Positions 1 to 64,000 of a stretch of 64,000 nt of DNA are shown piece after piece. The stretch is from a virus, in the IMG/VR virus record IMGVR_UViG_3300047472_000231, positions 1 through 64,000 of that record; one strand, given 5' to 3'. The position numbers and the translations under genes are program-made. Under the pieces are notes generated by a model that worked only from the letters and a program-made list of their open reading frames with translations, searched no databases and was not told the DNA's origin. Position 1 is the stretch's first letter, and each line of letters begins with the position of its first letter.

Positions 1-40
1 CCACACACGCCCCACCGGCCCGCCACTAGGCCCCGTCCAC

Positions 41-90
41 TACTGAACCACCGGTCAGTAACACCACCGCCCGTACTGAACAACCAGTCA
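41..90. promoter_or_regulatory. Two direct repeats upstream of the first gene
   Basis: Two near-identical 18-base units, TACTGAACCACCGGTCAG (41-58) and TACTGAACAACCAGTCAG (74-91), start 33 bp apart, about three helical turns. Each has outward ACTGA/TCAGT half-sites, so each could be an operator. The second unit runs into the ribosome binding site of the next gene. Function is inferred from position only. Confidence 0.4.
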
Positions 91-102
91 GGAGCAGCAC
101 CC

Positions 103-708
103 GTGACCAGCAACAACACCCCCGACCCGCTCGCCTACGGACCCACCGGCGTCCCCTGCGGCTGCGGCAAGGATGCGCACTCCAATCTCGTCACCTGCCA
201 GCCCGACCCGCTTACCGGCCAGCAGCTCGACGACATCGACGCGTGGGCCAACAGCCCGCTCGGCCCCGGCGTGGCCGCCGAACAGCGGCTCTTCGCCTCG
301 CTGGTCGCCGAAGTCCGCCGCCTGCGTACCGAGTCGGAGCGCCGCACCGAGGACCTCGCGGCAGCCGACAATCCGACACCGCTCCGCTGGGGCCTCAACG
401 ACGTTCTGTGGGGCGACGACGACACCGTGACCGTGCTCCTGTCCGGGCCCGGCGGTGAGCCGTACTGGTTGGAGCTGGATCTGGAGCGGGCCGCCGTGTT
501 GCGGCAGGACTTGGCCGGACCGCCCGCCGAGGAGCAGCCGGCCGTCGCCGAGTCCGAGACCTGCGGGAAGTGCAAGCAGCCGTTCGACCCGGCCGACACC
601 CGCTTCGACGGCCGCGGCCGCTACGCCTCCACCCCGTGGTGCCGCGGCGGCGTCGACCGCTGCCACGACAACGAGAGCGCCGATCACCGGTGCGTCATCT
701 GCGCCTGA
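103..708 (+). CDS. Hypothetical protein, C-terminal zinc-finger-like
   Basis: Unknown 201-aa protein. The GTG start is chosen because CAGGAGC lies about 8 bases upstream. An N-terminal CGCG motif is followed by an acidic/charged helix (around residues 65-85, containing ERRTEDLA, a stretch shared with the protein at 60702) and a C-terminal Cys-rich region with CGKC, two further Cys and CVIC, consistent with one or two structural zinc sites. It heads a rightward run of small genes. No catalytic motif is visible; nucleic acid or protein binding is a guess. Confidence 0.75.
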   Translation: MTSNNTPDPLAYGPTGVPCGCGKDAHSNLVTCQPDPLTGQQLDDIDAWANSPLGPGVAAEQRLFASLVAEVRRLRTESERRTEDLAAADNPTPLRWGLNDVLWGDDDTVTVLLSGPGGEPYWLELDLERAAVLRQDLAGPPAEEQPAVAESETCGKCKQPFDPADTRFDGRGRYASTPWCRGGVDRCHDNESADHRCVICA

Positions 709-756
709 CCCTGCCGACCACCACCACACCCGTACACCCGGCAAGGAGCCACACCC

Positions 757-1023
757 GTGAGCAAGCGTTACCCGCCTGGCGCGCCTGTCGCCGTCTACCC
801 CGGAAACGGTCACCGCCCCGAAGCCCACTGGCACGGCGTCGTCCTCCACCACCACGACAACGGCGTCGGAGGACTCCTCGGCCTGACCGACGTCCGCTGC
901 ACCGACCCGCACGGGTTCCTCAACCAGCGGATCGACCACGTCACCACGGTCGAGACGAAGACGTTGCGCCTCGCAGCCTCTGACGAGCCCGAGCAGACCG
1001 CGCTCTTCGACCCCACGGCCTGA
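757..1023 (+). CDS. Hypothetical small protein
   Basis: Unknown 88-aa protein with GTG start preceded by AAGGAG. The N-terminal pattern YPPGAPVAVYPG followed by a His-rich stretch resembles the beginning of the larger protein at 60702 (RYPIGTPVFAYPG), so the two may share a small beta-rich domain; the resemblance is judged by eye. It lies 48 bases after the previous gene, probably in one transcript. Confidence 0.7.
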   Translation: MSKRYPPGAPVAVYPGNGHRPEAHWHGVVLHHHDNGVGGLLGLTDVRCTDPHGFLNQRIDHVTTVETKTLRLAASDEPEQTALFDPTA

Positions 1024-1042
1024 CCCGCACAGCACCGGCCGC

Positions 1043-1066
1043 CCCGCGGGACTCGGGGCGGCCGGC
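1043..1066 (+). terminator. Weak hairpin between genes
   Basis: GCCGCCCCG and CGGGGCGGC form a 9-bp stem with a short loop between the 88-aa gene and the 408-aa gene. It may attenuate or end transcription; no U-run follows, as is usual in Streptomyces. Confidence 0.45.
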
Positions 1067-1101
1067 CCGGACATCCTCTCGCACGATCAAGGAGCCACAC
1101 C

Positions 1102-2328
1102 ATGACCGAACAGCCCGACCCGCGTATCGCCGTCCTCTCCGCGTTGTCCTCGCCTGGCTGGCATCCCGTCCCGGAAGCGCACGGCATGCCGTGGGATGAG
1201 GCCGTGGCGCTGCTCGACGCCTACGACGCATCCCGGGCCGCTGCGCCTGCCGCTGCACCGTCTGCGCCCGCCGACCGGGCCACACTTCGCGACCGCATCG
1301 CCGCCGCCATCTGGGAGCGGCAGAACCCCGGCCGCCACTGGGTCGACTGCGAGTACCGGTGGCGTGCCGACGCCGAGGCAGACGCCGACGCGGTGCTGGC
1401 CGTGCTGCCCGAGCCCGCCGACGATGCCGCAGGCGTGGCCGAGGCAATCCGCAGCTTCCCCTTCGACAACTTCGGCATGGACGACGTGTCGTTCGCCCTC
1501 GAAGACGACCCCGAGGCGCAGGAGTGGGTGCCCGCGCTCGCCGACGCGGTGTTGTCCGTGCTGCCCGCGACCACCGACCAGGCGGCCGAGGTCGCCAACC
1601 TTCGCACCATGTACGACGCGGCCAGCGCACGCGAGAACGAACTCATCGACGAGCGGGACAAGCTGATCCGGTGGCACCGAGAGGACGGCGAGAACGGCGC
1701 CAAGATGCTCGGCACGATCAAGCGGCTCCGCGCCGAGTTGAAGCAGCAGCCCGACCGTGCCGCGATCTTGCGGGAGGCCGCCGAGATCGCCGACCGGCTG
1801 ATGGACGAGCGCTACGGCCCCGACTGCTCCTACGCCATCGGCGGCCAGGACGTGGCCCGCGAGCTGCGCCGCATGGCCGACGAGGCGCAGCAGCCCGAGA
1901 CGCAGGCCGCGCGGCGGGTCCTCACACCGAACGAGCACGACCGGGCCTGGCACGCCATCGAAGGCGCTGCTGGCGATCCCGGCGCGGACCCGGGCACCGT
2001 CCTCAACGCTGTCCTGCGTGCGCTCCGCATCGACGCCCCCACCGCCGAGGATGAGCAGGCTGCCAGCCCCCGCCGCAAGGCCGACGGGACGCGACAGGAC
2101 GAGACGCTGCCCGCCGAGGCTCCGGCGCGCATCGACCGCATGCGCCCCGAGTTCACCGACCACGCCAGCGTCGAGTCGATCGACGTCCAGCTTCGGCGAG
2201 CCCGCTCGCACCTGCGCCGCTGGCATCTGCGGGTCGAGTGGCTGATCAGCCTGCGGCAGGCCCGAGTGGAGCAGAAGGAGCGTGGCGAGTGGCCCGCCGC
2301 CGTGTCCCAGCCCGGCAAGGAGGCCTGA
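1102..2328 (+). CDS. Hypothetical protein with repeated ADAVLxVLP motif and coiled coil
   Basis: A 408-aa protein of unknown function starting at ATG behind AAGGAGCC. It contains two copies of a helix ending ADAVLAVLP / ADAVLSVLP (around residues 93-101 and 149-156) separated by acidic sequence, then a long charged coiled coil (about 160-260). The layout RDRIAAAIWERQ...ADAVLAVLP is common in uncharacterised Streptomyces phage and plasmid proteins. No enzymatic motif is seen. The next gene starts 2 bases after its stop. Confidence 0.75.
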   Translation: MTEQPDPRIAVLSALSSPGWHPVPEAHGMPWDEAVALLDAYDASRAAAPAAAPSAPADRATLRDRIAAAIWERQNPGRHWVDCEYRWRADAEADADAVLAVLPEPADDAAGVAEAIRSFPFDNFGMDDVSFALEDDPEAQEWVPALADAVLSVLPATTDQAAEVANLRTMYDAASARENELIDERDKLIRWHREDGENGAKMLGTIKRLRAELKQQPDRAAILREAAEIADRLMDERYGPDCSYAIGGQDVARELRRMADEAQQPETQAARRVLTPNEHDRAWHAIEGAAGDPGADPGTVLNAVLRALRIDAPTAEDEQAASPRRKADGTRQDETLPAEAPARIDRMRPEFTDHASVESIDVQLRRARSHLRRWHLRVEWLISLRQARVEQKERGEWPAAVSQPGKEA

Positions 2329-2330
2329 CC

Positions 2331-2510
2331 ATGGCCACCAACCCGAACACCGGTGGCTTCACCGGGATCAGCCTCGCGGGCACCTGGGAGTGCGGCAACT
2401 GCGGCGCCACCGGCGACGGCTGGTACGACGAGGACGACGGCCTTGTCCTGCACGACGAGAACGGGCAGCCCTTCGAGTCCGACGACCACGTCTGCGGGGA
2501 GCCGTCGTGA
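2331..2510 (+). CDS. Small CxxC protein
   Basis: A 59-aa protein. The ATG is preceded by AAGGAGG at ideal distance, so I reject a longer reading frame that would overlap the previous gene by 90 bases. It has CGNCG near residue 21 and a later C near the end in a very acidic background, suggesting a small zinc-binding fold. Translationally coupled to the preceding gene. Confidence 0.65.
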   Translation: MATNPNTGGFTGISLAGTWECGNCGATGDGWYDEDDGLVLHDENGQPFESDDHVCGEPS

Positions 2511-2542
2511 TCGCTGAGGCCATCGACACCGCCTGATCCGCC

Positions 2543-2570
2543 GGCCCGCCTCCGCCGACGGGGGCGGGCC
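2543..2570 (+). terminator. Hairpin terminator
   Basis: GGCCCGCC pairs perfectly with GGCGGGCC around a 12-base loop, 30 bases after the small CxxC gene. Confidence 0.6.
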
Positions 2571-2606
2571 GCAACCCCACACCACCACGAACCCTGGAGG
2601 AACCGC

Positions 2607-3194
2607 ATGACCACCCGCATCTTCACCCGCGCACAGCTCGAAGCCTGGGACCTGCCGGGCGCCTGGGCTGACGACTCCCCGGAGATCCTTTACCGCGAGC
2701 AGGTCGACGCCCGCCGTTGGGTGTCCGTCCATGAGCTCGTCTTCCGCGCCCCCGACGACGGTCTGGCGTACCGCGTCTTCTACGAGCAGGGCCTTACCGA
2801 GGACCAGGACGACACCGACCCGTGGAACGGCGACGACGAGATCAAGGCCACCGAGGTGGAGCAACGCCCCGTCGTCACCCGGCAGTGGCGTGACGTCAAC
2901 GCCCCGGCCGATCCCGGCCTCGACCTCGTGCTGCCCGCGTGGGAGGCCATGTACGAGCCGGGCAACGTCTCCGACTACCTGATCGGCTACGCCAACTCCG
3001 AGGCCGGAGCGAAGGGCGCAGCGGAGGCGTGGCTGCGATCCGAGAAGGACGAACCAGGCCGACTGGAGTGGGTGCCGCAAAACCCGGTGGACGGCTACGA
3101 CACGGAGTTCGAACTCGTTGAGCACCACGACGACGGCATCGACACCGGGCCCGGGATCACCGTCCGGCACCGCACCCAGCGCCCCACGACCTGA
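2607..3194 (+). CDS. Hypothetical acidic protein
   Basis: A 195-aa, strongly acidic protein with ATG start after CTGGAGGAACC. It is Trp/Tyr-rich (WDLPGAWADD near the N-terminus) without membrane segments or Cys clusters. No family recognised. It lies between two hairpin terminators and so may be transcribed alone or by read-through. Confidence 0.7.
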   Translation: MTTRIFTRAQLEAWDLPGAWADDSPEILYREQVDARRWVSVHELVFRAPDDGLAYRVFYEQGLTEDQDDTDPWNGDDEIKATEVEQRPVVTRQWRDVNAPADPGLDLVLPAWEAMYEPGNVSDYLIGYANSEAGAKGAAEAWLRSEKDEPGRLEWVPQNPVDGYDTEFELVEHHDDGIDTGPGITVRHRTQRPTT

Positions 3195-3203
3195 CCCCGC
3201 CCT

Positions 3204-3228
3204 GCCGCCCCTGCGCCGTGGGGGCGGC
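3204..3228 (+). terminator. Hairpin terminator
   Basis: GCCGCCCC and GGGGCGGC form a perfect 8-bp stem just after the acidic 195-aa gene. Confidence 0.55.
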
Positions 3229-3252
3229 ACCCCGCACCGAAAGGCACCACCG

Positions 3253-3429
3253 ATGACGACCCGGATTCTGCGGCTGCTGGTCGACGAGGAGTTCGGCCGC
3301 CTGCTCGCCCTGTACGTGCGGCGGGGCGAGAAGCCTCGCGGCGCCCTGCTGATCGCGCTCCGCCTGCGGGCGACCGCCGACGGGCTGCTCCTGCCCAACG
3401 GGCGGATCAAGAACGGGGGTCGGCCGTGA
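3253..3429 (+). CDS. Hypothetical 58-aa basic protein
   Basis: MTTRILRLLVDEEFGRLL-type small protein, helical and Arg/Leu-rich. The ATG at 3253 follows GAAAGGCACCACCG. The following gene starts inside its stop codon (GTGA overlap), showing a coupled operon. Function unknown. Confidence 0.6.
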   Translation: MTTRILRLLVDEEFGRLLALYVRRGEKPRGALLIALRLRATADGLLLPNGRIKNGGRP

Positions 3430-3767
3430 CCGCCCCGTCGTCGGCGCCCCGCGGCGAGCGTGCCGGAACGCCGGGCGCCGGCTGGGAGACGGAACTCCGG
3501 TCACTGGGCGAGCAGTACGTGCCCGACGGCCAGCCGGAGCCGTCCGCGAACCGGGCGGCACGACGGGCGGTGAGACGCGGCCAGAAGCGCTCAGATGGCC
3601 GCACGGCGCTTCGGCAGGGTCCGGATGGGGCCGAGGGCGCCCGAGAAGGGCCCTGGGTGCCTCTCTCGCGGCCGAAGTCCCCGCAGCGGTCCGGGAGTCG
3701 CACCGAGCCTGAGAACGCCAGCGAGAGCCCCAACCCCGCCCCGCCGACCCGAACGGAGACCCAATGA
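3426..3767 (+). CDS. Hypothetical low-complexity basic protein
   Basis: 113 aa, GTG start overlapping the previous stop by 4 bases. The sequence is rich in Pro, Ser, Arg and Gly and looks disordered. It ends in a 4-base overlap with the next gene (ATGA). No known domain; it may be a DNA-associated disordered protein or simply poorly conserved. Confidence 0.55.
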   Translation: MTAPSSAPRGERAGTPGAGWETELRSLGEQYVPDGQPEPSANRAARRAVRRGQKRSDGRTALRQGPDGAEGAREGPWVPLSRPKSPQRSGSRTEPENASESPNPAPPTRTETQ

Positions 3768-3919
3768 CCCCCGAACCGCCACCACTCAAGCAGATGCTGC
3801 ACCTCGTCGACCGGGCCGAACGCGGCGTCATCCTCCCCGCCGAAGCCGCCCGACTCCGCATCGCCATACGGGCGTTGTACGCCCGCGCCTACCCGCAGAC
3901 CGAGGAGACCGCAGCGTGA
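3764..3919 (+). CDS. Hypothetical 51-aa helical protein
   Basis: Starts in the ATGA overlap with the previous gene and ends in a GTGA overlap with the next one, so it sits in a tightly coupled operon. The protein (MTPEPPPLKQMLHLVDRAER...) is mostly one or two amphipathic helices. Unknown function. Confidence 0.6.
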   Translation: MTPEPPPLKQMLHLVDRAERGVILPAEAARLRIAIRALYARAYPQTEETAA

Positions 3920-4131
3920 TCCAGTCCGGCCAGACCTACCGCTCCTGCGACCCGCGCGGCGGCCCCCGCATCCGCATCACGTCGTACCGGCCCGGTGACG
4001 CCCGCGCCCACGTCGTCAACGCCTACGACGGCAAGCGGTTCCGGCAGATCCTCGTCAGCCAGCTGCACGCCACCGACAACACCAGCACCGGAGCCCCGAG
4101 GCGCACCGGCTACGCCCTGGAGACGCCGTGA
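3916..4131 (+). CDS. Small GQTYRSCDPRGG-type protein
   Basis: A 71-aa protein from a GTG start overlapping the preceding stop. The pattern GQTYRSCDPRGGPRIRI, then AHVVNAYDGK and a closing RRTGYALE, is a compact beta-rich arrangement often seen in small proteins of Streptomyces phages and integrative elements (from memory). Function unknown. Confidence 0.65.
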   Translation: MIQSGQTYRSCDPRGGPRIRITSYRPGDARAHVVNAYDGKRFRQILVSQLHATDNTSTGAPRRTGYALETP

Positions 4132-4919
4132 CCAACCAGACCCCAATCACCCCGCAGCAGCCCGCCACCGCCCCCGTGCCCGCCCAGGACGCCCCCGGCG
4201 GTCCCGGACGGCAGCCGGACGCCCCGGAGACGCCACTGGCCGCCCTGCAGCGCCTCCAGCGTCTCCGCGGCCAACTCGCCGCCGAGCACGCCAAAGCGGT
4301 CCGCGCCGACCAGCAGCCGCGCCCCGACCTCGACCACCTGCGCGTTACCCCGCACAACGGGATCGCGGCCGGACTGGAGACGGCGATCTTCTTCGTCGAA
4401 CACCACCTGCGGGAAGTCGGCGAAGAGGCCCGGATAACGCCGGACAACCCCGCGACCAGCAGCGACACGGCGGACAACTCGCTGCGGGAGCGGCTTGCGG
4501 CGGCCGTCGAGTCCGAGATCTACGAATACCGCGAACGCACCATGTTCTGGGAAGAGACCGGCGGCGTCACCGAGGAGATCGCCAGACTCGCCACACGCGG
4601 CGCGATGACAACCCTCGAAGCCGCCCTCGACATCGGCGACGCGGAGGCCATCCTCGACGAGCCCGCGGCAGCCGCAGCGACCCAAGCGACCGACGAGCCC
4701 GGCCTGTACGAGAAGGTCGCCGGCATGTTCAGCGGGCCACTCCCGCCACCCGCAGACGTACCGCCCGCCGTCGCTTTGACGTGCAGCCTCGCGCAGCTGC
4801 GGCAGACGCATGACCCGCACGCGTGGCAGCCGCAGCCGGGCATGCGGCACGTTCAATGCCCCGGATTCGCGCACGTTCCGGCAGGGACCGAAGAGACCAA
4901 AAGTCAGGAGCAGCCGTGA
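4128..4919 (+). CDS. Hypothetical protein
   Basis: A 263-aa protein whose GTG start overlaps the previous stop by 4 bases. The first 40 residues are Pro/Gln/Ala-rich and probably disordered, followed by an alpha-helical body (residues 40-200) and a C-terminal segment with a single C near 234 and HDPHAWQPQPGM. No recognised domain. It is the last gene of the 3.25-4.92 kb operon. Confidence 0.7.
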   Translation: MTNQTPITPQQPATAPVPAQDAPGGPGRQPDAPETPLAALQRLQRLRGQLAAEHAKAVRADQQPRPDLDHLRVTPHNGIAAGLETAIFFVEHHLREVGEEARITPDNPATSSDTADNSLRERLAAAVESEIYEYRERTMFWEETGGVTEEIARLATRGAMTTLEAALDIGDAEAILDEPAAAAATQATDEPGLYEKVAGMFSGPLPPPADVPPAVALTCSLAQLRQTHDPHAWQPQPGMRHVQCPGFAHVPAGTEETKSQEQP

Positions 4920-4926
4920 CACGACG

Positions 4927-4958
4927 ACGCCCCCGGCCGGGATCCGGCGCGGGGGCGT
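4927..4958. terminator. Bidirectional terminator
   Basis: ACGCCCCCG pairs with CGGGGGCGT across a 14-base loop. It lies between the converging genes ending at 4919 (+) and 4969 (-), so it can end both transcripts. Confidence 0.7.
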
Positions 4959-4968
4959 TCTGCTGCGT

Positions 4969-5283
4969 CTAGAACTGCCCGGTGCAGGCGAGGCAGATCG
5001 TGCGGGAACTCCAGTCCGCCAGCGAAGCCTGATACGCCTGCACACCCTGGTACATGAACACGCCGTAGACGAGGCCGCCCACCGTCACCAGCAGGCCGAG
5101 CAGCACCGCACCCGACACGGCGACCGCGATCCCGCCGATCGTCGCCAACAAGGCGATCCAATAGCTGGCCTGCACCTCACCCGGCGGCGCGTACTGCACC
5201 CGCAACGGCGACTCCGCCGGCAGGGACTGCCAGTAGTGGGACAGGCGTTCCACGTTCGTCGACGAACACGACTTGCACTGCAT
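4969..5283 (-). CDS. Zinc-ribbon membrane protein
   Basis: A 104-aa protein starting MQCKSCSS at the ATG on the minus strand (5283), behind GGGGG. CKSC at residues 3-6 and CLAC near the C-terminus could form a zinc ribbon. Between them are two hydrophobic segments (about 45-65 and 66-88) rich in Ile, Val and Gly, so it is an inner-membrane protein with both Cys pairs on the same side. A longer frame exists upstream but lacks a ribosome site. Confidence 0.65.
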   Translation of the reverse strand: MQCKSCSSTNVERLSHYWQSLPAESPLRVQYAPPGEVQASYWIALLATIGGIAVAVSGAVLLGLLVTVGGLVYGVFMYQGVQAYQASLADWSSRTICLACTGQF

Positions 5284-5389
5284 TCCAACCCCCGACATCC
5301 ACCCAGCACCTGACGGCAGATTGGCCAGCCGGGGCAGGGTCGGCAAGCAGTACCGGCGGGTCTGTGAGCGGGGCCGCAAGCGGGACGCA

Positions 5390-5424
5390 CCGAGAGCCCC
5401 ACCTGCATCAGATGGGGCCCTCGG
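5390..5424 (-). terminator. Hairpin terminator
   Basis: CCGAGAGCCCCA and TGGGGCCCTCGG pair with one mismatch, directly downstream of the leftward 98-aa gene. Confidence 0.65.
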
Positions 5425-5436
5425 GTGACGGTGCGG

Positions 5437-5733
5437 CTACAGCTCCGTCAGCTCGTACATCTCCGGCAGCGGTCCGAGCGGCACGCCGATCACCCGCCCG
5501 AGCATCGCCCGCGCCACTGTGTCCCGCTCGAGGCGCGGCCGGCCCGGCGGCATCGACAAGACCAGGCTCCCGTCCGGCAACTGGACCAGGGCGCCGATGA
5601 AACCGGGGTCGGTGATCTGCGACAGGTGGAGCTTGACGTCCAGCTCGAGGAGTAGGTCGTCGAGTGGTGCGTTCAACAGGTGGGCGGCGGTGATTGTCTG
5701 GCGTGCCGCGGGTGCTAAGGCAGTAGCATTCAC
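5437..5733 (-). CDS. Hypothetical protein downstream of XRE/TPR regulator
   Basis: 98 aa, ATG start preceded by AAAAGGAGC. The sequence has a predicted beta-hairpin VQLPDGSLVLSMPPG followed by an alpha-helical stretch ERDTVARAMLGRVIG. That order recalls the front half of ImmA/IrrE-type metallopeptidases that partner XRE repressors, but the HExxH active site is absent, so this is at most a degenerate relative; the comparison is speculative. It lies downstream of the XRE/TPR gene in the same direction, separated by a hairpin. Confidence 0.65.
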   Translation of the reverse strand: MNATALAPAARQTITAAHLLNAPLDDLLLELDVKLHLSQITDPGFIGALVQLPDGSLVLSMPPGRPRLERDTVARAMLGRVIGVPLGPLPEMYELTEL

Positions 5734-5794
5734 GTGAGCTCCTTTTGACGAGGCGAGCTTGAAGATCGGCGAGTTAGCGCTCGCTGGTTCGAAT

Positions 5795-5820
5795 CGGCCC
5801 GGTGTTGACGCACCGGGCCG
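5795..5820 (-). terminator. Perfect hairpin after XRE/TPR gene
   Basis: CGGCCCGGTG and CACCGGGCCG form a perfect 10-bp stem with a 6-base loop, 10 bases beyond the leftward regulator's stop codon. Likely terminator or attenuator before the 98-aa gene. Confidence 0.7.
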
Positions 5821-5829
5821 TTCGCTGTT

Positions 5830-7032
5830 TCAGGCACCGAGTGCCGCGATCGCCTCCCTCAGATCGGTGGCCGTGTGCCAGTGCTGGAATCGTGGCGCCG
5901 ACAGCATCGAGCCGACACGGTGGGCGCGCTTGTTGATCCAGCTGATCTGGTCCTCGACGGGGAGCGCCAGCACCGGGGCTATCGCCTCGGCCGCCGCCTC
6001 GACCTCGCCGAGTTGAACCTGGGCGGTCGCCAGGTAGATGTGGCACAGCCGCTCGTCATCGAGGGAGCGCTGCTCCGGAGGCATCTGCTCCCACGATGCG
6101 ATAGAGGCCTCGGCCTCGGTCGCCGCGGTGCGCGCGTCGTCGCCGCCGTCCAGCCAGATCAGCGAGGACGCGGCGTAGTAGCGCTGCTTCGTCTCCGAGA
6201 ACTCGAAGAGGCCGGCCAGCGAATCGGGGCGCCGGACGCGCTCGCGTGCCTGCTCGGCAAGGTGCAGGGTGCGGTTGGCGGCCTTGCTGTCGCCGAGGTT
6301 CGCCAGGCACTGGACTTCACCGCAGAGGAGCCGCGCCTCCCCGGTGCCGGGAACGTCGCCGGCGTACTGGAGGCCGTCGCGGACGTAGTCGAGGGCGATG
6401 CCGTAGTCGCCGTTGAACCGCGCGATCAGGGACTGGGTGCCGCGTACCCACATCAGCAGCTCAGTGTCGCCTGCGTACTGGGCGCAGCGGCCCGCGGCGC
6501 GCGCGTGCTCTAACGCGGCGTCGGCGTCGCCAAGGTCGAGGGCCGCGTAGGCGAGGATGCCGGAGAGTCGTCCGGCGGCGACGTAGAGATCAGCCCGCTC
6601 GTTCGGGGCGTGGCGGTAGTCCTTGAGGCGCTGGAGCGCATCGCGGCGCAGCGTGTCGGCTCGGAGCAGCATCGGCGCGGGCGCCTGGGCGAGGTAGTCG
6701 ACTGCCGTCTCTTCGACTCCGGCATGCAGCTGGTCGAGTTCCAGGTCGGCGAGCGCCATGAGGTCGCGCGAGGTGGCGAGTGACGCAGCCAGGGTTTTTC
6801 GGGTAGCCGCCTGCTCCTGTCGCTGTGAATGCTCGCGAAGGTATTCGGCGACAAGCGCACCATTTGCACGCAAGGCGCTGTCTGCGGCTTCTGCCAGTTC
6901 CGCCGTTGGGGCTCGCCGTCCCGCTTCCACGTGGTGGATGTGGGTGCGGTGCATGAGGATTTGGGTGGACAGGTCAGCGAGGGTGAGTCCGGCGTCTTGC
7001 CGGTGTCGGCGGAGCTCCGTTCCGAAGGTCAT
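5830..7032 (-). CDS. XRE-family regulator with TPR-like sensor domain
   Basis: 400-aa cytoplasmic transcription regulator. Residues 5-60 form a Cro/CI-type helix-turn-helix (LRRHRQDAGLTLADLS then HIHHVEAGRRAP). The rest is a helical repeat region (about 90-390) with alternating Ala/Leu helices typical of TPR sensor domains in Streptomyces XRE regulators, which usually bind a peptide or partner. The ATG is at 7032; the adjacent inverted repeat 7085-7121 is a plausible autoregulatory operator. It probably controls the accessory/transfer region to its right. Length is normal for this type. Confidence 0.85.
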   Translation of the reverse strand: MTFGTELRRHRQDAGLTLADLSTQILMHRTHIHHVEAGRRAPTAELAEAADSALRANGALVAEYLREHSQRQEQAATRKTLAASLATSRDLMALADLELDQLHAGVEETAVDYLAQAPAPMLLRADTLRRDALQRLKDYRHAPNERADLYVAAGRLSGILAYAALDLGDADAALEHARAAGRCAQYAGDTELLMWVRGTQSLIARFNGDYGIALDYVRDGLQYAGDVPGTGEARLLCGEVQCLANLGDSKAANRTLHLAEQARERVRRPDSLAGLFEFSETKQRYYAASSLIWLDGGDDARTAATEAEASIASWEQMPPEQRSLDDERLCHIYLATAQVQLGEVEAAAEAIAPVLALPVEDQISWINKRAHRVGSMLSAPRFQHWHTATDLREAIAALGA

Positions 7033-7084
7033 GCCGGTAATCCTGTCGCCGCGTGCGGACTGTGCGGAGGGGGTTACTGTTGTC

Positions 7085-7121
7085 AGATTCGCCTGTTGCC
7101 GATTGACAACAGGCTGAATCT
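7085..7121. promoter_or_regulatory. Inverted-repeat operator upstream of XRE/TPR gene
   Basis: AGATTCGCCTGTTG (7085-7098) and CAACAGGCTGAATCT (7107-7121) are inverted copies with one extra base. The dyad sits 53 bases upstream of the regulator start, where a repressor would autoregulate. Confidence 0.6.
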
Positions 7122-7163
7122 AGAACGGCACTCAGCGAGATGGTGCGCTGAGTTCATGAGGAA

Positions 7164-7463
7164 TTACTGCTCGGACTCTTTGCTCTCGTTGCCTTTTGGT
7201 GTCGCCTTTTTGGCGGGCCCTCTTCGAGGCTTGTCGCGCTCACGGAAGAACTCCTCTACGGGTTCCCAGTACATGAGCAGGTTCCGTCCGGACTTGAGGT
7301 ATCCATCGGGCGGGATGGGCCAGTCCGGGTCGGTCATCGCGATATGCCGAACGCCCTGTCTCGTGATCGAGCCCTCGATGATCTTCCGCTCAACGAGGCG
7401 CCTGGCGATCTCCGTGAACGTGACCAGGTCGGGCATCCCTCCTTTCTCGCCGTCAGTGTTCAT
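7164..7463 (-). CDS. Small HTH / excisionase-like DNA-binding protein
   Basis: 99 aa. Residues 14-50 (VTFTEIARRLVERKI...SITRQGVRHIA) look like a winged-helix or recombination-directionality-type HTH, followed by a segment with paired Pro and Trp residues and a very basic tail (KPRRGPAKKATPKG). Proteins of this kind act as regulators or excisionases in actinobacterial elements. It precedes the XRE/TPR gene in the same direction and faces the repeat cluster at 7546-7635, which may be its own control region. Confidence 0.7.
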   Translation of the reverse strand: MNTDGEKGGMPDLVTFTEIARRLVERKIIEGSITRQGVRHIAMTDPDWPIPPDGYLKSGRNLLMYWEPVEEFFRERDKPRRGPAKKATPKGNESKESEQ

Positions 7464-7545
7464 GTCCGCATTCTCCCCTTCGCTGCCTACTACTTGTCAA
7501 GGCGTAAGAAGTCCTCTACTGTCGAAGACGAACGAAGCCCCGACC

Positions 7546-7635
7546 GGTGGTTGCACACCAAATCGGGGCTGCTCAACAGCCCTCCCCGGTGGTTGCACAC
7601 CGGAGAGGGCCTGCCCGACCAGGTGGTTGCACACC
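7546..7635. repeat. Three direct repeats GGTGGTTGCACACC
   Basis: Exact 14-base copies at 7546-7559, 7588-7601 and 7622-7635 (spacings 42 and 34). Each unit has GGTG/CACC outer dyad symmetry. They occupy the intergenic space between a leftward regulator and a rightward operon starting at 7681, so they are probably operators; iterons are an alternative. Confidence 0.75.
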
Positions 7636-7680
7636 CGGTCAGGACATCCGGAACCGCCTGAGCTACCAGGAGGACCAGAC

Positions 7681-8139
7681 ATGACAGATCGTACTGTCGA
7701 TCTGACCAGTACCGGAACCGGCCTGCTCGACGCACCGATGTCGCCGGCCGACCGCCTGGCCCACGACTCCGCCACCCACGTGACGTGGAGGGCCCGCGAG
7801 AACTACCTGCGCGGCCTGAACGTCAACGGCCGCATCCGCACCGCAGGCGACCAGCTGCTCGCCGACATGGCCAGCCGGTGGGCGCTCATCGAGGTCACCG
7901 TCGAGTACGTGTCGCCGGTAGCCCCGGACGGCACCATCGTCCTCGTGGTCGCTGGTCGCGACCGGCAGGGTGAGGCCCTCGTCCAGATCGACGCCCAGGA
8001 CCGGGCCGAAGCGCTCGACTGGATGGACCGCGACTACGCCTCCCTCCTCGGCAAGGCGACCGTCCTGTACGGGCAGCCCGCACTGGACCTGCGGCGCGCC
8101 ACCCTCGCCCAGCCGCAGAGCGTGAAGGCGGTGGCGTGA
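7681..8139 (+). CDS. Hypothetical protein, first gene of accessory operon
   Basis: 152 aa, ATG behind AGGAGGACCAGAC. A longer in-frame extension through the repeat cluster is rejected because the strong ribosome site is here. Central region VTVEYVSPVAPDGTIVLVVAG then RDRQGEALVQIDAQD suggests a small alpha/beta fold. Function unknown. Its stop overlaps the start of the next gene. Confidence 0.7.
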   Translation: MTDRTVDLTSTGTGLLDAPMSPADRLAHDSATHVTWRARENYLRGLNVNGRIRTAGDQLLADMASRWALIEVTVEYVSPVAPDGTIVLVVAGRDRQGEALVQIDAQDRAEALDWMDRDYASLLGKATVLYGQPALDLRRATLAQPQSVKAVA

Positions 8140-8423
8140 TGGCCCGCCGGTTCAAGGACATGCAGACGCCGGAGCAGCAGTATGCGGCCCGTCAGGCGCC
8201 CGCGCTTCGACGGATCGCTTACCAGGCTGAGCAGCAGGCCGAGGCGCACCAGATGAGCGCCGACGTGTACGGGCGTAGCGGCCGGGACTACTCCGACCCG
8301 CAGAAGGCCGCGCGTGCCCAGCGGGAAGCCGACCGGCTGCGCGACCGAGGCAGGGGTTTGCGGGCGTCGGCGAACCGTGCCGAAGCCGAGGTCAAGCCGA
8401 AGCCGAAGCGGCGGTGGTTCTGA
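8136..8423 (+). CDS. Hypothetical basic helical protein
   Basis: 95 aa from GTG (or 94 aa from the adjacent ATG at 8139). Entirely helical, rich in Arg/Ala/Glu, ending in KPKPKRRWF. Could be a coiled-coil nucleic-acid-associated protein. Coupled to both neighbours by stop/start overlaps. Confidence 0.6.
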   Translation: MMARRFKDMQTPEQQYAARQAPALRRIAYQAEQQAEAHQMSADVYGRSGRDYSDPQKAARAQREADRLRDRGRGLRASANRAEAEVKPKPKRRWF

Positions 8424-8590
8424 TGGCGCAGAAGATCCTCGCCGCCACCCAGGCCGGCCACCCGCGCGGCAGCTGGCCGGCGGAGGAGCAGGCGAAGCAG
8501 TTCCGCGACCAGGGCATCCCGGTGACCGTCGTCATGGACCAGGACAGCGACCGGTTCCTCGTGGTCTCGGACGAGGGCGACCAGCGATGA
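8423..8590 (+). CDS. Hypothetical 55-aa protein
   Basis: MAQKILAATQAGHPRG..., ATG directly following the previous stop region, ending in an ATGA overlap with the next gene. The second half VTVVMDQDSDRFLVVSD suggests a beta-hairpin. Unknown function. Confidence 0.55.
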   Translation: MAQKILAATQAGHPRGSWPAEEQAKQFRDQGIPVTVVMDQDSDRFLVVSDEGDQR

Positions 8591-8664
8591 CCGACGCCGA
8601 GTACGCGGAGCTGCTCCGCAAGCTGCGCGAGCAGAACCACCAGTCCGAGACCCGGCCGAAGTAG
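8587..8664 (+). CDS. Very small helical protein (25 aa)
   Basis: MTDAEYAELLRKLREQNHQ..., starting in the ATGA overlap. Supported only by coupling, codon usage and the terminator that follows. Function unknown. Confidence 0.45.
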   Translation: MTDAEYAELLRKLREQNHQSETRPK

Positions 8665-8678
8665 CGGCCCCAAGACCG

Positions 8679-8720
8679 CCGCGGCAGCGGTCCGACAATC
8701 CCCCCGTCCCGCTGCCGCGG
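8679..8720 (+). terminator. Strong hairpin terminator
   Basis: CCGCGGCAGCGG and CCGCTGCCGCGG form a perfect 12-bp stem 14 bases after the 25-aa gene. Confidence 0.75.
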
Positions 8721-8775
8721 CTCTCCACCCCGCACCACCCCTCCCATTCCGATTGACCACGTGAAGGGCACCCCC

Positions 8776-9009
8776 ATGTCTCCCTACATCCTTTCCGACG
8801 CCGATCTGGCCACCAAGACCCAACTGGCGAAGCTGCGCCGGGCCCGCACCACGGTCGCCGATGCGATGACCGAGCTGTTCGGCGACGACTTCACCCGCGC
8901 CCTCTACCGCGAGACGACTTACGCGGTGCCGGACTTGGAGCGGCAGACGTGCCCCGACCACCACGACTGGCGGACGCACTGCCTGCCCCTGCACCTCAAG
9001 GCCGCCTGA
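8776..9009 (+). CDS. Hypothetical protein
   Basis: 77 aa. I choose ATG 8776 because GAAGGG lies 8 bases upstream; an upstream GTG (8761) would add five residues. It contains LGDD-like acidic patches, CPDHHDWRTHCLPLHL at the C-terminus (two Cys and four His) that could bind a metal. Unknown function. Confidence 0.6.
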   Translation: MSPYILSDADLATKTQLAKLRRARTTVADAMTELFGDDFTRALYRETTYAVPDLERQTCPDHHDWRTHCLPLHLKAA

Positions 9010-9045
9010 ACTCCCCACCTCCCCACCCCAACCCGAGAGGAACTC

Positions 9046-9576
9046 ATGACCACCGCCATCGCCTCCCGCACGTTCACCGACGCCGACACGGCAGCCGCCG
9101 TACAGATCGCCGCAGCCGAGCCCCGGTTCTGGAACGGCCCGTCCGGCGAGCCGGCGACCGGAGAGCAGATCGCCCGCCACGTCGATGCCGTCCTGGCGAT
9201 CCTGTCCGAGCGCGGCTGGGCCCGCGTTCACGGCGACCCGGACCCGGAGCCGCCGGGTGTCGACGAGTCGATGTCGTCGAAGGGCCTGCTCCTCGGTTTC
9301 CTGCGCTGGGTGCTCGACATGGCCCGCGACTCCGGCCCCCTCACCCTGGCGATCGCCATGCTGCGGGTGCAGGACGCGGTAGGCGACCAGGACACCTACT
9401 CGGCGGCCGGCCGCGTCATGGACGCCCTGCTCCGGGCCCGCACCGGCGCCCTGTACGTCAGCCACACCGCGTGGGCGGGGAAGCAAGGCCGCACCTTCGA
9501 CGAGGTGCGCGACCTGCTGGAGACCGCCGCCGTATTCGCCCGCACCCACGGGCCGGCGGCGACGGCCGCCGCCTGA
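9046..9576 (+). CDS. Hypothetical protein
   Basis: 176 aa, ATG behind GAGAGGAACTC. Mostly helical; residues 45-60 (AVLAILSERGWARVHGD) and 100-170 are Ala/Leu-rich helices. No known family and no catalytic motif. Its stop overlaps the ATG of the next gene (TGATG). Confidence 0.65.
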   Translation: MTTAIASRTFTDADTAAAVQIAAAEPRFWNGPSGEPATGEQIARHVDAVLAILSERGWARVHGDPDPEPPGVDESMSSKGLLLGFLRWVLDMARDSGPLTLAIAMLRVQDAVGDQDTYSAAGRVMDALLRARTGALYVSHTAWAGKQGRTFDEVRDLLETAAVFARTHGPAATAAA

Positions 9577-9746
9577 TGGCCAAGCCCGCCCCGCCTGGCG
9601 AGTGCGGGCAGTGCTGGCAGCACGCCCACGACCCGAGCATCCACCGCCGGCTCGCCCCCCGCGAGGACTGCCCGCAATGCGTGGACCACATGATCAACGG
9701 CCACGGTGCGCACCTCGTGCCCAAGAAGAAGTCCAGCTGGTGGTGA
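9576..9746 (+). CDS. Small double-CxxC protein
   Basis: 56 aa starting in TGATG overlap. CGQC near residue 10 and CPQC near residue 33, plus several His, suggest a zinc-binding knuckle; the C-terminus is basic (PKKKSSWW). Probably a nucleic-acid-binding or structural mini-protein. Confidence 0.6.
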   Translation: MAKPAPPGECGQCWQHAHDPSIHRRLAPREDCPQCVDHMINGHGAHLVPKKKSSWW

Positions 9747-9785
9747 CCGACCGGCCGCCACCGTCCACCGCATCGAAGGAGACCC

Positions 9786-9974
9786 ATGGCGATCAAGAAG
9801 CGTGACCGGGTGACCGTCACGTCCAGCCCGGACGCGCCCGGCCTGGTCGGGCGAACCGGCGAGGCCTGGCCGACCGGCGACGGACGGGTGCAGGTCGACG
9901 GCATCCGCGACCCGCAACTCGACCTGGCGCTCGGGACGCCGACGTTCACCGAAGACCAGCTCCGCAAGGCCTGA
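9786..9974 (+). CDS. Small SH3/KOW-like protein
   Basis: 62 aa, ATG behind GAAGGAGACCC. The order KKRDRVTVTSSPDAPGLVGRTGEA...GRVQVDG is that of a small beta-barrel of the SH3/KOW type (inferred from pattern only). Function unknown. Confidence 0.6.
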   Translation: MAIKKRDRVTVTSSPDAPGLVGRTGEAWPTGDGRVQVDGIRDPQLDLALGTPTFTEDQLRKA

Positions 9975-9987
9975 CCGACTGCCCGAT

Positions 9988-10008
9988 CCGCCCGTCTCGC
10001 ACGGGCGG
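9988..10008 (+). terminator. Hairpin terminator
   Basis: CCGCCCGT and ACGGGCGG, perfect 8-bp stem with 5-base loop, after the SH3-like gene. Confidence 0.65.
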
Positions 10009-10053
10009 TGAGGGGAACCGCTCAGCGTTCCAACCCGACCCGAGGAGAACCGC

Positions 10054-10251
10054 ATGCCGAAGTTCAACACCGTCGCGAAGGTCACCGGCCGCGACGGCAC
10101 CACCCGCGAGGTCACCGGCACCGTCCAGAACGACAGCCCCCTGTACGGGCACGACAGGGCCCGCAACGACGCCGCCGACCAGCTCAGCAAGAACATCGCG
10201 TCCGGCGAAAAGGTCGACACCAACAACATCCAGGTCCGCTACGGCCACTGA
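10054..10251 (+). CDS. Hypothetical 65-aa protein
   Basis: ATG behind CGAGGAGAACCGC. The sequence VAKVTGRDGTTREVTGTV has the look of a beta-meander, followed by a helical segment. No family recognised. It begins the cluster that leads into the conjugation genes. Confidence 0.6.
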   Translation: MPKFNTVAKVTGRDGTTREVTGTVQNDSPLYGHDRARNDAADQLSKNIASGEKVDTNNIQVRYGH

Positions 10252-10279
10252 CTCTCAATCACCCAGCGAGGAGCCTCCC

Positions 10280-10576
10280 GTGCACGCCTATCTGATCACT
10301 GCGAAGCCTGGCCGGCCGACGCGTGCCGTCCGGTTCGTGGGCCGGTGGACGGTGCGGCTCCTCGCCCTGCTGGTGATGGTCGGCCTTGGCGCCGTCGTGT
10401 TCCCGCTGCGCGCTGCCCGCCCGGTCCTCAACTACGTGGCCACCAGGGCGGCCTGGTTGGAGCTGTGGGCGGCCTCGGTGACCGGGATCGGCCCGGTCGG
10501 GGCTGCTGTCGGCTCCGGCCTGACCGACGAGTTTGTCCGCGAATTCCACAAGGCGCGCACCGGCGCGCCCGCCTAG
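10280..10576 (+). CDS. Small membrane protein (Spd-like position)
   Basis: 98 aa with GTG start behind GAGGAGCC. Residues 24-50 (VRLLALLVMVGLGAVVFPL) form one clear membrane helix; a second weaker hydrophobic stretch follows. Small membrane proteins encoded next to TraB in Streptomyces plasmids (Spd proteins) assist spread of the plasmid through the mycelium. That role is inferred only from location. Confidence 0.65.
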   Translation: MHAYLITAKPGRPTRAVRFVGRWTVRLLALLVMVGLGAVVFPLRAARPVLNYVATRAAWLELWAASVTGIGPVGAAVGSGLTDEFVREFHKARTGAPA

Positions 10577-10589
10577 AGAGGAGATCTGC

Positions 10590-11054
10590 ATGCTCCGTAA
10601 GCCCCGCTGGTCGGTGACCTGGCCGACCCGCCCGAACGGCGTCTACACCCAGCTGGTCCGCGCCGGCGACCCGACCGACGCAGTCCGGGTCGCCGCCGAA
10701 CTCGAGTGGCAGACCACGCCCGGCTACTCGGTCGCCTTCGACTACACGCCGCAGGTGTGGCGGCTGCTCCGCCCGTACCGGCTGCGCTCCCGCTCGGTCG
10801 CTGGCCCCGACTACCCGGACACGGTGCCTGGTGAGGTGGCGTTCACGTCGGAGCCGCTGGACCTCGCCGCGATCGCCGACCAGGTCGTGTCTGTGATCCG
10901 CGTCTCGGACGCCCTCGGCAAGGACAAGCACGAGCTGCGCGCTGCGGTCGGCCAGATCGTCGGCAACCTGATCCCCGCCGAGGCCGAGCAGGTCCTGGCC
11001 ATCGTTGCCGCAGAGACCCGGGAGATCAACGCGTACACAGGCGGCTGGGCCTGA
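10590..11054 (+). CDS. Hypothetical protein in transfer cluster
   Basis: 154 aa from ATG 10590, with AGAGAGGAGATCTGC upstream; an upstream ATG is less well placed. It looks like a soluble alpha/beta protein with a helical C-terminal half (residues 90-145). Unknown function. Followed without gap by the DUF4236 gene. Confidence 0.65.
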   Translation: MLRKPRWSVTWPTRPNGVYTQLVRAGDPTDAVRVAAELEWQTTPGYSVAFDYTPQVWRLLRPYRLRSRSVAGPDYPDTVPGEVAFTSEPLDLAAIADQVVSVIRVSDALGKDKHELRAAVGQIVGNLIPAEAEQVLAIVAAETREINAYTGGWA

Positions 11055-11257
11055 TGCCGATCACGTTCCGCAAGAGCTTCCGGATCCTGCCCGGCGTCCG
11101 TCTCAACATCAACCGGCGCAGCTGGTCGGTGACGTTGGGCGGCGGCCGGGGCCCGCACCACACGATCTCGTCGACCGGACGGCGCACCACCTCCATGGAC
11201 CTGCCCGGCCCGTTCGGTTACAGGTCCACCCGCACCCGACGCAACCGAGAGGGCTGA
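11054..11257 (+). CDS. DUF4236-like protein
   Basis: 67 aa. The pattern FRKSFRILPGVRLNINRRSWSVTLGG, then TTSMDLPG with closing GY, matches the DUF4236 family, small beta proteins of unknown function widespread in bacteria and phages. The ATG overlaps the preceding stop (TGATG). Length is close to a single DUF4236 unit. Confidence 0.7.
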   Translation: MPITFRKSFRILPGVRLNINRRSWSVTLGGGRGPHHTISSTGRRTTSMDLPGPFGYRSTRTRRNREG

Positions 11258-11258
11258 C

Positions 11259-11468
11259 ATGCGCTTCCTCGACTACCTCAACCGCCGCTACACGGTGCGC
11301 GAGTCGTTCACGCTCCTGATCCCCGCCGTGGCCGTCGTCCTCGGCGTCCAGCTCGGCCTGACCGCCCTCGGCATCAGCCGGCCGGTCGCCGCCCTGATGT
11401 CCCTCACCGCAGCCCTCGGCGTCTACTTCGCCACCGCCGCCCTCATCGACCGCCGCACCCGCGGCTGA
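11259..11468 (+). CDS. Two-helix membrane protein
   Basis: 69 aa, ATG after GAGAGGGCTGAC. Two hydrophobic helices (residues about 17-37 and 41-61) with a basic N-terminus and C-terminus RRTRG. It sits immediately upstream of the SpdB-like and TraB-like genes, where small Spd membrane proteins are common. Confidence 0.65.
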   Translation: MRFLDYLNRRYTVRESFTLLIPAVAVVLGVQLGLTALGISRPVAALMSLTAALGVYFATAALIDRRTRG

Positions 11469-11487
11469 CCCGAAAGGACCGAACGTC

Positions 11488-12816
11488 ATGACCGCCAGCC
11501 CGCCCAAGGCCAACGGCAGCACCAGGCCGCGCACGCCCCTGCAGTTCGCGGACTGGCGTATCACCGCCGACCCCGAGGAGCAGCGCACCCCCCAGCCCGA
11601 GCCGGCCGCAGACCGGGCTGACCTTGTTGCCGCGGCGGAGGCTGCCGCGATCCGCGCCCGCGGCGAGGCCGAAGCCGAGGCCATCCGCATCGCGGCCGAA
11701 GCCGCAGCCCAGGCCGAGATCGTCAAGGCCGAAGAGGAAGCCCGCAAGCAGAAGATCGTCAACGACCGGGCCGCCCGGAAGGCCGCCGAGGAGCAGGCCG
11801 CATCCAACGCGCGGATCGCCGATCACAACCGGCGCCGCGATGAAGCCGACCGCGCCCGAGCCGACGCCCACGAAGCGGCCCAGGCCGAGAAGGCGACCGA
11901 GCGGAAGGCCGCCGAAGAGATCGCTGAGGCGGACGACAAGTGGCGGGCCTACGCGATCCGCTTCGCAATCGTCTGCGGCATCGTCTCCCTGCCCGTCCAG
12001 ATGTCGTTCTTCTGGAACCCGCACGCCCCCTGGATGGCCGCCGCCCCGATCATGCTCGAAGGCGCCGCCTGGGTCGTCCACCGCGGCGCCCGAGCCGCCG
12101 CGGTCAGCAAGCGGCCCGTCTGGCACTACCGGGCCATCGTCTGGCTGCTCGCCCTGATCGCCGCCGCGATCAACCTCTATCACGGGCTCCACAGCTTCGA
12201 CCCCGGCACCGCCCTCGCGACCGCGTTCGCATCCATCGCCGGCCCCGGCGTCTGGGATCTCCACGAGCACGGCCGCATCCGCCGCCGTGACGGGGTCCTG
12301 ACGCGGAAGGAGCGGAAGGCAAAGAAGCGGGCCGATGCCCGCGCCGAGGCTCTGAAGAAGCTCGAGGAGAAGGCGCAGCGCTTCGAGAAGGAGGCCGCAG
12401 ACAAGGCCGCCGAGGAGGCTCGCCAGAAGCTCGCGGCGGACCGTGAGGCGACGTACCCCAAGGTGTGGGACGAGGCGAAGAAGATCGCTGCGGCGGTCGG
12501 CGAGACCACCGTCACCGACGCCGTCTGGGCGCGCGCCTACCGCAACATCCAAGGCACCGACCCCGGCGAGTCCATCGAGTCCATCACCGCCCGCCGTGCC
12601 GCCGAGAAGCGCGTCCAAGCCGCCCTCACCGGGACCCCCGTGAACACCCTCAGCAAGACCACGAACGCGCAGCGTGCGATCCAAACACCCCGCTCTTCGT
12701 ACAAGCCTGTTCCGCCCCGCCGCACACCCGGCGACACGCCTCGCTACAGCCGTGCCGCCGGCCGCGCGCACGGCGACCTCCTCCGCCGCAAGAACACCCG
12801 CACGAAGGACCAGTGA
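11488..12816 (+). CDS. DUF2637/SpdB-like membrane protein
   Basis: 442 aa. N-terminal disordered/basic part, a long Ala/Glu/Lys-rich coiled coil (about 45-145), then a membrane domain of about four helices (about 152-262: IVCGIVSLPVQM, MAAAPIMLEGAAW, YRAIVWLLALIAAAINLYHG, FASIAGPGVWDLHEHG) and a second charged coiled coil. This membrane core resembles DUF2637, found in Streptomyces plasmid spread proteins (SpdB type) that work with TraB in intramycelial plasmid transfer. The stop overlaps the start of the translocase gene, supporting joint function. Confidence 0.75.
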   Translation: MTASPPKANGSTRPRTPLQFADWRITADPEEQRTPQPEPAADRADLVAAAEAAAIRARGEAEAEAIRIAAEAAAQAEIVKAEEEARKQKIVNDRAARKAAEEQAASNARIADHNRRRDEADRARADAHEAAQAEKATERKAAEEIAEADDKWRAYAIRFAIVCGIVSLPVQMSFFWNPHAPWMAAAPIMLEGAAWVVHRGARAAAVSKRPVWHYRAIVWLLALIAAAINLYHGLHSFDPGTALATAFASIAGPGVWDLHEHGRIRRRDGVLTRKERKAKKRADARAEALKKLEEKAQRFEKEAADKAAEEARQKLAADREATYPKVWDEAKKIAAAVGETTVTDAVWARAYRNIQGTDPGESIESITARRAAEKRVQAALTGTPVNTLSKTTNAQRAIQTPRSSYKPVPPRRTPGDTPRYSRAAGRAHGDLLRRKNTRTKDQ

Positions 12817-14816
12817 TGACGACCGAAGCCACCCCTGAGTTCCCCGCCGACTGGGACCTCACGAAGGTGATCCCCGGCGAGCTGCACGTGCCCGACGACC
12901 TGTCCGGCGAGGACATCGCGCCCGGCATCGTCGTCCCCTACGAGCCGCGCCTGCCCGCCCTGCGCACCGCAGGCTCGGCCGCCATGGTCGTCGCCGCGAC
13001 AACCGGGCGGGCGTGCGGGCTCACCGCCCGCTGGTTCTTCACCGGCACCCGCGCGGTCGGCTTCCTCGGCTGGCGCTACGTCCGCGCCCACGACCTCCAA
13101 GAGGTCATCGGCGGCATGTCGAAGGCCGGCGACTGGAACAAGGTCGACATCGTCCGCAAGAAGCGGTGGCGGATCCTCGGCTGGGCCGCCGGCATCACCG
13201 CCGGCCTCAACCTCGCCGGCTGGATAGCCCTCGCCTCCGGTGCGGGCATGGACGCAGGCGGCGCAGCGATGGCCATCCCGCCCACCATCACCGGAGCTGT
13301 CGTCGCCGCGGCGGTCACCCTGTACGGCCGCTACCGGACCAACCGGCCCGAGCTCGCCCCGCAGATGATGATCGCCGATCAGGACGACCCCAACAGCGAT
13401 GAGCCGTTCCCGCTGGCGCTCGCTACGTCGCCGGGCATGGTCGAGGACTGCGTGTCCCGAGCCCTGGCCTGGGAGGGCATCGACGTCCGGCAGGTTCGCG
13501 CGCTCGGCTTCCACGGCAAGTTCTGGGAGATCGACGTGATCCTCAAGGGCTCCACCCCGGGCAAGGTCAATGCGGTCGCCGAGCAGCTGGACACCCACTT
13601 CAACATCAAGCAAGGCGGGACCCTGATCGACCCTGACCCGCAGCAGTCCGCGCACATCGTGCTGCGCCTCGTCACCGGCAACCCGTTCGACGACATGCCG
13701 AAGCCAGCCATCCACGCCCCGAACAGCCTAGACATCACCCAGGCGCACAACTTCGGCCGGTGCATGGACGGTTCCCTGCTCGACCTCGTCCTCGAGGGCC
13801 TGCGGATCCTCGTCATCGGCGTGTCCGGCGCCGCCAAGTCCACCGGCGTGCTGCGTGACCTCGCCGAGGTCATTACCGCCTGCCACAACGCGATCGCCAT
13901 CGAGATGGACCCGGTCAAGGACGGGCTGCGTGAGTTCGACGGCGCCATGGCCGTCCCGCCGATCCGCGGCACCAAGGCGTGCGAGGAGTGGCTCGAAAAC
14001 CTGGTGAAGATGGCGAAGGGCCGTCAGGTCGTCCGGAACCGGCTCAACATGGGCGACACGTGGGTGGCCACCCGGGAACGCCCGGCGATCTTCGCGCTGG
14101 TTGATGAGTTTATCTACCTCAGCCCCCGAGGGAAGGAGCTGTTCATCGAGCTTCTGCGGCTGGGGAAGCAGTCTGGGATCTACCCGATCGCCGCCGGGCA
14201 GGACGCCACCTCCGACGCCATGGGTGATGCGATCGCCGACTCCTTCACCCTGCAGGTCATGCTCGCCTCCCGGTGGGACGACATCCGCATCGTGTTCGGG
14301 CAAGGTGCCGCCGCGAAGGGCTTCCGCCCCGACCGGCTTGTGCCCGCCCAGAACCGGCAGATAAAGAACGACGCCGGCCAGTCCTACATCAAGGGCCCCG
14401 GTCTGGATCGGCCGCTGCTGTACGGGTGGAACGAGCACAGCGGCGAGGCGATCAAGCGTGCCGTCGAAGCCCGCAAGCAGGCGGGGCGGCCGTGGTTCGA
14501 CCGGGACACCCTCGCCGCCGCCGGCCTCCTGCACCTGGCCGATGGCGGGGCGGGGGAGCGGATCATAGGGGACCGGAAGATCGCGGCCGACTGCATGGCG
14601 GTCATGGCTGACGCGGGCGTGGACCGGATGAAGACCGAGGCGCTCGCCGAGGCGCTCGCCCAGTTCGCTCCGGACGCATACGGAGATCTGACGGCCGCCG
14701 AGCTGCGGGCGCTGCTGAAGGCGGCTGGGGCCGGGTCACCGGTGACCCTCGGCTACCTCAACGGCGAGAACAACCCGCGCGGATTCAAGCTCGAAGCCCT
14801 GACTGCTTTGACCTAG
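12816..14816 (+). CDS. TraB/FtsK-SpoIIIE-type DNA translocase
   Basis: 666-aa membrane-anchored ATPase, ATG overlapping the preceding stop. Residues 45-160 hold hydrophobic segments (two membrane regions). The motor domain has Walker A GVSGAAKST (about 335-343) and Walker B FALVDEF (about 427-433). The C-terminal part is helical with LTAAELRALLKAAG, where TraB proteins carry a DNA-reading winged helix. Single-protein TraB hexamers move double-stranded plasmid DNA between Streptomyces cells. The gene follows the SpdB-like gene and is directly followed by a repeat array that may be its recognition locus. It is not the chromosomal FtsK, which is longer and has four membrane helices. Confidence 0.85.
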   Translation: MTTEATPEFPADWDLTKVIPGELHVPDDLSGEDIAPGIVVPYEPRLPALRTAGSAAMVVAATTGRACGLTARWFFTGTRAVGFLGWRYVRAHDLQEVIGGMSKAGDWNKVDIVRKKRWRILGWAAGITAGLNLAGWIALASGAGMDAGGAAMAIPPTITGAVVAAAVTLYGRYRTNRPELAPQMMIADQDDPNSDEPFPLALATSPGMVEDCVSRALAWEGIDVRQVRALGFHGKFWEIDVILKGSTPGKVNAVAEQLDTHFNIKQGGTLIDPDPQQSAHIVLRLVTGNPFDDMPKPAIHAPNSLDITQAHNFGRCMDGSLLDLVLEGLRILVIGVSGAAKSTGVLRDLAEVITACHNAIAIEMDPVKDGLREFDGAMAVPPIRGTKACEEWLENLVKMAKGRQVVRNRLNMGDTWVATRERPAIFALVDEFIYLSPRGKELFIELLRLGKQSGIYPIAAGQDATSDAMGDAIADSFTLQVMLASRWDDIRIVFGQGAAAKGFRPDRLVPAQNRQIKNDAGQSYIKGPGLDRPLLYGWNEHSGEAIKRAVEARKQAGRPWFDRDTLAAAGLLHLADGGAGERIIGDRKIAADCMAVMADAGVDRMKTEALAEALAQFAPDAYGDLTAAELRALLKAAGAGSPVTLGYLNGENNPRGFKLEALTALT

Positions 14817-14826
14817 AAAGTCCCCT

Positions 14827-14976
14827 GCTCAAGAGGTGCTCAACACTGCTCAACCGCAGGTCAGAGCCGCTCAATCACCTGCTCAAGCACGTGCTCAGCG
14901 AGATCGTGAGCAGGGCCTGAGCGGCACCTTGAGCGGCTGTGACCTGCAACGGAGCACCCCTGAGCAGTCGTTGAGC
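14827..14976. repeat. Helically phased GCTCA/TGAGC array, candidate clt or origin
   Basis: GCTCA occurs at 14827, 14838, 14848, 14869, 14881 and 14893; its complement TGAGC occurs at 14907, 14918, 14930, 14961 and 14972. Degenerate copies (GGTCA 14859, TGACC 14940, GGAGC 14951) fill the gaps, giving 14 units at 10-14 bp steps that invert once near 14900. The two halves are an imperfect long palindrome: TTGAGCGGCTGTGACCTGC on the right matches the left arm's complement with one mismatch. It starts 11 bases after the translocase stop. Position and structure resemble Streptomyces clt loci; an iteron origin is the alternative. Confidence 0.75.
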
Positions 14977-15024
14977 ACCTCGCAAACCATCACAAACCGA
15001 TCACCTGTCCGAGGAGCCCCGATC

Positions 15025-15801
15025 ATGCCCGCGAAGCGTCAGCCGGCCCGCCGGACCACCCCGGCGAAGCGCCGCAAGCCGTCCGCCCGCAACCACCCCG
15101 CCCGCCGCGTCAAGATCCCCCGCAAGGGCCCGCTGCACCACCAAATCGGCGCCCGCATGGTCCTGTTCGCCGTCTCCCACCTCGACACCCACGGCGACAC
15201 CGTCCGCTCCCGCAAAGACGCCGCCATCCTCCGCGCCACCCACAAGGGCTGCACCACCTGCCAGGGCAACGGGCAGATCTTCACCAAGGGCAAAGACGGC
15301 TCCTTCACCGGCTCCAAGCCCTGCCCAGCCAAACCCACCAAGGAGCGCGTCTCTCGGTGGGAGGTGTACAAGGCCAGCCGCTTCGGCGCCGACAAGAACA
15401 CCGGTCTCGTCGGCTGGGCCTGCCCCTGCGGCAAGAAGGAGAAGCCCCGCTACCGCGACGCGAAGGAAGCCACCAAGGCCCTGCGCACCCACGAACGGCA
15501 GAAGCATGGCGGCAAGAGCGTCGGAGGCGCCTGGTACGCGCAGGCCACTGAGGGCGCCAAGCAGGCTGCAGACCCGAAGCCCGAGCCGATGCCGTCAAAG
15601 GTCGTCCCCAACTCCGGCATGACCGACGAGCAGTGGGTCGGCCAGAACAAGGGCATGCCCGTCGGTAAGGCCATCGCCAAGGGCAAGTGCTGGAAGTGCT
15701 CCGGCGAAGGCAAGCTCCACGGGACCTTCGGCAACGAGCAGATCCTTACCGTCTGCCCGGAATGCAGGGGCAGCGGCAAGCCGACGAAGGTCGCCGCCTG
15801 A
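15025..15801 (+). CDS. DnaJ-type zinc-motif protein
   Basis: 258 aa from ATG 15025 (GAGGAG 10 bases upstream); longer frames would run through the repeat array. The N-terminus is very basic (AKRQPARRTTPAKRRK). Zinc-type motifs follow: CTTCQGNG (about 75), CPCGKK (about 134), CWKCSGEG (about 220) and CPECRGSG (about 244). The CxxCxGxG spacing is that of DnaJ zinc repeats, but there is no J-domain. Probably a DNA- or RNA-binding accessory protein; its place beside the repeat array makes it a candidate array-binding protein. Confidence 0.65.
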   Translation: MPAKRQPARRTTPAKRRKPSARNHPARRVKIPRKGPLHHQIGARMVLFAVSHLDTHGDTVRSRKDAAILRATHKGCTTCQGNGQIFTKGKDGSFTGSKPCPAKPTKERVSRWEVYKASRFGADKNTGLVGWACPCGKKEKPRYRDAKEATKALRTHERQKHGGKSVGGAWYAQATEGAKQAADPKPEPMPSKVVPNSGMTDEQWVGQNKGMPVGKAIAKGKCWKCSGEGKLHGTFGNEQILTVCPECRGSGKPTKVAA

Positions 15802-16307
15802 TGATCGCGCTCACCACGGCCAATACAGCCGCCGCCCCGGTCGAACTCGACCTGGACGCGCGGCTCGCCATGGTGGGCGCGGTCATGGATGAACGCTGCA
15901 ACCTTGCCGTCCTCGCCGTCGACGTGAACAGCGCGCACATCGTCACACCCGAACTCTCTCAGGTCACGGGCCCGTTGCCCCTCGTGCCCACCATGGCACC
16001 CAACCCGTACTCCACGCCGATCGCCGCCACCCTCCATCGGGCTCGCCTCCAGCTCGACGCCGACGGCTGGTGCACCGGGCAGCTGCGCGACGAGCAAGGC
16101 GCCGCATGCCTGATCGGCGTCATCCGCAGCGAAGCCAGCAGTCGCAGCACGGCAGATGATGCGTGCGTCCTGCTGCTGGAGGCGATCCGTAGGGACTTCC
16201 CCACCGCCGAAACCGTGCCCAGCTGGAACGACAACCAGCGCGACCCGCGCATCCCCGCCCGCTACCTCGAGCGGGCCGCCGAACTCGCCCACAACCGCAA
16301 CCTCTAA
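15801..16307 (+). CDS. DUF6197-like protein
   Basis: 168 aa starting in TGATG overlap. The pattern A..L..DGWCTGQLRDEQG..CLIGVI followed by a late WNDNQRD and RAAELA resembles DUF6197, a small uncharacterised family common in Streptomyces elements. Two further members lie at 61780 and 63589. The conserved GW, C, and W-ND motifs are present; function unknown. Confidence 0.6.
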   Translation: MIALTTANTAAAPVELDLDARLAMVGAVMDERCNLAVLAVDVNSAHIVTPELSQVTGPLPLVPTMAPNPYSTPIAATLHRARLQLDADGWCTGQLRDEQGAACLIGVIRSEASSRSTADDACVLLLEAIRRDFPTAETVPSWNDNQRDPRIPARYLERAAELAHNRNL

Positions 16308-16323
16308 CCCGACAGGAACCGCC

Positions 16324-16545
16324 ATGCCCAAGCCCACCGCCGAACAGCTCCGCGTCGACGCCGAGGAGAACGAACTCCTCGCCGCGTTCCGCCGCGCCCA
16401 AGCCGACCTCTACGCCAACGCCGCCCGCGAATCGGCCGCCGGAATCTTCCACGAAACCCCGGAGTATCTGCGCCTCAACCAGGCCGTCATCGACGCCGGA
16501 CGGAAGCTGCCCAAGGGGCTCAAGCGCCTCGCCAAGGACATCTGA
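16324..16545 (+). CDS. Hypothetical 73-aa helical protein
   Basis: ATG behind ACAGGAACCGCC. Helical and charged (AEQLRVDAEENELLAAFRRA). No family recognised. Ends just before a strong terminator. Confidence 0.6.
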   Translation: MPKPTAEQLRVDAEENELLAAFRRAQADLYANAARESAAGIFHETPEYLRLNQAVIDAGRKLPKGLKRLAKDI

Positions 16546-16560
16546 CCTGCCGCGCGATCG

Positions 16561-16587
16561 CGCCCCCGGCCGATCCGGTCGGGGGCG
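16561..16587 (+). terminator. Strong hairpin terminator
   Basis: CGCCCCCGGCCG and CGGTCGGGGGCG form a 12-bp stem (one G-T pair) with a 3-base loop followed by TTC. Confidence 0.75.
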
Positions 16588-16679
16588 TTCTGCTCGAACC
16601 GGTGGAACATCCGCCATCCCGCCGCCCACCAGCATCAACCGCCGATAGCCTGCCGACTCCACACATCCCTGGGGGGACC

Positions 16680-17042
16680 ATGACGAACGACCTGCCACCG
16701 ATGCCCGACACGCCGCCTATGCCCGCGCACGCACCGAAGCCCGCGGCTAAGAGACGCCTCCCGCTGATCATTGTCGCCATCCTGGCGGTCGCCCTCGCTA
16801 TCGGCGGGACCGTCTACTGGGTCAGCCGGCCGTCCTACGACGACATCGTGAAGGGCTGCCAGAAGGCGCTCGCCGCCCAGTCGAAGGCAGGCGGGAAGGG
16901 CAAGCCCGACGCGTGCAAGGACGTGAAGAAGGACGACTACGACACGCTCGTAATCGCCAGCGTGATCGACGGCATGTCCAAGACGGACCGGGACACGCTC
17001 GACTACTACGACGACGGTTCGATCAACGGCAGCCTCAACTGA
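16680..17042 (+). CDS. Membrane-anchored small protein
   Basis: 120 aa, ATG behind TGGGGGGACC. A Pro-rich cytoplasmic N-terminus (MTNDLPPMPDTPPMP), one membrane helix (about 30-50, LIIVAILAVALAIGGTVYWV) and a charged extracytoplasmic domain with two Cys (GCQKALAAQ, DACKDV). The organisation is that of many small Streptomyces anchored proteins. Flanked by terminators, so a single-gene unit. Confidence 0.7.
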   Translation: MTNDLPPMPDTPPMPAHAPKPAAKRRLPLIIVAILAVALAIGGTVYWVSRPSYDDIVKGCQKALAAQSKAGGKGKPDACKDVKKDDYDTLVIASVIDGMSKTDRDTLDYYDDGSINGSLN

Positions 17043-17046
17043 CGGA

Positions 17047-17241
17047 TTACAGCGAGGCCCCGCTCCCGGGTGTCGGGGGCGGGGCCTTCGTTGTGCGGGC
17101 GGGGACGGCGCGGGCCATCCACCCGTTGCTGATCATGTCGGTGGGCGGCATCTTCTCCCGCAGCCCGAGCGTCAGCAGCAGCTGCAACCCGGCCGCCGTC
17201 TCCTGCTCGTCGTCACCCTGCACCGTGAACCGAAGCGCCAT
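17047..17241 (-). CDS. Possible small protein on minus strand
   Basis: 64 aa (MALRFTVQGDDEQETAAGLQLLL...). The beta-alpha start looks protein-like, but no clear ribosome site precedes the ATG and its last third overlaps the terminator of the rightward gene. Reported as doubtful. Confidence 0.35.
   Translation of the reverse strand: MALRFTVQGDDEQETAAGLQLLLTLGLREKMPPTDMISNGWMARAVPARTTKAPPPTPGSGASL
17055..17087 (+). terminator. Hairpin terminator
   Basis: AGGCCCCGC pairs with GCGGGGCCT across a 15-base loop, 13 bases after the anchored protein gene. Confidence 0.65.
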
Positions 17242-17297
17242 ACCGGCAGTGTGCCCGCGGTGGTGGGGGAGACGGGGCGGAATGCGGGAAGCGGCCG

Positions 17298-17573
17298 TCA
17301 GGCGTCGGGTGTCTCGGCTCGCTTGGCTTCGACCTCGCGGCCGACGGTGGGTTCCCGCTTGCGCTCGGCTCCGACTTTGCGGGCGATGCGACGGAAGAAC
17401 TCGTCGGACAGGCCGGTGAGTTTGGCGAGTTCGGCGGGGGTGGATCCCGCGAGCAGGTCAGCCTCGGCGCGCGTGCGGACTTCCTCCAGCTCGGCCTTGG
17501 CGGCTTCGTGGTGCCGCTTGTGGCGGGCATAGATCCGCTGGTTCTCGTCGTCGGGCGTGTGATCGGTGGCCAT
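17298..17573 (-). CDS. Small HTH DNA-binding regulator
   Basis: 91 aa from ATG 17573. A charged helix precedes an HTH-like segment STPAELAKLTGLSDEFFRRI (about 45-64) and a basic RKVGAERKREPTVG region. The gene reads away from three GGCCAAC-type palindromes (17595-17683), one of which lies inside the promoter of the divergent rightward transcript, so it is probably the repressor that binds them. Sequence-level family not identified. Confidence 0.7.
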   Translation of the reverse strand: MATDHTPDDENQRIYARHKRHHEAAKAELEEVRTRAEADLLAGSTPAELAKLTGLSDEFFRRIARKVGAERKREPTVGREVEAKRAETPDA

Positions 17574-17594
17574 GGGCTCATGCTCCCACAACGC

Positions 17595-17604
17595 GTTGGC
17601 CAAC
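17595..17604. promoter_or_regulatory. GTTGGCCAAC palindrome
   Basis: Perfect 10-base palindrome, first of three related sites just upstream of the HTH gene. Confidence 0.5.
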
Positions 17605-17642
17605 GGGAAGGCCACTCGGGTTGGCGGTCCTAAAGAATCATT

Positions 17643-17662
17643 GAGGCCAACATGGTGGCCTC
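17643..17662. promoter_or_regulatory. GAGGCCA/TGGCCTC dyad
   Basis: GAGGCCA and TGGCCTC arms separated by six bases; second site of the GGCCAAC operator family. Confidence 0.55.
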
Positions 17663-17691
17663 TTGCGTGGCCAACAGTTGGCCTCTAGAGT
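17663..17691 (+). promoter_or_regulatory. Rightward promoter with operator in its spacer
   Basis: TTGCGT (17663-17668) and TAGAGT (17686-17691) are separated by exactly 17 bases, a good housekeeping-sigma promoter. The spacer holds GGCCAACAGTTGGCC (17669-17683), a perfect dyad, so a bound repressor would block RNA polymerase. Expected transcription start near 17698. Confidence 0.7.
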
Positions 17692-17697
17692 GGAGCT

Positions 17698-18034
17698 ATC
17701 GCCAAGCAAGACGGCGAAACAACTCCACAGAGAGCGAAGCAGAACCGGGGTAGGGGCGCCGAAAGGCGTACCGGGAATCGACCCGTAAACCCACACTCAG
17801 TGGCTAAGCCCCGGGCGAGCGCGATGATAGAGGAACCCTGCCGCTGTTGGACTGAGGCAGCACTCTGGCCGAGCCGGACACCGCAAGGTGGCCCGTGGGG
17901 CATCTGGATTACAGACGGATGCAAGCGCCTAGGTATGGGTCGTCCCGACATACGGGGACAGCACCGCTCCTATCGCGTGATGAAGGTTGCTTCGCTCTCT
18001 GTGGACCCAGAGGTCCGATCGGGGGGTGGCGAGA
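17698..18034 (+). other. Long leader with possible structured RNA or HNH remnant
   Basis: About 335 bases between promoter and next convincing gene. It contains a CGCC-GAAA-GGCG tetraloop hairpin flanked by GGTA/TACC (17750-17775) and several smaller hairpins, and its composition is less GC-rich at codon third positions than nearby genes. A frame from ATG 17824 begins MIEEPCRCWTEAALW and later reads GRPDIRGQHRSYRV, which recalls the start of small phage HNH endonucleases, but it then runs on out of phase over the next gene, so it may be a decayed endonuclease. RNA element and pseudogene are both possible. Confidence 0.35.
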
Positions 18035-18520
18035 GTGGAGCAGCAGGACCAGGAGTACGTCACCTGCCCGAAGTGCAACGGCAAGCAGGGCTTCGATACG
18101 TACCGCCACGTCCCCCACAAGCACGTTGGTGGCCTGTGCTTCGAGTGCGACGGCGACGGTGTCATCCCCGTCGCCAACGCCGCCGCCTACCTCCGCCGCC
18201 AGCAGGCCGCCAAGGACGCCCGCCGTACCCGAGAGCAGGCCCGCGCCGACGAGCGCCAGGCGCAGGAGGACGCAGCCCACGACGCCGCCTTCGACCGCTA
18301 CGGCGAGGAGTACCGGCTGGTGTACGCGCTGTCCCGCTACGACCATCCCGCCACCCTGGCCGCCGTATTCGACCTGAACGCCTACCGGGCAAACGACGCA
18401 GCCGCCATGCGCCGCGTCCACGACCGCCTCCCGTACATGGTCGAGGAAGCCGGACTGGACGGCCTCGGCCTGGAAGAGATCGAAGCACTCGCCGCCGACA
18501 GCGAGAACCGCACCAACTGA
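18035..18520 (+). CDS. Zinc-motif protein with DnaJ-like CxxCxG
   Basis: 161 aa from GTG 18035, with GGGGGG about 10 bases upstream. The N-terminus has CPKCNGKQG (about 10-18) and CFECDGDG (about 36-43), a DnaJ-type zinc pair, followed by an Ala/Arg/Gln-rich coiled coil and an acidic helical C-terminus. Second protein of this type after that at 15025. It is expressed from the operator-controlled promoter at 17663. Function unknown. Confidence 0.7.
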   Translation: MEQQDQEYVTCPKCNGKQGFDTYRHVPHKHVGGLCFECDGDGVIPVANAAAYLRRQQAAKDARRTREQARADERQAQEDAAHDAAFDRYGEEYRLVYALSRYDHPATLAAVFDLNAYRANDAAAMRRVHDRLPYMVEEAGLDGLGLEEIEALAADSENRTN

Positions 18521-18528
18521 CCCGCCCC

Positions 18529-18550
18529 GCCCGGCCTTTCGGGGCTGGGC
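18529..18550 (+). terminator. Hairpin terminator
   Basis: GCCCGGCC and GGCTGGGC form an 8-bp stem (one G-T pair) with a 6-base loop. Confidence 0.55.
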
Positions 18551-18585
18551 TTCACCACCGAACCACCGCACCAAGGGGGACCCGA

Positions 18586-18984
18586 ATGCTCGCCACCGCC
18601 AAGATCCGTCGCCGCACCCAGGCCGCCGCCCGCACCGCCCCCAAAGCACTCCGCTACCGGGCCATCAGCGGCAACATCGCGGTCCTCGTCGACGCTGGCA
18701 CCCTCGTCCGCACCGGCGACATCCTGGCCCGGCTCGGCGCATCCGACCTCAAGGACGGCTACCAGTCCTGGTACGGCCGCCACGTCAAGAAGGCCTACAT
18801 CGCCGCCAACGAGCAGCCCCCCGTCCAGGTCTGGGCGCAGCACCGAACCACCGGCAAGTGGATCCACGTCGCCGTCTACAGCCCCTACGACATCGCCCTC
18901 TACGTCGGACTCGTCACCTACAAGCGGACCGCCCACCTTGCCCAGCCCGCCTTCTTCCAGGCTGCCTACACGGAGGCCGCCTAG
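18586..18984 (+). CDS. Hypothetical basic protein
   Basis: 132 aa, ATG behind AAGGGGGACCC. Basic N-terminus (KIRRRTQAAARTAPK) then a mixed domain with aromatic residues (YQSWYGRHVKKAY, VQVWAQH, VAVYSPYDIALYVGLVTYK). Could be a nucleic-acid-binding protein. No family recognised. Confidence 0.65.
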   Translation: MLATAKIRRRTQAAARTAPKALRYRAISGNIAVLVDAGTLVRTGDILARLGASDLKDGYQSWYGRHVKKAYIAANEQPPVQVWAQHRTTGKWIHVAVYSPYDIALYVGLVTYKRTAHLAQPAFFQAAYTEAA

Positions 18985-19029
18985 ACCAACTTCACGGCCC
19001 GGTTCGCCCCTCGCTTTCAGGAGTCCGCC

Positions 19030-19389
19030 ATGCCTAACCTCGACGAGACCCAGCCGTTCACCGTGGACGTCAACTCCGCCCGGATCGGCCGCTACGCCAC
19101 CGCCGAGGAGGCGTACAAGACGGCCCGCTCCTACCTGGCGACGGCGGAGGCGGGCAGTCCCATCGCGTTCGCCGACGAGTTCGGGCACGCGCGGTCCTTC
19201 ACCCGCATCTCGATCATCGAAATCTTCCGGTGGAATCCGATCACCGGCGAGCGTGTCCGGCATGCGCGCAGTTGGCGGCGCACCTGGCCGGCTCCCTGCT
19301 CCGCCGACGTCGGCCCCCTCACGCCCCTGCCCAGGGACTGGCACCTCTGCGACCTGCCCGCCGACTGGTACGACGGAGCCCCGCAGTGA
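19030..19389 (+). CDS. Hypothetical protein
   Basis: 119 aa, ATG behind CAGGAGTCCGCC. The region IGRYATAEEAYKTARSYLA resembles small alpha-beta repeats; WHLCDLPADWYDG closes the protein. Unknown function. Confidence 0.65.
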   Translation: MPNLDETQPFTVDVNSARIGRYATAEEAYKTARSYLATAEAGSPIAFADEFGHARSFTRISIIEIFRWNPITGERVRHARSWRRTWPAPCSADVGPLTPLPRDWHLCDLPADWYDGAPQ

Positions 19390-19430
19390 TCGCCCGCGCG
19401 GCTCGCGCTCGTCTGCGCAGGAGGCCCGTG

Positions 19431-19553
19431 ATGCGCACCCAGACCTCCGGCCTGTGCCTGCTCCTGTCGCTGCTGTTCGCGTGGTGCGTCCTCGCCCCGC
19501 ACAACGTGCACGCCGTAACCCCGCAGCCCGCCGTCACCGTCACCACCCCGTAA
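19431..19553 (+). CDS. Small exported or membrane peptide
   Basis: 40 aa, ATG behind CAGGAGGCCCGTG. A signal-like hydrophobic core (GLCLLLSLLFAWCVLA) followed by APHNVHA, a plausible signal-peptidase site, and a short tail. Possibly secreted; could also be a membrane mini-protein. Confidence 0.5.
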   Translation: MRTQTSGLCLLLSLLFAWCVLAPHNVHAVTPQPAVTVTTP

Positions 19554-19563
19554 GGAGAACCCG

Positions 19564-19710
19564 ATGGCTGCCCCGACCGAACCCGCCCCGAAGCCCGCCA
19601 TCCCGGGCGAGGAGACCGCTGCCGAGGTCCGCCGCGCCGACCGCGACTACTGGGTCGACCGCGACTGGGACGGCGAGTACGACGACCCGTCCGACCACTA
19701 CTACTACTGA
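19564..19710 (+). CDS. Acidic 48-aa protein
   Basis: ATG behind AAGGAGAACCCG. Pro-rich beginning then very acidic/aromatic end (DYWVDRDWDGEYDD, DHYYY). Probably disordered; unknown function. Confidence 0.55.
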   Translation: MAAPTEPAPKPAIPGEETAAEVRRADRDYWVDRDWDGEYDDPSDHYYY

Positions 19711-19719
19711 GGGGCCTCC

Positions 19720-19890
19720 ATGCAGGTCATCAAAGTTGCCGACGACGGCACCGTCACCATCGAACTCACCGCCCGCGACGTGCGAGACGTCCACCGCGAC
19801 CTGGAAGAGATTCCCTGGCCTGACCTGTCGCTGGCCAGCCAGAACCTGCGGCGACACCTCGAGGCGCAGCAGGCGGGGGGCGGGGCGTGA
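19720..19890 (+). CDS. Hypothetical 56-aa protein
   Basis: MQVIKVADDGTVTIELTARDVRDV..., a beta-hairpin then a helix. The following gene starts in its GTGA stop overlap. Unknown function. Confidence 0.55.
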   Translation: MQVIKVADDGTVTIELTARDVRDVHRDLEEIPWPDLSLASQNLRRHLEAQQAGGGA

Positions 19891-20120
19891 GCGCCGAACC
19901 GACCGGCATTCCCGCCGGCCCGATCGAATCCGAACCCCTCGACTACCGGCCGCATGTTGAGCAGGAGGCCATCCTCCGCGACGTGCTGGCCGCCGCCGGA
20001 GTCGAACTCGGCGCCTATGACGAACGGATCGTCCGCTGGTTCGCCGGCTATGCGGACTGGTCGACGTTCGCCGTCATCGCGTCCTGGATCCAGCGGGCAG
20101 CTGCCGACACCCGCCGATGA
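19887..20120 (+). CDS. Hypothetical 77-aa helical protein
   Basis: GTG start overlapping the previous stop. Helical, with GYADWSTFAVIASWIQRA at the C-terminus. Last gene of this rightward series, followed by a terminator. Confidence 0.6.
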   Translation: MSAEPTGIPAGPIESEPLDYRPHVEQEAILRDVLAAAGVELGAYDERIVRWFAGYADWSTFAVIASWIQRAAADTRR

Positions 20121-20131
20121 CCCGCACCGTG

Positions 20132-20163
20132 CAGGGCCCGCCTCCAGTCTGGGGCGGGCCCTG
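20132..20163. terminator. Bidirectional terminator
   Basis: CAGGGCCCGCC and GGCGGGCCCTG form a perfect 11-bp stem between converging transcription units. Confidence 0.75.
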
Positions 20164-20171
20164 TGGCGCGC

Positions 20172-20405
20172 TCACGGCGTTGTCGCTCTCGCCGCCTGGC
20201 GCCGCTGCCACCACCGCCAGCCTGCCCGCGGCGCCTCCCAATACACGGCCCGCAGGATCCAGTAGCCCGCGTACAGCATCCAGAGCATCAGCTTGAACAT
20301 GCCGACGATCGCCGCAATCCCCAGCCCGAAGAAGCCGGACGCGGCACGCCCAGGCGAGGCCGACACCCTGAGCGGGCCGATCCCGCCCGACAGTCGAATC
20401 CCCAT
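20172..20405 (-). CDS. Small membrane protein
   Basis: 77 aa from ATG on the minus strand at 20405, preceded by GGGGGG. Hydrophobic segment GFFGLGIAAIVGMFKLMLWML (about 24-44) followed by an aromatic stretch and a basic, Trp-rich C-terminus. Probably a single-span inner-membrane protein. A longer N-terminal extension is rejected for lack of a ribosome site. Confidence 0.6.
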   Translation of the reverse strand: MGIRLSGGIGPLRVSASPGRAASGFFGLGIAAIVGMFKLMLWMLYAGYWILRAVYWEAPRAGWRWWQRRQAARATTP

Positions 20406-20454
20406 CGCAATCCCCCCAACAAGCGCACGCACCCCCGCGCGCGGTCCGCGGATG

Positions 20455-20649
20455 CTACCGCCGACGGCCGCGCGCCTGACGGGTCTTCGCCGCTTTCCGC
20501 CCCATAAGGGATCGCTGCGGCCACGTCCGGCCCGCGTTGCTGATCCTCGCCGCCTTGGACTCGCTCGCACCCTTGCGGCGCAGTGCGCGGTACACCGCGA
20601 AGCGGCTTCGGTACACGAAGCCGGCGCGTCCGCCTCGATCCGAGACCAT
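20455..20649 (-). CDS. Basic 64-aa protein
   Basis: ATG at 20649 behind AAGGAG. Very basic (KGASESKAARISNAGRTWP, GRKAAKTRQARGRRR), probably DNA- or RNA-binding. It is divergent from the terminase operon, with a late-type palindromic box between them. Confidence 0.6.
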   Translation of the reverse strand: MVSDRGGRAGFVYRSRFAVYRALRRKGASESKAARISNAGRTWPQRSLMGRKAAKTRQARGRRR

Positions 20650-20730
20650 CTCTACTCCTTCCGTCGCCTTCAATGCTGCCCCCGCGACAGGCGTTGCGGT
20701 AGCGGAGTAGCGACTAATGTGCGCCGATGT

Positions 20731-20745
20731 CCTACGATTCGAAGG
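20731..20745. promoter_or_regulatory. Late-region palindromic box 1
   Basis: CCTACGATTCGAAGG, first of five related 15-base dyads; 49 bases upstream of the small terminase gene and between divergent genes. Confidence 0.65.
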
Positions 20746-20793
20746 TGAAGGTGATGTAATTTTGAAGAATCGACGGGACGAGGAGGGTGGGGG

Positions 20794-21393
20794 ATGGCTG
20801 CAGGACCCGGCCCGTACAACCGGAAGAACCCTGCCGAGCAAGCCGAGAAGGCCGCAATCGTCTTCCAACTCAAGCTCGACGGGCACTCCTTCCGTGCCAT
20901 CGAAGCGATCACCGCCGCCCCCGACGGGCCCACCCGCGGAGACCGCATCCCCTGGACCACCGCCCGAGACCTCCTGCGCGAAGAGCTCGCCCGCCGCGTC
21001 GACCCGAAGATCGACCAGTACCGGGCCCTCCACCTCGAACGCCTCGAAGGCGAGTTGGTCCGTCTCAACGAGCTGGAGGAGCGCGCCAAGCTCGTCCTCG
21101 GCCGGCATCACATCACCGTCAACAACGGCCGCGTCATCGCCGTCGACGGCGAACCCCTCCAGGACGACGGCCCCGTCCTCGCCGCCATCGACCGCCTCAT
21201 CAAGATCGAAGACGCCCGGCGCAAGAACAACGAATCCCAGCGCAAACTCCTCGGCCTCGACGCCCCCACCAAGGTCGACGCCCAAGTCACCGAAGTCACG
21301 CAGCAGGACATCGAGCTCGCCGAGCTCGTGCGTGAAGCGCAGGCAAAGAGCGCCGTCAAAGAGGCAGCGATCAAGGGCGAATTGGACGCATGA
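20794..21393 (+). CDS. Terminase small subunit (putative)
   Basis: 199 aa, ATG behind GAGGAGGGTGGGGG. An N-terminal HTH-like region (AIVFQLKLDGHSFRAIEAIT, then TARDLLREELARRV) is followed by coiled-coil helices and KIEDARRKNNESQRKLLGLD, a feature of actinophage small terminases that read the packaging site and form a ring. It is the first gene of the late operon, two genes before the large terminase. Identification rests on layout and pattern rather than a clear signature. Confidence 0.65.
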   Translation: MAAGPGPYNRKNPAEQAEKAAIVFQLKLDGHSFRAIEAITAAPDGPTRGDRIPWTTARDLLREELARRVDPKIDQYRALHLERLEGELVRLNELEERAKLVLGRHHITVNNGRVIAVDGEPLQDDGPVLAAIDRLIKIEDARRKNNESQRKLLGLDAPTKVDAQVTEVTQQDIELAELVREAQAKSAVKEAAIKGELDA

Positions 21394-21461
21394 CTCTCAT
21401 GCAAACTCGCCCAACTCCCGCTCTGAGCTGGGACAATGGAGTCACACCTAAATACGGAAGA

Positions 21462-21491
21462 CCCCGGCGGATGCTGGAAACACCCCCGGGG
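21462..21491 (+). promoter_or_regulatory. Leader hairpin before endonuclease gene
   Basis: CCCCGG and CCGGGG close a hairpin whose inner part contains TGCTGGAAACA, within the 125-base leader of the HNH gene. It may be an element that travels with the gene, or a control of its translation. Confidence 0.5.
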
Positions 21492-21518
21492 CATGGCCGA
21501 TCTGCGAAGGAGATCGAC

Positions 21519-22340
21519 ATGACGGAGCCTACCTGCGCAGTCAACGGGTGCGACAGGCCGTCGCGCACGCGTGGCTGGTGCAATGCCCACTACCTGAAGT
21601 GGTATCGAACTGGCGACCCGGAATACCAACGACCTGCTCGCGTAAAACCTGCGTGTTCAGTGGACGGCTGTTTGCGTCCGGCGCACAGTCGGGGCTGGTG
21701 CAAGACGCACTACTTGCGATGGTGGTCAAAGAGCGACCTCGGCAAGGCGGCCATCCGGGCGTACAACAACGTACGAGCAGACTGCTCGTTCGACGGCTGC
21801 AACAACACGTCCAGTGCGGTCGGGTTGTGTGGTGGGCACTGGAGGCAGCAGGCGAAGGGTCAGGCGCTACGACCGCTCAAGAGGAAGACCGATCCGCAGG
21901 CTCGGGACGACGCCGGCCGGAAATTGTGCGGCACCTGCGACGGGTGGCTCCCTGTCAGTCGCTTCACCCGGAGCATCAGCCGATCGGACGGCCTGGCGGC
22001 GCGCTGTACCAAGTGCGAACGCAGTCAGGCGCTGAAGCGGAAGTTCGGGATCACTCTTGAACAGTACGAGGAGCTGCTTGAGGCGCAGGCTGGTGGCTGC
22101 GCTGTATGCGGAAAGACCCAGCAGGAGAACCGCCGCCGACTTGCAGTCGATCACGACCACTCCTGCTGCCCCGGGCAGATCACTTGCGGCAGGTGCATCC
22201 GCGGCCTGCTGTGCAGCAGCTGCAACCTTCATTTCGGTGCGATAGGGGACAGTCTCACTCACATCGAGGCGATGGCGGCCTATCTCCGCTCCAAGACGAG
22301 CCTGGAGGGCGCCTGCCCAGTTGATGCGGATACGCAGTGA
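21519..22340 (+). CDS. Endonuclease VII-like HNH protein with three zinc knuckles
   Basis: 273 aa from ATG 21519 (AAGGAG 9 bases upstream). Three repeats with pattern C....C.rp..srGwC..Hy lie in residues 1-125 (CAVNGCDRPSRTRGWCNAHY; CSVDGC; CSFDGC). The C-terminal catalytic part has CGTC...CTKC, CAVC, LAVDHDHS (about 210-217), CGRCIRGLLCSSCN, the signature of phage endonuclease VII-type zinc nucleases that cut branched DNA during packaging. It sits between small and large terminase genes, like many HNH packaging nucleases. Codon use is less GC-biased than neighbours, suggesting separate acquisition. Its stop overlaps the large terminase start. Confidence 0.85.
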   Translation: MTEPTCAVNGCDRPSRTRGWCNAHYLKWYRTGDPEYQRPARVKPACSVDGCLRPAHSRGWCKTHYLRWWSKSDLGKAAIRAYNNVRADCSFDGCNNTSSAVGLCGGHWRQQAKGQALRPLKRKTDPQARDDAGRKLCGTCDGWLPVSRFTRSISRSDGLAARCTKCERSQALKRKFGITLEQYEELLEAQAGGCAVCGKTQQENRRRLAVDHDHSCCPGQITCGRCIRGLLCSSCNLHFGAIGDSLTHIEAMAAYLRSKTSLEGACPVDADTQ

Positions 22341-23914
22341 CCGAGTACTTGCATGACCCGCGCACAGGTGAGCCGTACAACTCGGCGACCTTCGATCTGG
22401 ACGACTACCTCGCGGGGATCGACGCGCGCCTCCTTGCATCGAGCGAGGGCCGGAAGGTGCTCACCCGTCTTGATCCACTCCTGTTCGGCCTCCTCTACCT
22501 GCCCCACCACATGAAGGGGAAGCAGACCGGCGAACAGATCACCCTCGCCGACTGCCACCTGGACTGGGCCCGCCGGGCTCTCCAGTGGGTCCGCCCCGTC
22601 ACGGAACCGCGGAGCGCCCGAGACGTGTTCATCAGTCCGCGCGAGTCCGCGAAGAGCACATGGTGGTTCTTGATCATTCCGATGTGGGCTGCCGCTCATG
22701 GACTCGTGCGCTTTGTGGCTGCGTTTTCAGATAGCGCCAGCCAGAGCGAGACGCACCTGGCCACGTTCAAAGCGGAGCTCGACGGCAATCGGCTGCTACG
22801 CGAGGACTTCCCTAGCCTCACGAAGCCGGCCACCCGCCCCCGCGGCTCCGTTGTTGCCGACCGCCAGTCGCAGATCCAGATGGCGTCCGGGTTCACCTTC
22901 GCTGCGCGCGGTATCGACTCCGGCAACCTTGGCCTCAAGGTCGGTCGCGAGCGCCCGGATGCCTTGATCTGCGACGACATTGAGAGCGGGGAGGCCAATT
23001 ACTCGATTCACCAGGCGAAGAAGCGACTCTCCACGCTGCAGAACGTGATCCTTCCCCTGTCGGAGTTCGCACGGGTGGTCGTCGTGGGCACCACCACCAT
23101 GGCGGGAGGGCTGATTCATCAGTGCGTCAAGAGCGTCACGACCACGGAGGAGCCCGCCGAGTGGATTAAGGAAGAGAAGTTCCGCGTCCACTACTACGAG
23201 CCGATCGTCAACACCGAGGCTGGCGAACGATCGATCTGGCCCGCCAAGTGGCCCATGAGCTACATGGTGCAGGTCCGTGCGACGCGCAGCTTCAAGCTCA
23301 ACTTCCTGAACCAGCCGTCCAGCGCGAACTCCGATTACTGGACCGAGGGCGACTTCACCTACGGCCGCTTCCCGGTGGCCCGTACCTACCTGTCCGTCGA
23401 TGGCGCTGTCACAACCAAGACGAAGTCGGACTACACGGGACTGGCGGTTGTCGGCTGCGCCCCCGCGCGACCGGCGCGCGAGGGTAGCCGGGCCGTACCA
23501 GCGCGATGCCTGGTCGAGCACGCCGAGGCGGTAAAGCTGAAGGGTAGGGCGCTTCGGGATCGAGTCCTGCAGCTGCTGGATTCGTATCCGGAGATTGGCG
23601 CGATCCTCGTTGAGGCGAATCAGGGTGGGGACCTTTGGCATGAGGTGTTCCATGACCTGCCGGTGCGGGTGGTCACCTTCTCGAACTCTGAAGCCAAAGA
23701 GGTCCGCGCGGCCCGCGTATTGAACCTCTACCAGCTGTTGCCCGCGCGTGTGGTCCATGCCGAGGCCCTGCCTGCCCTGGAAGAGCAGATGTGCGCGTTC
23801 CCGAATGGGCTCAACGATGACCTCGTCGACGCCGTGGGGAACCCGGTGCTGCGATTCCTGCGGCCCCCGCCCAGGAAGGCGCCTCCGTCGGCGGAGAGCG
23901 CCAGCTACGTCTAG
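22337..23914 (+). CDS. Terminase large subunit
   Basis: 525-aa DNA-packaging motor, GTG start overlapping the previous stop. The ATPase has an atypical Walker A at residues 99-108 (SPRESAKST) and Walker B LICDDIE (about 210-216). The nuclease domain begins YLSVDGAVTTKTKSDYTG (about 351-368, catalytic Asp 355) with a later AILVEANQGG and DDLVDAVG (about 495-505). Both domains are complete and length is normal. It cleaves the concatemer and pumps DNA into the prohead through the portal. Confidence 0.92.
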   Translation: MTEYLHDPRTGEPYNSATFDLDDYLAGIDARLLASSEGRKVLTRLDPLLFGLLYLPHHMKGKQTGEQITLADCHLDWARRALQWVRPVTEPRSARDVFISPRESAKSTWWFLIIPMWAAAHGLVRFVAAFSDSASQSETHLATFKAELDGNRLLREDFPSLTKPATRPRGSVVADRQSQIQMASGFTFAARGIDSGNLGLKVGRERPDALICDDIESGEANYSIHQAKKRLSTLQNVILPLSEFARVVVVGTTTMAGGLIHQCVKSVTTTEEPAEWIKEEKFRVHYYEPIVNTEAGERSIWPAKWPMSYMVQVRATRSFKLNFLNQPSSANSDYWTEGDFTYGRFPVARTYLSVDGAVTTKTKSDYTGLAVVGCAPARPAREGSRAVPARCLVEHAEAVKLKGRALRDRVLQLLDSYPEIGAILVEANQGGDLWHEVFHDLPVRVVTFSNSEAKEVRAARVLNLYQLLPARVVHAEALPALEEQMCAFPNGLNDDLVDAVGNPVLRFLRPPPRKAPPSAESASYV

Positions 23915-23915
23915 A

Positions 23916-23930
23916 CCTGCGAATCGTAGG
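23916..23930. promoter_or_regulatory. Late-region palindromic box 2
   Basis: CCTGCGAATCGTAGG, a near-perfect dyad right after the terminase stop and before the portal gene. Confidence 0.7.
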
Positions 23931-23978
23931 CAGATGTGAGCAATCAGGAAAGTATGTATTGCTACTAAGCTCAGCTAT

Positions 23979-23993
23979 CCTTCGAATCATCGG
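23979..23993. promoter_or_regulatory. Late-region palindromic box 3
   Basis: CCTTCGAATCATCGG, 63 bp after box 2 and 20 bases upstream of the portal start. The AT-rich stretch between the two boxes may hold the promoter. Confidence 0.6.
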
Positions 23994-24013
23994 TCGATGG
24001 TCGGGAGGTCTGG

Positions 24014-25555
24014 GTGGATGACGAGCGTGCCGACCTCATGTACGGCATCGAGGAGCTCAACGAGGCGCGCCCCGGATATGACCAGGCGCAGACCTACTAC
24101 GACGGCAAGGTCCCCGAGGTCTTCACCTCGACCCGGATCCGCCGCGCCCTCCGCGCGCACGGCATCGACTTCGACCTGAATTTTGCGAAGACGCCCGTCA
24201 ATGCGGTCACGAACCGGCTGAAGATCGCGTCGATCACCAGCCCCGACGAGGCCACGAACACGCTGATCTCGCAGATCTGGCAAGACAACCAGCTCAACCT
24301 GGAGATGCCCGACCTGTTCCGTCGGGCCGGCGAGTTCGGCGACGCGTACCTGATGGTGCTGCCTGTCGAGGACGACAAGGGCAACGTCGTCCGCGTCGAC
24401 ATGTTCTACAACTCGCCTCAGACCGTGCGCGTGATCTACAGCCAGGACAATCCGCGCCGCAAGGCGTACACGATCAAGAAGTGGTGTGACGGCCCCTATC
24501 ACCGCGCCGAGTTGCTGTATGACGACCGGATCGAGCGGTGGACCACCGGCAAGAACTCGAACGGCGACAAGCCCGCCGACTGGATGCACTGGCTGGCCGA
24601 CCCGGAGGATGGCGCCGCCGCCGACCCCGAATCGTGGACCATCGACCACGACTGGGGCGAGCAGCCCGTCTTCCACTACCGCAACGACCGCCCCTACGGA
24701 TGCCCGGAGCACTACGGCGCCTACGGCCCGCAGAACGCGATCACCAAGCTGCAGCAAACCCACATGGGCACCGTCGACTACCAGGGCTTCCCGCAGCGCT
24801 ACGCCCTCACCGAAGCCGCCAACACCGACACCTCCGACCTCGAGCCCGGCGACTTCGACGACAACGACTGGCCCCTCCCCGAGAAGGGAGTCGGCCCGAA
24901 GGACTCCGGCGACGACAGCTCCCTCAAGGCCGGGCCCGGCGAAATGATGCTGCTGCGCGGGTTCAAGGCTGTCGGCCAGTTCGATGCGGCACAGCCTGGC
25001 GTGTTCCTGGAGCCGATCAACTTCAACATCCGCGCGATGGCGCAGATCACCGACACGCCGCTACGGATGTTCGACCCGCAGTCCAGCCGCCAACGCTCCG
25101 GGGTCTCCTACCAGGAAGAGGACGGCCCGTTCATCAGCAAAGTCGAAATCCGACAGACGTCCTACGGAGCCGCGACGCACGAGGCGTTCACCTTCGCCCT
25201 GCGCCGCCTCGGAGTCATCGACCCGGTCCTGTCCGTGGACTGGGTGCCCGCCAAGAGCGTCACGGACGCGCAGGGCTGGCAGACCGTCAACGAGAAGATC
25301 CGGGCCGGTGTCCCGCGCAGGCAAGCGCTCATGGAAGCCGGGTATCGGGCGGAGCAGGTCGACGAGTGGCTGACCGGGGTCGACGACTCCGAGCTGCAGC
25401 GCCGCGTCGACGTCCTCGCCAGTCTGGCGGACTCGGCTCAGAAGCTGGGCGCTGCCGCAGCTCTCGGCGTCATCAGCAGCGAGCAGGTGACCGCGCTGCT
25501 GTCCGGGACGATCGACGACCTCGAACTCCTCGCACAGGCGCAGGAGGAGGGCTGA
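24014..25555 (+). CDS. Portal protein (SPP1 gp6-like)
   Basis: 513 aa. The N-terminal pattern ADLMYGIEELNEARPGYDQAQ, then YYDGKVPE and the 'KTPVNAVTNRLKI' segment, is typical of SPP1-family portals. Middle region is beta-rich, followed by long helices (about 330-440) that form the stem and crown. The dodecameric portal is the DNA entry gate and binds terminase and neck proteins. It follows the terminase with two late boxes between them. Confidence 0.88.
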   Translation: MDDERADLMYGIEELNEARPGYDQAQTYYDGKVPEVFTSTRIRRALRAHGIDFDLNFAKTPVNAVTNRLKIASITSPDEATNTLISQIWQDNQLNLEMPDLFRRAGEFGDAYLMVLPVEDDKGNVVRVDMFYNSPQTVRVIYSQDNPRRKAYTIKKWCDGPYHRAELLYDDRIERWTTGKNSNGDKPADWMHWLADPEDGAAADPESWTIDHDWGEQPVFHYRNDRPYGCPEHYGAYGPQNAITKLQQTHMGTVDYQGFPQRYALTEAANTDTSDLEPGDFDDNDWPLPEKGVGPKDSGDDSSLKAGPGEMMLLRGFKAVGQFDAAQPGVFLEPINFNIRAMAQITDTPLRMFDPQSSRQRSGVSYQEEDGPFISKVEIRQTSYGAATHEAFTFALRRLGVIDPVLSVDWVPAKSVTDAQGWQTVNEKIRAGVPRRQALMEAGYRAEQVDEWLTGVDDSELQRRVDVLASLADSAQKLGAAAALGVISSEQVTALLSGTIDDLELLAQAQEEG

Positions 25556-26571
25556 TGCCGTACCGCAGCGAGCACCTGGCCCGCCTCGTGCAGGACGAGC
25601 ACACTGGCCAGGTCATCGACCTTGAGGACCGCATCGTGGGGGAGGCGTTCGGCGACAGCGAATCCCTGTTCGCCCAGCTGATCCGGCGCACCCTCGCTGC
25701 CTGGACCCGCGCCTTCGGCGGCCCAGACGAGCCTGCCGTGCCTGGGGGCGTGCTGCGCCGCATTCTCGCGGCCGTGCGTGCCGCCGTGCGCCGCATCCTC
25801 GACGGCGTCATCCCGCGGGCCGACACGGCACTCGGAGACAGCCTCGGCGAGGCGCTGACCTTGGGGATACAGCAGGGCGGCGAGTTCTTGCGAGCCGCTA
25901 CGGGGCGCCGCCGCCGTGCGCCAGCCCGGCCGCGGTTGAGCCGGACGGTCCGCAGCGAAGCCAGCCGCATCGGCGACCTCATCACCCAGCGCCGCGACCG
26001 CGCCCTGCAGCTGCTGCTCCCGGACCGGGTATCGCGCTGGACGCACCTGCTGACCGGGATCGGCGCCGGCCGCGCCACCTTCTCCGCGATTCGCGCGCAC
26101 GTCGCCTGGGTCGTCAGCACCGCCGTTAACGAGGGCCTGGACGCTGTGATCCGGGCGTCGGCGAAGGTCAGGCTGTGGGTGTCGGAGGCAGACGCCTGTG
26201 TGCGATGCCTCGCCTACACCGGCCGCATCGTCCCCATCGACGAACCCTTCCCGGGCGGCCTGTCGTGGGATCCCCGCCAGCGCCACATCGGTGCCGAGGG
26301 CATCGACGGGCCTCCCCTGCATGCTCACTGCAGATGCAGGACAGTGCCCTGGAACGACAGCTGGACGACGTCCGGCGTGCCGTTTCCGCTGGCGTTGCAG
26401 CGGGAGGCGCACCGGTCCCTCGGCTACGGCACCGCACGCCCCTCCGAGTCCCGCGCTGCCCGGCTGCGCGCCGCCCGCGAACTCCTGCGCACCGAACCCG
26501 ACCTGCTGCCTGCGGTGGAGGCGCGCGCCCGTACCGCCGTGCGTACTGGCCGCTTCACCCAAGCCGCATAA
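25555..26571 (+). CDS. MuF-like head morphogenesis / minor capsid protein
   Basis: 338 aa, ATG overlapping the portal stop (TGATG). Helical N-terminal two-thirds, then VSEADACVRCLAYTGRIVPI (about 205-224) and HAHCRCRTVPW (about 260-270), the Cys/His pattern of MuF/SPP1 gp7 proteins that bind the portal and are packaged with the head. Length is in the usual range. Confidence 0.8.
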   Translation: MPYRSEHLARLVQDEHTGQVIDLEDRIVGEAFGDSESLFAQLIRRTLAAWTRAFGGPDEPAVPGGVLRRILAAVRAAVRRILDGVIPRADTALGDSLGEALTLGIQQGGEFLRAATGRRRRAPARPRLSRTVRSEASRIGDLITQRRDRALQLLLPDRVSRWTHLLTGIGAGRATFSAIRAHVAWVVSTAVNEGLDAVIRASAKVRLWVSEADACVRCLAYTGRIVPIDEPFPGGLSWDPRQRHIGAEGIDGPPLHAHCRCRTVPWNDSWTTSGVPFPLALQREAHRSLGYGTARPSESRAARLRAARELLRTEPDLLPAVEARARTAVRTGRFTQAA

Positions 26572-26577
26572 CCCCCG

Positions 26578-26596
26578 GGCGTCCGCGACGGACGCC
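26578..26596 (+). terminator. Short hairpin after MuF-like gene
   Basis: GGCGTCCG and CGGACGCC, perfect 8-bp stem with 3-base loop, between head morphogenesis and scaffold genes. May be a partial terminator. Confidence 0.5.
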
Positions 26597-26625
26597 GACA
26601 ACCAACCCCGCGATGGGAGAACACG

Positions 26626-27321
26626 ATGGGCATCCAGACAGACACCGCCACCGACGAGCCCGACATCGACGTTGAGGTCGACGAAGATCCGGACACCGAG
26701 CTCGACGCCGACGCCGACGCCGAGCCGGACGAGGCGCCGAAGCCGAAGCCGCCGGCGAAGAAGGACGAGCCGAAGCCCGGCGACGACGACTACGCGCCGC
26801 CCTCCAAGTCGGAGTGGGCGCGCACCCAGGCCGCGTTGAAGAAGGCCAACGACGACGCCAAGCGGCACCGGCTCCGCAACAAGGAGCTGGAAGAGCAGGG
26901 CCGCGCCAACGAGTCCGACCACGAGAAGGCGCTGCGTGAAGCCCGCGAGGAAGGCGAGAAGCGCTACCGGCAGCCGCTGGTGCGCACCGCCGCCCGGTCT
27001 GCGCTCGTCGAAGCGGGGGCGCTCGCGTTCCTGCAGGACGAGAAGGAGCCCGACTCGCAGGCCGCCCGCGAGAAGGGCGAGTCCCGCCTGTCCCGGCTAC
27101 TGAAGCTCGTCGACACCGAGAGCCTCGACGTCGACGAGGACGGATCCGTGTCCGGCCTGGAGGCCGCGATAGACGATCTGCGCCGCGACTACCCGGAGTT
27201 GTTCGCCACTCCTGCCAGGAAGCCGAAGGCCCGGCCTACCGGTGCGCCGCGCCAGGCGGCCCCGGAGAAGCCGAAGTCGACGGCCGAGCAGCACGCCGCT
27301 CGGCTCCTGGGCAGGGCTTGA
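26626..27321 (+). CDS. Capsid scaffolding protein
   Basis: 231 aa, ATG behind GGGAGAACACG. The very acidic N-terminal half (DEDPDTELDADADAEPDE), Lys/Pro-rich linker, central coiled coil (about 65-110) and basic C-terminus are the usual layout of siphophage scaffolds, which bind the capsid protein through a basic tail. Its place directly before the major capsid gene supports this. Confidence 0.8.
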   Translation: MGIQTDTATDEPDIDVEVDEDPDTELDADADAEPDEAPKPKPPAKKDEPKPGDDDYAPPSKSEWARTQAALKKANDDAKRHRLRNKELEEQGRANESDHEKALREAREEGEKRYRQPLVRTAARSALVEAGALAFLQDEKEPDSQAAREKGESRLSRLLKLVDTESLDVDEDGSVSGLEAAIDDLRRDYPELFATPARKPKARPTGAPRQAAPEKPKSTAEQHAARLLGRA

Positions 27322-27331
27322 CCCCAAGAGG

Positions 27332-27337
27332 TATATT
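27332..27337 (+). promoter_or_regulatory. Candidate -10 element before capsid gene
   Basis: TATATT in an otherwise GC-rich stretch, 120 bases upstream of the capsid start. No good -35 lies at 17 bases, so it may rely on an activator. Confidence 0.35.
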
Positions 27338-27367
27338 CAGCACCAGGTGAATTGTTCCGGTGATCGG

Positions 27368-27435
27368 AGCAGGCCGCCGCCCTGCTTTGCGAAGGCGCCC
27401 GTGATGGGGCCCGAGCCCAACAGCTTCCCCATCAC
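27368..27435 (+). promoter_or_regulatory. Two leader hairpins before capsid gene
   Basis: AGCAGG/CCTGCT (27368-27386) and the longer GTGATGGGG/CCCCATCAC (27401-27435) stems precede the capsid ribosome site by about 10 bases. They could stabilise the abundant capsid mRNA or block upstream read-through. Confidence 0.55.
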
Positions 27436-27456
27436 GCCGCCCGCAGGAGGGCCACA

Positions 27457-28371
27457 ATGGCGCGCAATACGCTCGAGGCATGGATCCCAGAAGAGTGGGA
27501 GACCAGCCGCGTAGTCCAGTCCATCACCCAGATCTCCGCCGTTGAGTCGCTCGCCGCCCGCATTCCCATGGGCTCCGACACCAAGCACGTCCCCCGCACC
27601 GCGGGCATGGACGTCGCGGTCGTCGCCAAGGGCGGCACCTACGGCGAGGACACCTCCCTCAACGACGAAGTCCTGCTCTCCGCGATCAAGTTCGGCAAGG
27701 CCGCGCGCATCGCCGAAGAGGACATCGACGACTCCGTCGCCAACATCATCGAAGCGAAGATGATCGGCTGGGGTAAGTCCTACGCCAAGCTGATCGACAA
27801 CGCCAGCCTCGCCGTCAGCGCGGCCAGCAACGGCACCACGGTTCCGTTCACGTCGCTGTACCAGCTGCTGAACACCACCGACGCCACCCTCAGCTACACC
27901 GGCGGCGCGAACATCACCACCGCCGCATCCTCCGGCGCCCCGAGCTACGCGGAGTTCTCCACCGCGATCGGCAACGTCGAGTCCGGCGACTACTTCGACC
28001 CGGGCTCCATGGTCGCCATCGCGCACCCCGCGTTCCGCAAGAGCCTCCGCGGCGTCCTCGACTCCCAGAACCGGCCCATCTTCATCGAGGGCCTGTCCGG
28101 GACCCCTGACACCGTCTTCGGCGTCAACGTCCGTTGGAGCCTCGGCGCGAAGCTCACCGCGACCGCCACCTCGACGCCGACCGGGCGCGCACTCATGGCG
28201 TTCGTCAACCCCGAGCTGATGCTCCTCGGCGTCCGCTCCGGCCCCGAGTCGGTGTTCATCGACGGACGCGACGGCCTCAGCGCGCTGACCGACGAGTCGA
28301 TCCTCAAGATGCGCGCCCGCCGCGGCTGGGCCTACGGCCACCCCAACGGCGCATCCATCCTCGTCGGCTGA
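27457..28371 (+). CDS. Major capsid protein (HK97 fold)
   Basis: 304 aa, ATG behind GGAGGGCCACA. Motifs: SAVESLAARIPMGSDTKHVPR near the start, EDTSLNDEVLLSAIKFGKAARIAEEDIDDS (E-loop/spine helix region, written here in parts) and later GVRSGPESVFIDGRDG. The layout matches the phage capsid HK97 family without a long N-terminal delta-domain, agreeing with a separate scaffold gene. Forms the icosahedral head. Its own leader with hairpins suggests extra expression. Confidence 0.88.
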   Translation: MARNTLEAWIPEEWETSRVVQSITQISAVESLAARIPMGSDTKHVPRTAGMDVAVVAKGGTYGEDTSLNDEVLLSAIKFGKAARIAEEDIDDSVANIIEAKMIGWGKSYAKLIDNASLAVSAASNGTTVPFTSLYQLLNTTDATLSYTGGANITTAASSGAPSYAEFSTAIGNVESGDYFDPGSMVAIAHPAFRKSLRGVLDSQNRPIFIEGLSGTPDTVFGVNVRWSLGAKLTATATSTPTGRALMAFVNPELMLLGVRSGPESVFIDGRDGLSALTDESILKMRARRGWAYGHPNGASILVG

Positions 28372-28387
28372 CCATCCCTTCAATCCC

Positions 28388-28416
28388 CGCACCGCCCGAC
28401 GGCTCCGGGCGGTGCG
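28388..28416 (+). terminator. Hairpin after capsid gene
   Basis: CGCACCGCCCG and CGGGCGGTGCG form a perfect 11-bp stem, 16 bases after the capsid stop; probably lowers expression of downstream genes relative to capsid. Confidence 0.7.
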
Positions 28417-28439
28417 GCGGACAACCAGGGAGGTGAGCC

Positions 28440-28817
28440 ATGGCAGCAGCCAAGAAGACCGCGAGCAGCAGCCGCGCCAGGCAGCACCCGGCCAAGGCCG
28501 GCGAGCCTGAGGTCGAAGTCGACGAGCGATCCCCGGACGGGTCCGAGGGCACGCGGTTCGTCAAGGAGTTCGTCGTGCTCGCCGCACGCTGGACCGACGA
28601 GGACTATCAGCACGAGGCCAACCGCGCCGGCGTCGTCAACGAGGCGATCCAGCGAGGCCTGCACCCGCGCGGCGACGTGTCCTTCGACGGCCAGGAGCAG
28701 CACCCCGACGGCCTGTCGCTGGTGCTCACCTACTCGGTGGACACGGTGCCCGCCTCCGTCGACCACCAGCCTGAGGACACCACCACGCCCCGCGACGTGA
28801 TTGACGGCGAGGGCTGA
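28440..28817 (+). CDS. Hypothetical head-associated protein
   Basis: 125 aa, ATG behind GGGAGGTGAGCC. Basic disordered N-terminus then FVKEFVVLAARWTDEDYQHE and a short beta segment LSLVLTYSVDTVPA. Position between capsid and neck genes suggests a head or decoration protein; no family recognised. Confidence 0.65.
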   Translation: MAAAKKTASSSRARQHPAKAGEPEVEVDERSPDGSEGTRFVKEFVVLAARWTDEDYQHEANRAGVVNEAIQRGLHPRGDVSFDGQEQHPDGLSLVLTYSVDTVPASVDHQPEDTTTPRDVIDGEG

Positions 28818-28818
28818 C

Positions 28819-29265
28819 ATGGTCAACGCCTGGGCGACCGCGCAGGACGTCACCGACTCCACGGGAGTCACGGTGACGGATCAGCAGCTTGTCCAGGCAC
28901 AGAAAGCTGTGGAGGTCTTCAGCAATCGCATCTTCGGCGACGAGGCGCGCATGAGGACGCGAGACCTCTACTGGCTGGGTCAGGCCGTCGCCCATCAAGC
29001 AGCGTGGATCGCGGGCCAGTTCGGGCTGGAGACGCGGCTGGATGCCACGCAGATCCAGCAAGACCAGGTCTCGACCACACTGCAGGGCGACGGCCTGGTC
29101 CTCGCACCCATGGCCGCCCGCTCCCTGAAGCGCGTGTCGTGGATGCGATCCAGGACCGTGCACATCCGGTCCGCCATCGAAGGAGCTGGCCCGATCGTCG
29201 GGGATGCTCTCACGGACGGCTCCGACGATCACCTGTACTGGGCGCCGTACCGGGGCGGTGCGTGA
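28819..29265 (+). CDS. Head-tail adaptor (gp6-like)
   Basis: 148 aa from ATG 28819. Helical: WATAQDVTDSTGVTVTDQQL then QAQKAVEVFSNRIFG and WLGQAVAHQAAWIAGQF, the order of HK97 gp6/SPP1 gp15 connector proteins which form a ring below the portal. Its stop overlaps the next start (TGATG). Confidence 0.75.
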   Translation: MVNAWATAQDVTDSTGVTVTDQQLVQAQKAVEVFSNRIFGDEARMRTRDLYWLGQAVAHQAAWIAGQFGLETRLDATQIQQDQVSTTLQGDGLVLAPMAARSLKRVSWMRSRTVHIRSAIEGAGPIVGDALTDGSDDHLYWAPYRGGA

Positions 29266-29597
29266 TGCCCGTCGCTATCGCCACCACCAGCATCGCCATC
29301 CTGCGCGGCACCACCACCGACGCCTACGGCGACGAGCAGGACACCGACACCCCCATCTACACAGGGATCCCGGCCAGCCTGACCGAACAGTCCCGGCGGG
29401 TTACCACCAGCGACGACCCCACCCCGCGGATCGTCCGCTACGCCGTCGCCCGCGTGGCCGCTGGAACGGACGTCACCGATCAGGACCGGGTGCGTGACGA
29501 ACGGACCGGCGCCGTGTACATCGTCGACGCCGTCTCATCGATGGCCAACCCAGCACTCACCGCAGACCTACGGCTCGACCTGCGGCGCACCACCTAA
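29265..29597 (+). CDS. Head-tail stopper protein (putative)
   Basis: 110 aa. Beta-rich: SIAILRGTTTDAYGDEQD, ASLTEQSRRVTTS, then VRDERTGAVYIVDAV, like SPP1 gp16/stopper-type connector proteins, which plug the portal. Assigned by gene order and small beta-barrel pattern. Confidence 0.65.
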   Translation: MPVAIATTSIAILRGTTTDAYGDEQDTDTPIYTGIPASLTEQSRRVTTSDDPTPRIVRYAVARVAAGTDVTDQDRVRDERTGAVYIVDAVSSMANPALTADLRLDLRRTT

Positions 29598-29667
29598 CCG
29601 AACACGGCCACACGCCCGGGGAGACCAGGCAGGCCAGCACGACCACCCACCGGAGAGGAGGGCGGCC

Positions 29668-30039
29668 ATGGCACGATCCCGCATGCGGATCGACCCGTCC
29701 GCACGCACGCACGTCGACGCCGCCATCAACCGGTGGCTCGAAGTAGACATTGGCCGCCCCATTCTCGGTGACGCCCAGAACTACGTGCACAAGCGCAGCG
29801 GACGGCTCCATGATTCGCTGCGGGCCGAGGTCCACGACAAGGTGCTGCGCGTCGGCTCGCTGGACTGCAACTACGCCACCGACGTCGAGATGGGTACCAG
29901 CGCCCACGTCATCAGGCCGACCAACAAGAAGGCCTTGTTCTGGCCCGGCGCCGACCACCCCGTCGCCAAGGTCAACCACCCCGGCACCCCGCCGTTCCCG
30001 TACCTCCGCCCGGCCCTGTTCCAGCGGAGGACCGCGTGA
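29668..30039 (+). CDS. HK97 gp10-like neck/tail-completion protein
   Basis: 123 aa, ATG behind GAGAGGAGGGCGGCC. The middle YVHKRSGRLHDSLRAEV and the end VNHPGTPPFPYLRPAL are characteristic of HK97 gp10-type proteins at the head-tail joint. Followed by an overlapping GTGA start. Confidence 0.8.
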   Translation: MARSRMRIDPSARTHVDAAINRWLEVDIGRPILGDAQNYVHKRSGRLHDSLRAEVHDKVLRVGSLDCNYATDVEMGTSAHVIRPTNKKALFWPGADHPVAKVNHPGTPPFPYLRPALFQRRTA

Positions 30040-30485
30040 GCCTCCTGCTGCGCGCCAACCATGAGCTGGTCACGATCGCCTGGCTGAAGACCGTCGTTGG
30101 CGACCGCGTCTCCATGACCCTCCCCAAGGACAACAGCAGCTGGGCGGCGTCCGGGTTCTGCACGATCGACACCGTCGGCGGCACCCCCAACATGTACGTC
30201 CCACTGCGTGAGCCCGTCATGTCCGTCGACTGCTGGGCCTTCAACCCCGGCAGCCAGAAGCCCCCGTGGAACAAGGCGTCGACGCTCGCGCAGGCCATTC
30301 AGGCTGCCTGCTGGGACCACCGCGGAATTCCGCAGACCGTCACCCTGCCCGCCGGATACCCCGCGGTGCAGGTGCGGTCTGCGTACTGCACCGGAGACCC
30401 GCGCCGCATCCCCGACGACCCTTCGTCCTACGCCCGGTACACCATCCCCGGCCTCGCCATCGCCTGGGTGGAGGTGCCGTCATGA
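30036..30485 (+). CDS. Tail terminator protein
   Basis: 149 aa, GTG start overlapping the previous stop. An alpha/beta protein (LLRANHELVTIAWLKTVVGD, then VDCWAFNPGSQKPPWNKAS, QAIQAACW) in the position and with the layout of siphophage tail terminators, which cap the tail tube and set its attachment to the head. Confidence 0.7.
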   Translation: MSLLLRANHELVTIAWLKTVVGDRVSMTLPKDNSSWAASGFCTIDTVGGTPNMYVPLREPVMSVDCWAFNPGSQKPPWNKASTLAQAIQAACWDHRGIPQTVTLPAGYPAVQVRSAYCTGDPRRIPDDPSSYARYTIPGLAIAWVEVPS

Positions 30486-30706
30486 GCCGCTACGCCCTCC
30501 AAGGCGCCCTCAGCCGGGACCTCCTCACGTGGAACGGCAAGGTCCTCGTCCACGACGACCGGGCCGAGATGGAGTTCCTGGTCACCGGAGACGTCCGCGT
30601 CATCGACTGCCCCCGCGACATTCCGCCCGAGCAGACCATCGAGATCCGCTTCCACCCCAACTTCGCCTCCGTGACGTGGCCATTGACCAAGGAGCAGTTC
30701 CGGTGA
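30482..30706 (+). CDS. Hypothetical tail-region protein
   Basis: 74 aa, starting in an ATGA overlap. Beta-rich (VLVHDDRAEMEFLVTGDVRVIDCP, IEIRFHP). Unknown, between tail terminator and major tail protein. Confidence 0.6.
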   Translation: MSRYALQGALSRDLLTWNGKVLVHDDRAEMEFLVTGDVRVIDCPRDIPPEQTIEIRFHPNFASVTWPLTKEQFR

Positions 30707-30879
30707 CCCACACCATCGCTACGACCATGCAGCCCGACAAGCCCATCGAGGTCGACGACGCCGAATACGTCGACCTCAAGCGCCAGGGCCTCGTCCTCGT
30801 CGACCACACCGAGCAGGCCGCGGCACCCGCCCCGGCCACCAAGAAGGCCGCTACGCCGGCCACCAGCAAGGAGGGCTGA
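30703..30879 (+). CDS. Hypothetical small tail-region protein
   Basis: 58 aa, GTG overlapping the previous stop. Acidic beginning (PIEVDDAEYVDLKRQGLVL), resembling small head/tail proteins that start with a similar 'V-D-E-x-D' turn, then an Ala/Pro/Lys-rich tail. Function unknown. Confidence 0.55.
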   Translation: MTHTIATTMQPDKPIEVDDAEYVDLKRQGLVLVDHTEQAAAPAPATKKAATPATSKEG

Positions 30880-30882
30880 CCC

Positions 30883-31446
30883 GTGGCGGTCACCGCAACC
30901 AACCTCGTTCAGGGCCCGGCCACGCTGTACAGCGGAGCCTTCGGCGCCCTCGAGCCCACCGACGCCACCGTCAACACGACGCCCGCGGCCTCCAGCTGGA
31001 CGGACGTCGGCGGCACCCAGGACGGCGTCAAGCTGACCATCGACCAGTCCTACACGGAGCTGGAAGTCGACCAGGTCGTCGACCGCGTCGGCAGCCGCCT
31101 CACCAAGCGGGACTTCACCGTCGAGACGAGCATGGCGGAGCCCACCCTCGCGAACCTGTCGCTCGCCCTCAATGGCGGCACCAGCGCCTCGGCCGCAGGC
31201 TACGCGAGCTTCGAACCCAGCTTCGCGAGCTCGGCGACGCAGCCCACCTATAAGGCGTTGCTGTTCGACGGCTGGGCCCCGGGCGGCACGTTCACGAGGC
31301 GCGTCATCGTCCGCAAGGCCCTGTCCACGGACGCCGTCGAGCTTGCCTACACCAAGGACAAGCAGACCTTGTACGGCGTCAAGTTCTCCGGCCACTACGT
31401 GACCGCGTCGATCGCGCCCATCCACATCGTCGACCAGACCAGCTAG
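30883..31446 (+). CDS. Major tail protein
   Basis: 187 aa, GTG behind AAGGAGGGCTGACCC. Beta-rich: TNLVQGPATLYSGAFG, SWTDVGGTQDGVKLTIDQSY, RRVIVRKALSTDAVELAYTK (each here short), with the final HIVD. This is the usual composition of siphophage tail-tube proteins and it lies directly before the chaperone/tape-measure genes. Confidence 0.8.
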   Translation: MAVTATNLVQGPATLYSGAFGALEPTDATVNTTPAASSWTDVGGTQDGVKLTIDQSYTELEVDQVVDRVGSRLTKRDFTVETSMAEPTLANLSLALNGGTSASAAGYASFEPSFASSATQPTYKALLFDGWAPGGTFTRRVIVRKALSTDAVELAYTKDKQTLYGVKFSGHYVTASIAPIHIVDQTS

Positions 31447-31484
31447 CCGACGCCTGTCCCTGCACGTATCGAGGAGCACCACCC

Positions 31485-31880
31485 ATGGCATCCACCACCG
31501 CACGTACCCGCCAGACCGCCGCGGCCCGGAAGCGGGCCGCGGCCAAGCCCGCCCCAGTCGACGAGGAGTTCGAGCTCGTCGAACTCTCCAGCTCCGTCGA
31601 CGAAGAGGAGCGCGTCGGCTTGTTCTCCATCGACGGCACGATCTACACGATCCCCAAGGTCGTACCGCAGGGCGTCTCCCTGGAGTTCGTGAGGATCGGC
31701 CGCGAGTACGGCGAGGAAGCCGCCGCTGTCCGTCTGCTGGAGCGGCTTCTCGGCCCGGAGCCGTACAAGGCGCTGGAGCAGTGTCCGACGCTGGATGACA
31801 AGAAGATGCAGAAGATCCTCGACATGGCGCAGAAGATCGCGTTCGGGAAGGCCGAGGTTAAGGGGGGAAAAGCGGGCTGA
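31485..31880 (+). CDS. Tail assembly chaperone (gpG-like)
   Basis: 131 aa, ATG behind GAGGAGCACCACCC. A basic/disordered start is followed by an acidic helical region (EFELVELSSSVDEEER) and a helical C-terminus (GEEAAAVRLLERLLG; KMQKILDMAQKIAFG). It binds the tape measure during tail assembly. The last codons contain a canonical slippery heptamer (31865-31871) that allows ribosomes to move into the -1 frame. Confidence 0.8.
   Translation: MASTTARTRQTAAARKRAAAKPAPVDEEFELVELSSSVDEEERVGLFSIDGTIYTIPKVVPQGVSLEFVRIGREYGEEAAAVRLLERLLGPEPYKALEQCPTLDDKKMQKILDMAQKIAFGKAEVKGGKAG
31865..31871 (+). promoter_or_regulatory. -1 ribosomal frameshift site GGGAAAA
   Basis: Read in frame as G-GGA-AAA; slipping one base back gives GGG-AAA. 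An overlapping G-GGG-GGA heptamer is also present. The stop of the short protein follows after three codons and the -1 frame stays open for about 115 codons. Confidence 0.75.
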
Positions 31881-32224
31881 CCTGGACGGTCGGGCTGGCC
31901 GAACGGCTGGAACAGATCGTATGGGTCCTCGACCACCAGGGCGATATCGACGCCGACTTCCTCGCGATCTACGGCATCGACCTCTATGAGCAAGAGGTCG
32001 ACGGGCCCCGCTACTTCGCCCTCGCCCACCGGCTGACCGCCTACCAGGGCGTGATGACCGCCCGCGTCGACCAAGAGCAAGACCAGACCAGCAGCACAAC
32101 CACCCGCACCAGTAGCACCCAGCCCGCCCAACAGGGCGGCGGCGAGAACCGTGAGGTCTCGCTGACGGCGTTCCGGGTCATGTTCCCCGGAATCGTGAGC
32201 GGAGGAAGCGCAGGTGGCGGGTAG
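31868..32224 (+). CDS. Tail chaperone frameshift extension (gpT-like)
   Basis: About 115 codons in the -1 frame relative to the gpG-like gene, with no convincing start of its own. Translates as ...TWTVGLAERLEQIVWVLDHQ, IYGIDLYEQEVDGPRYFALA, a Gln/Thr-rich linker and LTAFRVMFPG. In siphophages the long fusion (gpGT) bridges tape measure and tail-tube subunits. The frame is open to TAG 32222-32224, overlapping the tape-measure start at 32214. Confidence 0.75.
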   Translation, partial: KSGLTWTVGLAERLEQIVWVLDHQGDIDADFLAIYGIDLYEQEVDGPRYFALAHRLTAYQGVMTARVDQEQDQTSSTTTRTSSTQPAQQGGGENREVSLTAFRVMFPGIVSGGSAGGG

Positions 32225-35200
32225 CTTTCGCATAGCCGAGGGATACGTCGAGGTCAGTGCCGACGAGTCCGCCTACGACCGCGCCATGGCCCGCCTCAAG
32301 TCCAAGGACCAGCGGATCAAGGTCGGTGTCGACCTCGACGACCGGGCTGCCCTCGCCAAGCTGGACCGCCTCGCCCGCGAGCGCATCATCACCGCCAAGA
32401 TCAAGGTCGACGAGACGGCACTGTCCCGCCTCCGTCTGCGAGACCTCGACGTCACCGTCACGCCGAAGATGAACGACACGGCCCTCCGCCGCGTACAGGC
32501 GCAGTTGGACCGGCTCACCGCCGACCGCGTGGTCAACATCCGAGCGAGCGTGGACACCCGGGTCGCCGCGGCAGAGATCCGCAACCTCATCCAGCGCCGT
32601 CAGGTCCGCATCGGCGTCGACGTCGACACCCGGGTCGCCGCCGATGAGATCAACAACCTGACCCGGCGACGCACCGCACGCATCGTCGCCGACGCCGACA
32701 CGGCAGCTGCACGTGCTCGCCTCGACGCCCTGGCCCGCGACCGCCACGCCAACGTGCGCGTAGACGTCGACCGGTCCGCACTGTCCAGCCTCGGAGGAGG
32801 CGGGGGAGGACTTGGCGGGCTCGTCTCAAGCCTGACCAGCCTCTCCAGCATCGCCGTCGGCGCACTGCCCACCGTGGCATCCCTGGGGCAGGCCATCATC
32901 CAGATGGGGCCCGCCGCAGCCGTCGCCGCGCCCGCCGTGCTGTCGCTCGGCGCAGCCTTCACCGCAATCAAGATCGGCACCAGCGGTATCGGGGACGCGT
33001 TCAAGGCGGCGTTCGCGCCGGCCACAGCCAGCGCGGGCGCGGCCACCAAGAGCATCCGGCAGGTCGAGAACGCGCAGCGCTCCCTCGCCAAGGCCCAGCA
33101 GGGCGTGAAGGACGCCGAGGTCAACGCCGCTGCGGCACGGGTGCAGGCGGCCCGGCAGATCGAGGACGCGCAGCGCTCCCTCAAGTCGACCGTCTCGGAT
33201 GTGGCGGACGCCAACCGGCGCGCAGCCGAGCAGGTCGCGCAGGCCGAGCAGGATCTCACCGACGCCCAGAAGTCGGCCCGGCAGGCACAACTGGACCTGA
33301 CCGCGGCCCGCAAGGACGCTGCCCGCCAGCTCGAAGACCTCGCCAACCAGCAGAAGGATGTAGAGCTCGACCGGCGCGAGGGAGTCCTCCGCGTTCAGGA
33401 TGCCCAGGACGAGCTGAACAAGACGCTCGCCGACCCGAAGGCCACCCAGCAGCAGCGGGCCGAGGCGCAGCTCACCTACGACGAAGCGGTCCAGCACCTG
33501 CAGGAGGTTCAGCTCCAGCAGGATCGGCTGACGAAGGATGCGGCCGACGCGAACAAGGCCGGCGTCGAGGGCTCGAAGCAGGTCACGGACGCCAAGGCCA
33601 AGGTTGCCGACGCCAACCAGACGATCTCCGACAAGACCCGGGCGTTGAAGGACGCGGAGATTGAGGCGTCCCGCACGCAGGTTGAGGGCGCACAGAAGGT
33701 CGCCGACGCCGAACGCGCGGTCGCTGACGCCCGCGAGGCGGCCCGCAAGGCAGCCGTCGACGGTGCACGGCAGATCGCCGACGCGCAGGCCGCCGTCGCG
33801 GACGCGGCCCGCGCCATGGCCGACGCACAGACGTCCGGTGCTGCGGCGACGAACAAGGTCGGCACGGCCCTGGCGAAGCTCGCACCAAACGCGCGGGCCT
33901 TTGTCGACGCGGTCCTCGCCCAGCGGGAGGCCTGGCGCGGCCTCAAGCTCGACGTGCAGAACGCCCTGTTCGCCGGGCTCGGGCAGACGTTCACGACTAT
34001 GTCGGCGGCCATCCTGCCGTCGCTGCGCACGGGCCTGACCGGCACGGCAACCATCCTCAACCAGACGGCGAAGAACGCCGCGAGCGCAGTCACCGAGCTC
34101 GGCAAGACGGGGATGCTGCGACGGTTGTTCGATGGCCTCAACGAGGGGATGAAGCCGCTCACGCGGATCCCGGGTCAGTTCATCACCGGCCTCACGCAGA
34201 TCTCCGTAGCCGCCTCGCCCGCGTTCAAGCGGCTCACCACCGCGGCGGGCGGAGTCGCCGACACCATCTCGAAGAAGCTCGGCGACGCGTTCAAGAGCGG
34301 CCGGATGGCCGACGCCATCAACACCGCCGTAGGCATCGCCAAACAGTTCGGGCGCCTGATCGCGGACATCGCCGGAACGATCGGCAACGTACTGAAGGCA
34401 GCCGCAGCCGGCGGCGGGGACGCCCTCGGCGCGATAGGCGAGGCCTTCAAAGAGCTCCGCAAAATCACCGCCATGCCGGAAGTGCAGAAGGCCCTCACGA
34501 GCATCTTCACGGCGATCAACTCCATCGCGAAGCTGCTGGCTGGCACGCTCGGCGCGGTGATTCAGGCGGCACTCCCACTGCTCGCCGCACTCGCGCCCGT
34601 CGTAACCGAACTCGCCCAGAAGTTCGCGCCGGTGCTGGCCGATCTGGCGACATCGCTGGGCAAAGCCCTGATGCCGATCATCGAAGCGCTGCTGCCCGTG
34701 GTGAAGGACGTCGGTGGCGTCCTCGTCGGCCTGGTGCAGGCGGTCATGCCGCTGCTGCAGCCCATCGGCAACTTGATCGCCACCGTCGTCAAGGCGATCG
34801 CACCGTTCATCAAGACCCTGCTCGACGCCCTCGTCCCGTTCGTCGCCATGCTGGCCCAGGCCCTCGTGCCGATCTTCGCCGCGCTGCTGCCAGCGGTTCA
34901 GCTGGTGGGCCAGTTCCTTGCCGCGATGGCCCCGCTGTTCCCGCAGCTGCTGACGGCGCTGACGCCGCTACTTCCGCCGCTCGGGCAGCTCATTACGGCG
35001 CTGCTGCAGCTGGCAATGCAGGTGATTACTCCGCTGATGCCGCTGGTCACCGGTCTGGCGACGTTGCTGGCGACCGTGCTGGCTGGGGCGGTCAACCTGC
35101 TGGTGCCCGTCATTACGACGGTGATCGGCTGGCTCACGGCCCTCGCCGACGGGGTGAAGAAGGTTGTGGGCTGGATTGTTGACGCCTTCCAGTGGCTGTA

Positions 35201-36857
35201 CGACAAGCTCGTCGGGCACAGCATCATCCCGGATATGGTGCGGGCGATCATCTCGTGGTTCGGGTCGCTGTGGACCGGCACGAAGAAGATCTTTACCGAC
35301 CTGAAGAACTGGGTCGTGAGCACGTGGAACAGCCTGTGGGATGGCGTGCGCACGAAGTGGAACAGCTTCTGGTCCGGTCTGAAGTCGGCGATCTCCGGGG
35401 CGTGGACGACCGTGCGGAACGGCGTGTCCGACCTCAAGAACGGCGTCACGAACACGTGGAATAACCTCTGGAATGGGGCCCGCGACAAGATCTCGTCGAT
35501 CTTCTCCACGATCAACGGGAAGATCAGCACGTTCAAGTCCAGCATGAAGACGGCGTTCTCAACCTTGCGCGACAGCCTGGGAACGATCTGGGACGGCGTG
35601 AAGTCGAAGATCGCCTCACCGGTCCGGTTCGTTGTGAACTCGGTCTACAACAACGGCATCCGCAAAATGTGGAACTCCATCGCCGGAAAGATCTCCAGCA
35701 AAATCACGCTGCCTCCGGTTCCCCTCAACTTCAACACCGGCGGCGTCGTCCCCGGCTCCGGGAACAAAGACACCGTCCCCGCAATGCTCACCCCCGGCGA
35801 ACGCATCCTCTCCAACAGCCAAGTCGCCGCACTCGGCGGCCACCGCGGCATCGACGCCATGCTCGGCACAGACCGCCCCACCAAGACCGGCGGCAACCCG
35901 ACCAGCCAGCAAGAACGCAAACGCCAGCAGGCCACACCCCACTTCGGGCACGGCGGCATCGCCGGGACCATCGGGACCATCGGCAGCGCCATCGGAGGCG
36001 CCGTCAGCTCCGCCGCCTCCTGGACGAAAGACCTCGTCCTCGGCGGGCTGAAGGCCGCCGCGCAGAAGGCGCTCTCGGCTCTCGTCCGGCCGCTCATCAA
36101 CCAGATCCCGGGCAGTGGCATCGGCAACCTGATGCGCGGGCTGAGCAACAAGGCCGTCGACGGGATGTTGTCCTGGTTCACCACCGAGGACAAGAAGGCA
36201 GTCGGCGGCCCCGCCGTACAGCGGGCGTTGTCGTGGGTGAAGACGCAGAACGGGCTGCCCTATCAGTGGGCCGGCAACGGGAACCCCAGCTGGGACTGCA
36301 GCGGTCTGATGAGCGCCATCGAGTCCGTGATCCGCGGAGAGCACCCGCATCGCCGGTGGGCAACGGGTGCGTTCTCCGGATCGAGCGGCCCGCCCGGCTG
36401 GGTCCGCAACCTGAACTCACCATTTGAAATCGGGATCACGAATGCGGGAGTCGGGCACACCGCGGGCACTCTTGCCGGAATGAACGTCGAAAGCAGCGGC
36501 GGGCGCGGCGTCCACATGGGCAAGAGCGCCCGCGGCTACAACGACAGCCTGTTCACCTCGCGCTGGGGGTTCGCCCCGGCCGCCAAGTTCGACAGCGGCG
36601 GGTTGTTGCAGCCCGGGGCGACGATGTCCGTCAACGCCACCGGCCGCCCCGAGCGGGTCCTGTCGGCGGACCACACGGCCAAGCTCGACGCGATGCTGGC
36701 CAGCTCCGGCGCGGGCGGCCCGGTCACCATCCAGGAGATCAACATCAGTGGGACGTTCGACTTCTCCAGCCCCGCTAGCCGTCGGGCCGCCGCGAACGCG
36801 ATGGTCGCCGAGATGAAGGAAGCCATCCGTCTCTACGACAAGGCGAGGGCCCGATGA
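32214..36857 (+). CDS. Tape measure protein with NlpC/P60-type C-terminus
   Basis: 1547 aa, GTG start inside the frameshift extension. Residues 1-190 carry short charged repeats; 280-560 are Ala/Glu/Gln-rich coiled coil; 700-960 are hydrophobic membrane-type helices; 1010-1130 contain Trp-rich repeats (TWNSLWDG, TWNNLWNG). The C-terminal part (about 1330-1450) has DCSGL (Cys about 1362) and VGHTAGT (His about 1415), fitting an NlpC/P60-like cell-wall peptidase. It fixes tail length and probably locally opens the cell wall during DNA entry. Confidence 0.9.
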   Translation: MAGSFRIAEGYVEVSADESAYDRAMARLKSKDQRIKVGVDLDDRAALAKLDRLARERIITAKIKVDETALSRLRLRDLDVTVTPKMNDTALRRVQAQLDRLTADRVVNIRASVDTRVAAAEIRNLIQRRQVRIGVDVDTRVAADEINNLTRRRTARIVADADTAAARARLDALARDRHANVRVDVDRSALSSLGGGGGGLGGLVSSLTSLSSIAVGALPTVASLGQAIIQMGPAAAVAAPAVLSLGAAFTAIKIGTSGIGDAFKAAFAPATASAGAATKSIRQVENAQRSLAKAQQGVKDAEVNAAAARVQAARQIEDAQRSLKSTVSDVADANRRAAEQVAQAEQDLTDAQKSARQAQLDLTAARKDAARQLEDLANQQKDVELDRREGVLRVQDAQDELNKTLADPKATQQQRAEAQLTYDEAVQHLQEVQLQQDRLTKDAADANKAGVEGSKQVTDAKAKVADANQTISDKTRALKDAEIEASRTQVEGAQKVADAERAVADAREAARKAAVDGARQIADAQAAVADAARAMADAQTSGAAATNKVGTALAKLAPNARAFVDAVLAQREAWRGLKLDVQNALFAGLGQTFTTMSAAILPSLRTGLTGTATILNQTAKNAASAVTELGKTGMLRRLFDGLNEGMKPLTRIPGQFITGLTQISVAASPAFKRLTTAAGGVADTISKKLGDAFKSGRMADAINTAVGIAKQFGRLIADIAGTIGNVLKAAAAGGGDALGAIGEAFKELRKITAMPEVQKALTSIFTAINSIAKLLAGTLGAVIQAALPLLAALAPVVTELAQKFAPVLADLATSLGKALMPIIEALLPVVKDVGGVLVGLVQAVMPLLQPIGNLIATVVKAIAPFIKTLLDALVPFVAMLAQALVPIFAALLPAVQLVGQFLAAMAPLFPQLLTALTPLLPPLGQLITALLQLAMQVITPLMPLVTGLATLLATVLAGAVNLLVPVITTVIGWLTALADGVKKVVGWIVDAFQWLYDKLVGHSIIPDMVRAIISWFGSLWTGTKKIFTDLKNWVVSTWNSLWDGVRTKWNSFWSGLKSAISGAWTTVRNGVSDLKNGVTNTWNNLWNGARDKISSIFSTINGKISTFKSSMKTAFSTLRDSLGTIWDGVKSKIASPVRFVVNSVYNNGIRKMWNSIAGKISSKITLPPVPLNFNTGGVVPGSGNKDTVPAMLTPGERILSNSQVAALGGHRGIDAMLGTDRPTKTGGNPTSQQERKRQQATPHFGHGGIAGTIGTIGSAIGGAVSSAASWTKDLVLGGLKAAAQKALSALVRPLINQIPGSGIGNLMRGLSNKAVDGMLSWFTTEDKKAVGGPAVQRALSWVKTQNGLPYQWAGNGNPSWDCSGLMSAIESVIRGEHPHRRWATGAFSGSSGPPGWVRNLNSPFEIGITNAGVGHTAGTLAGMNVESSGGRGVHMGKSARGYNDSLFTSRWGFAPAAKFDSGGLLQPGATMSVNATGRPERVLSADHTAKLDAMLASSGAGGPVTIQEINISGTFDFSSPASRRAAANAMVAEMKEAIRLYDKARAR

Positions 36858-38497
36858 GCGCGTTCAACTGGGGCGACCTCCAGCTCGGCCGCATCCCCCT
36901 CAGGGAGACATTCGTCGCGACCGAGTCCGGCGGAGGTGACGGCCGCGGCCTCGACCTCGAAGGGCAGGAGTCGTATCCGCCGCTCACCCGGGCGCAGGTC
37001 ATCGCCCGGCATGACGGCATCAACTCGCTGATCCCCGGGCAGGTCATCAACGTCACATTCACGGATAAACCGGAGCGCAACGGCTTCTACGCCGTGAAAA
37101 GCTCCGGGGCGACCTACACCGAATACCTCAACGAGGCGGTCACCAGCTCCTGGAAGGTCAGCCTCGACCGGATCGGCTCCGACGCGGAAACCGATCTGCA
37201 GAGCAGGCTCACCGGCGCGGTCAGGTTGAACGACTTCGCGTTGGCGGGCGAGCGCTGGCACGCCCCGCCGATCGGCCACTACGGCTACTACACCGGCGCC
37301 ACGAACGCGACGACGATGACCCGCACCGGAGCAGACGGCACCATCACCGTCTACCGCGGCGTACCCGCCAACGTCTCCCCGCGCTGGGGCTGCGTACCGA
37401 CCGCCTACCTTGCCGGCCGAGTCCGCGCCACGACGACGGGCGGGCAGGAGGTGTACGGCGTCGACGTACCCCTTGCTGCGACCGGCTGGTCCCTGACGAA
37501 CGGGCTCATCAACGTCACCGGCGGAGGTGCTGCCACCCTGGACGTGCAGACGTACAGCGGGGGCGCCTACCGCTCCAAGCTGTGGAACGTCTCCGTGGCG
37601 GGCAGTGCGTCGTCGATCACCACGTGGGATGGGGCGACACTGCTCCGCAACGACCCCGAAATGATCGTCCTGCGCCTGACGAAGGGCCTCAACCCGGGCC
37701 GCGCCACCCTCGATCTGACACTGCGCCGCGGCTCCCGCACCGTCGAGGGCTACCTGCAAGTCGGCACCGCCAACACCCTGTGCGCCTATCGGGCAACAGC
37801 TGAGGCCGCCACGAACAACACGTCCTACCTGGTCGCCACCAGCGACGACGCAGACGGCAACGCCTACGCCTGCGGCAGCGCCCGCACTTTCACCGCGCAC
37901 GCCAACGGCGGCATCGTCAAAGCCGCCACCACAGCCCTGGACTTCTGGATCGGCGCCGTCGCCAGCCAGACCACCCTCAACGTCAACCCCACCTTTGAGG
38001 TTGACGTCTCCGACTGGACCCCCACATCAGCGACGCTTACCCGCAGCAACGTGCAGGTGAAGTGGGGCGCCTGGTCCGGGCTGCTCACCACCACAGCCGC
38101 CGCCAACCCCCGTGCAGAGTCGAGCCAGATCGCCGTCACCGCAAGCGGCTCGTACCGGGCATCCGGATGGCTGTACGCCCCGGCCGCAATCCCGACCGGC
38201 TGCGGAGTGAACATCAACTGGTTCGACAACACGCACGCCTACCTGTCCACCTCGGCGAACTCGTCCGTGCCCGCGACCGGGGCGTGGATTCCCTACGACC
38301 AGACGTTCGCCGCGCCTGTGAATGCGGCCTACGCGACCCTCGTGTTCTCCATCGGGGGCACTCCCGGCGCCGGGGTCCTGCTGTACGGCGACGACGTGCG
38401 ACTGCGTGCAGCGACACCATCCGGGGACGCCGCCACCGACCTGCGAAATATGTACATCGCCGCCATGCCGGAAGCCGTCTACGGAGTCCGGAGGTAG
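36854..38497 (+). CDS. Distal tail / minor tail protein
   Basis: 547 aa, ATGA overlap with the tape measure. The N-terminus (FNWGDLQLGRIPLRETF) and following beta-rich part fit a Dit-like tail-tip protein. A C-terminal module (about 385-530: NPTFEVDVSDWTPT, GSYRASGWLYAPAAI, DDVRL) looks like a jelly-roll carbohydrate-binding domain. Likely at the tail tip, with a role in cell-surface contact. Confidence 0.75.
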   Translation: MSAFNWGDLQLGRIPLRETFVATESGGGDGRGLDLEGQESYPPLTRAQVIARHDGINSLIPGQVINVTFTDKPERNGFYAVKSSGATYTEYLNEAVTSSWKVSLDRIGSDAETDLQSRLTGAVRLNDFALAGERWHAPPIGHYGYYTGATNATTMTRTGADGTITVYRGVPANVSPRWGCVPTAYLAGRVRATTTGGQEVYGVDVPLAATGWSLTNGLINVTGGGAATLDVQTYSGGAYRSKLWNVSVAGSASSITTWDGATLLRNDPEMIVLRLTKGLNPGRATLDLTLRRGSRTVEGYLQVGTANTLCAYRATAEAATNNTSYLVATSDDADGNAYACGSARTFTAHANGGIVKAATTALDFWIGAVASQTTLNVNPTFEVDVSDWTPTSATLTRSNVQVKWGAWSGLLTTTAAANPRAESSQIAVTASGSYRASGWLYAPAAIPTGCGVNINWFDNTHAYLSTSANSSVPATGAWIPYDQTFAAPVNAAYATLVFSIGGTPGAGVLLYGDDVRLRAATPSGDAATDLRNMYIAAMPEAVYGVRR

Positions 38498-38500
38498 CAA

Positions 38501-41365
38501 GTGGCGGTCAATGAAGTCCTCAAAGCCCTCGGCTCGTGGGAGATCAAACTCCTGCCCGGGACGCCCCGCGACGTCCTCGACAGCCTTGATTACTTCGGGC
38601 ACGTCGCGATCGCCCCCGGCCGGCTGGACCCGCTGCAGTACGGCGACAACCTGCTGACGACCGCCCGCTACGTCGGCGTCCTCCGCACCAAGACGATCGG
38701 CGACGACGGCCGCACCAGCGCGCCCCAGGACGACCTCGCCGTCGGCGGCGTCGGCATGGCCATGTGGCTCGGCGACGAAGACGGCAAAGGCGCGATCTAC
38801 GAAAACGCGATCACGCCCGCGTCCGCATCCTTCGCCACCACCATCAACATGCTGCTCCCCGCCTCCGGCGCAGGCGCCGTCACCGCGGGAACCATCTACT
38901 CCGTGGCAGGCCAGTACACGGGCCACCACCAGTACGAGTCCCCGCGGACCGCCATCGGCTACGTGTGCGACACCATGTCCACCACGTCGGTACCCGTCTC
39001 CTGGCGCGTCAACGGCAACGGCACCCTTGACGCCGGCCCGGACGCGAACCTGTTCGTCACCAACCCGACGTGCGTGATCCTCGCGACCGGCGCCGGCGAG
39101 GATATGGCGCTGCGGGCCCTCCCCGGCTCGATGGACGTCACCCGCGACATGGAGGACTACAGCACCCGCGTTGTCCTCCTCGCCGAGGGGGAAGGCTCGA
39201 GCATCGCCACGGGTACGGCGGATATCACCCCGGCGACGCCATACAAGGACATCCACGGCAACGCCTTGAAGTTGACCAGGCTGGTCAGCGAGTCGGACAC
39301 GGCGACCGGGAACGCCGCCACACGCGCGCAGTTGGCGTTGTCGCAGTTCATCTCCACCCGCAACGCGTTGACCTTGTCGACGGCCGACTACGACGTTCAC
39401 GGGTCCTTCCAGGTCGGCGACCGGGTGTGGGTGTACAACCCCGACGCCGGACTCGTCGACACCACCACGGAGATCACGTTCCGGGGGGTGCGGATCAACC
39501 CGCTCAAACTCCAGGTCACCGAGACGTCGTGGGCGATCACCAAGGGGTACACGGTCGCCTACCGCACCGTGAACGGGGCGTGGATCGACCTCACCCAGTA
39601 CGTCGAATGGGAGACCGACGGCACCAACACGGTGACCGTCGGGGACTTCTCCCGGCAGCTCGCCAACACTGGCACAGAGCCTGTCGGCTCCCGCCCCAAT
39701 GCCGACACGTCCACGCCCGGCCAGCCCGTCTTCGTCACCCCGTTCACCGGCGTCGCCTACCTCGATAACCGGGGCTTCACGAGGGCGCGCGTTATCCTCA
39801 ACTGGAACGCACCCCTCAACGTCGACGGCTCCACCGTCCTCGACGGCGACCACTACGAGATCCGCTACGCCGTCGACACCGACATGCTGTACCCGGCGAC
39901 CTGGACGCAGGTCTCCCAGGTCAGGTGGCAGGACTTGCAGTCGTGGGCGCAGCCGTTCGCCGCCCCGACCGGCAAGTGGCAGTCGATGGTCGTCAACTGG
40001 GACACCACCACAGCCCAGCTACAGGACCTGTCCCCGGGCGTCGGCTACGACATCCAGATCCGCGGCGTCGACAAGACCGGCAACACCGGCGCCTGGTCGC
40101 CGACGACGACGTTCGTGGCCTCGGCCGACAACCTGCCGCCCAGCACACCCGCGGCCCCGTCGGTGGCGGGCAGCCGCATCGCCGTGCAGATCACCCACCA
40201 GCTCGGCAAGAGCTCGGGCGGCACGTTCAACCTGGAGTCGGACCTCGATCACCTCGAAGTCCACGTGAGCTACGAGCCCACGTTCACACCGGACGCCACG
40301 ACCCTGAAGGGGAAGGCGGTCGCCAACGCGGGGATGATCCAGGCGCAGATCCCCGTCGTGGTCACCGTGCAGGTCGAGGAGACGTCGGCCCGCTACGTGC
40401 GGGTCGTCGCAGTCGACAAGACCGGCAACAAGAGCGGGCCGTCCGATTCGGCGACAGCGACCGCGCTCCTCATCGACGACGCCCACATCTCCGACCTGAC
40501 CGTCTCGAAGGTCACCGCCGGGCAGATCAACGCCGACTGGATCGTGGGCGCCCGCATCAAGACCGCCGACACCGGGTCGCGCGTCGAGCTCAACAGCGCC
40601 GGCCTCCAGGCCTACGACTCCACCGGCACGCAGACCGTCAACATCGCCGCCGCCGACGGATCCGTGTCCATCATCGGCCAGCTCAAATCCGGCACGTCGG
40701 GTAAGCGTATCGAGATCAACCCGACCAACACCTACCTGCCAGAAATCCGCTGGTACGCCAACACCGGCACTGACTACGGCTACATCAACGCCCTCTCATC
40801 AGGCACGGACGTTAGCCTCGGCATGAACTCGTCGCCCTACGACGACGGCACCGGCACCCAGGTCATCTCCCGCGCCATCCTCAGCACCAGTGCCGCGCAA
40901 CTGTCCGTCATCCGCCAGGACGACCAGTCCCGGCGCGGCGGCTACGTACTGGCGGCGGCAGGAAGCTTGTTCGCCGGGTTCGTCAGGGCAGGAGTAGACG
41001 GCGGCTACTACTACGCCGATTCAGTGCAGGGCCGCTTCGGCTGGAACCCGAACGATGCCGACGGCCAGCACCTGGATTTCAGCAGCGGCAACACCCACCA
41101 CATCGGCCGCTGGGCCGACTTCGCCTCAGCCGGAACCACCGACGGCATCTGGACCGCCAGCGAGCCCTTCGTCGCCTCCGGCGACATCGCCCTCAGCCTG
41201 GGGTATGGGGCGACGATGGCGTCCGGCATGGTGCCCCTCGTGACGCTGCGGCACACCGTGCTGCGGACCTGGCAGGTCACCTCCTCAACCGCGACCGGCA
41301 TCACGGTGACGGTCGGAACATCCAGTGGAATCCCTTCTCTTAGTTGCTGGGTCTATCGTGTCTGA
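38501..41365 (+). CDS. Large tail-tip protein with fibronectin-like region
   Basis: 954 aa, GTG start. N-terminal 400 residues are a beta-rich baseplate-type domain; residues about 410-660 contain two fibronectin type III-like stretches (VILNWNAPLNVDGSTVLDG; VGYDIQIRGVDKTGNTG; VRVVAVDKTGNKSGPSD). The C-terminus (about 665-954) has ISDLTVSKVTAGQINADWIVG, the entry to a repeated beta fibre. Probably the tail-associated lysin/hub substitute and fibre base. Confidence 0.75.
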   Translation: MAVNEVLKALGSWEIKLLPGTPRDVLDSLDYFGHVAIAPGRLDPLQYGDNLLTTARYVGVLRTKTIGDDGRTSAPQDDLAVGGVGMAMWLGDEDGKGAIYENAITPASASFATTINMLLPASGAGAVTAGTIYSVAGQYTGHHQYESPRTAIGYVCDTMSTTSVPVSWRVNGNGTLDAGPDANLFVTNPTCVILATGAGEDMALRALPGSMDVTRDMEDYSTRVVLLAEGEGSSIATGTADITPATPYKDIHGNALKLTRLVSESDTATGNAATRAQLALSQFISTRNALTLSTADYDVHGSFQVGDRVWVYNPDAGLVDTTTEITFRGVRINPLKLQVTETSWAITKGYTVAYRTVNGAWIDLTQYVEWETDGTNTVTVGDFSRQLANTGTEPVGSRPNADTSTPGQPVFVTPFTGVAYLDNRGFTRARVILNWNAPLNVDGSTVLDGDHYEIRYAVDTDMLYPATWTQVSQVRWQDLQSWAQPFAAPTGKWQSMVVNWDTTTAQLQDLSPGVGYDIQIRGVDKTGNTGAWSPTTTFVASADNLPPSTPAAPSVAGSRIAVQITHQLGKSSGGTFNLESDLDHLEVHVSYEPTFTPDATTLKGKAVANAGMIQAQIPVVVTVQVEETSARYVRVVAVDKTGNKSGPSDSATATALLIDDAHISDLTVSKVTAGQINADWIVGARIKTADTGSRVELNSAGLQAYDSTGTQTVNIAAADGSVSIIGQLKSGTSGKRIEINPTNTYLPEIRWYANTGTDYGYINALSSGTDVSLGMNSSPYDDGTGTQVISRAILSTSAAQLSVIRQDDQSRRGGYVLAAAGSLFAGFVRAGVDGGYYYADSVQGRFGWNPNDADGQHLDFSSGNTHHIGRWADFASAGTTDGIWTASEPFVASGDIALSLGYGATMASGMVPLVTLRHTVLRTWQVTSSTATGITVTVGTSSGIPSLSCWVYRV

Positions 41366-41903
41366 ACCTCGAATCCACACCGTCGACGCGGTGACCGAGC
41401 GCCTCACCAACGGCGCCCCACGCTGGGCCGTCCACCACGTCGACCAGGACGGCAACGGCGGCGGATACGTCTTCCCGAAGGACGCGCTGGAATGGCGGGC
41501 CGCCGAGTACGGGCTTACGGACGCCGACGAAATCCTCGACATCGTCCTACACGAGCCGTACCTACCCGACGCGCCAGACAGAGACGACGCGGCGGCCCGG
41601 GTAGGGCTTGTGACCTCCACGGGACCCGAGGCCGAGCCCATCACACTGCTCAACGCCACATCCACCGCCGATGCCGCCACGGCGCACCGGCTGCGCATCG
41701 CCGACGCCAAGCGCCGCTCAGGCCGGATCGCGCCCCCCGGCAAGGGCAAAGACCCGCTCGACGTCATCAGAGCCAACCACGGCATCGACGCGGAACGCGT
41801 CCGGGCGAAACGCGAGGCCATCGACGTTCATCGCTGGCAGCTGCTGTACGGGGGCTTCCCCGTACCCATCCCTACGGCCACCCTGGAGGTGCCTCGTGCC
41901 TGA
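41358..41903 (+). CDS. Hypothetical tail-region protein
   Basis: 181 aa from GTG 41358, overlapping the previous gene's end by 8 bases. Acidic helical segment (LEWRAAEYGLTDADEILDIVL, 41500-41560), then a long helix rich in Ala and Arg. Similar proteins follow tail-tip genes in several actinophages and are sometimes thought to be fibre chaperones; no domain identified here. Confidence 0.6.
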   Translation: MSEPRIHTVDAVTERLTNGAPRWAVHHVDQDGNGGGYVFPKDALEWRAAEYGLTDADEILDIVLHEPYLPDAPDRDDAAARVGLVTSTGPEAEPITLLNATSTADAATAHRLRIADAKRRSGRIAPPGKGKDPLDVIRANHGIDAERVRAKREAIDVHRWQLLYGGFPVPIPTATLEVPRA

Positions 41904-42861
41904 TCCGTCCACCACCAGGATCTCGCTCTACAAGTCCAAGTCGGACGGGTCCGAGCTGGTCAACTACACCCAGGATCTAGGTCAAAACTGGGACAAGGTC
42001 GACCTCGCCGTCGGCTACCAGGTCGTCACCTCCGGCACCCGCCCAGCAACGCCCTACTCGGGTAAGCCGATCGCGCAGTCCGACACCGCCTACAGCACGT
42101 TCTTCTCCAACGGCACCGCGCCCGCATCCGCCTCCTGGGTCGAAATCCCCAACAGCAGCTCGACTTTCGGCTCCAACCTGAAACTCGCCTCCGGCGCGCA
42201 GCTCACCATCGGCGCAGACGTCAACCTCTTCCGCAACGCCGCCAACGTGCTGCGAACCAACGACGCCCTCATCGTCGACGGCGCCCTCACAGCCAGCAGC
42301 AACGTCGCCATCAGCGGCGACCTCAAACTCGTCGGCGGCACCACCACCTACCGCAACCAGCTCAGCGCACAGACCACCGTCGCGAACACCGCGACAGAAA
42401 CCGTCATCGCCTCCATGACCGTCCCCGCAAACGATGCCGTCGTCGGCGCCGTCTACCGCATCAAAGCGTGGGGCACCGTCTCCGCCGCCGCCGCAACAAC
42501 ACCCACCATGAACTGGAAATGGAAGATCGGCGGCACCGGCGGCTACCAGATGGCGCAAAGCCAAAACCGCACCGCAGCCGCCGCCGGAGTCACCGGCCGG
42601 GCCTGGCAGTGCGTCGGCGAAGTCGTGTGCCTCGCCACCGGCGCCTCAGGATCCTTCCAGGGATCACTGCTCACCATCGAAGGCTGGAGCGTCACCGGCG
42701 GCCCCCCGATCGTCACCCCCGCCACCATCCTCGACGGCATCACCCCCGGCACCCGCGACTCCACCGCCAGCCAGCAGATCTGCCTCACCGCCACGTGGGG
42801 CACCGCCAACGCCGCCAACACCCTGACCTGCCTCGGCTACTACGCCGAACGCATCGCATAG
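41896..42861 (+). CDS. Tail fibre / receptor-binding protein (putative)
   Basis: 321 aa from GTG 41896 behind GGAGGTGCCTC. N-terminal helix YKSKSDGSELVNYTQDLGQN, then a repetitive beta region (LTIGADVNLFRNAANVLRTN, DLKLVGGTTTYRNQ) and a globular beta-rich head (about 175-321) with Thr/Ala/Gly-rich sequence. The composition and its place at the end of the tail module fit a receptor-binding fibre. Confidence 0.7.
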   Translation: MPDPSTTRISLYKSKSDGSELVNYTQDLGQNWDKVDLAVGYQVVTSGTRPATPYSGKPIAQSDTAYSTFFSNGTAPASASWVEIPNSSSTFGSNLKLASGAQLTIGADVNLFRNAANVLRTNDALIVDGALTASSNVAISGDLKLVGGTTTYRNQLSAQTTVANTATETVIASMTVPANDAVVGAVYRIKAWGTVSAAAATTPTMNWKWKIGGTGGYQMAQSQNRTAAAAGVTGRAWQCVGEVVCLATGASGSFQGSLLTIEGWSVTGGPPIVTPATILDGITPGTRDSTASQQICLTATWGTANAANTLTCLGYYAERIA

Positions 42862-42872
42862 GAGGAAGTCAC

Positions 42873-42953
42873 ATGACCACGTTCGAGGTCATCCTGCTCA
42901 TCGAGGTCGGCATCATCGCCATCGGTGCACTCCTTGGCTGGCGGCGGCCCTAA
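42873..42953 (+). CDS. 26-aa single-span membrane peptide
   Basis: ATG behind AGGAGGAAGTCAC, encoding MTTFEVILLIEVGIIAIGAL then GWRRP. One membrane helix with a basic end. Tiny membrane peptides at the end of tail modules are frequent in actinophages. Last rightward gene before the inverted cassette; its stop overlaps the opposing gene's stop. Confidence 0.6.
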   Translation: MTTFEVILLIEVGIIAIGALLGWRRP

Positions 42954-43156
42954 CCCTGCTCGTCCTCCGGGTACGGCGGCTGCGCGGCCAGATCCGGGCC
43001 GCCGGCCGCCGACTGCTGTGCGGCTTGCTCGAGTTCCTTCACGCGCCGCTCCAGCACCTCGACCTGCGCCCGCAGGACGAGGGTCTCGTCGAACAGCTCG
43101 CCGCAGCGCTTCCGGTAGACGGGGAACGCGTCTTCCACGCTGATCTGCTGGCCCAT
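42950..43156 (-). CDS. Small coiled-coil protein
   Basis: 68 aa, ATG overlapping the stop of the HNH gene (TGATG). Residues 14-45 (YRKRCGELFDETLVLRAQVE) form a coiled coil; the end is acidic. Last gene of the leftward cassette. Function unknown. Confidence 0.6.
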   Translation of the reverse strand: MGQQISVEDAFPVYRKRCGELFDETLVLRAQVEVLERRVKELEQAAQQSAAGGPDLAAQPPYPEDEQG

Positions 43157-43668
43157 CACGCCACCGCTTTCTTCCTGCGGGCCCGCTTGCGGGGGCCGGT
43201 ACGTGCTTCGTATTCCGCGTTCCGTCGCCGGGCGCACCGTCGGCACTCGCGTCCACCGTCTGGTCGGCGGTAGGTGTTCGCTGCGTCGTAGGGGTTGCCG
43301 CAGACGCCGCAATGCGTCTTTGCGGCGTTGACGTTCTGGCCGTGGGTGACGGCGTCGAGCATGTTCTGCGATCGGCTACCGAATGCGAGGTTGGCAGCTC
43401 TGCAGTCAGCCTTCACGCCATTGAGGTGACGGACGTCCACGCCTTCGGAGCGGGGTCCTATGAAGGCCTCGGCGACCAGTTGGTGCACGGATCGGAGTCG
43501 ACGCTTGCCGCCCGTGTAGATGTACAGGGTCATATAGCCGTGGGTGCCCTTGGAAGGCTTGAGGATCTGCGGCGTCTTGCGCAGCAGACTCCGAACGCGC
43601 CCTAGGCTGCTGACCTCGTAGCGCCCTTCGGCGCCAGTCACGGACCGCCACTCTTCTGATTCGGTCAT
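43156..43668 (-). CDS. NUMOD4/HNH homing-type endonuclease
   Basis: 170 aa. NUMOD4 pattern at residues 6-30 (EEWRSVTGAEGRYEVSSLGR), then HNH-type VHQLVAEAFIG (about 60-70), VRHLNGVKADCRAANLAFGS and RSQNMLDAVTHGQN. A C-terminal zinc knuckle CGVC...CRRC and a basic end follow. Free-standing endonucleases of this class spread by cutting allelic sites. It lies within the glycosylation cassette; the ATG overlaps the preceding glycosyltransferase stop. Confidence 0.85.
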   Translation of the reverse strand: MTESEEWRSVTGAEGRYEVSSLGRVRSLLRKTPQILKPSKGTHGYMTLYIYTGGKRRLRSVHQLVAEAFIGPRSEGVDVRHLNGVKADCRAANLAFGSRSQNMLDAVTHGQNVNAAKTHCGVCGNPYDAANTYRRPDGGRECRRCARRRNAEYEARTGPRKRARRKKAVA

Positions 43669-44543
43669 GCCGCCGCCCCCTGGTTGGGGATCTTCTCGGC
43701 GAGCGCCCGGTATCTGTCGAGGAGATCCGTCGCGTTCAGGAAGGGATGTTGAGGAAAAAAGGACCAATGGGACACAACGGCGTTGCCGCGGAGGATGTTG
43801 GGCCGTCCGGTCGCGAGCGGCTGGTGCACGGTGTGGAATGACTCCTCCTCGTCGGGGACGAGGATCCCGGGGCCGTGGGGCAGGTCGGCGTACATGCTGC
43901 CCAGGCTTGCGAAACAGCTGACGGAGAACTGGGTTCCAGGCTGGAGCGGGAAGTCCTGGTACATGTAGAGCGACTCGACGGTCCCCGCCTCTATGTGGTC
44001 GAGGAGCAGCTCGTGCAGCTTCACGGCGAAGGGTCCGTTGGCCCAGCCGGTGGGGTCCATGCAGTAGGCGTTGACGGCGCCCCACTCCATGGGAACCTTC
44101 CCGCACAGCTGCAGGAAGTGGGAGCAGATCGCGTTGTTGATGATGATCGGGAACACGGCGGTCGGCGCGGGCATCTCGATACGGGCGCGTACCAGGTTCT
44201 CGACGGCCGCCTCGTGCAGGTAGACGACATCGTCATCGAGCCGTAGGTAGATCGCGTCGGGGTCGGTCATCTCCCGGTAGGCGTAACCGGTGTTGCGCTG
44301 CTTCTGCCCGTGAATGAGCACCCCCTCCGGCCTGTGCTTGAGAACAAACCAGGGGTACTGCTCCGCCAGCTCGTGCGCGTAGGCGACGTCGTCTTCCTGG
44401 CCGGTCGGGTCGGTGTTCATGAACGCCCAGACCTCGTCGACGAGGCCGCGGGCGACGTCCCGCTTCAGGTACTTGATCAAGATGCTGTACGTTCTGCGGC
44501 GCCCGTAGGGTGTCCAGGCGATCACGCGGCGGCCGTCAATCAT
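43665..44543 (-). CDS. Glycosyltransferase (GT-A-like)
   Basis: 292 aa. The sequence has an early KYLKRD/VDEVWAFMNTDP region and a DxD-type metal/nucleotide-sugar motif YLRLDDDVVYL (about 107-117), followed by PIIINNAICSHFL and WGAVNAY. This suits a metal-dependent GT-A transferase. It likely transfers a sugar to a phage structural protein or a host surface molecule; substrate unknown. The ATG overlaps the stop of the next upstream gene. Confidence 0.75.
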   Translation of the reverse strand: MIDGRRVIAWTPYGRRRTYSILIKYLKRDVARGLVDEVWAFMNTDPTGQEDDVAYAHELAEQYPWFVLKHRPEGVLIHGQKQRNTGYAYREMTDPDAIYLRLDDDVVYLHEAAVENLVRARIEMPAPTAVFPIIINNAICSHFLQLCGKVPMEWGAVNAYCMDPTGWANGPFAVKLHELLLDHIEAGTVESLYMYQDFPLQPGTQFSVSCFASLGSMYADLPHGPGILVPDEEESFHTVHQPLATGRPNILRGNAVVSHWSFFPQHPFLNATDLLDRYRALAEKIPNQGAAA

Positions 44544-45568
44544 GCTGCTGTCCTCTCTGCTGCGGGCGCAGAGAGCGCCGCTTCCCACTGTCGGTTGATG
44601 GCCTGGAGGATCGATCCGGAGGCCTCTGCGCGGGCGGCCATGCCCATCTGCTGCCGCAGCCCGGGATCGTCCACGAGGCGCTTCAGGTAGCGGCCCCACT
44701 CGTGCTCGCGCCGCACCAGGAACCCGTTCTCCCCGTGCCGGATCACCCGGCGGTACGGCTCTATGTCCGACGCAATCAACGGGATGCCGAGGATCGAGGA
44801 CTCCAGCCACTTCGTCGGATACTTCGCCCGGTTGAACGGGATGTCCCGGTACGGCGCCACCCAGACGTCCCATTCGCCGACCGCCTGCATGTAGTGCTCG
44901 TGCCGCTCCACCCACCCCAACGCCCCGATCTGCCAGCCGCGGAGCCCGAGCGCCATGGCGTGCTCGGGAGTGATACCGACGATGCGGACCTGCACGCCGC
45001 CGGGCCGCCGGTACTGCGAGATCCGGTTCAGCGCCCGGACCGCCTCCGGGAGTTCGGCGACCGTGGACGACGTGCCGGCCCAGCCAACCGACAGCGGCCG
45101 GCCCTTCGCCTGATAGTCGCGGGGCGTCCCCAGGTACTGCGCCGGCAGCCCATTGGGGACGACTCGGACGTCGGCCGCATAGTCGCGGAGGACGGCGGCC
45201 AGCGGCTCTGAGCAGCAGGTGACGAGGTCGGCGAGCTGCATGTTGTCGGCGAGGCGTTGCAGCATCGCCTTGTCCCAGGTGCGGACGGCGGCCTGGTTGA
45301 CGGGGTCGAGGTGGAAGTAGTCGTCGTCGAGATCGAGGACGAGCCGCTTCCCCTGCTCTTTCAGCCGCTGCCACATCATGGTCGGCTCTGGTTTGGCGAC
45401 GCGGCAGCCAACGACCGTGTCCAGGGCGGGCCAGTCCTTCGGGAGCCGCATCCCGCCAGATACGGCGTGCCCGAGCCATTGCAGGCTCATGCCGGGCAGG
45501 ATCGCCCTATACAGGGCGGAACCTGCCTCGTCGGCCGACCAGAAGTGAACGCGCACGTCAGGCCACAC
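44540..45568 (-). CDS. Glycosyltransferase (GT-B, group 1-like)
   Basis: 342 aa from GTG 45568. It has VLDLDDDYFHLDP (about 77-89), a Rossmann entry VVPNGLPAQYLG, SVGWAGTSSTVAELPEAVRAL (given in parts), and the donor-binding end KWLESSILGIPLIASDIEPY with GENGFLV, the normal retaining GT4 layout. Partner of the adjacent GT-A enzyme and epimerase in one operon. The start is chosen to limit overlap with the upstream gene; an upstream extension runs in another gene's frame. Confidence 0.8.
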   Translation of the reverse strand: MWPDVRVHFWSADEAGSALYRAILPGMSLQWLGHAVSGGMRLPKDWPALDTVVGCRVAKPEPTMMWQRLKEQGKRLVLDLDDDYFHLDPVNQAAVRTWDKAMLQRLADNMQLADLVTCCSEPLAAVLRDYAADVRVVPNGLPAQYLGTPRDYQAKGRPLSVGWAGTSSTVAELPEAVRALNRISQYRRPGGVQVRIVGITPEHAMALGLRGWQIGALGWVERHEHYMQAVGEWDVWVAPYRDIPFNRAKYPTKWLESSILGIPLIASDIEPYRRVIRHGENGFLVRREHEWGRYLKRLVDDPGLRQQMGMAARAEASGSILQAINRQWEAALSAPAAERTAA

Positions 45569-45884
45569 CGCTTCGCAGCTGAGCCTGAGCCTTCCGGATC
45601 TCGTCCTTGACCTGCTCGCGGAACTTCTCGAAGTCGCCTTCGATCTGGACGTGAAGCGGGTAGCTGTCGGGACCGGTCGGCACCTCGTTGGCGGGGATCT
45701 CAACTTCCTCGTCGAAGACGAGGATGGTTCGAGCTCCGAGCTCGTCCCTCAAGTGGGGTGGATCGCGCAGGAAGTCCAGCATGCTTTCTGGATTCTGGAC
45801 CTTGTCGATGACCAGGACGAACGGCGTGACCATGTCGTCGCCGTGGTGCTCGGTCGGAAGTTCGAGGATCTGCAGACGCGCCAT
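45558..45884 (-). CDS. Hypothetical 108-aa protein in sugar cassette
   Basis: Begins MARLQILELPTEHHGDDMVTPF in a TGATG overlap with the epimerase. ELP-T-x-HHGDDMVTPF-VLVIDKV is a pattern found in short proteins next to glycosyltransferases in actinophages (memory-based). It ends with a charged coiled helix. Function unknown; perhaps a chaperone or receiver domain-like protein. Confidence 0.65.
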   Translation of the reverse strand: MARLQILELPTEHHGDDMVTPFVLVIDKVQNPESMLDFLRDPPHLRDELGARTILVFDEEVEIPANEVPTGPDSYPLHVQIEGDFEKFREQVKDEIRKAQAQLRSGVA

Positions 45885-46855
45885 CAGACCGTCACCGCCT
45901 GCGAATCGACCAGATACCCGGGGAGCCACTGTTCGGCGTAGTAGCGGACGGTGTGGTGGATGCCTTCGTCGAGGGGCACGAAGTCGGCGGCCGTCATCCC
46001 GATCTGCTGGAGCGTCGTCGTGTCGGAGGAGACGACGGCGTTGGGGACTTCGCCGGGCCGCATCGGCAGGTGCTTGATGGCGACGGGCTCGCGACCCGTG
46101 TACCGGGTGGCTTCTTCGGCGACGAGGCGGGCGATGTCGTTGACGGTGAGGGACTCCAGCGGCCCGACCTCGACCGGCTTCTCGGTGGGCCCGTGGGCGG
46201 CGGTGTGCTCGAGCGCGGTGACGAACGCGCGGGCGACGTCGGCGACGTACACGCAGTCGGAGATCTGGGTGCCGTCTCCGTACACCTCGATTGGGGCGCC
46301 GGTCAGGGCGCGGCACGACAGCGAAGGCATGATCTTCCGAACCTTGCTGGTGCCGTAGGGGGCGGCGATCGACTGCCCCGGCCCGTAGGCGTTGACGGGG
46401 CGGACGATGGTGATCCGGCCGCCGTCCCGGTAGAGGTTGTACATGCGGGCCAGGTCCTCGGCCGCGCTCTTGGTGATCGTGTAGCAGCCGGTTCCCTGGA
46501 GCCGCATGAAGTGGTTGCCCACCCCTGCATAGGCGACCGGTAGCCCGTACTGCGTGGCGGCCTCGAAGACGTTCAGCGAGCCGAGGATGTTCGTCTCCGC
46601 CGACGGGCGCGGGTTGCTGATCGTCTCCTGCGTGCCGAGGACGGCCGCGAGGTGGATGATCCCCTCGCAGTGCGCGGCGGCCTCCGTCACGGCGGTGGCG
46701 TCGCGGACGTCGCCGAGGAAGAACTCCTCGCCGGGCGCGAGCTGCTGGCGGCGGTCCTGGTGGTCCATGACGAGCACCGTGTGGCCGCGCGCGAGGAGTT
46801 CCTTGCGGATCCATGAAGCGATGAAGCCGGAGCCCCCAGTGACGAGTGTCTTCAT
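45884..46855 (-). CDS. NAD-dependent epimerase/dehydratase (extended SDR)
   Basis: 323-aa nucleotide-sugar-modifying enzyme. N-terminal TGGSGFIAS (residues 6-14) is the Rossmann dinucleotide motif; GDVRD (48-52) follows; catalytic YxxxK is at Tyr125-Lys129 (CYTITKS). NAYGPGQS and the later VYVADVARAFV region match UDP-glucose-4-epimerase-like enzymes. It probably prepares the activated sugar used by the two adjacent transferases. Length and motifs are complete. Confidence 0.85.
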   Translation of the reverse strand: MKTLVTGGSGFIASWIRKELLARGHTVLVMDHQDRRQQLAPGEEFFLGDVRDATAVTEAAAHCEGIIHLAAVLGTQETISNPRPSAETNILGSLNVFEAATQYGLPVAYAGVGNHFMRLQGTGCYTITKSAAEDLARMYNLYRDGGRITIVRPVNAYGPGQSIAAPYGTSKVRKIMPSLSCRALTGAPIEVYGDGTQISDCVYVADVARAFVTALEHTAAHGPTEKPVEVGPLESLTVNDIARLVAEEATRYTGREPVAIKHLPMRPGEVPNAVVSSDTTTLQQIGMTAADFVPLDEGIHHTVRYYAEQWLPGYLVDSQAVTV

Positions 46856-47280
46856 GCCTGCTGCTCCTTGCTGGTGATGTCGCTGTCGAGGGCTTCGATG
46901 AGTTCGCCGGTCGGGCAGGGCCAGAGCACCCCGCAGCTGGGACAGACGTTGTCGGACTCCATCCGCCCGCCGCCCGCCGTGTCGAAGCTGCCGTGACCTT
47001 CGTGGTGCAGGTCGCGGAACTGTTGGACGTAGCGCTGGAGGCGGACGATCTCGCGGACGTAGTCGAGGTTCGTGTGGGTGGTGGCGAGGTGCTCGCAAAC
47101 GGCGGCCTCAACGCGTCCGACCCGCTCGGTCATGGCGTGTTCGACTAGGGCCGCGATCCCGGCTTGGATGCCGTCTTCGATGCGGACGGTGGGCCAGGTG
47201 GTGGGGAGTTGTCCGTCGGGTTCGTCGTGGTGCCAGCCGCAGTCGGGCATGGGGCACAGGTAACGGGTGCCGCTGGTCAC
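46852..47280 (-). CDS. Zinc-motif hypothetical protein
   Basis: 142 aa, GTG start. CPMPDCGWHHD (residues 9-19) and CPSCGVLWPCP (about 113-123) form Cys/His clusters at both ends of a helical middle (VRIEDGIQAGIAALVEHAM, then CEHLATTHTNLDYVREIVRL). Such proteins occur in many Streptomyces phages; role unknown. Confidence 0.65.
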   Translation of the reverse strand: MTSGTRYLCPMPDCGWHHDEPDGQLPTTWPTVRIEDGIQAGIAALVEHAMTERVGRVEAAVCEHLATTHTNLDYVREIVRLQRYVQQFRDLHHEGHGSFDTAGGGRMESDNVCPSCGVLWPCPTGELIEALDSDITSKEQQA

Positions 47281-47429
47281 GGCGTCTCCTTGCCCTTGTC
47301 GCAGGTGCAGGTCTTGCAGTGCGCGGCTGCCTGGTGTTTGGCCTTGGCAACGTCACGGGCGGCCACGATTGCCGAGTTGATGAGCAGAGTGGCGGCGATG
47401 ATCGCTGTGATGGCGATGGCGGTGGTCAC
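47277..47429 (-). CDS. Small membrane protein with Cys-rich tail
   Basis: 50 aa from GTG 47429 behind GGGGAGGTGTC. Hydrophobic helix TTAIAITAIIAATLLINSAI, then a short helix and CKTCTCDKGK at the C-terminus. Overlaps both neighbours by 4 bases. Confidence 0.6.
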   Translation of the reverse strand: MTTAIAITAIIAATLLINSAIVAARDVAKAKHQAAAHCKTCTCDKGKETP

Positions 47430-47959
47430 GACACCTCCCCTTCGAGCGCCTTGAGGGTGGCGCAGTGGGCGTAGCCGACTGGCGAGTTGTCGGTGCTGGA
47501 ACCATCGAAAGCGGAGCACTCGGCGCAGATGGTGCCCCGGTCGCGGAATTCGACTGGCCGATGCAGCTGGCGCACGCGCTCGATCGCGGCTTCAGCGCGG
47601 GTCAGGCGGGTCGCGGCAGTTGGCGGCGCGGCAGGCTCCAACCCTCGCCACTTCGCTCGATGAAGCCATCCGCGAACCGTAGAGACGGGGACACCGCGCC
47701 TTTCGGCGATGACTCCTGCTGCGTTCCTCACACCCTCTCTACGGAGGGCGTCACATTCATGCACCACGGATACAAGGTTCAGCAGTGCGTTGAAACTGCG
47801 GGCTTGGCCAGCACCCGCTTCTGGGTTGAGGTCGGGGCGCAGTCTGCGAACGACGTCTTCGGGCGATTCGGTCCGCTCGCGCGGGCACCGGATCGGCGTA
47901 CCCCAGCCGTCGGTGTGGACTTCGCCGCCGCACTCCGGGCGCGGGCAGGGGGCGCTCAT
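47426..47959 (-). CDS. HTH protein with zinc motifs
   Basis: 177 aa. N-terminal CPRPECGGEVHTDGWGTPIRC is a zinc ribbon-like segment; a central HTH (AAGVIAERRGVPVSTVRGWL, about 85-104) resembles transposase/sigma-type DNA-binding helices; the C-terminal part has CAECSAF and a late HC pair. Possibly the local regulator of the cassette. Confidence 0.65.
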   Translation of the reverse strand: MSAPCPRPECGGEVHTDGWGTPIRCPRERTESPEDVVRRLRPDLNPEAGAGQARSFNALLNLVSVVHECDALRREGVRNAAGVIAERRGVPVSTVRGWLHRAKWRGLEPAAPPTAATRLTRAEAAIERVRQLHRPVEFRDRGTICAECSAFDGSSTDNSPVGYAHCATLKALEGEVS

Positions 47960-48063
47960 CGCGAACTCCGGGCGGCAGATGTGTAGTCGACGCGCATCTC
48001 GGCGGGCTGCGCGAGCGCGACGAACGCGAAGAGGACAGCTAGCGCTGTGGTGATAGCGGTCAT
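47956..48063 (-). CDS. 35-aa membrane or exported peptide
   Basis: MTAITTALAVLFAFVALAQP..., one hydrophobic helix with a possible signal-peptidase site, ending in a 4-base overlap with the HTH gene. First gene of the leftward ten-gene cassette. Confidence 0.5.
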   Translation of the reverse strand: MTAITTALAVLFAFVALAQPAEMRVDYTSAARSSR

Positions 48064-48109
48064 GACGCTCCTGTGCGGGTGCGTGTGCGGGTTGGCGCGG
48101 GATTTGAGC

Positions 48110-48145
48110 GGCAGGGGTGCAGACCCGCACGGCCACACCCCTGCC
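48110..48145 (-). promoter_or_regulatory. Leader hairpin of the leftward cassette
   Basis: GGCAGGGGTG and CACCCCTGCC form a perfect 10-bp stem 47 bases upstream of the first leftward start codon. Its place in the probable 5' leader suggests an attenuator or insulating terminator. Confidence 0.5.
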
Positions 48146-48181
48146 ACAGGCCCTCTGAGCAAAGAACCCACTCACACGATA

Positions 48182-48196
48182 CCTGCGATTCGTAGG
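48182..48196. promoter_or_regulatory. Late-region palindromic box 4
   Basis: CCTGCGATTCGTAGG, nearly identical to box 2 at 23916, in the divergent region between the leftward cassette and the lysis module. Confidence 0.7.
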
Positions 48197-48213
48197 TGAA
48201 TGGCGGGTCTAGG

Positions 48214-48228
48214 ACTACGATTCCAAGG
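48214..48228. promoter_or_regulatory. Late-region palindromic box 5
   Basis: ACTACGATTCCAAGG, 32 bp after box 4 and 26 bases upstream of the protease gene; contains TACGAT like box 1. Confidence 0.6.
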
Positions 48229-48254
48229 TAAAGGCTCGTCGTGAGGAGACCCGC

Positions 48255-49067
48255 ATGGCCACACAGCACAGACAGCTCGGCCGCCACGTCGAACACGACC
48301 CCCGCAGCCTCCAGTTCGCCCACGGCGTCCTACCGAAGACCGCCATCAAGACGGTCGACTGGACCCGCAGGGCGCCGATCTTCGACCAAGGCCAACTCGG
48401 CAGCTGCACCGGAAACGCTGCGGCCGGACTCCTCGGGACCGACAGCGCAGCCCGCACCGGCCTCACCTCGGCGACGATCGGCGACAGCGTCGTCCCCGTC
48501 GACGAAAACCTCGCGGTGAAGGTGTACGAGCTGGCCACGCAACTGGACGGCATCAAGGGCACCTACCCGCCCGACGACACTGGTTCGTCCGGCATAGGCG
48601 CGGCGAAGGCCCTGAAGAAACTCGGCCTCGCCGTCTCCTATACGCACGCGTTCAGCCTCGACGCCCTCAAGTCCGCCCTACAGACAGGCCCGGTCATGGT
48701 CGGCACGGTCTGGCTGGAGTCGATGTTCGACCCCGACCCGACAACCGGGTTCGTGAAGGTCGACCGCAAGAGCCAGGTCGCCGGCGGCCACGAGTACGTG
48801 CTCTCCGCCTACGACGCCACCCGGCAGGCGTTCCGCATCGACAACAGCTGGGGCGACTCCTGGGGTGTACGCGGGTCCGCCTGGTTCCAGGAGTCGGACG
48901 TCCAGTGGCTCCTCTCCCAGCAAGGCGACGTCACCGTCCCCGCCTGGGTCACCGCACCGGCACCCACCCCTCCTCCATCGCCCGCTCCTGCTCCGGATCC
49001 TCGACTGGTTGAGGTCGTGGCTCTGATGCAGGCGTGGGCGCGCGACAACCACGTGACGGGAGCCTGA
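48255..49067 (+). CDS. Papain-like cysteine protease (C1A-type)
   Basis: 270 aa, ATG behind GAGGAGACCCGC. Catalytic residues are visible: oxyanion/Cys motif QGQLGSCTGNA (Cys about 53), His in AGGHEYVLSAYD (about 178) and Asn in IDNSWGDSWG (about 197). The end is a Pro/Ala-rich linker followed by a short helix. No signal peptide is seen. Phage relatives exist, but the role (host-protein cleavage, lysis or head maturation) is unknown. It opens the lysis module under late boxes 4 and 5. Confidence 0.85.
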   Translation: MATQHRQLGRHVEHDPRSLQFAHGVLPKTAIKTVDWTRRAPIFDQGQLGSCTGNAAAGLLGTDSAARTGLTSATIGDSVVPVDENLAVKVYELATQLDGIKGTYPPDDTGSSGIGAAKALKKLGLAVSYTHAFSLDALKSALQTGPVMVGTVWLESMFDPDPTTGFVKVDRKSQVAGGHEYVLSAYDATRQAFRIDNSWGDSWGVRGSAWFQESDVQWLLSQQGDVTVPAWVTAPAPTPPPSPAPAPDPRLVEVVALMQAWARDNHVTGA

Positions 49068-49069
49068 CC

Positions 49070-49966
49070 ATGCCTGAGCTCTGGATGCCGGGCGCGACCC
49101 GGCTCGATATAGGCGACCACGCCGCAACCGACGGCGGCCCCGCGAAAGCGATCGCGCACATCACGTGGGACAAGAACGCGACCGCCGCGAAGCCGATCGA
49201 CCTGGTGCCCTACGAGAACCTGCGCGCCTACTTCTCCGAGGGCGGCAAGACCGTCGCCCCGCACATTCTCTGGGACCCGTTCGGCGGCAGGTTCACGCAG
49301 TTCGTGCCCGCCAACTCCCGCTCGAAGAGCCTGGTCGACCTGGCCGGCGGAACCCGGACCAACCGGGCGGGCTCCGTCGTCATCCAGATCGAGGCGCTCT
49401 TCTTCCCCTACTGCCGCGTCGGGAAGGCCGTGTACCCGAGGCTCGCGGACACCCCGTGCAAGGGCTGGGACGAGCTGCACGCCTGGGTGAAGAGCTGGGG
49501 CGTGCCGGACGCGTGGCCCAACGGCAGGCCGGAGAACTGCACGCGCGACGAGCACACGTGGGAGACCAAGGCGGGCTACTACCCGCACAAGGGCACCCCC
49601 GAGAACACGCACGACGACCCGCTGACCTGGCCCGCGTTCCCGACCGTTGCGCCGCCCGTAACGCCTCCCGCCGCCAAGCCCAAGGTCTCGCTGGCGCACG
49701 TCATCTACGCCGCCCGCCACGACCCGGCCGCAGCGCAGGGCCACACCACCTACCGGGCCGAAGTCCTCCTCGTCGAGAAGGCGCTGCACGCCGAGGGCCT
49801 CCTGGCGACGCAGTACGTCGACGGCAGTTTCGGCACGAGGACCATCTCGGCCTACGCCGCCCTCCAGCGCCGCTACGGCTACTCCGGAGCTGCCGCCGAC
49901 GGCATCCCCGGCAAGGCCTCCCTGTCGAAGCTCGGCAACGCCCACGGCTTCATCGTCACCGACTGA
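49070..49966 (+). CDS. Endolysin: amidase-like with peptidoglycan-binding domain
   Basis: 298 aa from ATG 49070. The N-terminal domain has AIAHITWDKNA, HILWDPFGGRFTQFVPANS and NRAGSVVIQIEA, the layout of PGRP/amidase-2 enzymes that cut the bond between N-acetylmuramic acid and the stem peptide; a further His (DEHTWETKAGYYPHKG) is placed like the zinc ligand. A Pro/Ala-rich linker leads to a C-terminal peptidoglycan-binding region (YVDGSFGTRTISAYAALQRR). Followed by the holin. Confidence 0.85.
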   Translation: MPELWMPGATRLDIGDHAATDGGPAKAIAHITWDKNATAAKPIDLVPYENLRAYFSEGGKTVAPHILWDPFGGRFTQFVPANSRSKSLVDLAGGTRTNRAGSVVIQIEALFFPYCRVGKAVYPRLADTPCKGWDELHAWVKSWGVPDAWPNGRPENCTRDEHTWETKAGYYPHKGTPENTHDDPLTWPAFPTVAPPVTPPAAKPKVSLAHVIYAARHDPAAAQGHTTYRAEVLLVEKALHAEGLLATQYVDGSFGTRTISAYAALQRRYGYSGAAADGIPGKASLSKLGNAHGFIVTD

Positions 49967-49986
49967 CCCAACCCCGAAGGAACGCC

Positions 49987-50316
49987 ATGACCGTCAACCT
50001 CGACTCGGCCTACTGGCTGGGCCTCGTCATATCCGTCGTCCTGCCCGTCCTCGTCGGCCTCGTCACCACCCGCGTCACCTCGCCTGGCGTCAAGTCGGTG
50101 CTCCTGCTCGCGCTCAGCACTGCGAACGGCTTCCTGGTCGAGCTCGCTGGTCCGCATGACGCCGGGTACAGCGTGCAGACCGCGGCGGTGCTCTCCCTCG
50201 TCTCCTTCGCGGTCGGCGTGCTCTCGCACTTCGGCCTGCTCAAGCCGACCGGGATCAGCGGCAAGGCGCAGGACAGCCTCGTCACCGCCCGCCCGCGCAC
50301 CACTCAGGGCGTCTGA
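49987..50316 (+). CDS. Holin
   Basis: 109 aa, ATG behind GAAGGAACGCC. Three hydrophobic segments (about 8-28, 37-55, 68-86) and a basic, hydrophilic C-terminus (KAQDSLVTARPRTTQ). Short multi-span protein directly after the endolysin gene, as expected for a holin that triggers lysis. Confidence 0.8.
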   Translation: MTVNLDSAYWLGLVISVVLPVLVGLVTTRVTSPGVKSVLLLALSTANGFLVELAGPHDAGYSVQTAAVLSLVSFAVGVLSHFGLLKPTGISGKAQDSLVTARPRTTQGV

Positions 50317-50331
50317 ACGTAGGAGCTCCAC

Positions 50332-50679
50332 GTGGCCGACGAGCCGACACTCGGCGAGGTCGCCAGACGCCTCGAGGCCATCCATGCCGACCTCAAAGAG
50401 GATCTCCGGGAGTACGGGGCCCGGCTCGACAAGAAGGTCAGCGTCGAGCGGTACGAGCTCGAGCGGCGTGCCGCCGACGAAGTGCACCGGCAAGTGATCG
50501 AGCGGGTCGCAGCCATCGAAGCGGGCCGCCTCCAAGAGCAGCGAGAAGCCGAAGCGGACCGGCGGAAACGGCAGGACGAGCGGCGCTCCGACAGGAGGCT
50601 CGTGTTCTCCTGCCTCGCAGCGCCGGTCCTCCTCCTGCTACTGCAGGCGTATTTGGCGGCGAGAGGAGCAGGTTCGTGA
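50332..50679 (+). CDS. Holin-associated membrane protein
   Basis: 115 aa, GTG behind TAGGAGCTCCAC. Long charged coiled coil (ARRLEAIHADLKEDLREYGA; AADEVHRQVIERVAAIEA) followed by one membrane helix at the C-terminus (LVFSCLAAPVLLLLLQAYL). A cytoplasmic coiled coil anchored by a tail helix suggests an antiholin or second holin. Overlaps the next gene by 4 bases. Confidence 0.7.
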   Translation: MADEPTLGEVARRLEAIHADLKEDLREYGARLDKKVSVERYELERRAADEVHRQVIERVAAIEAGRLQEQREAEADRRKRQDERRSDRRLVFSCLAAPVLLLLLQAYLAARGAGS

Positions 50680-51281
50680 AGGGCCACCGGAGTCGAGAAC
50701 AGATACAGCACCGCCGGGACATCACCTACGGCGTACTCGTCCTGGCCGGGGTCGTCCTGTTCACGCTGCTCGTTCTCTGGCTGCAGGAACTCAACCACAA
50801 CCTGCGGACCGCCAACGACGCCCGCGACGCGTTGGCGCGGCAGGTGCAGCAGCTGGGGCACAAGCCGGTGGGCGGACCGCCAGGCAGCCGAGGCGAGCCG
50901 GGCAAGAGCATCGTCGGCCCCCAGGGACCGAAAGGCGACACCGGCGAGCCCGGACCCGTCGGCCCGATCGGACCCTCCGGCGCGCCAGGAAAGAACGGCA
51001 TCAACGGCAGCAACGGCGTCGGAACGCCCGGAATCGCAGGCGCCAACGGAGCCGCCGGCCAGCAAGGAGCCCGCGGCGAAACCGGAGCCACCGGACCGCA
51101 AGGCCCACAAGGCGACACCGGGCCGGCAGGACCGCAAGGCGACAAGGGCGAGAAGGGCGATCCCGGGCCGGCATGCCCCGACGGCTACAGTCTCCAGACG
51201 CCCGCCTACGACCCGGACGCCCTCGTCTGCCGCAAGGACGGCGCACCGCAGCCCTCAGAGAAGAAGGGCCTACTCGGCTAG
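50676..51281 (+). CDS. Membrane-anchored collagen-like protein
   Basis: 201 aa, GTG overlapping the preceding stop. One membrane helix (about 18-38, TYGVLVLAGVVLFTLLVLWL), a coiled coil (about 42-64), then about 35 Gly-X-Y triplets (about 70-170: GEPGKS, GPQGPKGDTGEPGP, GATGPQGPQGDTGP) and a C-terminal CPDGY with one more Cys. Gly-X-Y stalks in phages commonly form triple-helical fibre parts. Here the membrane anchor in the lysis module suggests a cell-envelope protein, perhaps a spanin-like or surface factor. Confidence 0.8.
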   Translation: MKGHRSREQIQHRRDITYGVLVLAGVVLFTLLVLWLQELNHNLRTANDARDALARQVQQLGHKPVGGPPGSRGEPGKSIVGPQGPKGDTGEPGPVGPIGPSGAPGKNGINGSNGVGTPGIAGANGAAGQQGARGETGATGPQGPQGDTGPAGPQGDKGEKGDPGPACPDGYSLQTPAYDPDALVCRKDGAPQPSEKKGLLG

Positions 51282-51289
51282 GAGCCGCC

Positions 51290-51379
51290 ATGGACGAAGA
51301 CCCTCCGCCGTTCTGGCTGTCGCCGCGGCCGTTCCTCGAACCCGACCTGCCGCCCCCGCCCGACGACGAGACCGAGTGA
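51290..51379 (+). CDS. 29-aa acidic peptide
   Basis: MDEDPPPFWLSPRPFLEPDL..., ATG behind GGAGCCGCC and followed by a terminator. Pro- and acid-rich; function unknown. Confidence 0.45.
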   Translation: MDEDPPPFWLSPRPFLEPDLPPPPDDETE

Positions 51380-51382
51380 CGA

Positions 51383-51410
51383 CGCCCCTGCAGCTTCGGC
51401 TGTGGGGGCG
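51383..51410 (+). terminator. Terminator of the lysis module
   Basis: CGCCCCTGCAGC and GCTGTGGGGGCG form a 12-bp stem around TTCG, followed by CTTCTCCTTG. Confidence 0.7.
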
Positions 51411-51437
51411 CTTCTCCTTGCCCGGTCGCAGCGGGAC

Positions 51438-51468
51438 TAGCGCATAACGTTCCCTTATGCGCTAGAAT
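51438..51468 (+). promoter_or_regulatory. Operator dyad overlapping a promoter for a leaderless mRNA
   Basis: TAGCGCATAA (51438-51447) and TTATGCGCTA (51455-51464) form a perfect 10-bp inverted repeat. A -10 hexamer TAGAAT (51463-51468) overlaps its right end and the start codon is at 51475, so transcription would begin at about the ATG itself. Confidence 0.6.
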
Positions 51469-51474
51469 TTGACT

Positions 51475-51906
51475 ATGCCTCAGCCCCTTGGAGACGCCGC
51501 CAAGCAGGCGTCAGATGTAGCTCCGGTCGAGTTCCTGTACGGCATCGAGGCCGAACACGGATCCGGACCCGACTGGGTACCGACGCGCGTCGTGAAGTTC
51601 CGCGTTACCAAGAAGACCGCACGTCGCATCTACTACCTCCCGCGAGAGTGGCGAGACGAGCAGCGCTTCGTGGACAGGCTCACGCTGGAGCGAGATGGCC
51701 AGGTCACCCGGAAGTCCGGCGGATGGTGGGAGTCCGACCTCACGGTGTACCTCGACCCGCCCGTCATTGAGCAGACGCAGAGCCCCGACCTGATTGAGCT
51801 GAAGGCGGCCATGGCCGCAGCGCATCCCGACCGAGGCGGAACTGATGAGGCGTTCATCGCTGCGCGCCAACGGTACGACCGCGCGCGAACGGCGTTGAGC
51901 GCGTGA
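51475..51906 (+). CDS. Protein with C-terminal J-domain-like helix
   Basis: 143 aa from ATG 51475, probably leaderless. The front half is a beta-rich domain (RVVKFRVTKKTARRIYYLPR; WWESDLTVYLDP). The last 35 residues, LIELKAAMAAAHPDRGGTDE then AFIAARQRYDRAR, contain the HPD tripeptide and flanking helices of a J-domain (helices II-III); helix I is short or missing. Could recruit host DnaK. The next gene starts 4 bases before its end. Confidence 0.7.
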   Translation: MPQPLGDAAKQASDVAPVEFLYGIEAEHGSGPDWVPTRVVKFRVTKKTARRIYYLPREWRDEQRFVDRLTLERDGQVTRKSGGWWESDLTVYLDPPVIEQTQSPDLIELKAAMAAAHPDRGGTDEAFIAARQRYDRARTALSA

Positions 51907-52178
51907 CCGAGCCCTACGACCCGCTGCCAGATCTCATCGACCGCGCCGAGAAGCGCCCCGACGGCATAGGGCAACTCAAGGACCTCGCCCGACTCGCTCT
52001 CCACTGGCACCGGGCTGAACTCGGCTGGGCGACCGACGGTGTCACGAAGGACCCAGAGACCGGAGAGCTGATGTACACGCTGTCCACTGGCTGCGCCTGC
52101 GGGTCTGGAGAGTTCCCCTGCCGCGCACGACGCCAGATCACGGCCATCTTCGGCGTGGAAGAGAAGGAACGCCGGTGA
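51903..52178 (+). CDS. Hypothetical protein
   Basis: 91 aa, GTG overlapping the previous stop. Helical N-terminus, then a loop with CACGSGEFPCR (Cys/Gly-rich) and a basic end. Unknown. Ends in a 4-base overlap with the recombinase gene. Confidence 0.6.
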   Translation: MTEPYDPLPDLIDRAEKRPDGIGQLKDLARLALHWHRAELGWATDGVTKDPETGELMYTLSTGCACGSGEFPCRARRQITAIFGVEEKERR

Positions 52179-53317
52179 CCGCCCACCTCCCCACCCAGTC
52201 GGCCGGGCAGTCGATCGCGCTGCCCGGCTCGGACCTGTTCGAAGAAGTCCGCCGCAAGCTCGTCGACGACCTCGGCATGGTGCAGGTCGACCGGCGCGGC
52301 CAAGAGCGCATCTACCGGCCCCGCGCCGAACTCGTCGCCGAAGCCGTCACCCCCGAGACGTTCGTCATGGTCATGGACTGGCTGTCCTCCACCCGGCGCG
52401 GCAGCCTCCAGACCAAACGCAACTACGTCGACGACATCCGCCGCGTCTGGGGCGGCTACGCGCAAGAACTGGGCCACGAGCGGTTCTTCCTCGGCTGCTT
52501 CACTGCCGACCACATCCGCGCCTGGCGCCTCCGCATGGAAGGCCGCGGGAACCCGCCGACGACGATCGCCCGCTACCTCAACGCGCTCTCCTCGCTCCAC
52601 ACCTACGCCGCCGAAAAGATCGACCTCCCCAAGAACCCCGTCACCCAAGACGACCGACCCAAAGTCGACAAGGGCAACACCTCCCGCAGCACCCCCGTAC
52701 TGGAGGTCGAGGAGATCCAAGCCGTCGCCAACGCCGCAGAGAACGAGTTCGACGCCCTCGTCGTCCTCCTCCTCTACACCCTCGCCGGACGCGTCACCGA
52801 AATGGTCGCCGCCGACGTCGACAAGAGGATCGAACGCGGACGCCGCTCCTACCTCGACGTCACCCGCAAAGAACACAAGGAACGCATCCTCCCGCTCCCC
52901 GTCACCGTCGCCGAACTCCTCGACGCCCACACGGTCGGCCGCACCGAAGGCCCGCTCCTCCTCGACGCCGACGGCCGCCGGCTCGACCGGCACGACGTCG
53001 CCCGACTCCTCACCCGCCTCGGCCGCAAAGCCCGCGTCCTCACCTGCCCGGCCGTCGACAAGCCGGGGCACGCCTTCACCCGGTGCAAAATCTGCCGGAA
53101 GCTCACCCCCCACGTCCTCCGCGCCAGCCGAATCACCCACATGCTCGACGCCGGCGAACCCCTCGCCGAAGTCCAAGCCTTCGCCGACCACGACAACCCC
53201 GCCACCACCGTCGGCTACTGGAACCGCCGCAAGAAGGGCGAGCGGAACGCCGCCCACGTCGACGCAGCCGAAGCCCTGTTCGCCGGGATCACCGACCGCT
53301 TTCGCCCGATCGCCTGA
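52175..53317 (+). CDS. Tyrosine recombinase with Cys/His insertion
   Basis: 380 aa, GTG overlapping the previous stop. The core-binding domain (about 55-155) precedes a catalytic domain with Arg206 (AGRVTEM), a Lys at 232 or 235, His313 and Arg316 (TPHVLRASR), His339 (DHDNP) and Tyr348 (VGYWN). Between the Lys and HxxR lies C291, H299, C304, C307, a probable zinc site unusual for integrases. The full catalytic set suggests activity. It is a second recombinase beside the integrase at 56709; it may resolve multimers or act on another site. Confidence 0.85.
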   Translation: MTAHLPTQSAGQSIALPGSDLFEEVRRKLVDDLGMVQVDRRGQERIYRPRAELVAEAVTPETFVMVMDWLSSTRRGSLQTKRNYVDDIRRVWGGYAQELGHERFFLGCFTADHIRAWRLRMEGRGNPPTTIARYLNALSSLHTYAAEKIDLPKNPVTQDDRPKVDKGNTSRSTPVLEVEEIQAVANAAENEFDALVVLLLYTLAGRVTEMVAADVDKRIERGRRSYLDVTRKEHKERILPLPVTVAELLDAHTVGRTEGPLLLDADGRRLDRHDVARLLTRLGRKARVLTCPAVDKPGHAFTRCKICRKLTPHVLRASRITHMLDAGEPLAEVQAFADHDNPATTVGYWNRRKKGERNAAHVDAAEALFAGITDRFRPIA

Positions 53318-53325
53318 ACAAGCGA

Positions 53326-53357
53326 ACGCCCCCGCAGTCGTCGGGCTGCGGGGGCGT
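53326..53357 (+). terminator. Strong hairpin terminator
   Basis: ACGCCCCCGCAG and CTGCGGGGGCGT form a perfect 12-bp stem after the recombinase gene. Confidence 0.75.
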
Positions 53358-53535
53358 GCATTGTTTGGTGCGGCCCGCCGGGCGGGTTTTCCCGCGCCCG
53401 TGTCGCTGCGAACGACCGCGGGCCGCCCGGACACGCTAAGCGGAATGTGGCCGTCCTGCCAGAGACCGGCGTCACATTTGCCTCGCGCTCGCCTCGCACC
53501 CCCATCAGGCGGGCGCTCGTGCGTCGGCCCTCGAC

Positions 53536-53565
53536 TTGCCCCATAATTCGAACGCGCGCTCTAAT
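53536..53565 (+). promoter_or_regulatory. Promoter with half SOS box
   Basis: TTGCCC (53536) and TCTAAT (53560-53565) with 18-base spacer. The spacer holds TCGAAC (53548-53553), one half of the actinobacterial LexA box; the other half is degenerate. The start codon at 53572 would make the mRNA leaderless. Confidence 0.45.
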
Positions 53566-53571
53566 CGACCC

Positions 53572-53796
53572 ATGGGCCACTACAAGGTGCCGCACCTCAC
53601 CGAAACCCAGGAGCGGATCCTCCGCTGCATCCGCCAGGCCATCGCCGACCGCGGCGAGGCGCCGACCGTGCAGGAGATCGGGGATCGGGTCGGCATGCGC
53701 AGCCGCGCCTCCGTGCACTACCAGCTGGGGGAACTGGAGACGAAGGGCGCGATCCGCCGCGAGCGCGGCCGACGCCGCGGGATCCGGCTGGCGTGA
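53572..53796 (+). CDS. LexA DNA-binding-domain-only protein
   Basis: 74 aa from ATG 53572. Nearly the whole protein is a LexA N-terminal winged HTH: TETQERILRCIRQAIADRGE, then PTVQEIGDRVGM, SVHYQLGELETKGAIRR and a basic end RGRRRGIRLA. The self-cleaving protease half is absent, so it cannot respond to RecA in the normal way; it could occupy SOS boxes or a phage operator as a competitor. Overlaps the next gene by one base. Confidence 0.8.
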   Translation: MGHYKVPHLTETQERILRCIRQAIADRGEAPTVQEIGDRVGMRSRASVHYQLGELETKGAIRRERGRRRGIRLA

Positions 53797-54008
53797 TGGA
53801 CGACCAGCGCTATCACCTCACCCTGTCGACCGGCGGCCGGCCCGTCATGCACGGGTGGTGGGGCAAGCGGGCGACGGCTGACGACAAGTTCCGCCGCTGG
53901 ATCGGCGAGCACGGGACCGTCGACGGCGCCCGGGTCGTCCTCGTCGACGAGCAGGAGCAGCTGGTCCTCGCGTCCTGGCCCGACGAGGCGGACGGCCTGC
54001 CAGACTGA
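53796..54008 (+). CDS. Hypothetical 70-aa protein
   Basis: ATG in a TGATG overlap with the LexA-like gene, so the two are co-translated. Beta-alpha-beta type sequence (YHLTLSTGGRPVMHGWWGKR; ARVVLVDEQEQLVLASW). Unknown function. Confidence 0.6.
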   Translation: MDDQRYHLTLSTGGRPVMHGWWGKRATADDKFRRWIGEHGTVDGARVVLVDEQEQLVLASWPDEADGLPD

Positions 54009-54011
54009 TAC

Positions 54012-54044
54012 CGCCCCCGTCGCAATCCCCCGTCGGCGGGGGCG
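54012..54044 (+). terminator. Hairpin terminator
   Basis: CGCCCCCG and CGGGGGCG form an 8-bp stem after the 70-aa gene. Confidence 0.55.
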
Positions 54045-54113
54045 CCTCGTTGTCAGTGGCCGCCCCTAGAGTGGACGTCAACATAACGACTAGCCAGTCG
54101 GGTTGTTGCTGAT

Positions 54114-54147
54114 GCCCCGCCCCGGCGTGATGCACCGGGCGCGGGGC
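54114..54147 (-). terminator. Hairpin terminator for leftward genes
   Basis: GCCCCGC and GCGGGGC outer stem with CCGG inner pairs, 11 bases beyond the leftward gene ending at 54158. Confidence 0.55.
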
Positions 54148-54157
54148 TCGCTGCTAT

Positions 54158-54358
54158 CTAGGCCGCTGTCTCGTACCGCACGAGCGTCTTGAGTCCGAGC
54201 TCGACGTCCATCCGCCGCAGCCCGGACTCCGCCGCGAACGCGCCGACCGCCTCGTGTACGGCGCGCGCCGTGTCCAGGGTCAGCTCGCCACGCTGGATCT
54301 CAGCCCAGGAGGTGCGGGCCAGCGCGATCAGATCTTCAGGAAATTCGATAGATGCCAC
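54158..54358 (-). CDS. Small helical protein
   Basis: 66 aa (MASIEFPEDLIALARTSWAE...). Helical throughout, with TLDTARAVHEAVGAFAAES. Could be an antitoxin- or regulator-sized protein; pairs with the 63-aa gene upstream in the same direction. No family recognised. Confidence 0.6.
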   Translation of the reverse strand: MASIEFPEDLIALARTSWAEIQRGELTLDTARAVHEAVGAFAAESGLRRMDVELGLKTLVRYETAA

Positions 54359-54367
54359 CGGGAGATC

Positions 54368-54559
54368 CTAGGCGGCGGTGGTCACGTCCCCGCGCTCGAC
54401 CTGCCGCAGCTCGGCCAGCAGCAGCTGATACTCGGCCCGCCGCTCGGCATTGAGCGGCAGCGTGGGGTGTGTGCCCGGCCCCGTCCAGAGCGCACGGATC
54501 CGCGCGTTCAGCTCCGCAGCCGAGCGCGGAGAGCCGTCAGGCGGGGGAGTGGGGGGCAT
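54368..54559 (-). CDS. Small helical protein
   Basis: 63 aa (MPPTPPPDGSPRSAAELNAR...). Pro-rich start then two helices (RRAEYQLLLAELRQVE). Same orientation as, and 9 bases upstream of, the 66-aa gene; unknown function. Confidence 0.55.
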   Translation of the reverse strand: MPPTPPPDGSPRSAAELNARIRALWTGPGTHPTLPLNAERRAEYQLLLAELRQVERGDVTTAA

Positions 54560-54591
54560 GGATCAAGCCTAGCGGCGCCCACTGTCAGCGG

Positions 54592-54873
54592 TCAGCCCTC
54601 TGCAGGCGGCTCGACGATGAACGTCCCCTTGCTGGCCACGGTCTGCGCCAGCCCGCGATCCCGCAGCTCCTGAATGACCCGCCGGGCTGTCCCGTAGGCG
54701 ATCCGGTACTGGTCGGCGAGCTCCCGCTCTCCGGGAAGCCGCGCGCCCGGCTGTAGCTGCCCGGCCTCGATGCGGGCCTGGATGTTGTCGGCGACTTGCA
54801 CGTACACGTACACGGGCGAGTTCGGATCCACCACCGACGCTTGATCATCCATGCCGTCAACGTAGGACGCCAT
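54592..54873 (-). CDS. GntR-family transcription regulator (DNA-binding domain only)
   Basis: 93 aa from ATG 54873 (GGGGG upstream; an internal ATG at 54852 lacks a ribosome site). Winged HTH typical of GntR: YVQVADNIQARIEAGQLQPG, RLPGERELADQYRIAYGTAR, RRVIQELRDRGLAQTVASKG. There is no effector domain. Short GntR proteins (KorSA/TraR-like) are known repressors of transfer genes in Streptomyces elements, which fits the TraB gene at 12816; that link is an inference. Confidence 0.8.
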   Translation of the reverse strand: MASYVDGMDDQASVVDPNSPVYVYVQVADNIQARIEAGQLQPGARLPGERELADQYRIAYGTARRVIQELRDRGLAQTVASKGTFIVEPPAEG

Positions 54874-55017
54874 GCACCCCCATGCGTCGACAGGAGGCCG
54901 CATGGTGCTGCATGTGGCGGTATGGAGCAGTGTGTAGCGGTAGCCTGCAATTGCAAGAGCCCCCGAGGCGCAGGCAGCGCACCCCAGGGGCAGTGCCGAC
55001 GAACTGGAGCCGTCGAC

Positions 55018-55254
55018 GTGGACGAGCGTAGAGAACCCCCACCCCCGCCCGTAACCCGGCCGCCGGTCATAACCTCGGTCGCCGGAAACCTCTCCCCTCT
55101 TCAGCAGGCCTACAGTCGCTACGTCACCCACACCACGAACTGCGACGTCTGCCGGGACCTCGACCGCGGGCGGTGCAAGGAGTCCGAGCGGCTGTGGAAC
55201 GCCTACCGGGCGCAGGGGGATGAGGCGTACCAGCGGCTGTCCGAAGAGGCGTGA
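55018..55254 (+). CDS. Hypothetical CxxC protein
   Basis: 78 aa from GTG 55018 behind CTGGAGCC. Disordered Pro-rich start, then YSRYVTHTTNCDVCRDLDRG with RCKESERLW, a small Cys-binding motif frequently seen in Streptomyces phage proteins. Function unknown. Confidence 0.6.
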   Translation: MDERREPPPPPVTRPPVITSVAGNLSPLQQAYSRYVTHTTNCDVCRDLDRGRCKESERLWNAYRAQGDEAYQRLSEEA

Positions 55255-55458
55255 CGGGATCTTGCCCGACAGGCACTAAACGGGCGCTGGCGTTGCCGCC
55301 AAGGTAAGCGCTGGCCACGGCTTGACCTGCGGTTACGGAAACGTGCGGGATACACAAGATGCGCGCAGATATATGCAACCTTCACACTTCCCTTACGACC
55401 TGCCGTGCTGTTGACTCGGACTCAAGTCGCAACGGAACAACTCCTTCCGGGCGTCCCC
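55255..55458. other. Intergenic region with hairpin and AT-rich patch
   Basis: About 200 bases between the convergent 55018 (+) and 55459 (-) genes. GCCCG/CGGGC (55264-55284) may end the rightward transcript. An AT-richer patch around 55350-55390 is present; no gene is evident. Confidence 0.4.
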
Positions 55459-55710
55459 CTAGCCGTGGAAGAGGTCAGTGACGTGCACCCGCAGGGCGTG
55501 AGCAATGAGCAGCAGATCCGAATACTGCGGGTCCCGCACCGCGTTCTCGTAGCGCTGGATCGACCGCCGCTCCAAGCCGGCGAGGTGGGCGAGCTGCTCC
55601 TGCGATAACTCCGCCTGCCGTCGCAGATCGGCGATGCGGTGGCCGAGGGCTCTTCGGCGGTCGAGGACCCAGTCGGGTCGGGGATTGCGGCGGGCTGGCA
55701 CCCGGGACAC
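55459..55710 (-). CDS. XRE-family HTH regulator
   Basis: 83 aa. Classic Cro/CI-type HTH in residues 22-78: LGHRIADLRRQAELSQEQLA, LAGLERRSIQRYENAVRDPQ, LLLIAHALRVHVTDLF. The basic N-terminus is unusual. Single-domain regulator, divergent from the SOS-box unit. Target unknown. Confidence 0.8.
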   Translation of the reverse strand: MSRVPARRNPRPDWVLDRRRALGHRIADLRRQAELSQEQLAHLAGLERRSIQRYENAVRDPQYSDLLLIAHALRVHVTDLFHG

Positions 55711-55730
55711 GCTTCGGCGTCAACGATCTT

Positions 55731-55937
55731 GTGTCAGTACCCAAATGGTCGCCACTTGAGAAAGATGGGAATCCGTGCGACGGACCGTCAGCCTCCCCGC
55801 GTAGAGCAGATGCGGGAGCCGCTCCATGGGGGCGGCACCTCGACGACACAGCGTGCAAGCCCTGCGACGCTCTGGCATATGCCGCAGGGCTCCAGGTAGT
55901 GTCTTGGAATCGAACGCCCGTTCGCTCGATCGGGTGA
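55731..55937 (+). CDS. Possible small HxxxxxCxxC protein
   Basis: 68 aa from GTG 55731. The motif APWGRHLDDTACKPCDALAY matches the RH....C..C..A pattern common in small Streptomyces phage proteins, but codon use is less GC-biased and no ribosome site precedes it, so it is tentative. Its final codons overlap the SOS box at 55910. Confidence 0.4.
   Translation: MSVPKWSPLEKDGNPCDGPSASPRRADAGAAPWGRHLDDTACKPCDALAYAAGLQVVSWNRTPVRSIG
55910..55925. promoter_or_regulatory. SOS (LexA) box
   Basis: TCGAACGCCCGTTCGC: perfect CGAAC-N4-GTTCG core of the actinobacterial LexA-binding sequence, 108 bases upstream of the gene at 56033. Confidence 0.7.
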
Positions 55938-56032
55938 ACAACGCCCAACCCGCGCTTCCCGCTGGCCTCAGCGGGAACTAGCGCAAGACCCCCAGCACCC
56001 CCTACACACGCACCCTCTGCGGGAGACGCTCC

Positions 56033-56284
56033 ATGGACCGACAGCAGATCCTCGACCTCTACGAGTGGGAGCTAGGGGTCTGCTTCCGGCACCCCTCCAA
56101 AGGCGAGGTCCCGACGGCCCACGTCGAAACGATCCGCCCGCCGGCAGGAGGGCTGCAGGACGTTCGAGCTTGCAGCGAGTGCGTAGTCGACATGGAGGCG
56201 CACCGTCAGGCGACCGCCCTGCGCCACGGCGAGCCCTACTCCCCGGGACACCTGGCAGACTCGCAGGATGGACAACAGGCCTGA
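56033..56284 (+). CDS. Hypothetical protein downstream of the SOS box
   Basis: 83 aa, ATG behind GGGAGACGCTCC. CFRHP...CSECVVDMEAHRQ contains Cys/His groups of a zinc-knuckle kind, and YSPGHL near the end. Probably the gene governed by the SOS box. Function unknown. Confidence 0.6.
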   Translation: MDRQQILDLYEWELGVCFRHPSKGEVPTAHVETIRPPAGGLQDVRACSECVVDMEAHRQATALRHGEPYSPGHLADSQDGQQA

Positions 56285-56477
56285 CCGGAGGGCCGGTAGG
56301 GGTGGATTTCCGGGGAGCGTCTGGGGAGAATGGGCGGCGGGGGAGCGCTCGGGGGGCGCCAGGTTACTCGGTACCGTTCGACTGTGTTCCGCTAAGTTCT
56401 CCAGTGCTTCGCTGGTCAGCGGGGTGACGGAGACTCACCGAGCCAAAGCCCCAAGTCACGCTCCCCAGCGATGACAT

Positions 56478-56621
56478 ATGGAGAACATCTGGCTCCGTAC
56501 CAAGAGGTACAACGCCTCCGGGAGCGTCGTCTCCGGTACGGGCGGGGTCTGCTATCTGTACTTCCCGGCGAAGCTTTCCCCAGCTCAGGAGCGTGCACTG
56601 GCCGCCGTGGGGGTCCGCTGA
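56478..56621 (+). CDS. Small hypothetical protein within the attP region
   Basis: 47 aa (MENIWLRTKRYNASGSVVSG...CYLYFPAKLSPAQERALAAV). Third codon positions are strongly G/C, favouring a real gene, though no ribosome site is obvious. It lies between the two arm-site pairs. Confidence 0.45.
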   Translation: MENIWLRTKRYNASGSVVSGTGGVCYLYFPAKLSPAQERALAAVGVR

Positions 56622-56627
56622 GCGCAC

Positions 56628-56667
56628 AATGAGGGCCGCTCCCGATATCGTGGGAGAGGCCCTCATT
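56628..56667. terminator. Bidirectional terminator between small gene and integrase
   Basis: AATGAGGGCC and GGCCCTCATT form a perfect 10-bp outer stem with an inner CTCCC/GGGAG stem. It can end both the rightward gene and the leftward integrase transcript. Confidence 0.75.
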
Positions 56668-56708
56668 CGCGTGATCGAAAGCGCCTGGGGAGTATCTGGG
56701 GAGATCTT

Positions 56709-58001
56709 TTAGGAAGATCCCTCGAACCAGTTCTGCATCGCCGTGCGGCCCCGCCCGTCTGCCTCCGGCATCATGTGCGCGTAGATCCTCAACGTGATCG
56801 ACGCGTTCTCGTGCCCCAGCCACTGAGAGACTGCCACGATCGGCTCCCGCGCATCCAGCTGCACCGACGCGAACGTGTGCCGCAGGGCATGGAACCCGTT
56901 CTCCCGGCTCTCCGCGTAGGTCTTCACCGTGCGGGTCACACCGGGGCGCGACGCGATCGGCTGCTTCGTTACCTCAGGCGGTCCGATGACGCCCGCCCCC
57001 GAGAGGGCCGGCTTCCAGATGCGCGTGTCCCAGGCGTCTCGGCGCATCCCGCCCCCGTTCGGCCCGGGAAGGATGAGCGCGTGCTCCCGCGGCTCCCGCA
57101 GCTCCTTCTCGCGCTCCGTCTCGCCCGGGGCGGGGTTCGACCACGGCAGCTTCACCAACTGCGCGGGCCGTGCAGCCAGATGATCCGAAATACGCTTCAG
57201 GAGATACGACGGCACCGGCACGTCCCGCGTCTTCTGCCCCTTCGGCAGCGCGTAGCAGAGTTTGGATCCGACCTTCTTGATCTGCCGCCTGACGTGGATC
57301 CGCTCGTTCTCCTCGTCGATGTCCTCCAGGGCGAGCCCGAAGACCTCGCCGGCCCTCAGGCCGGCCCCGACGCCGATGTCGACGGCGATCTGGAACCGCG
57401 GGTCCATCGCCTTTTGAACGGCAAGCACCCGCTCCTTGTCCCAGGCGCGCGGCTTCGGTGACGGCCGCGAGGGGGGCCGCACCGACTGCTGGGAACGGCA
57501 GTAGTTTTTGGTGATCCGTTCGTCATCGACTGCCGACTGCAGGATCGAAGCCAGGTAGTGCCAGGCCTCATTGACCGTCCCCGGGCCGACGCCGCCTTTG
57601 AGCTCGGCGAGCCAGCGTTTCAGCTGGGGCGTCTTGACCGCGTTCAACTGCAGGTTGCCGAGGTGCGGAAGGATGTGCGTCCAGACCCGGCTGTGCACCG
57701 TGTTCGCCGTCGCCGGGTCGTCGTAGCCCTTGTTCGGCCACCACTCCTCCTCGATGTAGTCCCGGAGGAGGAGTTCGCCGCGGCGTGGATCGATGAACTC
57801 CCCTGCCGACGCCTGGTGCTGAGCCTTCGCCAGCCAGGCCTTCGCCCCCTTGACGCCGGTCAGGTTGTCGAAGGAGCGAGCCCGGACGCCGGGGATCCCG
57901 GCGACCTTGTAGCGCTTGCCCTGGCCGTTTCGGTCGGTGGGCAGGCTGCGCTTCCCATCGGGGCCCTTCTTGTACCAGCGGTCTTCGATGTATCCGGGCA
58001 T
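56709..58001 (-). CDS. int: Site-specific tyrosine integrase
   Basis: 430 aa. N-terminal arm-binding region (about 1-70), SAM-like core-binding domain (about 75-165), and catalytic domain with Arg216 (GAGLRAGEV), His371/Arg374 (FHALRHTF), His397 (LGHEN) and Tyr407 (RIYAHM). This is the typical integrase of Streptomyces phages and AICEs, with a normal length. It catalyses attP x attB recombination; attP is probably adjacent at 56309-56705. The ATG is followed by MPGYIEDRWYKKGPDGK. Confidence 0.92.
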   Translation of the reverse strand: MPGYIEDRWYKKGPDGKRSLPTDRNGQGKRYKVAGIPGVRARSFDNLTGVKGAKAWLAKAQHQASAGEFIDPRRGELLLRDYIEEEWWPNKGYDDPATANTVHSRVWTHILPHLGNLQLNAVKTPQLKRWLAELKGGVGPGTVNEAWHYLASILQSAVDDERITKNYCRSQQSVRPPSRPSPKPRAWDKERVLAVQKAMDPRFQIAVDIGVGAGLRAGEVFGLALEDIDEENERIHVRRQIKKVGSKLCYALPKGQKTRDVPVPSYLLKRISDHLAARPAQLVKLPWSNPAPGETEREKELREPREHALILPGPNGGGMRRDAWDTRIWKPALSGAGVIGPPEVTKQPIASRPGVTRTVKTYAESRENGFHALRHTFASVQLDAREPIVAVSQWLGHENASITLRIYAHMMPEADGRGRTAMQNWFEGSS

Positions 58002-58025
58002 GCGGTGTCCACTTCGTGGTTCGCG

Positions 58026-58475
58026 TCAGGCGGCGCGGCTGTCGGGCGAGTCCATGGTGATGATCTCCCCGTGCCACAGCTGGAACCACTGTCCTCCGGC
58101 CAGGAAGCGCTCGGTGGCGGGGTTCAGGGCGCGAACGAACTCTTCCGTTGTGGCGTTGGTTGAGACGTGGACCTTGACGAGTCCGCACGATTCACGGACC
58201 TCTACGCACCGGACGCGATCTATCTTGTCGTCGGGTTCGTACTCGACGGTGAGCGGGCTCTCGGGGGAGTCGGCGCTGATGATCTGGCCTCGCCAGATCT
58301 GGAACCAGCCGCAGTGGGCGAGGAACGCCTTGAGCGCGGCGTTGAGGGCCTCGGTGTACTGCTCTGCCGGAACGTCCGGATTGATCTTTACGCTGATGTG
58401 TCCGCGGGATTCGCGGATTTCGACGATCCGGCCTGGGTCGAGGTCTCTGGTTGCTTCGTAGACGACGCGCAGCAT
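58026..58475 (-). CDS. Tandemly duplicated hypothetical protein
   Basis: 149 aa from ATG 58475 behind GGGAGGGTGC. Two similar halves: VEIRESRGHISVKINPD, ALKAFLAHCGWFQIWRGQII, SADSPES and VEVRESCGLVKVHVSTN, ATERFLAGGQWFQLWHGEII, TMDSPDS. A one-domain duplication of about 70 aa. Located 24 bases upstream of the integrase in the same direction, so likely co-expressed with it; function unknown. Confidence 0.7.
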   Translation of the reverse strand: MLRVVYEATRDLDPGRIVEIRESRGHISVKINPDVPAEQYTEALNAALKAFLAHCGWFQIWRGQIISADSPESPLTVEYEPDDKIDRVRCVEVRESCGLVKVHVSTNATTEEFVRALNPATERFLAGGQWFQLWHGEIITMDSPDSRAA

Positions 58476-58576
58476 GCACCCTCCCGGTGTCACGGTACGC
58501 GTGGGCGCAATGCGCCGGACGCGCACGGTTGTGGAAGGGTACGCCGAGTGAGCGGACGTCGACAATCAGTTGAAGA

Positions 58577-58589
58577 GAATGTCTACTTG
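58577..58589 (-). promoter_or_regulatory. GTAGAC-type operator before the duplicated gene
   Basis: On the minus strand CAAGTAGACATTC, a copy of the GTAGAC motif repeated at 59105-59250, upstream of the leftward duplicated-gene/integrase unit. A minus-strand TTGACT at 58601-58606 could be a -35. Confidence 0.45.
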
Positions 58590-58633
58590 AGGACTTTTTC
58601 AGTCAACCTGCGACACGGGGCGCGACGCCACCG

Positions 58634-59065
58634 CTACTCGTTGTCGTGCCGCGCGCGCTCGTCGGCTTCAATCATCGCGCGCCAACGCCGCAGCTCAGGC
58701 TCAGACATGCCCGCCAAGTGGCCCACGATGATGCGAACGTTGTCGTTGTAGCCCGCAAGTTCCGTGGCCTCATATTCCAGCCACTGCGACGCTGCGGCGG
58801 CCTTGAGGCGCCGCTCGCTCACGTTGAGGGCCTTGGAGAGGGCCTTGATCTGCTTGGGGCTGGGGGAGTTCGCCGGCGGGTTGACGACGAGCCGTTGCAG
58901 GTAGGGCTTGGACAGCTTGGTGCCGGACTCGGGGTCGACGGCACGCTCGGACATCTTCTGGTAGGAGAGGCCTCGGTCGTTCGCGTCCTGGATGAGCTGC
59001 GAGAGCGCACCCCGGGGACTCGGCTCGTCCGTACCGGTTGCCCGGTCGGGGGCCGCTGCCGTCAT
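58634..59065 (-). CDS. Putative immunity repressor (HTH)
   Basis: 143 aa from ATG 59065 behind AGGAAGAGGAC. The N-terminal half reads RGALSQLIQDANDRGLSYQK, then SERAVDPESGTKLSKPYLQR, VVNPPANSPSPKQIKALSKA and LNVSERRLKAA, a Cro/CI-like HTH with recognition-helix region followed by an extended helical C-terminus. It is divergent from a Cro-like gene across repeated operator motifs, the classic arrangement of an immunity switch, and adjoins the integrase side. Confidence 0.75.
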   Translation of the reverse strand: MTAAAPDRATGTDEPSPRGALSQLIQDANDRGLSYQKMSERAVDPESGTKLSKPYLQRLVVNPPANSPSPKQIKALSKALNVSERRLKAAAASQWLEYEATELAGYNDNVRIIVGHLAGMSEPELRRWRAMIEADERARHDNE

Positions 59066-59104
59066 GTCCTCTTCCTCTCGGGTCACGTCAGATACCGACT
59101 GTCT

Positions 59105-59113
59105 CTGTAGATA
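59105..59113. promoter_or_regulatory. Operator site CTGTAGATA
   Basis: First GTAGA-type motif in the divergent control region. Confidence 0.45.
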
Positions 59114-59160
59114 CGTGCGGGCGCCCGAAAATTACCAGGTCAGTCAGTACAACCTTCCTG

Positions 59161-59184
59161 GATCCGAGACAGTTCGTCTACAAG
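59161..59184. promoter_or_regulatory. Operator site GATCCGAGAC + TTCGTCTACAAG
   Basis: TTCGTCTACAAG (59173-59184) is the complement of CTTGTAGACGAA. GATCCGAGAC (59161-59170) is the inverted partner of GTCTCGGATC at 59231-59240. Confidence 0.55.
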
Positions 59185-59230
59185 TCGATGCTATCCAGCC
59201 AAGACTCTTACCGATACTCGACCCTCGGTC

Positions 59231-59250
59231 GTCTCGGATCTGTAGACGAA
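59231..59250. promoter_or_regulatory. Operator site GTCTCGGATC + TGTAGACGAA
   Basis: TGTAGACGAA (59241-59250) repeats the motif of the previous site in the other orientation, directly 58 bases upstream of the Cro-like gene. Confidence 0.55.
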
Positions 59251-59307
59251 ACGGCTCCACTGTGCTTTGCTGTGTTAGGCAAACACACCGCACCACTCGG
59301 GGGCATC

Positions 59308-59604
59308 GTGAGCCGACGTGCAAGCAGACGCTGGACCCTACGCAGCGTCGAGATCCTCAAGCACTACATGGAATTTCCGGGCCGAGGGCAATCCTTCTCG
59401 GTCCGCGGCCTGGCCGAAGACTCAGGGGTCAGTAAGGGCGTCATAGAGAACCTTCTGGCCGGCAGGCAGGACAACGCTGACGTCGATGATGCGACCGCCC
59501 TCTCGGAGGCCGTCGGTAGCGCGATCTTCCCCCTTTTCGCGCCTCCACCGTCTCCAGATATGAACCAAACGTCTCGTCCCCCCACCCCCATCAGTGAGGA
59601 ATAG
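59308..59604 (+). CDS. Cro-like HTH protein
   Basis: 98 aa from GTG 59308 behind TCGGGGGCATC. The HTH SVRGLAEDSGVSKGVIENLL, then AGRQDNADVDDATALSEAVG is of the Cro/CI type, followed by a Pro-rich end. Divergent from the putative repressor with shared operators; probably the lytic-side regulator. Overlaps or nearly overlaps the excisionase-like gene. Confidence 0.7.
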   Translation: MSRRASRRWTLRSVEILKHYMEFPGRGQSFSVRGLAEDSGVSKGVIENLLAGRQDNADVDDATALSEAVGSAIFPLFAPPPSPDMNQTSRPPTPISEE

Positions 59605-59608
59605 ACCA

Positions 59609-59836
59609 ATGCCGAACAAGCCCAAGCCCCCGCCGAAGGGCTGGCTCTGGAGTGAAGACGCCGCCGACTACCTGGGTGTCCACGTCGTCACCCTCTACCG
59701 CTGGCGACGCGACGACATCGGACCAGAAAGCAAGCGCCACGGTGCCCGTCGCTACCGCTACAAGATCAGCGAACTCGACGCCTGGATGAACGGCGACCAC
59801 GCCGGCGCCAGCGAGATGAGCCACACCGCCGCCTAA
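59609..59836 (+). CDS. xis: Excisionase / MerR-type HTH protein
   Basis: 75 aa from ATG 59609 behind GAGGAATAGACC. LWSEDAADYLGVHVVTLYRW, RRDDIGPESKRHGARRYRYK and LDAWM form the compact winged helix of excisionases used by Streptomyces integrative elements. It likely turns the integrase reaction towards excision. It leads the early operon and lies about 1.6 kb from the integrase gene. Confidence 0.8.
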   Translation: MPNKPKPPPKGWLWSEDAADYLGVHVVTLYRWRRDDIGPESKRHGARRYRYKISELDAWMNGDHAGASEMSHTAA

Positions 59837-59944
59837 CGCGGCAAGCCCCCACCGCCGGGCTTCCACACACCGGCAGCAGGGGCCTCGCGGCCCGAGAGCC
59901 GCAGCGATCCACCCCGCAACCTCACGAAACGAAAGGGGCTTCAC

Positions 59945-60100
59945 GTGCCTCGATCATCCCAGACTCCCAGGCCGAAGCCGCCGGTGCTGACGCCGGAGCA
60001 GAAGGCTCGCGCGATCGACCAGCGCAACGAGCAGGCCCGCACTCGCCCGGTCGCCCCCGTCCTCAAGGGCGCACCGAAGCCGACGGACGGTGCCCGATGA
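59945..60100 (+). CDS. Small basic protein
   Basis: 51 aa, GTG behind GAAAGGGGCTTCAC. Basic, Pro-rich, disordered (RSSQTPRPKPPVLTPEQKAR). The next gene starts in an ATGA overlap. Unknown. Confidence 0.55.
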   Translation: MPRSSQTPRPKPPVLTPEQKARAIDQRNEQARTRPVAPVLKGAPKPTDGAR

Positions 60101-60705
60101 GCGACTACTCCGAGTCCGCTGCCCGGTTCGCCCGGGAGACGCGCGGCCACGAGATGACCGTCGAGCACGAGGACGGCTTGTACCGGCACCTCAAGTTCAT
60201 GACCGAGGGGCGCGGCAGCATCGGCTCGTTCCAGCTGATCACGTGGCCGTACAACCTGGTCGTGAAGACGGGCTGGACGTTCCACTTCGACATCGACGCC
60301 ACCCCGGACATGTTCGACCTGTTCCGGAACACCGCTTTCAGCGGCGAGATCAACCCGAGCTACTGGCAGGAGAAGGTCCGCGCGGGCCGCGACGAGATCG
60401 ACGGCTTCTCCGACGGCCTGTTCGAGCAGCAGGTCAAGCAGCACGTCGTCGAAGCCATCCGTAGTGGCGACGCGCCGCGTGGCATCGGTGCCGAGGTCAC
60501 CCGAGAGATCTTCGAGTGGGGCGACATCTCCCACGAGGCGGGCGCCCGACGGGCGTTGGAGGACTTCCGCTTCCAGGAGTGGACCTTCGGTGAGACGTGG
60601 GAGTGGAACTTCCGCGACTACACGCCGGGCTTCCTGCACTCGTGCCACGCGATCCGTCACGGCATCGACATGTACGACGCCGCCCCGAAGGCGGTGGCCG
60701 CGTGA
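60097..60705 (+). CDS. Hypothetical protein
   Basis: 202 aa. A mixed alpha/beta protein (GLYRHLKFMTEGRGSIGSFQ; VVKTGWTFHFDIDATPDMF; FEWGDISHEAGARRALED; WEWNFRDYTPGFL). Acidic. Widespread-looking early phage gene without known function. Overlaps both neighbours by 4 bases. Confidence 0.7.
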   Translation: MSDYSESAARFARETRGHEMTVEHEDGLYRHLKFMTEGRGSIGSFQLITWPYNLVVKTGWTFHFDIDATPDMFDLFRNTAFSGEINPSYWQEKVRAGRDEIDGFSDGLFEQQVKQHVVEAIRSGDAPRGIGAEVTREIFEWGDISHEAGARRALEDFRFQEWTFGETWEWNFRDYTPGFLHSCHAIRHGIDMYDAAPKAVAA

Positions 60706-61502
60706 ACGCCGCCGAGTTCAACGCCCGCTACCCGATTGGTACTCCGGTCTTCGCCTACCCGGGCTGCCGCCCGGAGGACGACGCGAACGACGAGCGTCTC
60801 GTCACCTTCACCCGCAGCAAGGCGGAGGTGCTGGGCGGCCACACCGACGTCGTCTGGGTCGACGGGCACGGCGCCTGCATCGCCCTCGCCCACATCGACG
60901 TGCGGGCCGACGACGACGCGCCAGTCGGTATCACCAACCCCGCCCTGGCCGCCGGGATCGCCGAGCTGGGCGTCCCGCTGTCGGCGGACTGGGCGCCGCA
61001 GCCCGCCACCCCCCGCTGGCACCAGCTTCGCACCGAGCTGATCCGCACGTTCCGCCCCTACATGCCGGAGACGGCCGCGACCAAGGCAGTCGACACGCTC
61101 GACGAGGTGATCACGGAGGCGCTGCTGGAGGGCACCGCCGAGATCCGGCGCCTGAAGGACGAGCTGGAGCGGCGCACTGAAGACCTCGCCTTCCTGGAGC
61201 GGACCACTCTCCCGGAGCTGCGCCGCACGATCCAGCGCCACGAGGACGGCAAGAAGCGCTGGCGCGACCGGGCAGAAAAGGCGGAGGGCGAGCGTGCTCG
61301 CTTCAAGGCGGCCTGGCAGTCGGCCCGCTTCCGGGCGCAGGCCTACAGCGAGGGCATCCTCCGCGTCGTCAGCGACCGCGAGCAGTACCAGGTCTGGCTG
61401 AAGCAGGCCGAGGCCAAGCTCCTCAAGCTCCAGTACGGCTGCGAGACGCCCGAGAGCCACCTGCACGGCTGCTCCTGCATTCGGGCCGGGGGTGCGTCGT
61501 GA
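60702..61502 (+). CDS. Coiled-coil hypothetical protein
   Basis: 266 aa, GTG overlapping the preceding stop. The N-terminal RYPIGTPVFAYPG and VDGHGACIALAHIDVRADDD domain resembles the small protein at 757; then long coiled coils (about 150-245: IRRLKDELERRTEDLAFLER, RWRDRAEKAEGERARFKAAW) and a C-terminal Cys pair (CETPESHLHGCSC). Function unknown. Confidence 0.7.
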   Translation: MNAAEFNARYPIGTPVFAYPGCRPEDDANDERLVTFTRSKAEVLGGHTDVVWVDGHGACIALAHIDVRADDDAPVGITNPALAAGIAELGVPLSADWAPQPATPRWHQLRTELIRTFRPYMPETAATKAVDTLDEVITEALLEGTAEIRRLKDELERRTEDLAFLERTTLPELRRTIQRHEDGKKRWRDRAEKAEGERARFKAAWQSARFRAQAYSEGILRVVSDREQYQVWLKQAEAKLLKLQYGCETPESHLHGCSCIRAGGAS

Positions 61503-61783
61503 AGGCCTTCCAGACCCCCGCCCCGCACATCACCCGCGCGGACCGTGCGGCCGGCGAACTGGCCGCCGACATCCGGGCGATCGTCGCCCGTCAGCGCAAC
61601 TGCCAGACCCTGGCCGACGCCGCCGCACACACACACTCCCCGTCCGACCGCATCGCCTACGCCCACGACGCATGGCTCCTCAGCCACCCCGATGGGGCGT
61701 GCTCCAGCGACGACGACTACCCGGCGTGGGCCACCGCTCTTGCCGCCCAGCCCACCTATTACCGCCCGTTGGAGGCGTCGTGA
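61499..61783 (+). CDS. Hypothetical helical protein
   Basis: 94 aa, GTG overlapping the previous stop. Helical (RADRAAGELAADIRAIVARQ; DRIAYAHDAWLLSHPDG). No family recognised. Confidence 0.6.
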   Translation: MKAFQTPAPHITRADRAAGELAADIRAIVARQRNCQTLADAAAHTHSPSDRIAYAHDAWLLSHPDGACSSDDDYPAWATALAAQPTYYRPLEAS

Positions 61784-62154
61784 CCCTCTCCGAGATCTAC
61801 CTGAAGGCCGCCAAGGTCATCGAGTCGAACGGCCACGCCAAGGGCGACTTCTACAGCGTCCCCGAGAGCGGAGTCGGCATCGAGAAGAGCCGCAGCGAGT
61901 ACCCGGTGTGTGCGGCCGGGGCCCTGTCGGTCGTCATCTTCGACGACCCGGTCCCGCCCTGCGAAGGAGAAGACGGGCGCGCCGAGTTCGAAGCGGTCGT
62001 CGCACGCCTGAACGCGCGCATCGAGGACTTCCACCTGTACAGCTTCCACGGCGAGCCGCCCGTGCTGCGGCTGACCGGCTGGAACGACGCCGCCGAACGC
62101 ACCGCCGCCGACGTCATCGCCGCGTTCGAGCGCACTGCGAAGGCGGTGGCGTGA
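61780..62154 (+). CDS. DUF6197-like protein
   Basis: 124 aa, GTG overlapping the previous stop. KAAKVIESNGHAKGDFYSVP, CAAGALSVVIFDDP and TGWNDAAERTAADVIAAFER give the G-C-A-x-W-N-D-A pattern seen in the DUF6197-like proteins at 15801 and 63589. Three paralogues in one element suggest gene duplication. Function unknown. Confidence 0.65.
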   Translation: MTLSEIYLKAAKVIESNGHAKGDFYSVPESGVGIEKSRSEYPVCAAGALSVVIFDDPVPPCEGEDGRAEFEAVVARLNARIEDFHLYSFHGEPPVLRLTGWNDAAERTAADVIAAFERTAKAVA

Positions 62155-62654
62155 TGGCGACCGTGATCGAACTCCGCCCGCTGGCCGACGACGTCGAGGA
62201 ATCCCTCATCCTGCTGGACCGGGACTTCGCCGCCGTCTACGGCCCCGACATGGGCGTCTGGGCGAAGGGCGTGCGCGGGGAGCTGCTGGAGATGCAGCGG
62301 GCCCGCCGCACCGCCGACCGCGAGACGCACCCGCTGCACCCGCGACGGGCCTCGGCTTCCCGCCGGCGCAGGCACCTGAAGCAACTCTCGTGGCGTGTTC
62401 GCGCGATCGCGCCCGGGGCCATCACCGTCCTCGTCACGCCGCTGTGGACCGACACCACCGGAACCGGAGTCCGTCACGTCGTCGCCCGCGCCCTCACCGC
62501 CGACGGGCAGATCGTCAAGTTCCCGGCCGGCGGATCCCGGCAGATCACCGCACTGCTGCAAGGCGCCTACCCGGCCGCGAACTGGGACCACCCGCAGACG
62601 TGGAGCGCCGCCAACAACACCCTCACCGACCGCATCAGCAAGGCGGTCGCTTGA
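62154..62654 (+). CDS. Hypothetical protein
   Basis: 166 aa from ATG 62154 overlapping the previous stop. A helix with many Arg (MQRARRTADRETHPLHP; RASASRRRRHLKQLSWRVRA) then a beta-rich half (GAITVLVTPLWTDTTGTGVR; VARALTADGQIVKFPAGGS). Possibly nucleic-acid-binding. Unknown. Confidence 0.65.
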   Translation: MATVIELRPLADDVEESLILLDRDFAAVYGPDMGVWAKGVRGELLEMQRARRTADRETHPLHPRRASASRRRRHLKQLSWRVRAIAPGAITVLVTPLWTDTTGTGVRHVVARALTADGQIVKFPAGGSRQITALLQGAYPAANWDHPQTWSAANNTLTDRISKAVA

Positions 62655-62893
62655 TGGGCGCCGAGCTCACCGACTACAGCCCGAAGCCGACCACCGCCGA
62701 GGCAGACGAACAGCGCCGGGCCGCGGTCCGCATCGCCGACCAGTTCGGCAAGGAAAACCCGCACCCGCTCGACGACGAGGACCCGGCCCAGGCCGGACGT
62801 GAGCTGGCCAAAGACCCGGCCATCGCCGCCGGAATCCTCGAACTCGTCGCCCAGCTCGGCATCCGACCCGACCAGATCCGGAGGACGCCGTGA
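62654..62893 (+). CDS. Hypothetical 79-aa protein
   Basis: Starts in an ATG overlap with the previous stop. Helical, acidic (RAAVRIADQFGKENPHPLDD; AIAAGILELVAQLGIRPDQI). Unknown. Confidence 0.55.
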   Translation: MGAELTDYSPKPTTAEADEQRRAAVRIADQFGKENPHPLDDEDPAQAGRELAKDPAIAAGILELVAQLGIRPDQIRRTP

Positions 62894-63021
62894 TCCCGAT
62901 CCCGTCCATCCTCGCCGCCGCCCACATCTCCGTGACCGGCTGGACCGTCCTCGCCGCCATGGGCTTCCTCGCCGTGTTCGGCACCCGCATCAGTGACCAG
63001 ATCTCCAGGGGGAACCAGTGA
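62890..63021 (+). CDS. Small membrane protein
   Basis: 43 aa, GTG overlapping the previous stop. One hydrophobic segment (VTGWTVLAAMGFLAVFGTRI). Unknown function. Confidence 0.55.
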   Translation: MIPIPSILAAAHISVTGWTVLAAMGFLAVFGTRISDQISRGNQ

Positions 63022-63488
63022 CCACTCGCACCCTTCCGCACGACGACTACATCAACGCCGTCACCGACGCGCTCACCGCCGCCAGCATGGAGCCCGCCGA
63101 CGCGTGGACGTCCGACGGGGAGACCCGCGGCATCTACTGCTACCTCAACGCCGTCCTCACCCTCCACCCCGACACCTCCGGCCTCAACGCCGAACGGTGG
63201 CCGAACGGCCTGATCCTCAGCTGGGAATGGCACACCGGCATCGAGGACGGCGAGCCCGAACGCGGCCCGGTCTGGGAGTGGGCCGAACTCCGCCCCAACC
63301 ACGGCGGCAACGACGAACCGGCCGCGCTCACCGCGGAGGGATACGCGGCTCCGGCCTACGTCGTCGAGAGCGTTCGCGCGCTGATCGAGCACCGCAACCA
63401 GTCCGTCACTGCCTCCCGCTGGGAGCGCGCCGACGAATTGAACGCGGCGTGCGAGGCGTGGGGCACGGACGAGGGGGCCGAGTCGTGA
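63018..63488 (+). CDS. Hypothetical protein
   Basis: 156 aa, GTG overlapping the previous stop. GLILSWEWHTGIEDGEPERG then PVWEWAELRPNHGG and a C-terminal helix. A 'SWEW..G' protein of unknown role; similar proteins are common in Streptomyces phages (from memory). Confidence 0.65.
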   Translation: MTTRTLPHDDYINAVTDALTAASMEPADAWTSDGETRGIYCYLNAVLTLHPDTSGLNAERWPNGLILSWEWHTGIEDGEPERGPVWEWAELRPNHGGNDEPAALTAEGYAAPAYVVESVRALIEHRNQSVTASRWERADELNAACEAWGTDEGAES

Positions 63489-63592
63489 GCACCGCCATCT
63501 GGATCGCAGTCTCGCTGCCGTGTTGCGGGTGGCTGTCGATCGTCGCCCGCGAAATCCGCGACCTGCTCCAGCCCGCCAAGGAGGGCCAGTGA
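63485..63592 (+). CDS. 35-aa membrane peptide
   Basis: GTG overlapping the previous stop; hydrophobic start (STAIWIAVSLPCCGWLSIVA) and a charged end. Unknown. Confidence 0.5.
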   Translation: MSTAIWIAVSLPCCGWLSIVAREIRDLLQPAKEGQ

Positions 63593-63948
63593 CCACCCTG
63601 ACCATCCCCACCGACGCCGAGGTTGCCGACCTCATCGGCAAGGCCGCCGACGTCATCGACACCAACGGCCACTGCAAGCGGGACCTGTACGACCACAAGC
63701 AGGCCGCGGGCGGCACCAAGCCCGCCGGCTGCCGGGTCGACATCATCGGCGCCCTCAACATCGCCGCACACGGCACGCCCGTCTACACCGGCCGCGACCT
63801 GCGGGTGTGGGCTGCCGAGCAGGCGATCCTCGCCCGCATCCCGGAAGCGGCGATCGTCTCCTGGAACGACGCCCGCGGCCACGGCAAGCGGGAAGCCGCC
63901 AAGCTGCTCCGCGACACCGCGGCCAGCCTGCGGGAGGTGGCGGCATGA
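63589..63948 (+). CDS. DUF6197-like protein
   Basis: 119 aa, GTG overlapping the previous stop. KAADVIDTNGHCKRDLYDH, CRVDIIGALNIAAHGTPV and IVSWNDARGHGKREAAKLLR carry the same GALNIA and WND-R signature as the copies at 15801 and 61780. Unknown function. Confidence 0.65.
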   Translation: MTTLTIPTDAEVADLIGKAADVIDTNGHCKRDLYDHKQAAGGTKPAGCRVDIIGALNIAAHGTPVYTGRDLRVWAAEQAILARIPEAAIVSWNDARGHGKREAAKLLRDTAASLREVAA

Positions 63949-64000
63949 GCGAGGACATCACCGCCTGTGGCGAATGCCGGGAGATGGCAGCAAGCCGTCC
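63945..64000 (+). CDS. Partial gene running off the window
   Basis: ATG overlapping the previous stop; the visible part reads MSEDITACGECREMAASRP with a CGEC motif. The remainder lies outside the window. Confidence 0.5.
   Translation, partial: MSEDITACGECREMAASR

Follow-up and report, generated by a model that had tools for sequence, protein, structure and literature searches.

What does a virus do with a long head-to-head array of short repeats placed directly behind a gene for a TraB/FtsK-type DNA translocase? This question is raised by a stretch of 64,000 nucleotides (the window), positions 1 to 64,000 of IMG/VR virus record IMGVR_UViG_3300047472_000231. The original prediction offered two answers: that the array is a new type of clt, the locus on which the TraB proteins of Streptomyces plasmids load, or that it is an origin of replication with iterons.

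The element, its translocase and the array

The window comes from a virus record of 76,639 bp, which encodes a terminase, a portal protein, an endolysin, two tyrosine integrases (52175-53317 and 56709-58001, on opposite strands) and a recombination-directionality-like protein; thus, the element is a temperate tailed phage. The record also encodes a replication-initiation/HNH protein at about 72.4-73.5 kb, and genes for a glycosyltransferase and an NAD-dependent epimerase (43665-46855, minus strand) lie between the structural and lysis genes. The named relatives of the translocase are nearly all from Streptomyces. The features of the locus are as follows.

11488-12816, plus strand: membrane protein related to the DUF2637 protein of plasmid pSLUN2 (E=5e-13)
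12816-14816, plus strand: TraB/FtsK-type DNA translocase, 666 aa (phrog_12531, E=6e-66; FtsK motor fold, 6t8o, E=5e-15)
14571-14813, plus strand: stretch coding for the predicted winged helix-turn-helix (wHTH) domain, aa 586-666; two wing residues, T644 and R655, differ between motif classes
14827-14976, no strand assigned: head-to-head iteron array, a clt-like site with 11 exact GCTCA/TGAGC units, kept behind homologous genes
14827-14897, plus strand: left arm, GCTCA at 14827, 14838, 14848, 14869, 14881 and 14893
14856-14863, plus strand: constant element GCAGGTCA, which takes the place of the fourth unit in the left arm; shared by phages and plasmids whose iterons differ
14907-14976, minus strand: right arm, TGAGC at 14907, 14918, 14930, 14961 and 14972
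14940-14947, minus strand: mirror copy of the constant element, TGACCTGC, in the right arm, kept across motif classes
14950-14956, minus strand: constant unit CGGAGCA, nearly unchanged in close relatives whose iterons switch motif
15025-15801, plus strand: Lys/Arg-rich protein with CxxCxGxG zinc-type motifs; has a longer motif in common with the equivalently placed plasmid protein

The translocase begins with an N-terminal hydrophobic region, which is followed by the FtsK motor and the C-terminal wHTH. Pfam did not recognise the motor by sequence, and a PDB sequence search with a 15-sequence translocase profile returned no match; thus, the FtsK assignment comes from PHROGs, from fold comparison (the predicted structure has a mean pLDDT of 74, and 6t8o is its best PDB match) and from homologous plasmid translocases, including that of pFP1, which are 33-34% identical. 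Residues 586-666 contain predicted helices and a wing (block-mean pLDDT mostly 74-90) and are predicted to form a winged-helix-like domain. The membrane protein encoded upstream has no Pfam match; on pSLUN2, its DUF2637 relative is encoded directly before the translocase. The protein encoded downstream shares the pattern HKGCxxCxGxG...DGxxxGSxxC with the plasmid protein in the corresponding position; no relative of this protein, or of the wHTH of locus L027, was found in phage records. Between the array and this gene lies an A-rich stretch of the CACAAACC type (14983-15005), conserved among close relatives, which may be a promoter or a spacer.

The layout described in the original prediction was largely borne out. 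All eleven exact 5-mers, six GCTCA followed by five TGAGC, were located, the orientation flips once near 14900, and the halves form a long imperfect palindrome, in which 14833-14844 pairs with 14970-14981 (12/12 complementary). Units within an arm lie 10-12 bp apart, about 11 bp. The head-to-head score of the array, 11, is the highest of any 5-mer in the whole window; in 300 dinucleotide-shuffled versions of the local region, the mean was 4.0 and no score exceeded 7. A whole-window count found at most three GCTCA/TGAGC 5-mers per 150 bp elsewhere. Two points had to be revised. The claim that nearly all sites share one face of the helix holds inside each arm (R=0.91 at an 11-bp period, p about 0.01) but not for the two arms pooled (R=0.42 at 10.5 bp), so that one helix face is not common to both. 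The three units that had been described as degenerate are not decayed copies: they are kept, unchanged or nearly so, even in relatives that have replaced every other unit.

In the FtsK-KOPS system, an FtsK motor with a DNA-reading winged helix loads on short oriented motifs. In contrast, the motif here is confined to one array. A KOPS-like genome polarity was rejected, as the motif shows neither enrichment nor bias outside the array (79 versus 68 sites).

Arrays of relatives: constant position, changing motif

Relatives were gathered from viral contigs and genomes; one locus with a misplaced translocase start (L056) was excluded from the array tests. The motif search beside translocase homologues found the array behind the gene in all 17 close homologues, the window included, and in each of these loci the real score was reached by at most 2 of 300 shuffles. 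In all, about 40 Streptomyces phage loci besides that of the window have such a head-to-head array after the homologous gene, as do plasmids such as pFP1. The intergenic region of the 17 closest loci can be aligned with few gaps, and yet the motif differs, being GCTCG in ten, GCTCA in five, and CCTCG and GCTA in one each, with about 11 units per array switching in concert. More distant loci have opposed arrays of CGTCT, CGTCC, CCGGC, ACCCG or CGTGA; arrays of the GC-rich classes CGTCT and CCGGC give weaker results when tested singly for exact 5-mers. The spacing is 10-12 bp in every class, mostly 11 bp, or 21-22 or 31-33 bp where units are skipped.

The arrays occur in phages of more than one lineage: among the 29 records examined, six have a phrog_38 terminase and 17 others one of phrog_9, confirmed as a terminase large subunit; G010, the record with locus L031, had no terminase match. 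No array was found behind the FtsK-like genes of Coruscant, Braelyn and L060, and those of Coruscant and Braelyn abut the next gene. The motors of these Coruscant/Samistivirus-type translocases are homologous to that of the window (36-38% identity).

While the roughly 11 units of an array change together, the interspersed GCAGGTCA stays fixed in position. Its GCAGGT part is present in nearly all phage loci of every motif class, although most CGTCT- and CCGGC-class loci lack the mirror copy. Plasmids pFP1 (L064), pSLUN2 (L063) and L065 contain the element in both orientations, and it is likewise mirrored, as GCAGGTCA/TGACCTGC, in L074-L077 and L093, despite completely different iterons. Three of these, L075, L076 and L077, are plasmids of 85-93 kb with diverged translocases and opposed GGAAC arrays that include GCAGGTCA; thus, the architecture is wider than the phage family of the window. 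The partner that binds GCAGGTCA/TGACCTGC may be a host protein; the zinc-motif protein encoded downstream could also bind these elements. One further element, of 92,592 bp, was met twice, as a circular plasmid of Streptomyces sp. WAC08241 (L074) and as an IMG/VR virus record (L095), and because it is recorded as both, it is probably a phage-plasmid.

Covariation of the motif with the winged helix

In pairwise comparison of loci, array similarity followed wHTH similarity (rho 0.80) more closely than motor similarity (0.53), and did not follow that of the N-terminal domain (0.05) or of the downstream protein (0.08); because locus pairs are not independent, these values are only descriptive. Natural recombinants provide stronger evidence than the correlations. 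For example, L048 (CGTCT) and L051 (CCGGC) have motors that are 98% identical and downstream proteins that are 82% identical, whereas their wHTH domains are only 41% identical and their arrays differ, which disfavours the motor as the reader of the iterons. DNA identity between these two loci falls from about 0.9 to 0.5-0.6 where the wHTH begins, remains low across the array and is back at 0.93 by the next gene. L031 and L051 agree in the downstream protein (97%) and the N-terminus (95%) and differ in motor, wHTH and array. Cassette exchange is seen in this pair as well as in L050/L035 and window/L039, with left breakpoints earlier than in L048/L051. Right breakpoints fall just before the next gene, so that the breakpoints bracket either a wHTH-plus-array or a motor-wHTH-array cassette, flanked on at least one side by near-identical DNA. 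Since the codons for the wHTH lie immediately next to the array, linkage could contribute to their travelling together. However, linkage alone is countered by the downstream gene, which starts about 50 bp past the array and is thus nearly as close, yet is uncorrelated. Viruses and plasmids exchange the wHTH and the array together, as matched partners.

The same comparisons bear on whether the array is instead an operator or a centromere-like site to which the zinc-motif protein encoded downstream binds in order to control the operon or partition. In favour of this, the gene for this basic protein with zinc-type motifs begins immediately behind the array, and a precedent exists in SpdA2 of pIJ101, whose binding target is a conserved palindrome and which influences the stability of plasmids (PMC4170104). 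However, downstream proteins that are 96-97% identical adjoin quite different motifs, the overall correlation is about zero, and no ParA-type partner (PF13614) was found in the 29 records. We regard this reading as improbable, and the downstream protein was rejected as the reader of the iterons.

Which residues might read the motif? Four residues cleanly separate the proteins with GCTCA arrays from those with GCTCG arrays (M605I, T644P, L645I and L648I). R655N is unique to the only protein with a CCTCG array, and Gln occupies position 644 in the GCTA protein; residues 644-655 fall inside the predicted wing. Plasmid CP042280 (L074) shows recognisable kinship to the query in the wHTH alone. Its wing reads PVPLG, and although it has Met605 and Leu645, as GCTCA proteins do, its array is GCTCG. 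A scan with the wHTH alignment led to L084 (PVPIG) and L093 (PVPLG), both with GCTCG arrays. All three of these later-found Pro644 loci thus have the motif predicted from the GCTCG class. L096 (PSGIG) has mixed GATCG and GCTCG units, and two VVSIG plasmids have GCTC-type units with a variable fifth base. It is an attractive idea that residue 644 reads base 5, although independent changes are few (Thr/Pro/Gln and the later loci) and residue 648 covaries.

A candidate loading site for DNA transfer

Streptomyces TraB loads on clt repeats through its C-terminal wHTH and moves double-stranded DNA between mycelia and across septa (PMC3583192, PMC5133688, PMC4170104). Because of this, and because the clt of pWTY27 likewise lies behind a tra gene, we take the array to be a clt-type loading site read by the wHTH of the adjacent translocase, within a phage module for conjugation or spread, with a probability of roughly three in four. 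Several features agree with TraB-clt systems: the translocase is of the FtsK/SpoIIIE type, its C-terminus is a predicted winged helix, and a repeat-bearing non-coding site with a motif specific to its own translocase lies beside the gene. The DUF2637-related membrane protein encoded upstream may be an accessory protein for transfer or spread. The presence of the array beside all close translocase genes, its covariation with the wHTH and the occurrence of the gene-array-gene module on pFP1 all speak for the clt reading of the original prediction. Of its two parts, binding of the array by the translocase is highly likely, and a role of the array in DNA transfer is likely, at a somewhat lower level of confidence.

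Known clt sites have been described with direct and inverted repeats, whereas the array here consists of two long opposed arms. The clt of pWTY27 extends over the adjacent 159 bp in addition to 16 bp of the tra gene, and it is footprinted by the FtsK-like Tra protein (PMC3583192). It resembles the array in its position at the end of, and behind, the tra gene, in its short repeats and in being bound by such a protein. On the other hand, it is plasmid-borne and consists of four TGACACC direct repeats, CCCGCCC and inverted repeats; as described there, it has neither long opposed arms with 11-bp spacing nor a GCAGGTCA element. The TraB-TRS system of pSVH1 also combines an FtsK-like TraB, a C-terminal wHTH and repeated short motifs (PMC5133688, PMC3583192, PMC4170104). 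Its TraB recognises repeated 8-bp motifs through the wHTH (PMC3583192), with the TRS consensus GACCCGGA (PMC5133688), and CCGGC-class arrays contain GACCCGGC, which is near this consensus. The pSVH1 motifs occur in clusters of four, and specificity was assigned to helix alpha3, whereas the class-separating residues in the family of the window lie mostly in the wing. A likeness in layout is provided by pFP1 and pSLUN2, which share the gene order DUF2637-translocase-array-basic protein, an opposed array (CTCTAC/GTAGAG) and the GCAGGTCA/TGACCTGC element; they differ in that they are not phages and that their translocases are about 34% identical over the motor and C-terminus. The plasmid-phage pZL12 and its relative pSLE1 combine phage genes with a conjugation gene on one Streptomyces element (PMC3583192, PMC4487206); these have ParA/ParB (PMC4487206), whereas ParA was not found in the 29 records.

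The second answer, that replication iterons are bound here by an initiator and lie behind the translocase gene only by accident, has in its favour that regularly spaced iterons are typical of theta origins and that Rep/iteron loci are present on pWTY27, pFP1 and pFP11 (PMC3583192). We found no support for it and consider it very improbable. No initiator gene adjoins the array, the neighbouring genes have no Rep match, and the one gene found that resembles a replication-initiation gene is some 57 kb distant. The motif follows the wHTH of the translocase instead, and pFP1, with a reported rep/iteron locus of its own (PMC3583192), has an array behind its translocase gene as well.

A further alternative accepts binding by the translocase and assigns it another purpose: movement of phage DNA within the mycelium, through septa or into spores, or regulation of its own operon, rather than conjugation between mycelia. 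On the one hand, TraB also acts in intramycelial plasmid spread (PMC5133688), and the element is a phage with particle genes of its own. On the other hand, the module is that of plasmids such as pFP1. We consider this alternative unlikely, but it carries appreciable weight; septal spread and conjugation are hard to separate because both use one protein in plasmids.

Returning to the clt-type loading site, we infer its binding, assembly, direction of pumping and DNA transfer in the following model. The C-terminal winged helix would read the 5-bp iterons, with wing residue 644, and perhaps 655, determining the bases read. Each arm would be occupied by its own set of subunits, at about one helical turn per site, and because the arms are opposed, these assemblies would face in opposite directions. 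A second, shared factor would recognise the constant GCAGGTCA elements. The resulting hexameric membrane motor would pump unprocessed double-stranded phage DNA between mycelia or through hyphal cross-walls, analogous to the action of TraB on Streptomyces plasmids.

TraB-clt systems are already known, as are plasmid-phages with conjugation genes such as pZL12 (PMC3583192, PMC4487206). In the open-access literature, we found no description of an opposed 11-bp array, of the constant GCAGGTCA element, of such arrays being widespread on tailed phages or of wHTH-plus-array cassette exchange. We would give even odds to the following broader picture. Temperate tailed Streptomyces phages of at least two unrelated packaging lineages would carry a complete TraB-clt module and could spread by conjugation as well as by particles. 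Their clt would have two parts: opposed 11-bp arms, with a motif that depends on which exchangeable wHTH-plus-array cassette is present, thereby defining non-cross-reacting transfer groups, and an invariant GCAGGTCA, common to plasmids and read by a common factor, perhaps one of the host. The swapping of matched wHTH and array between viruses and plasmids suggests that these viruses may also spread by plasmid-style conjugation.
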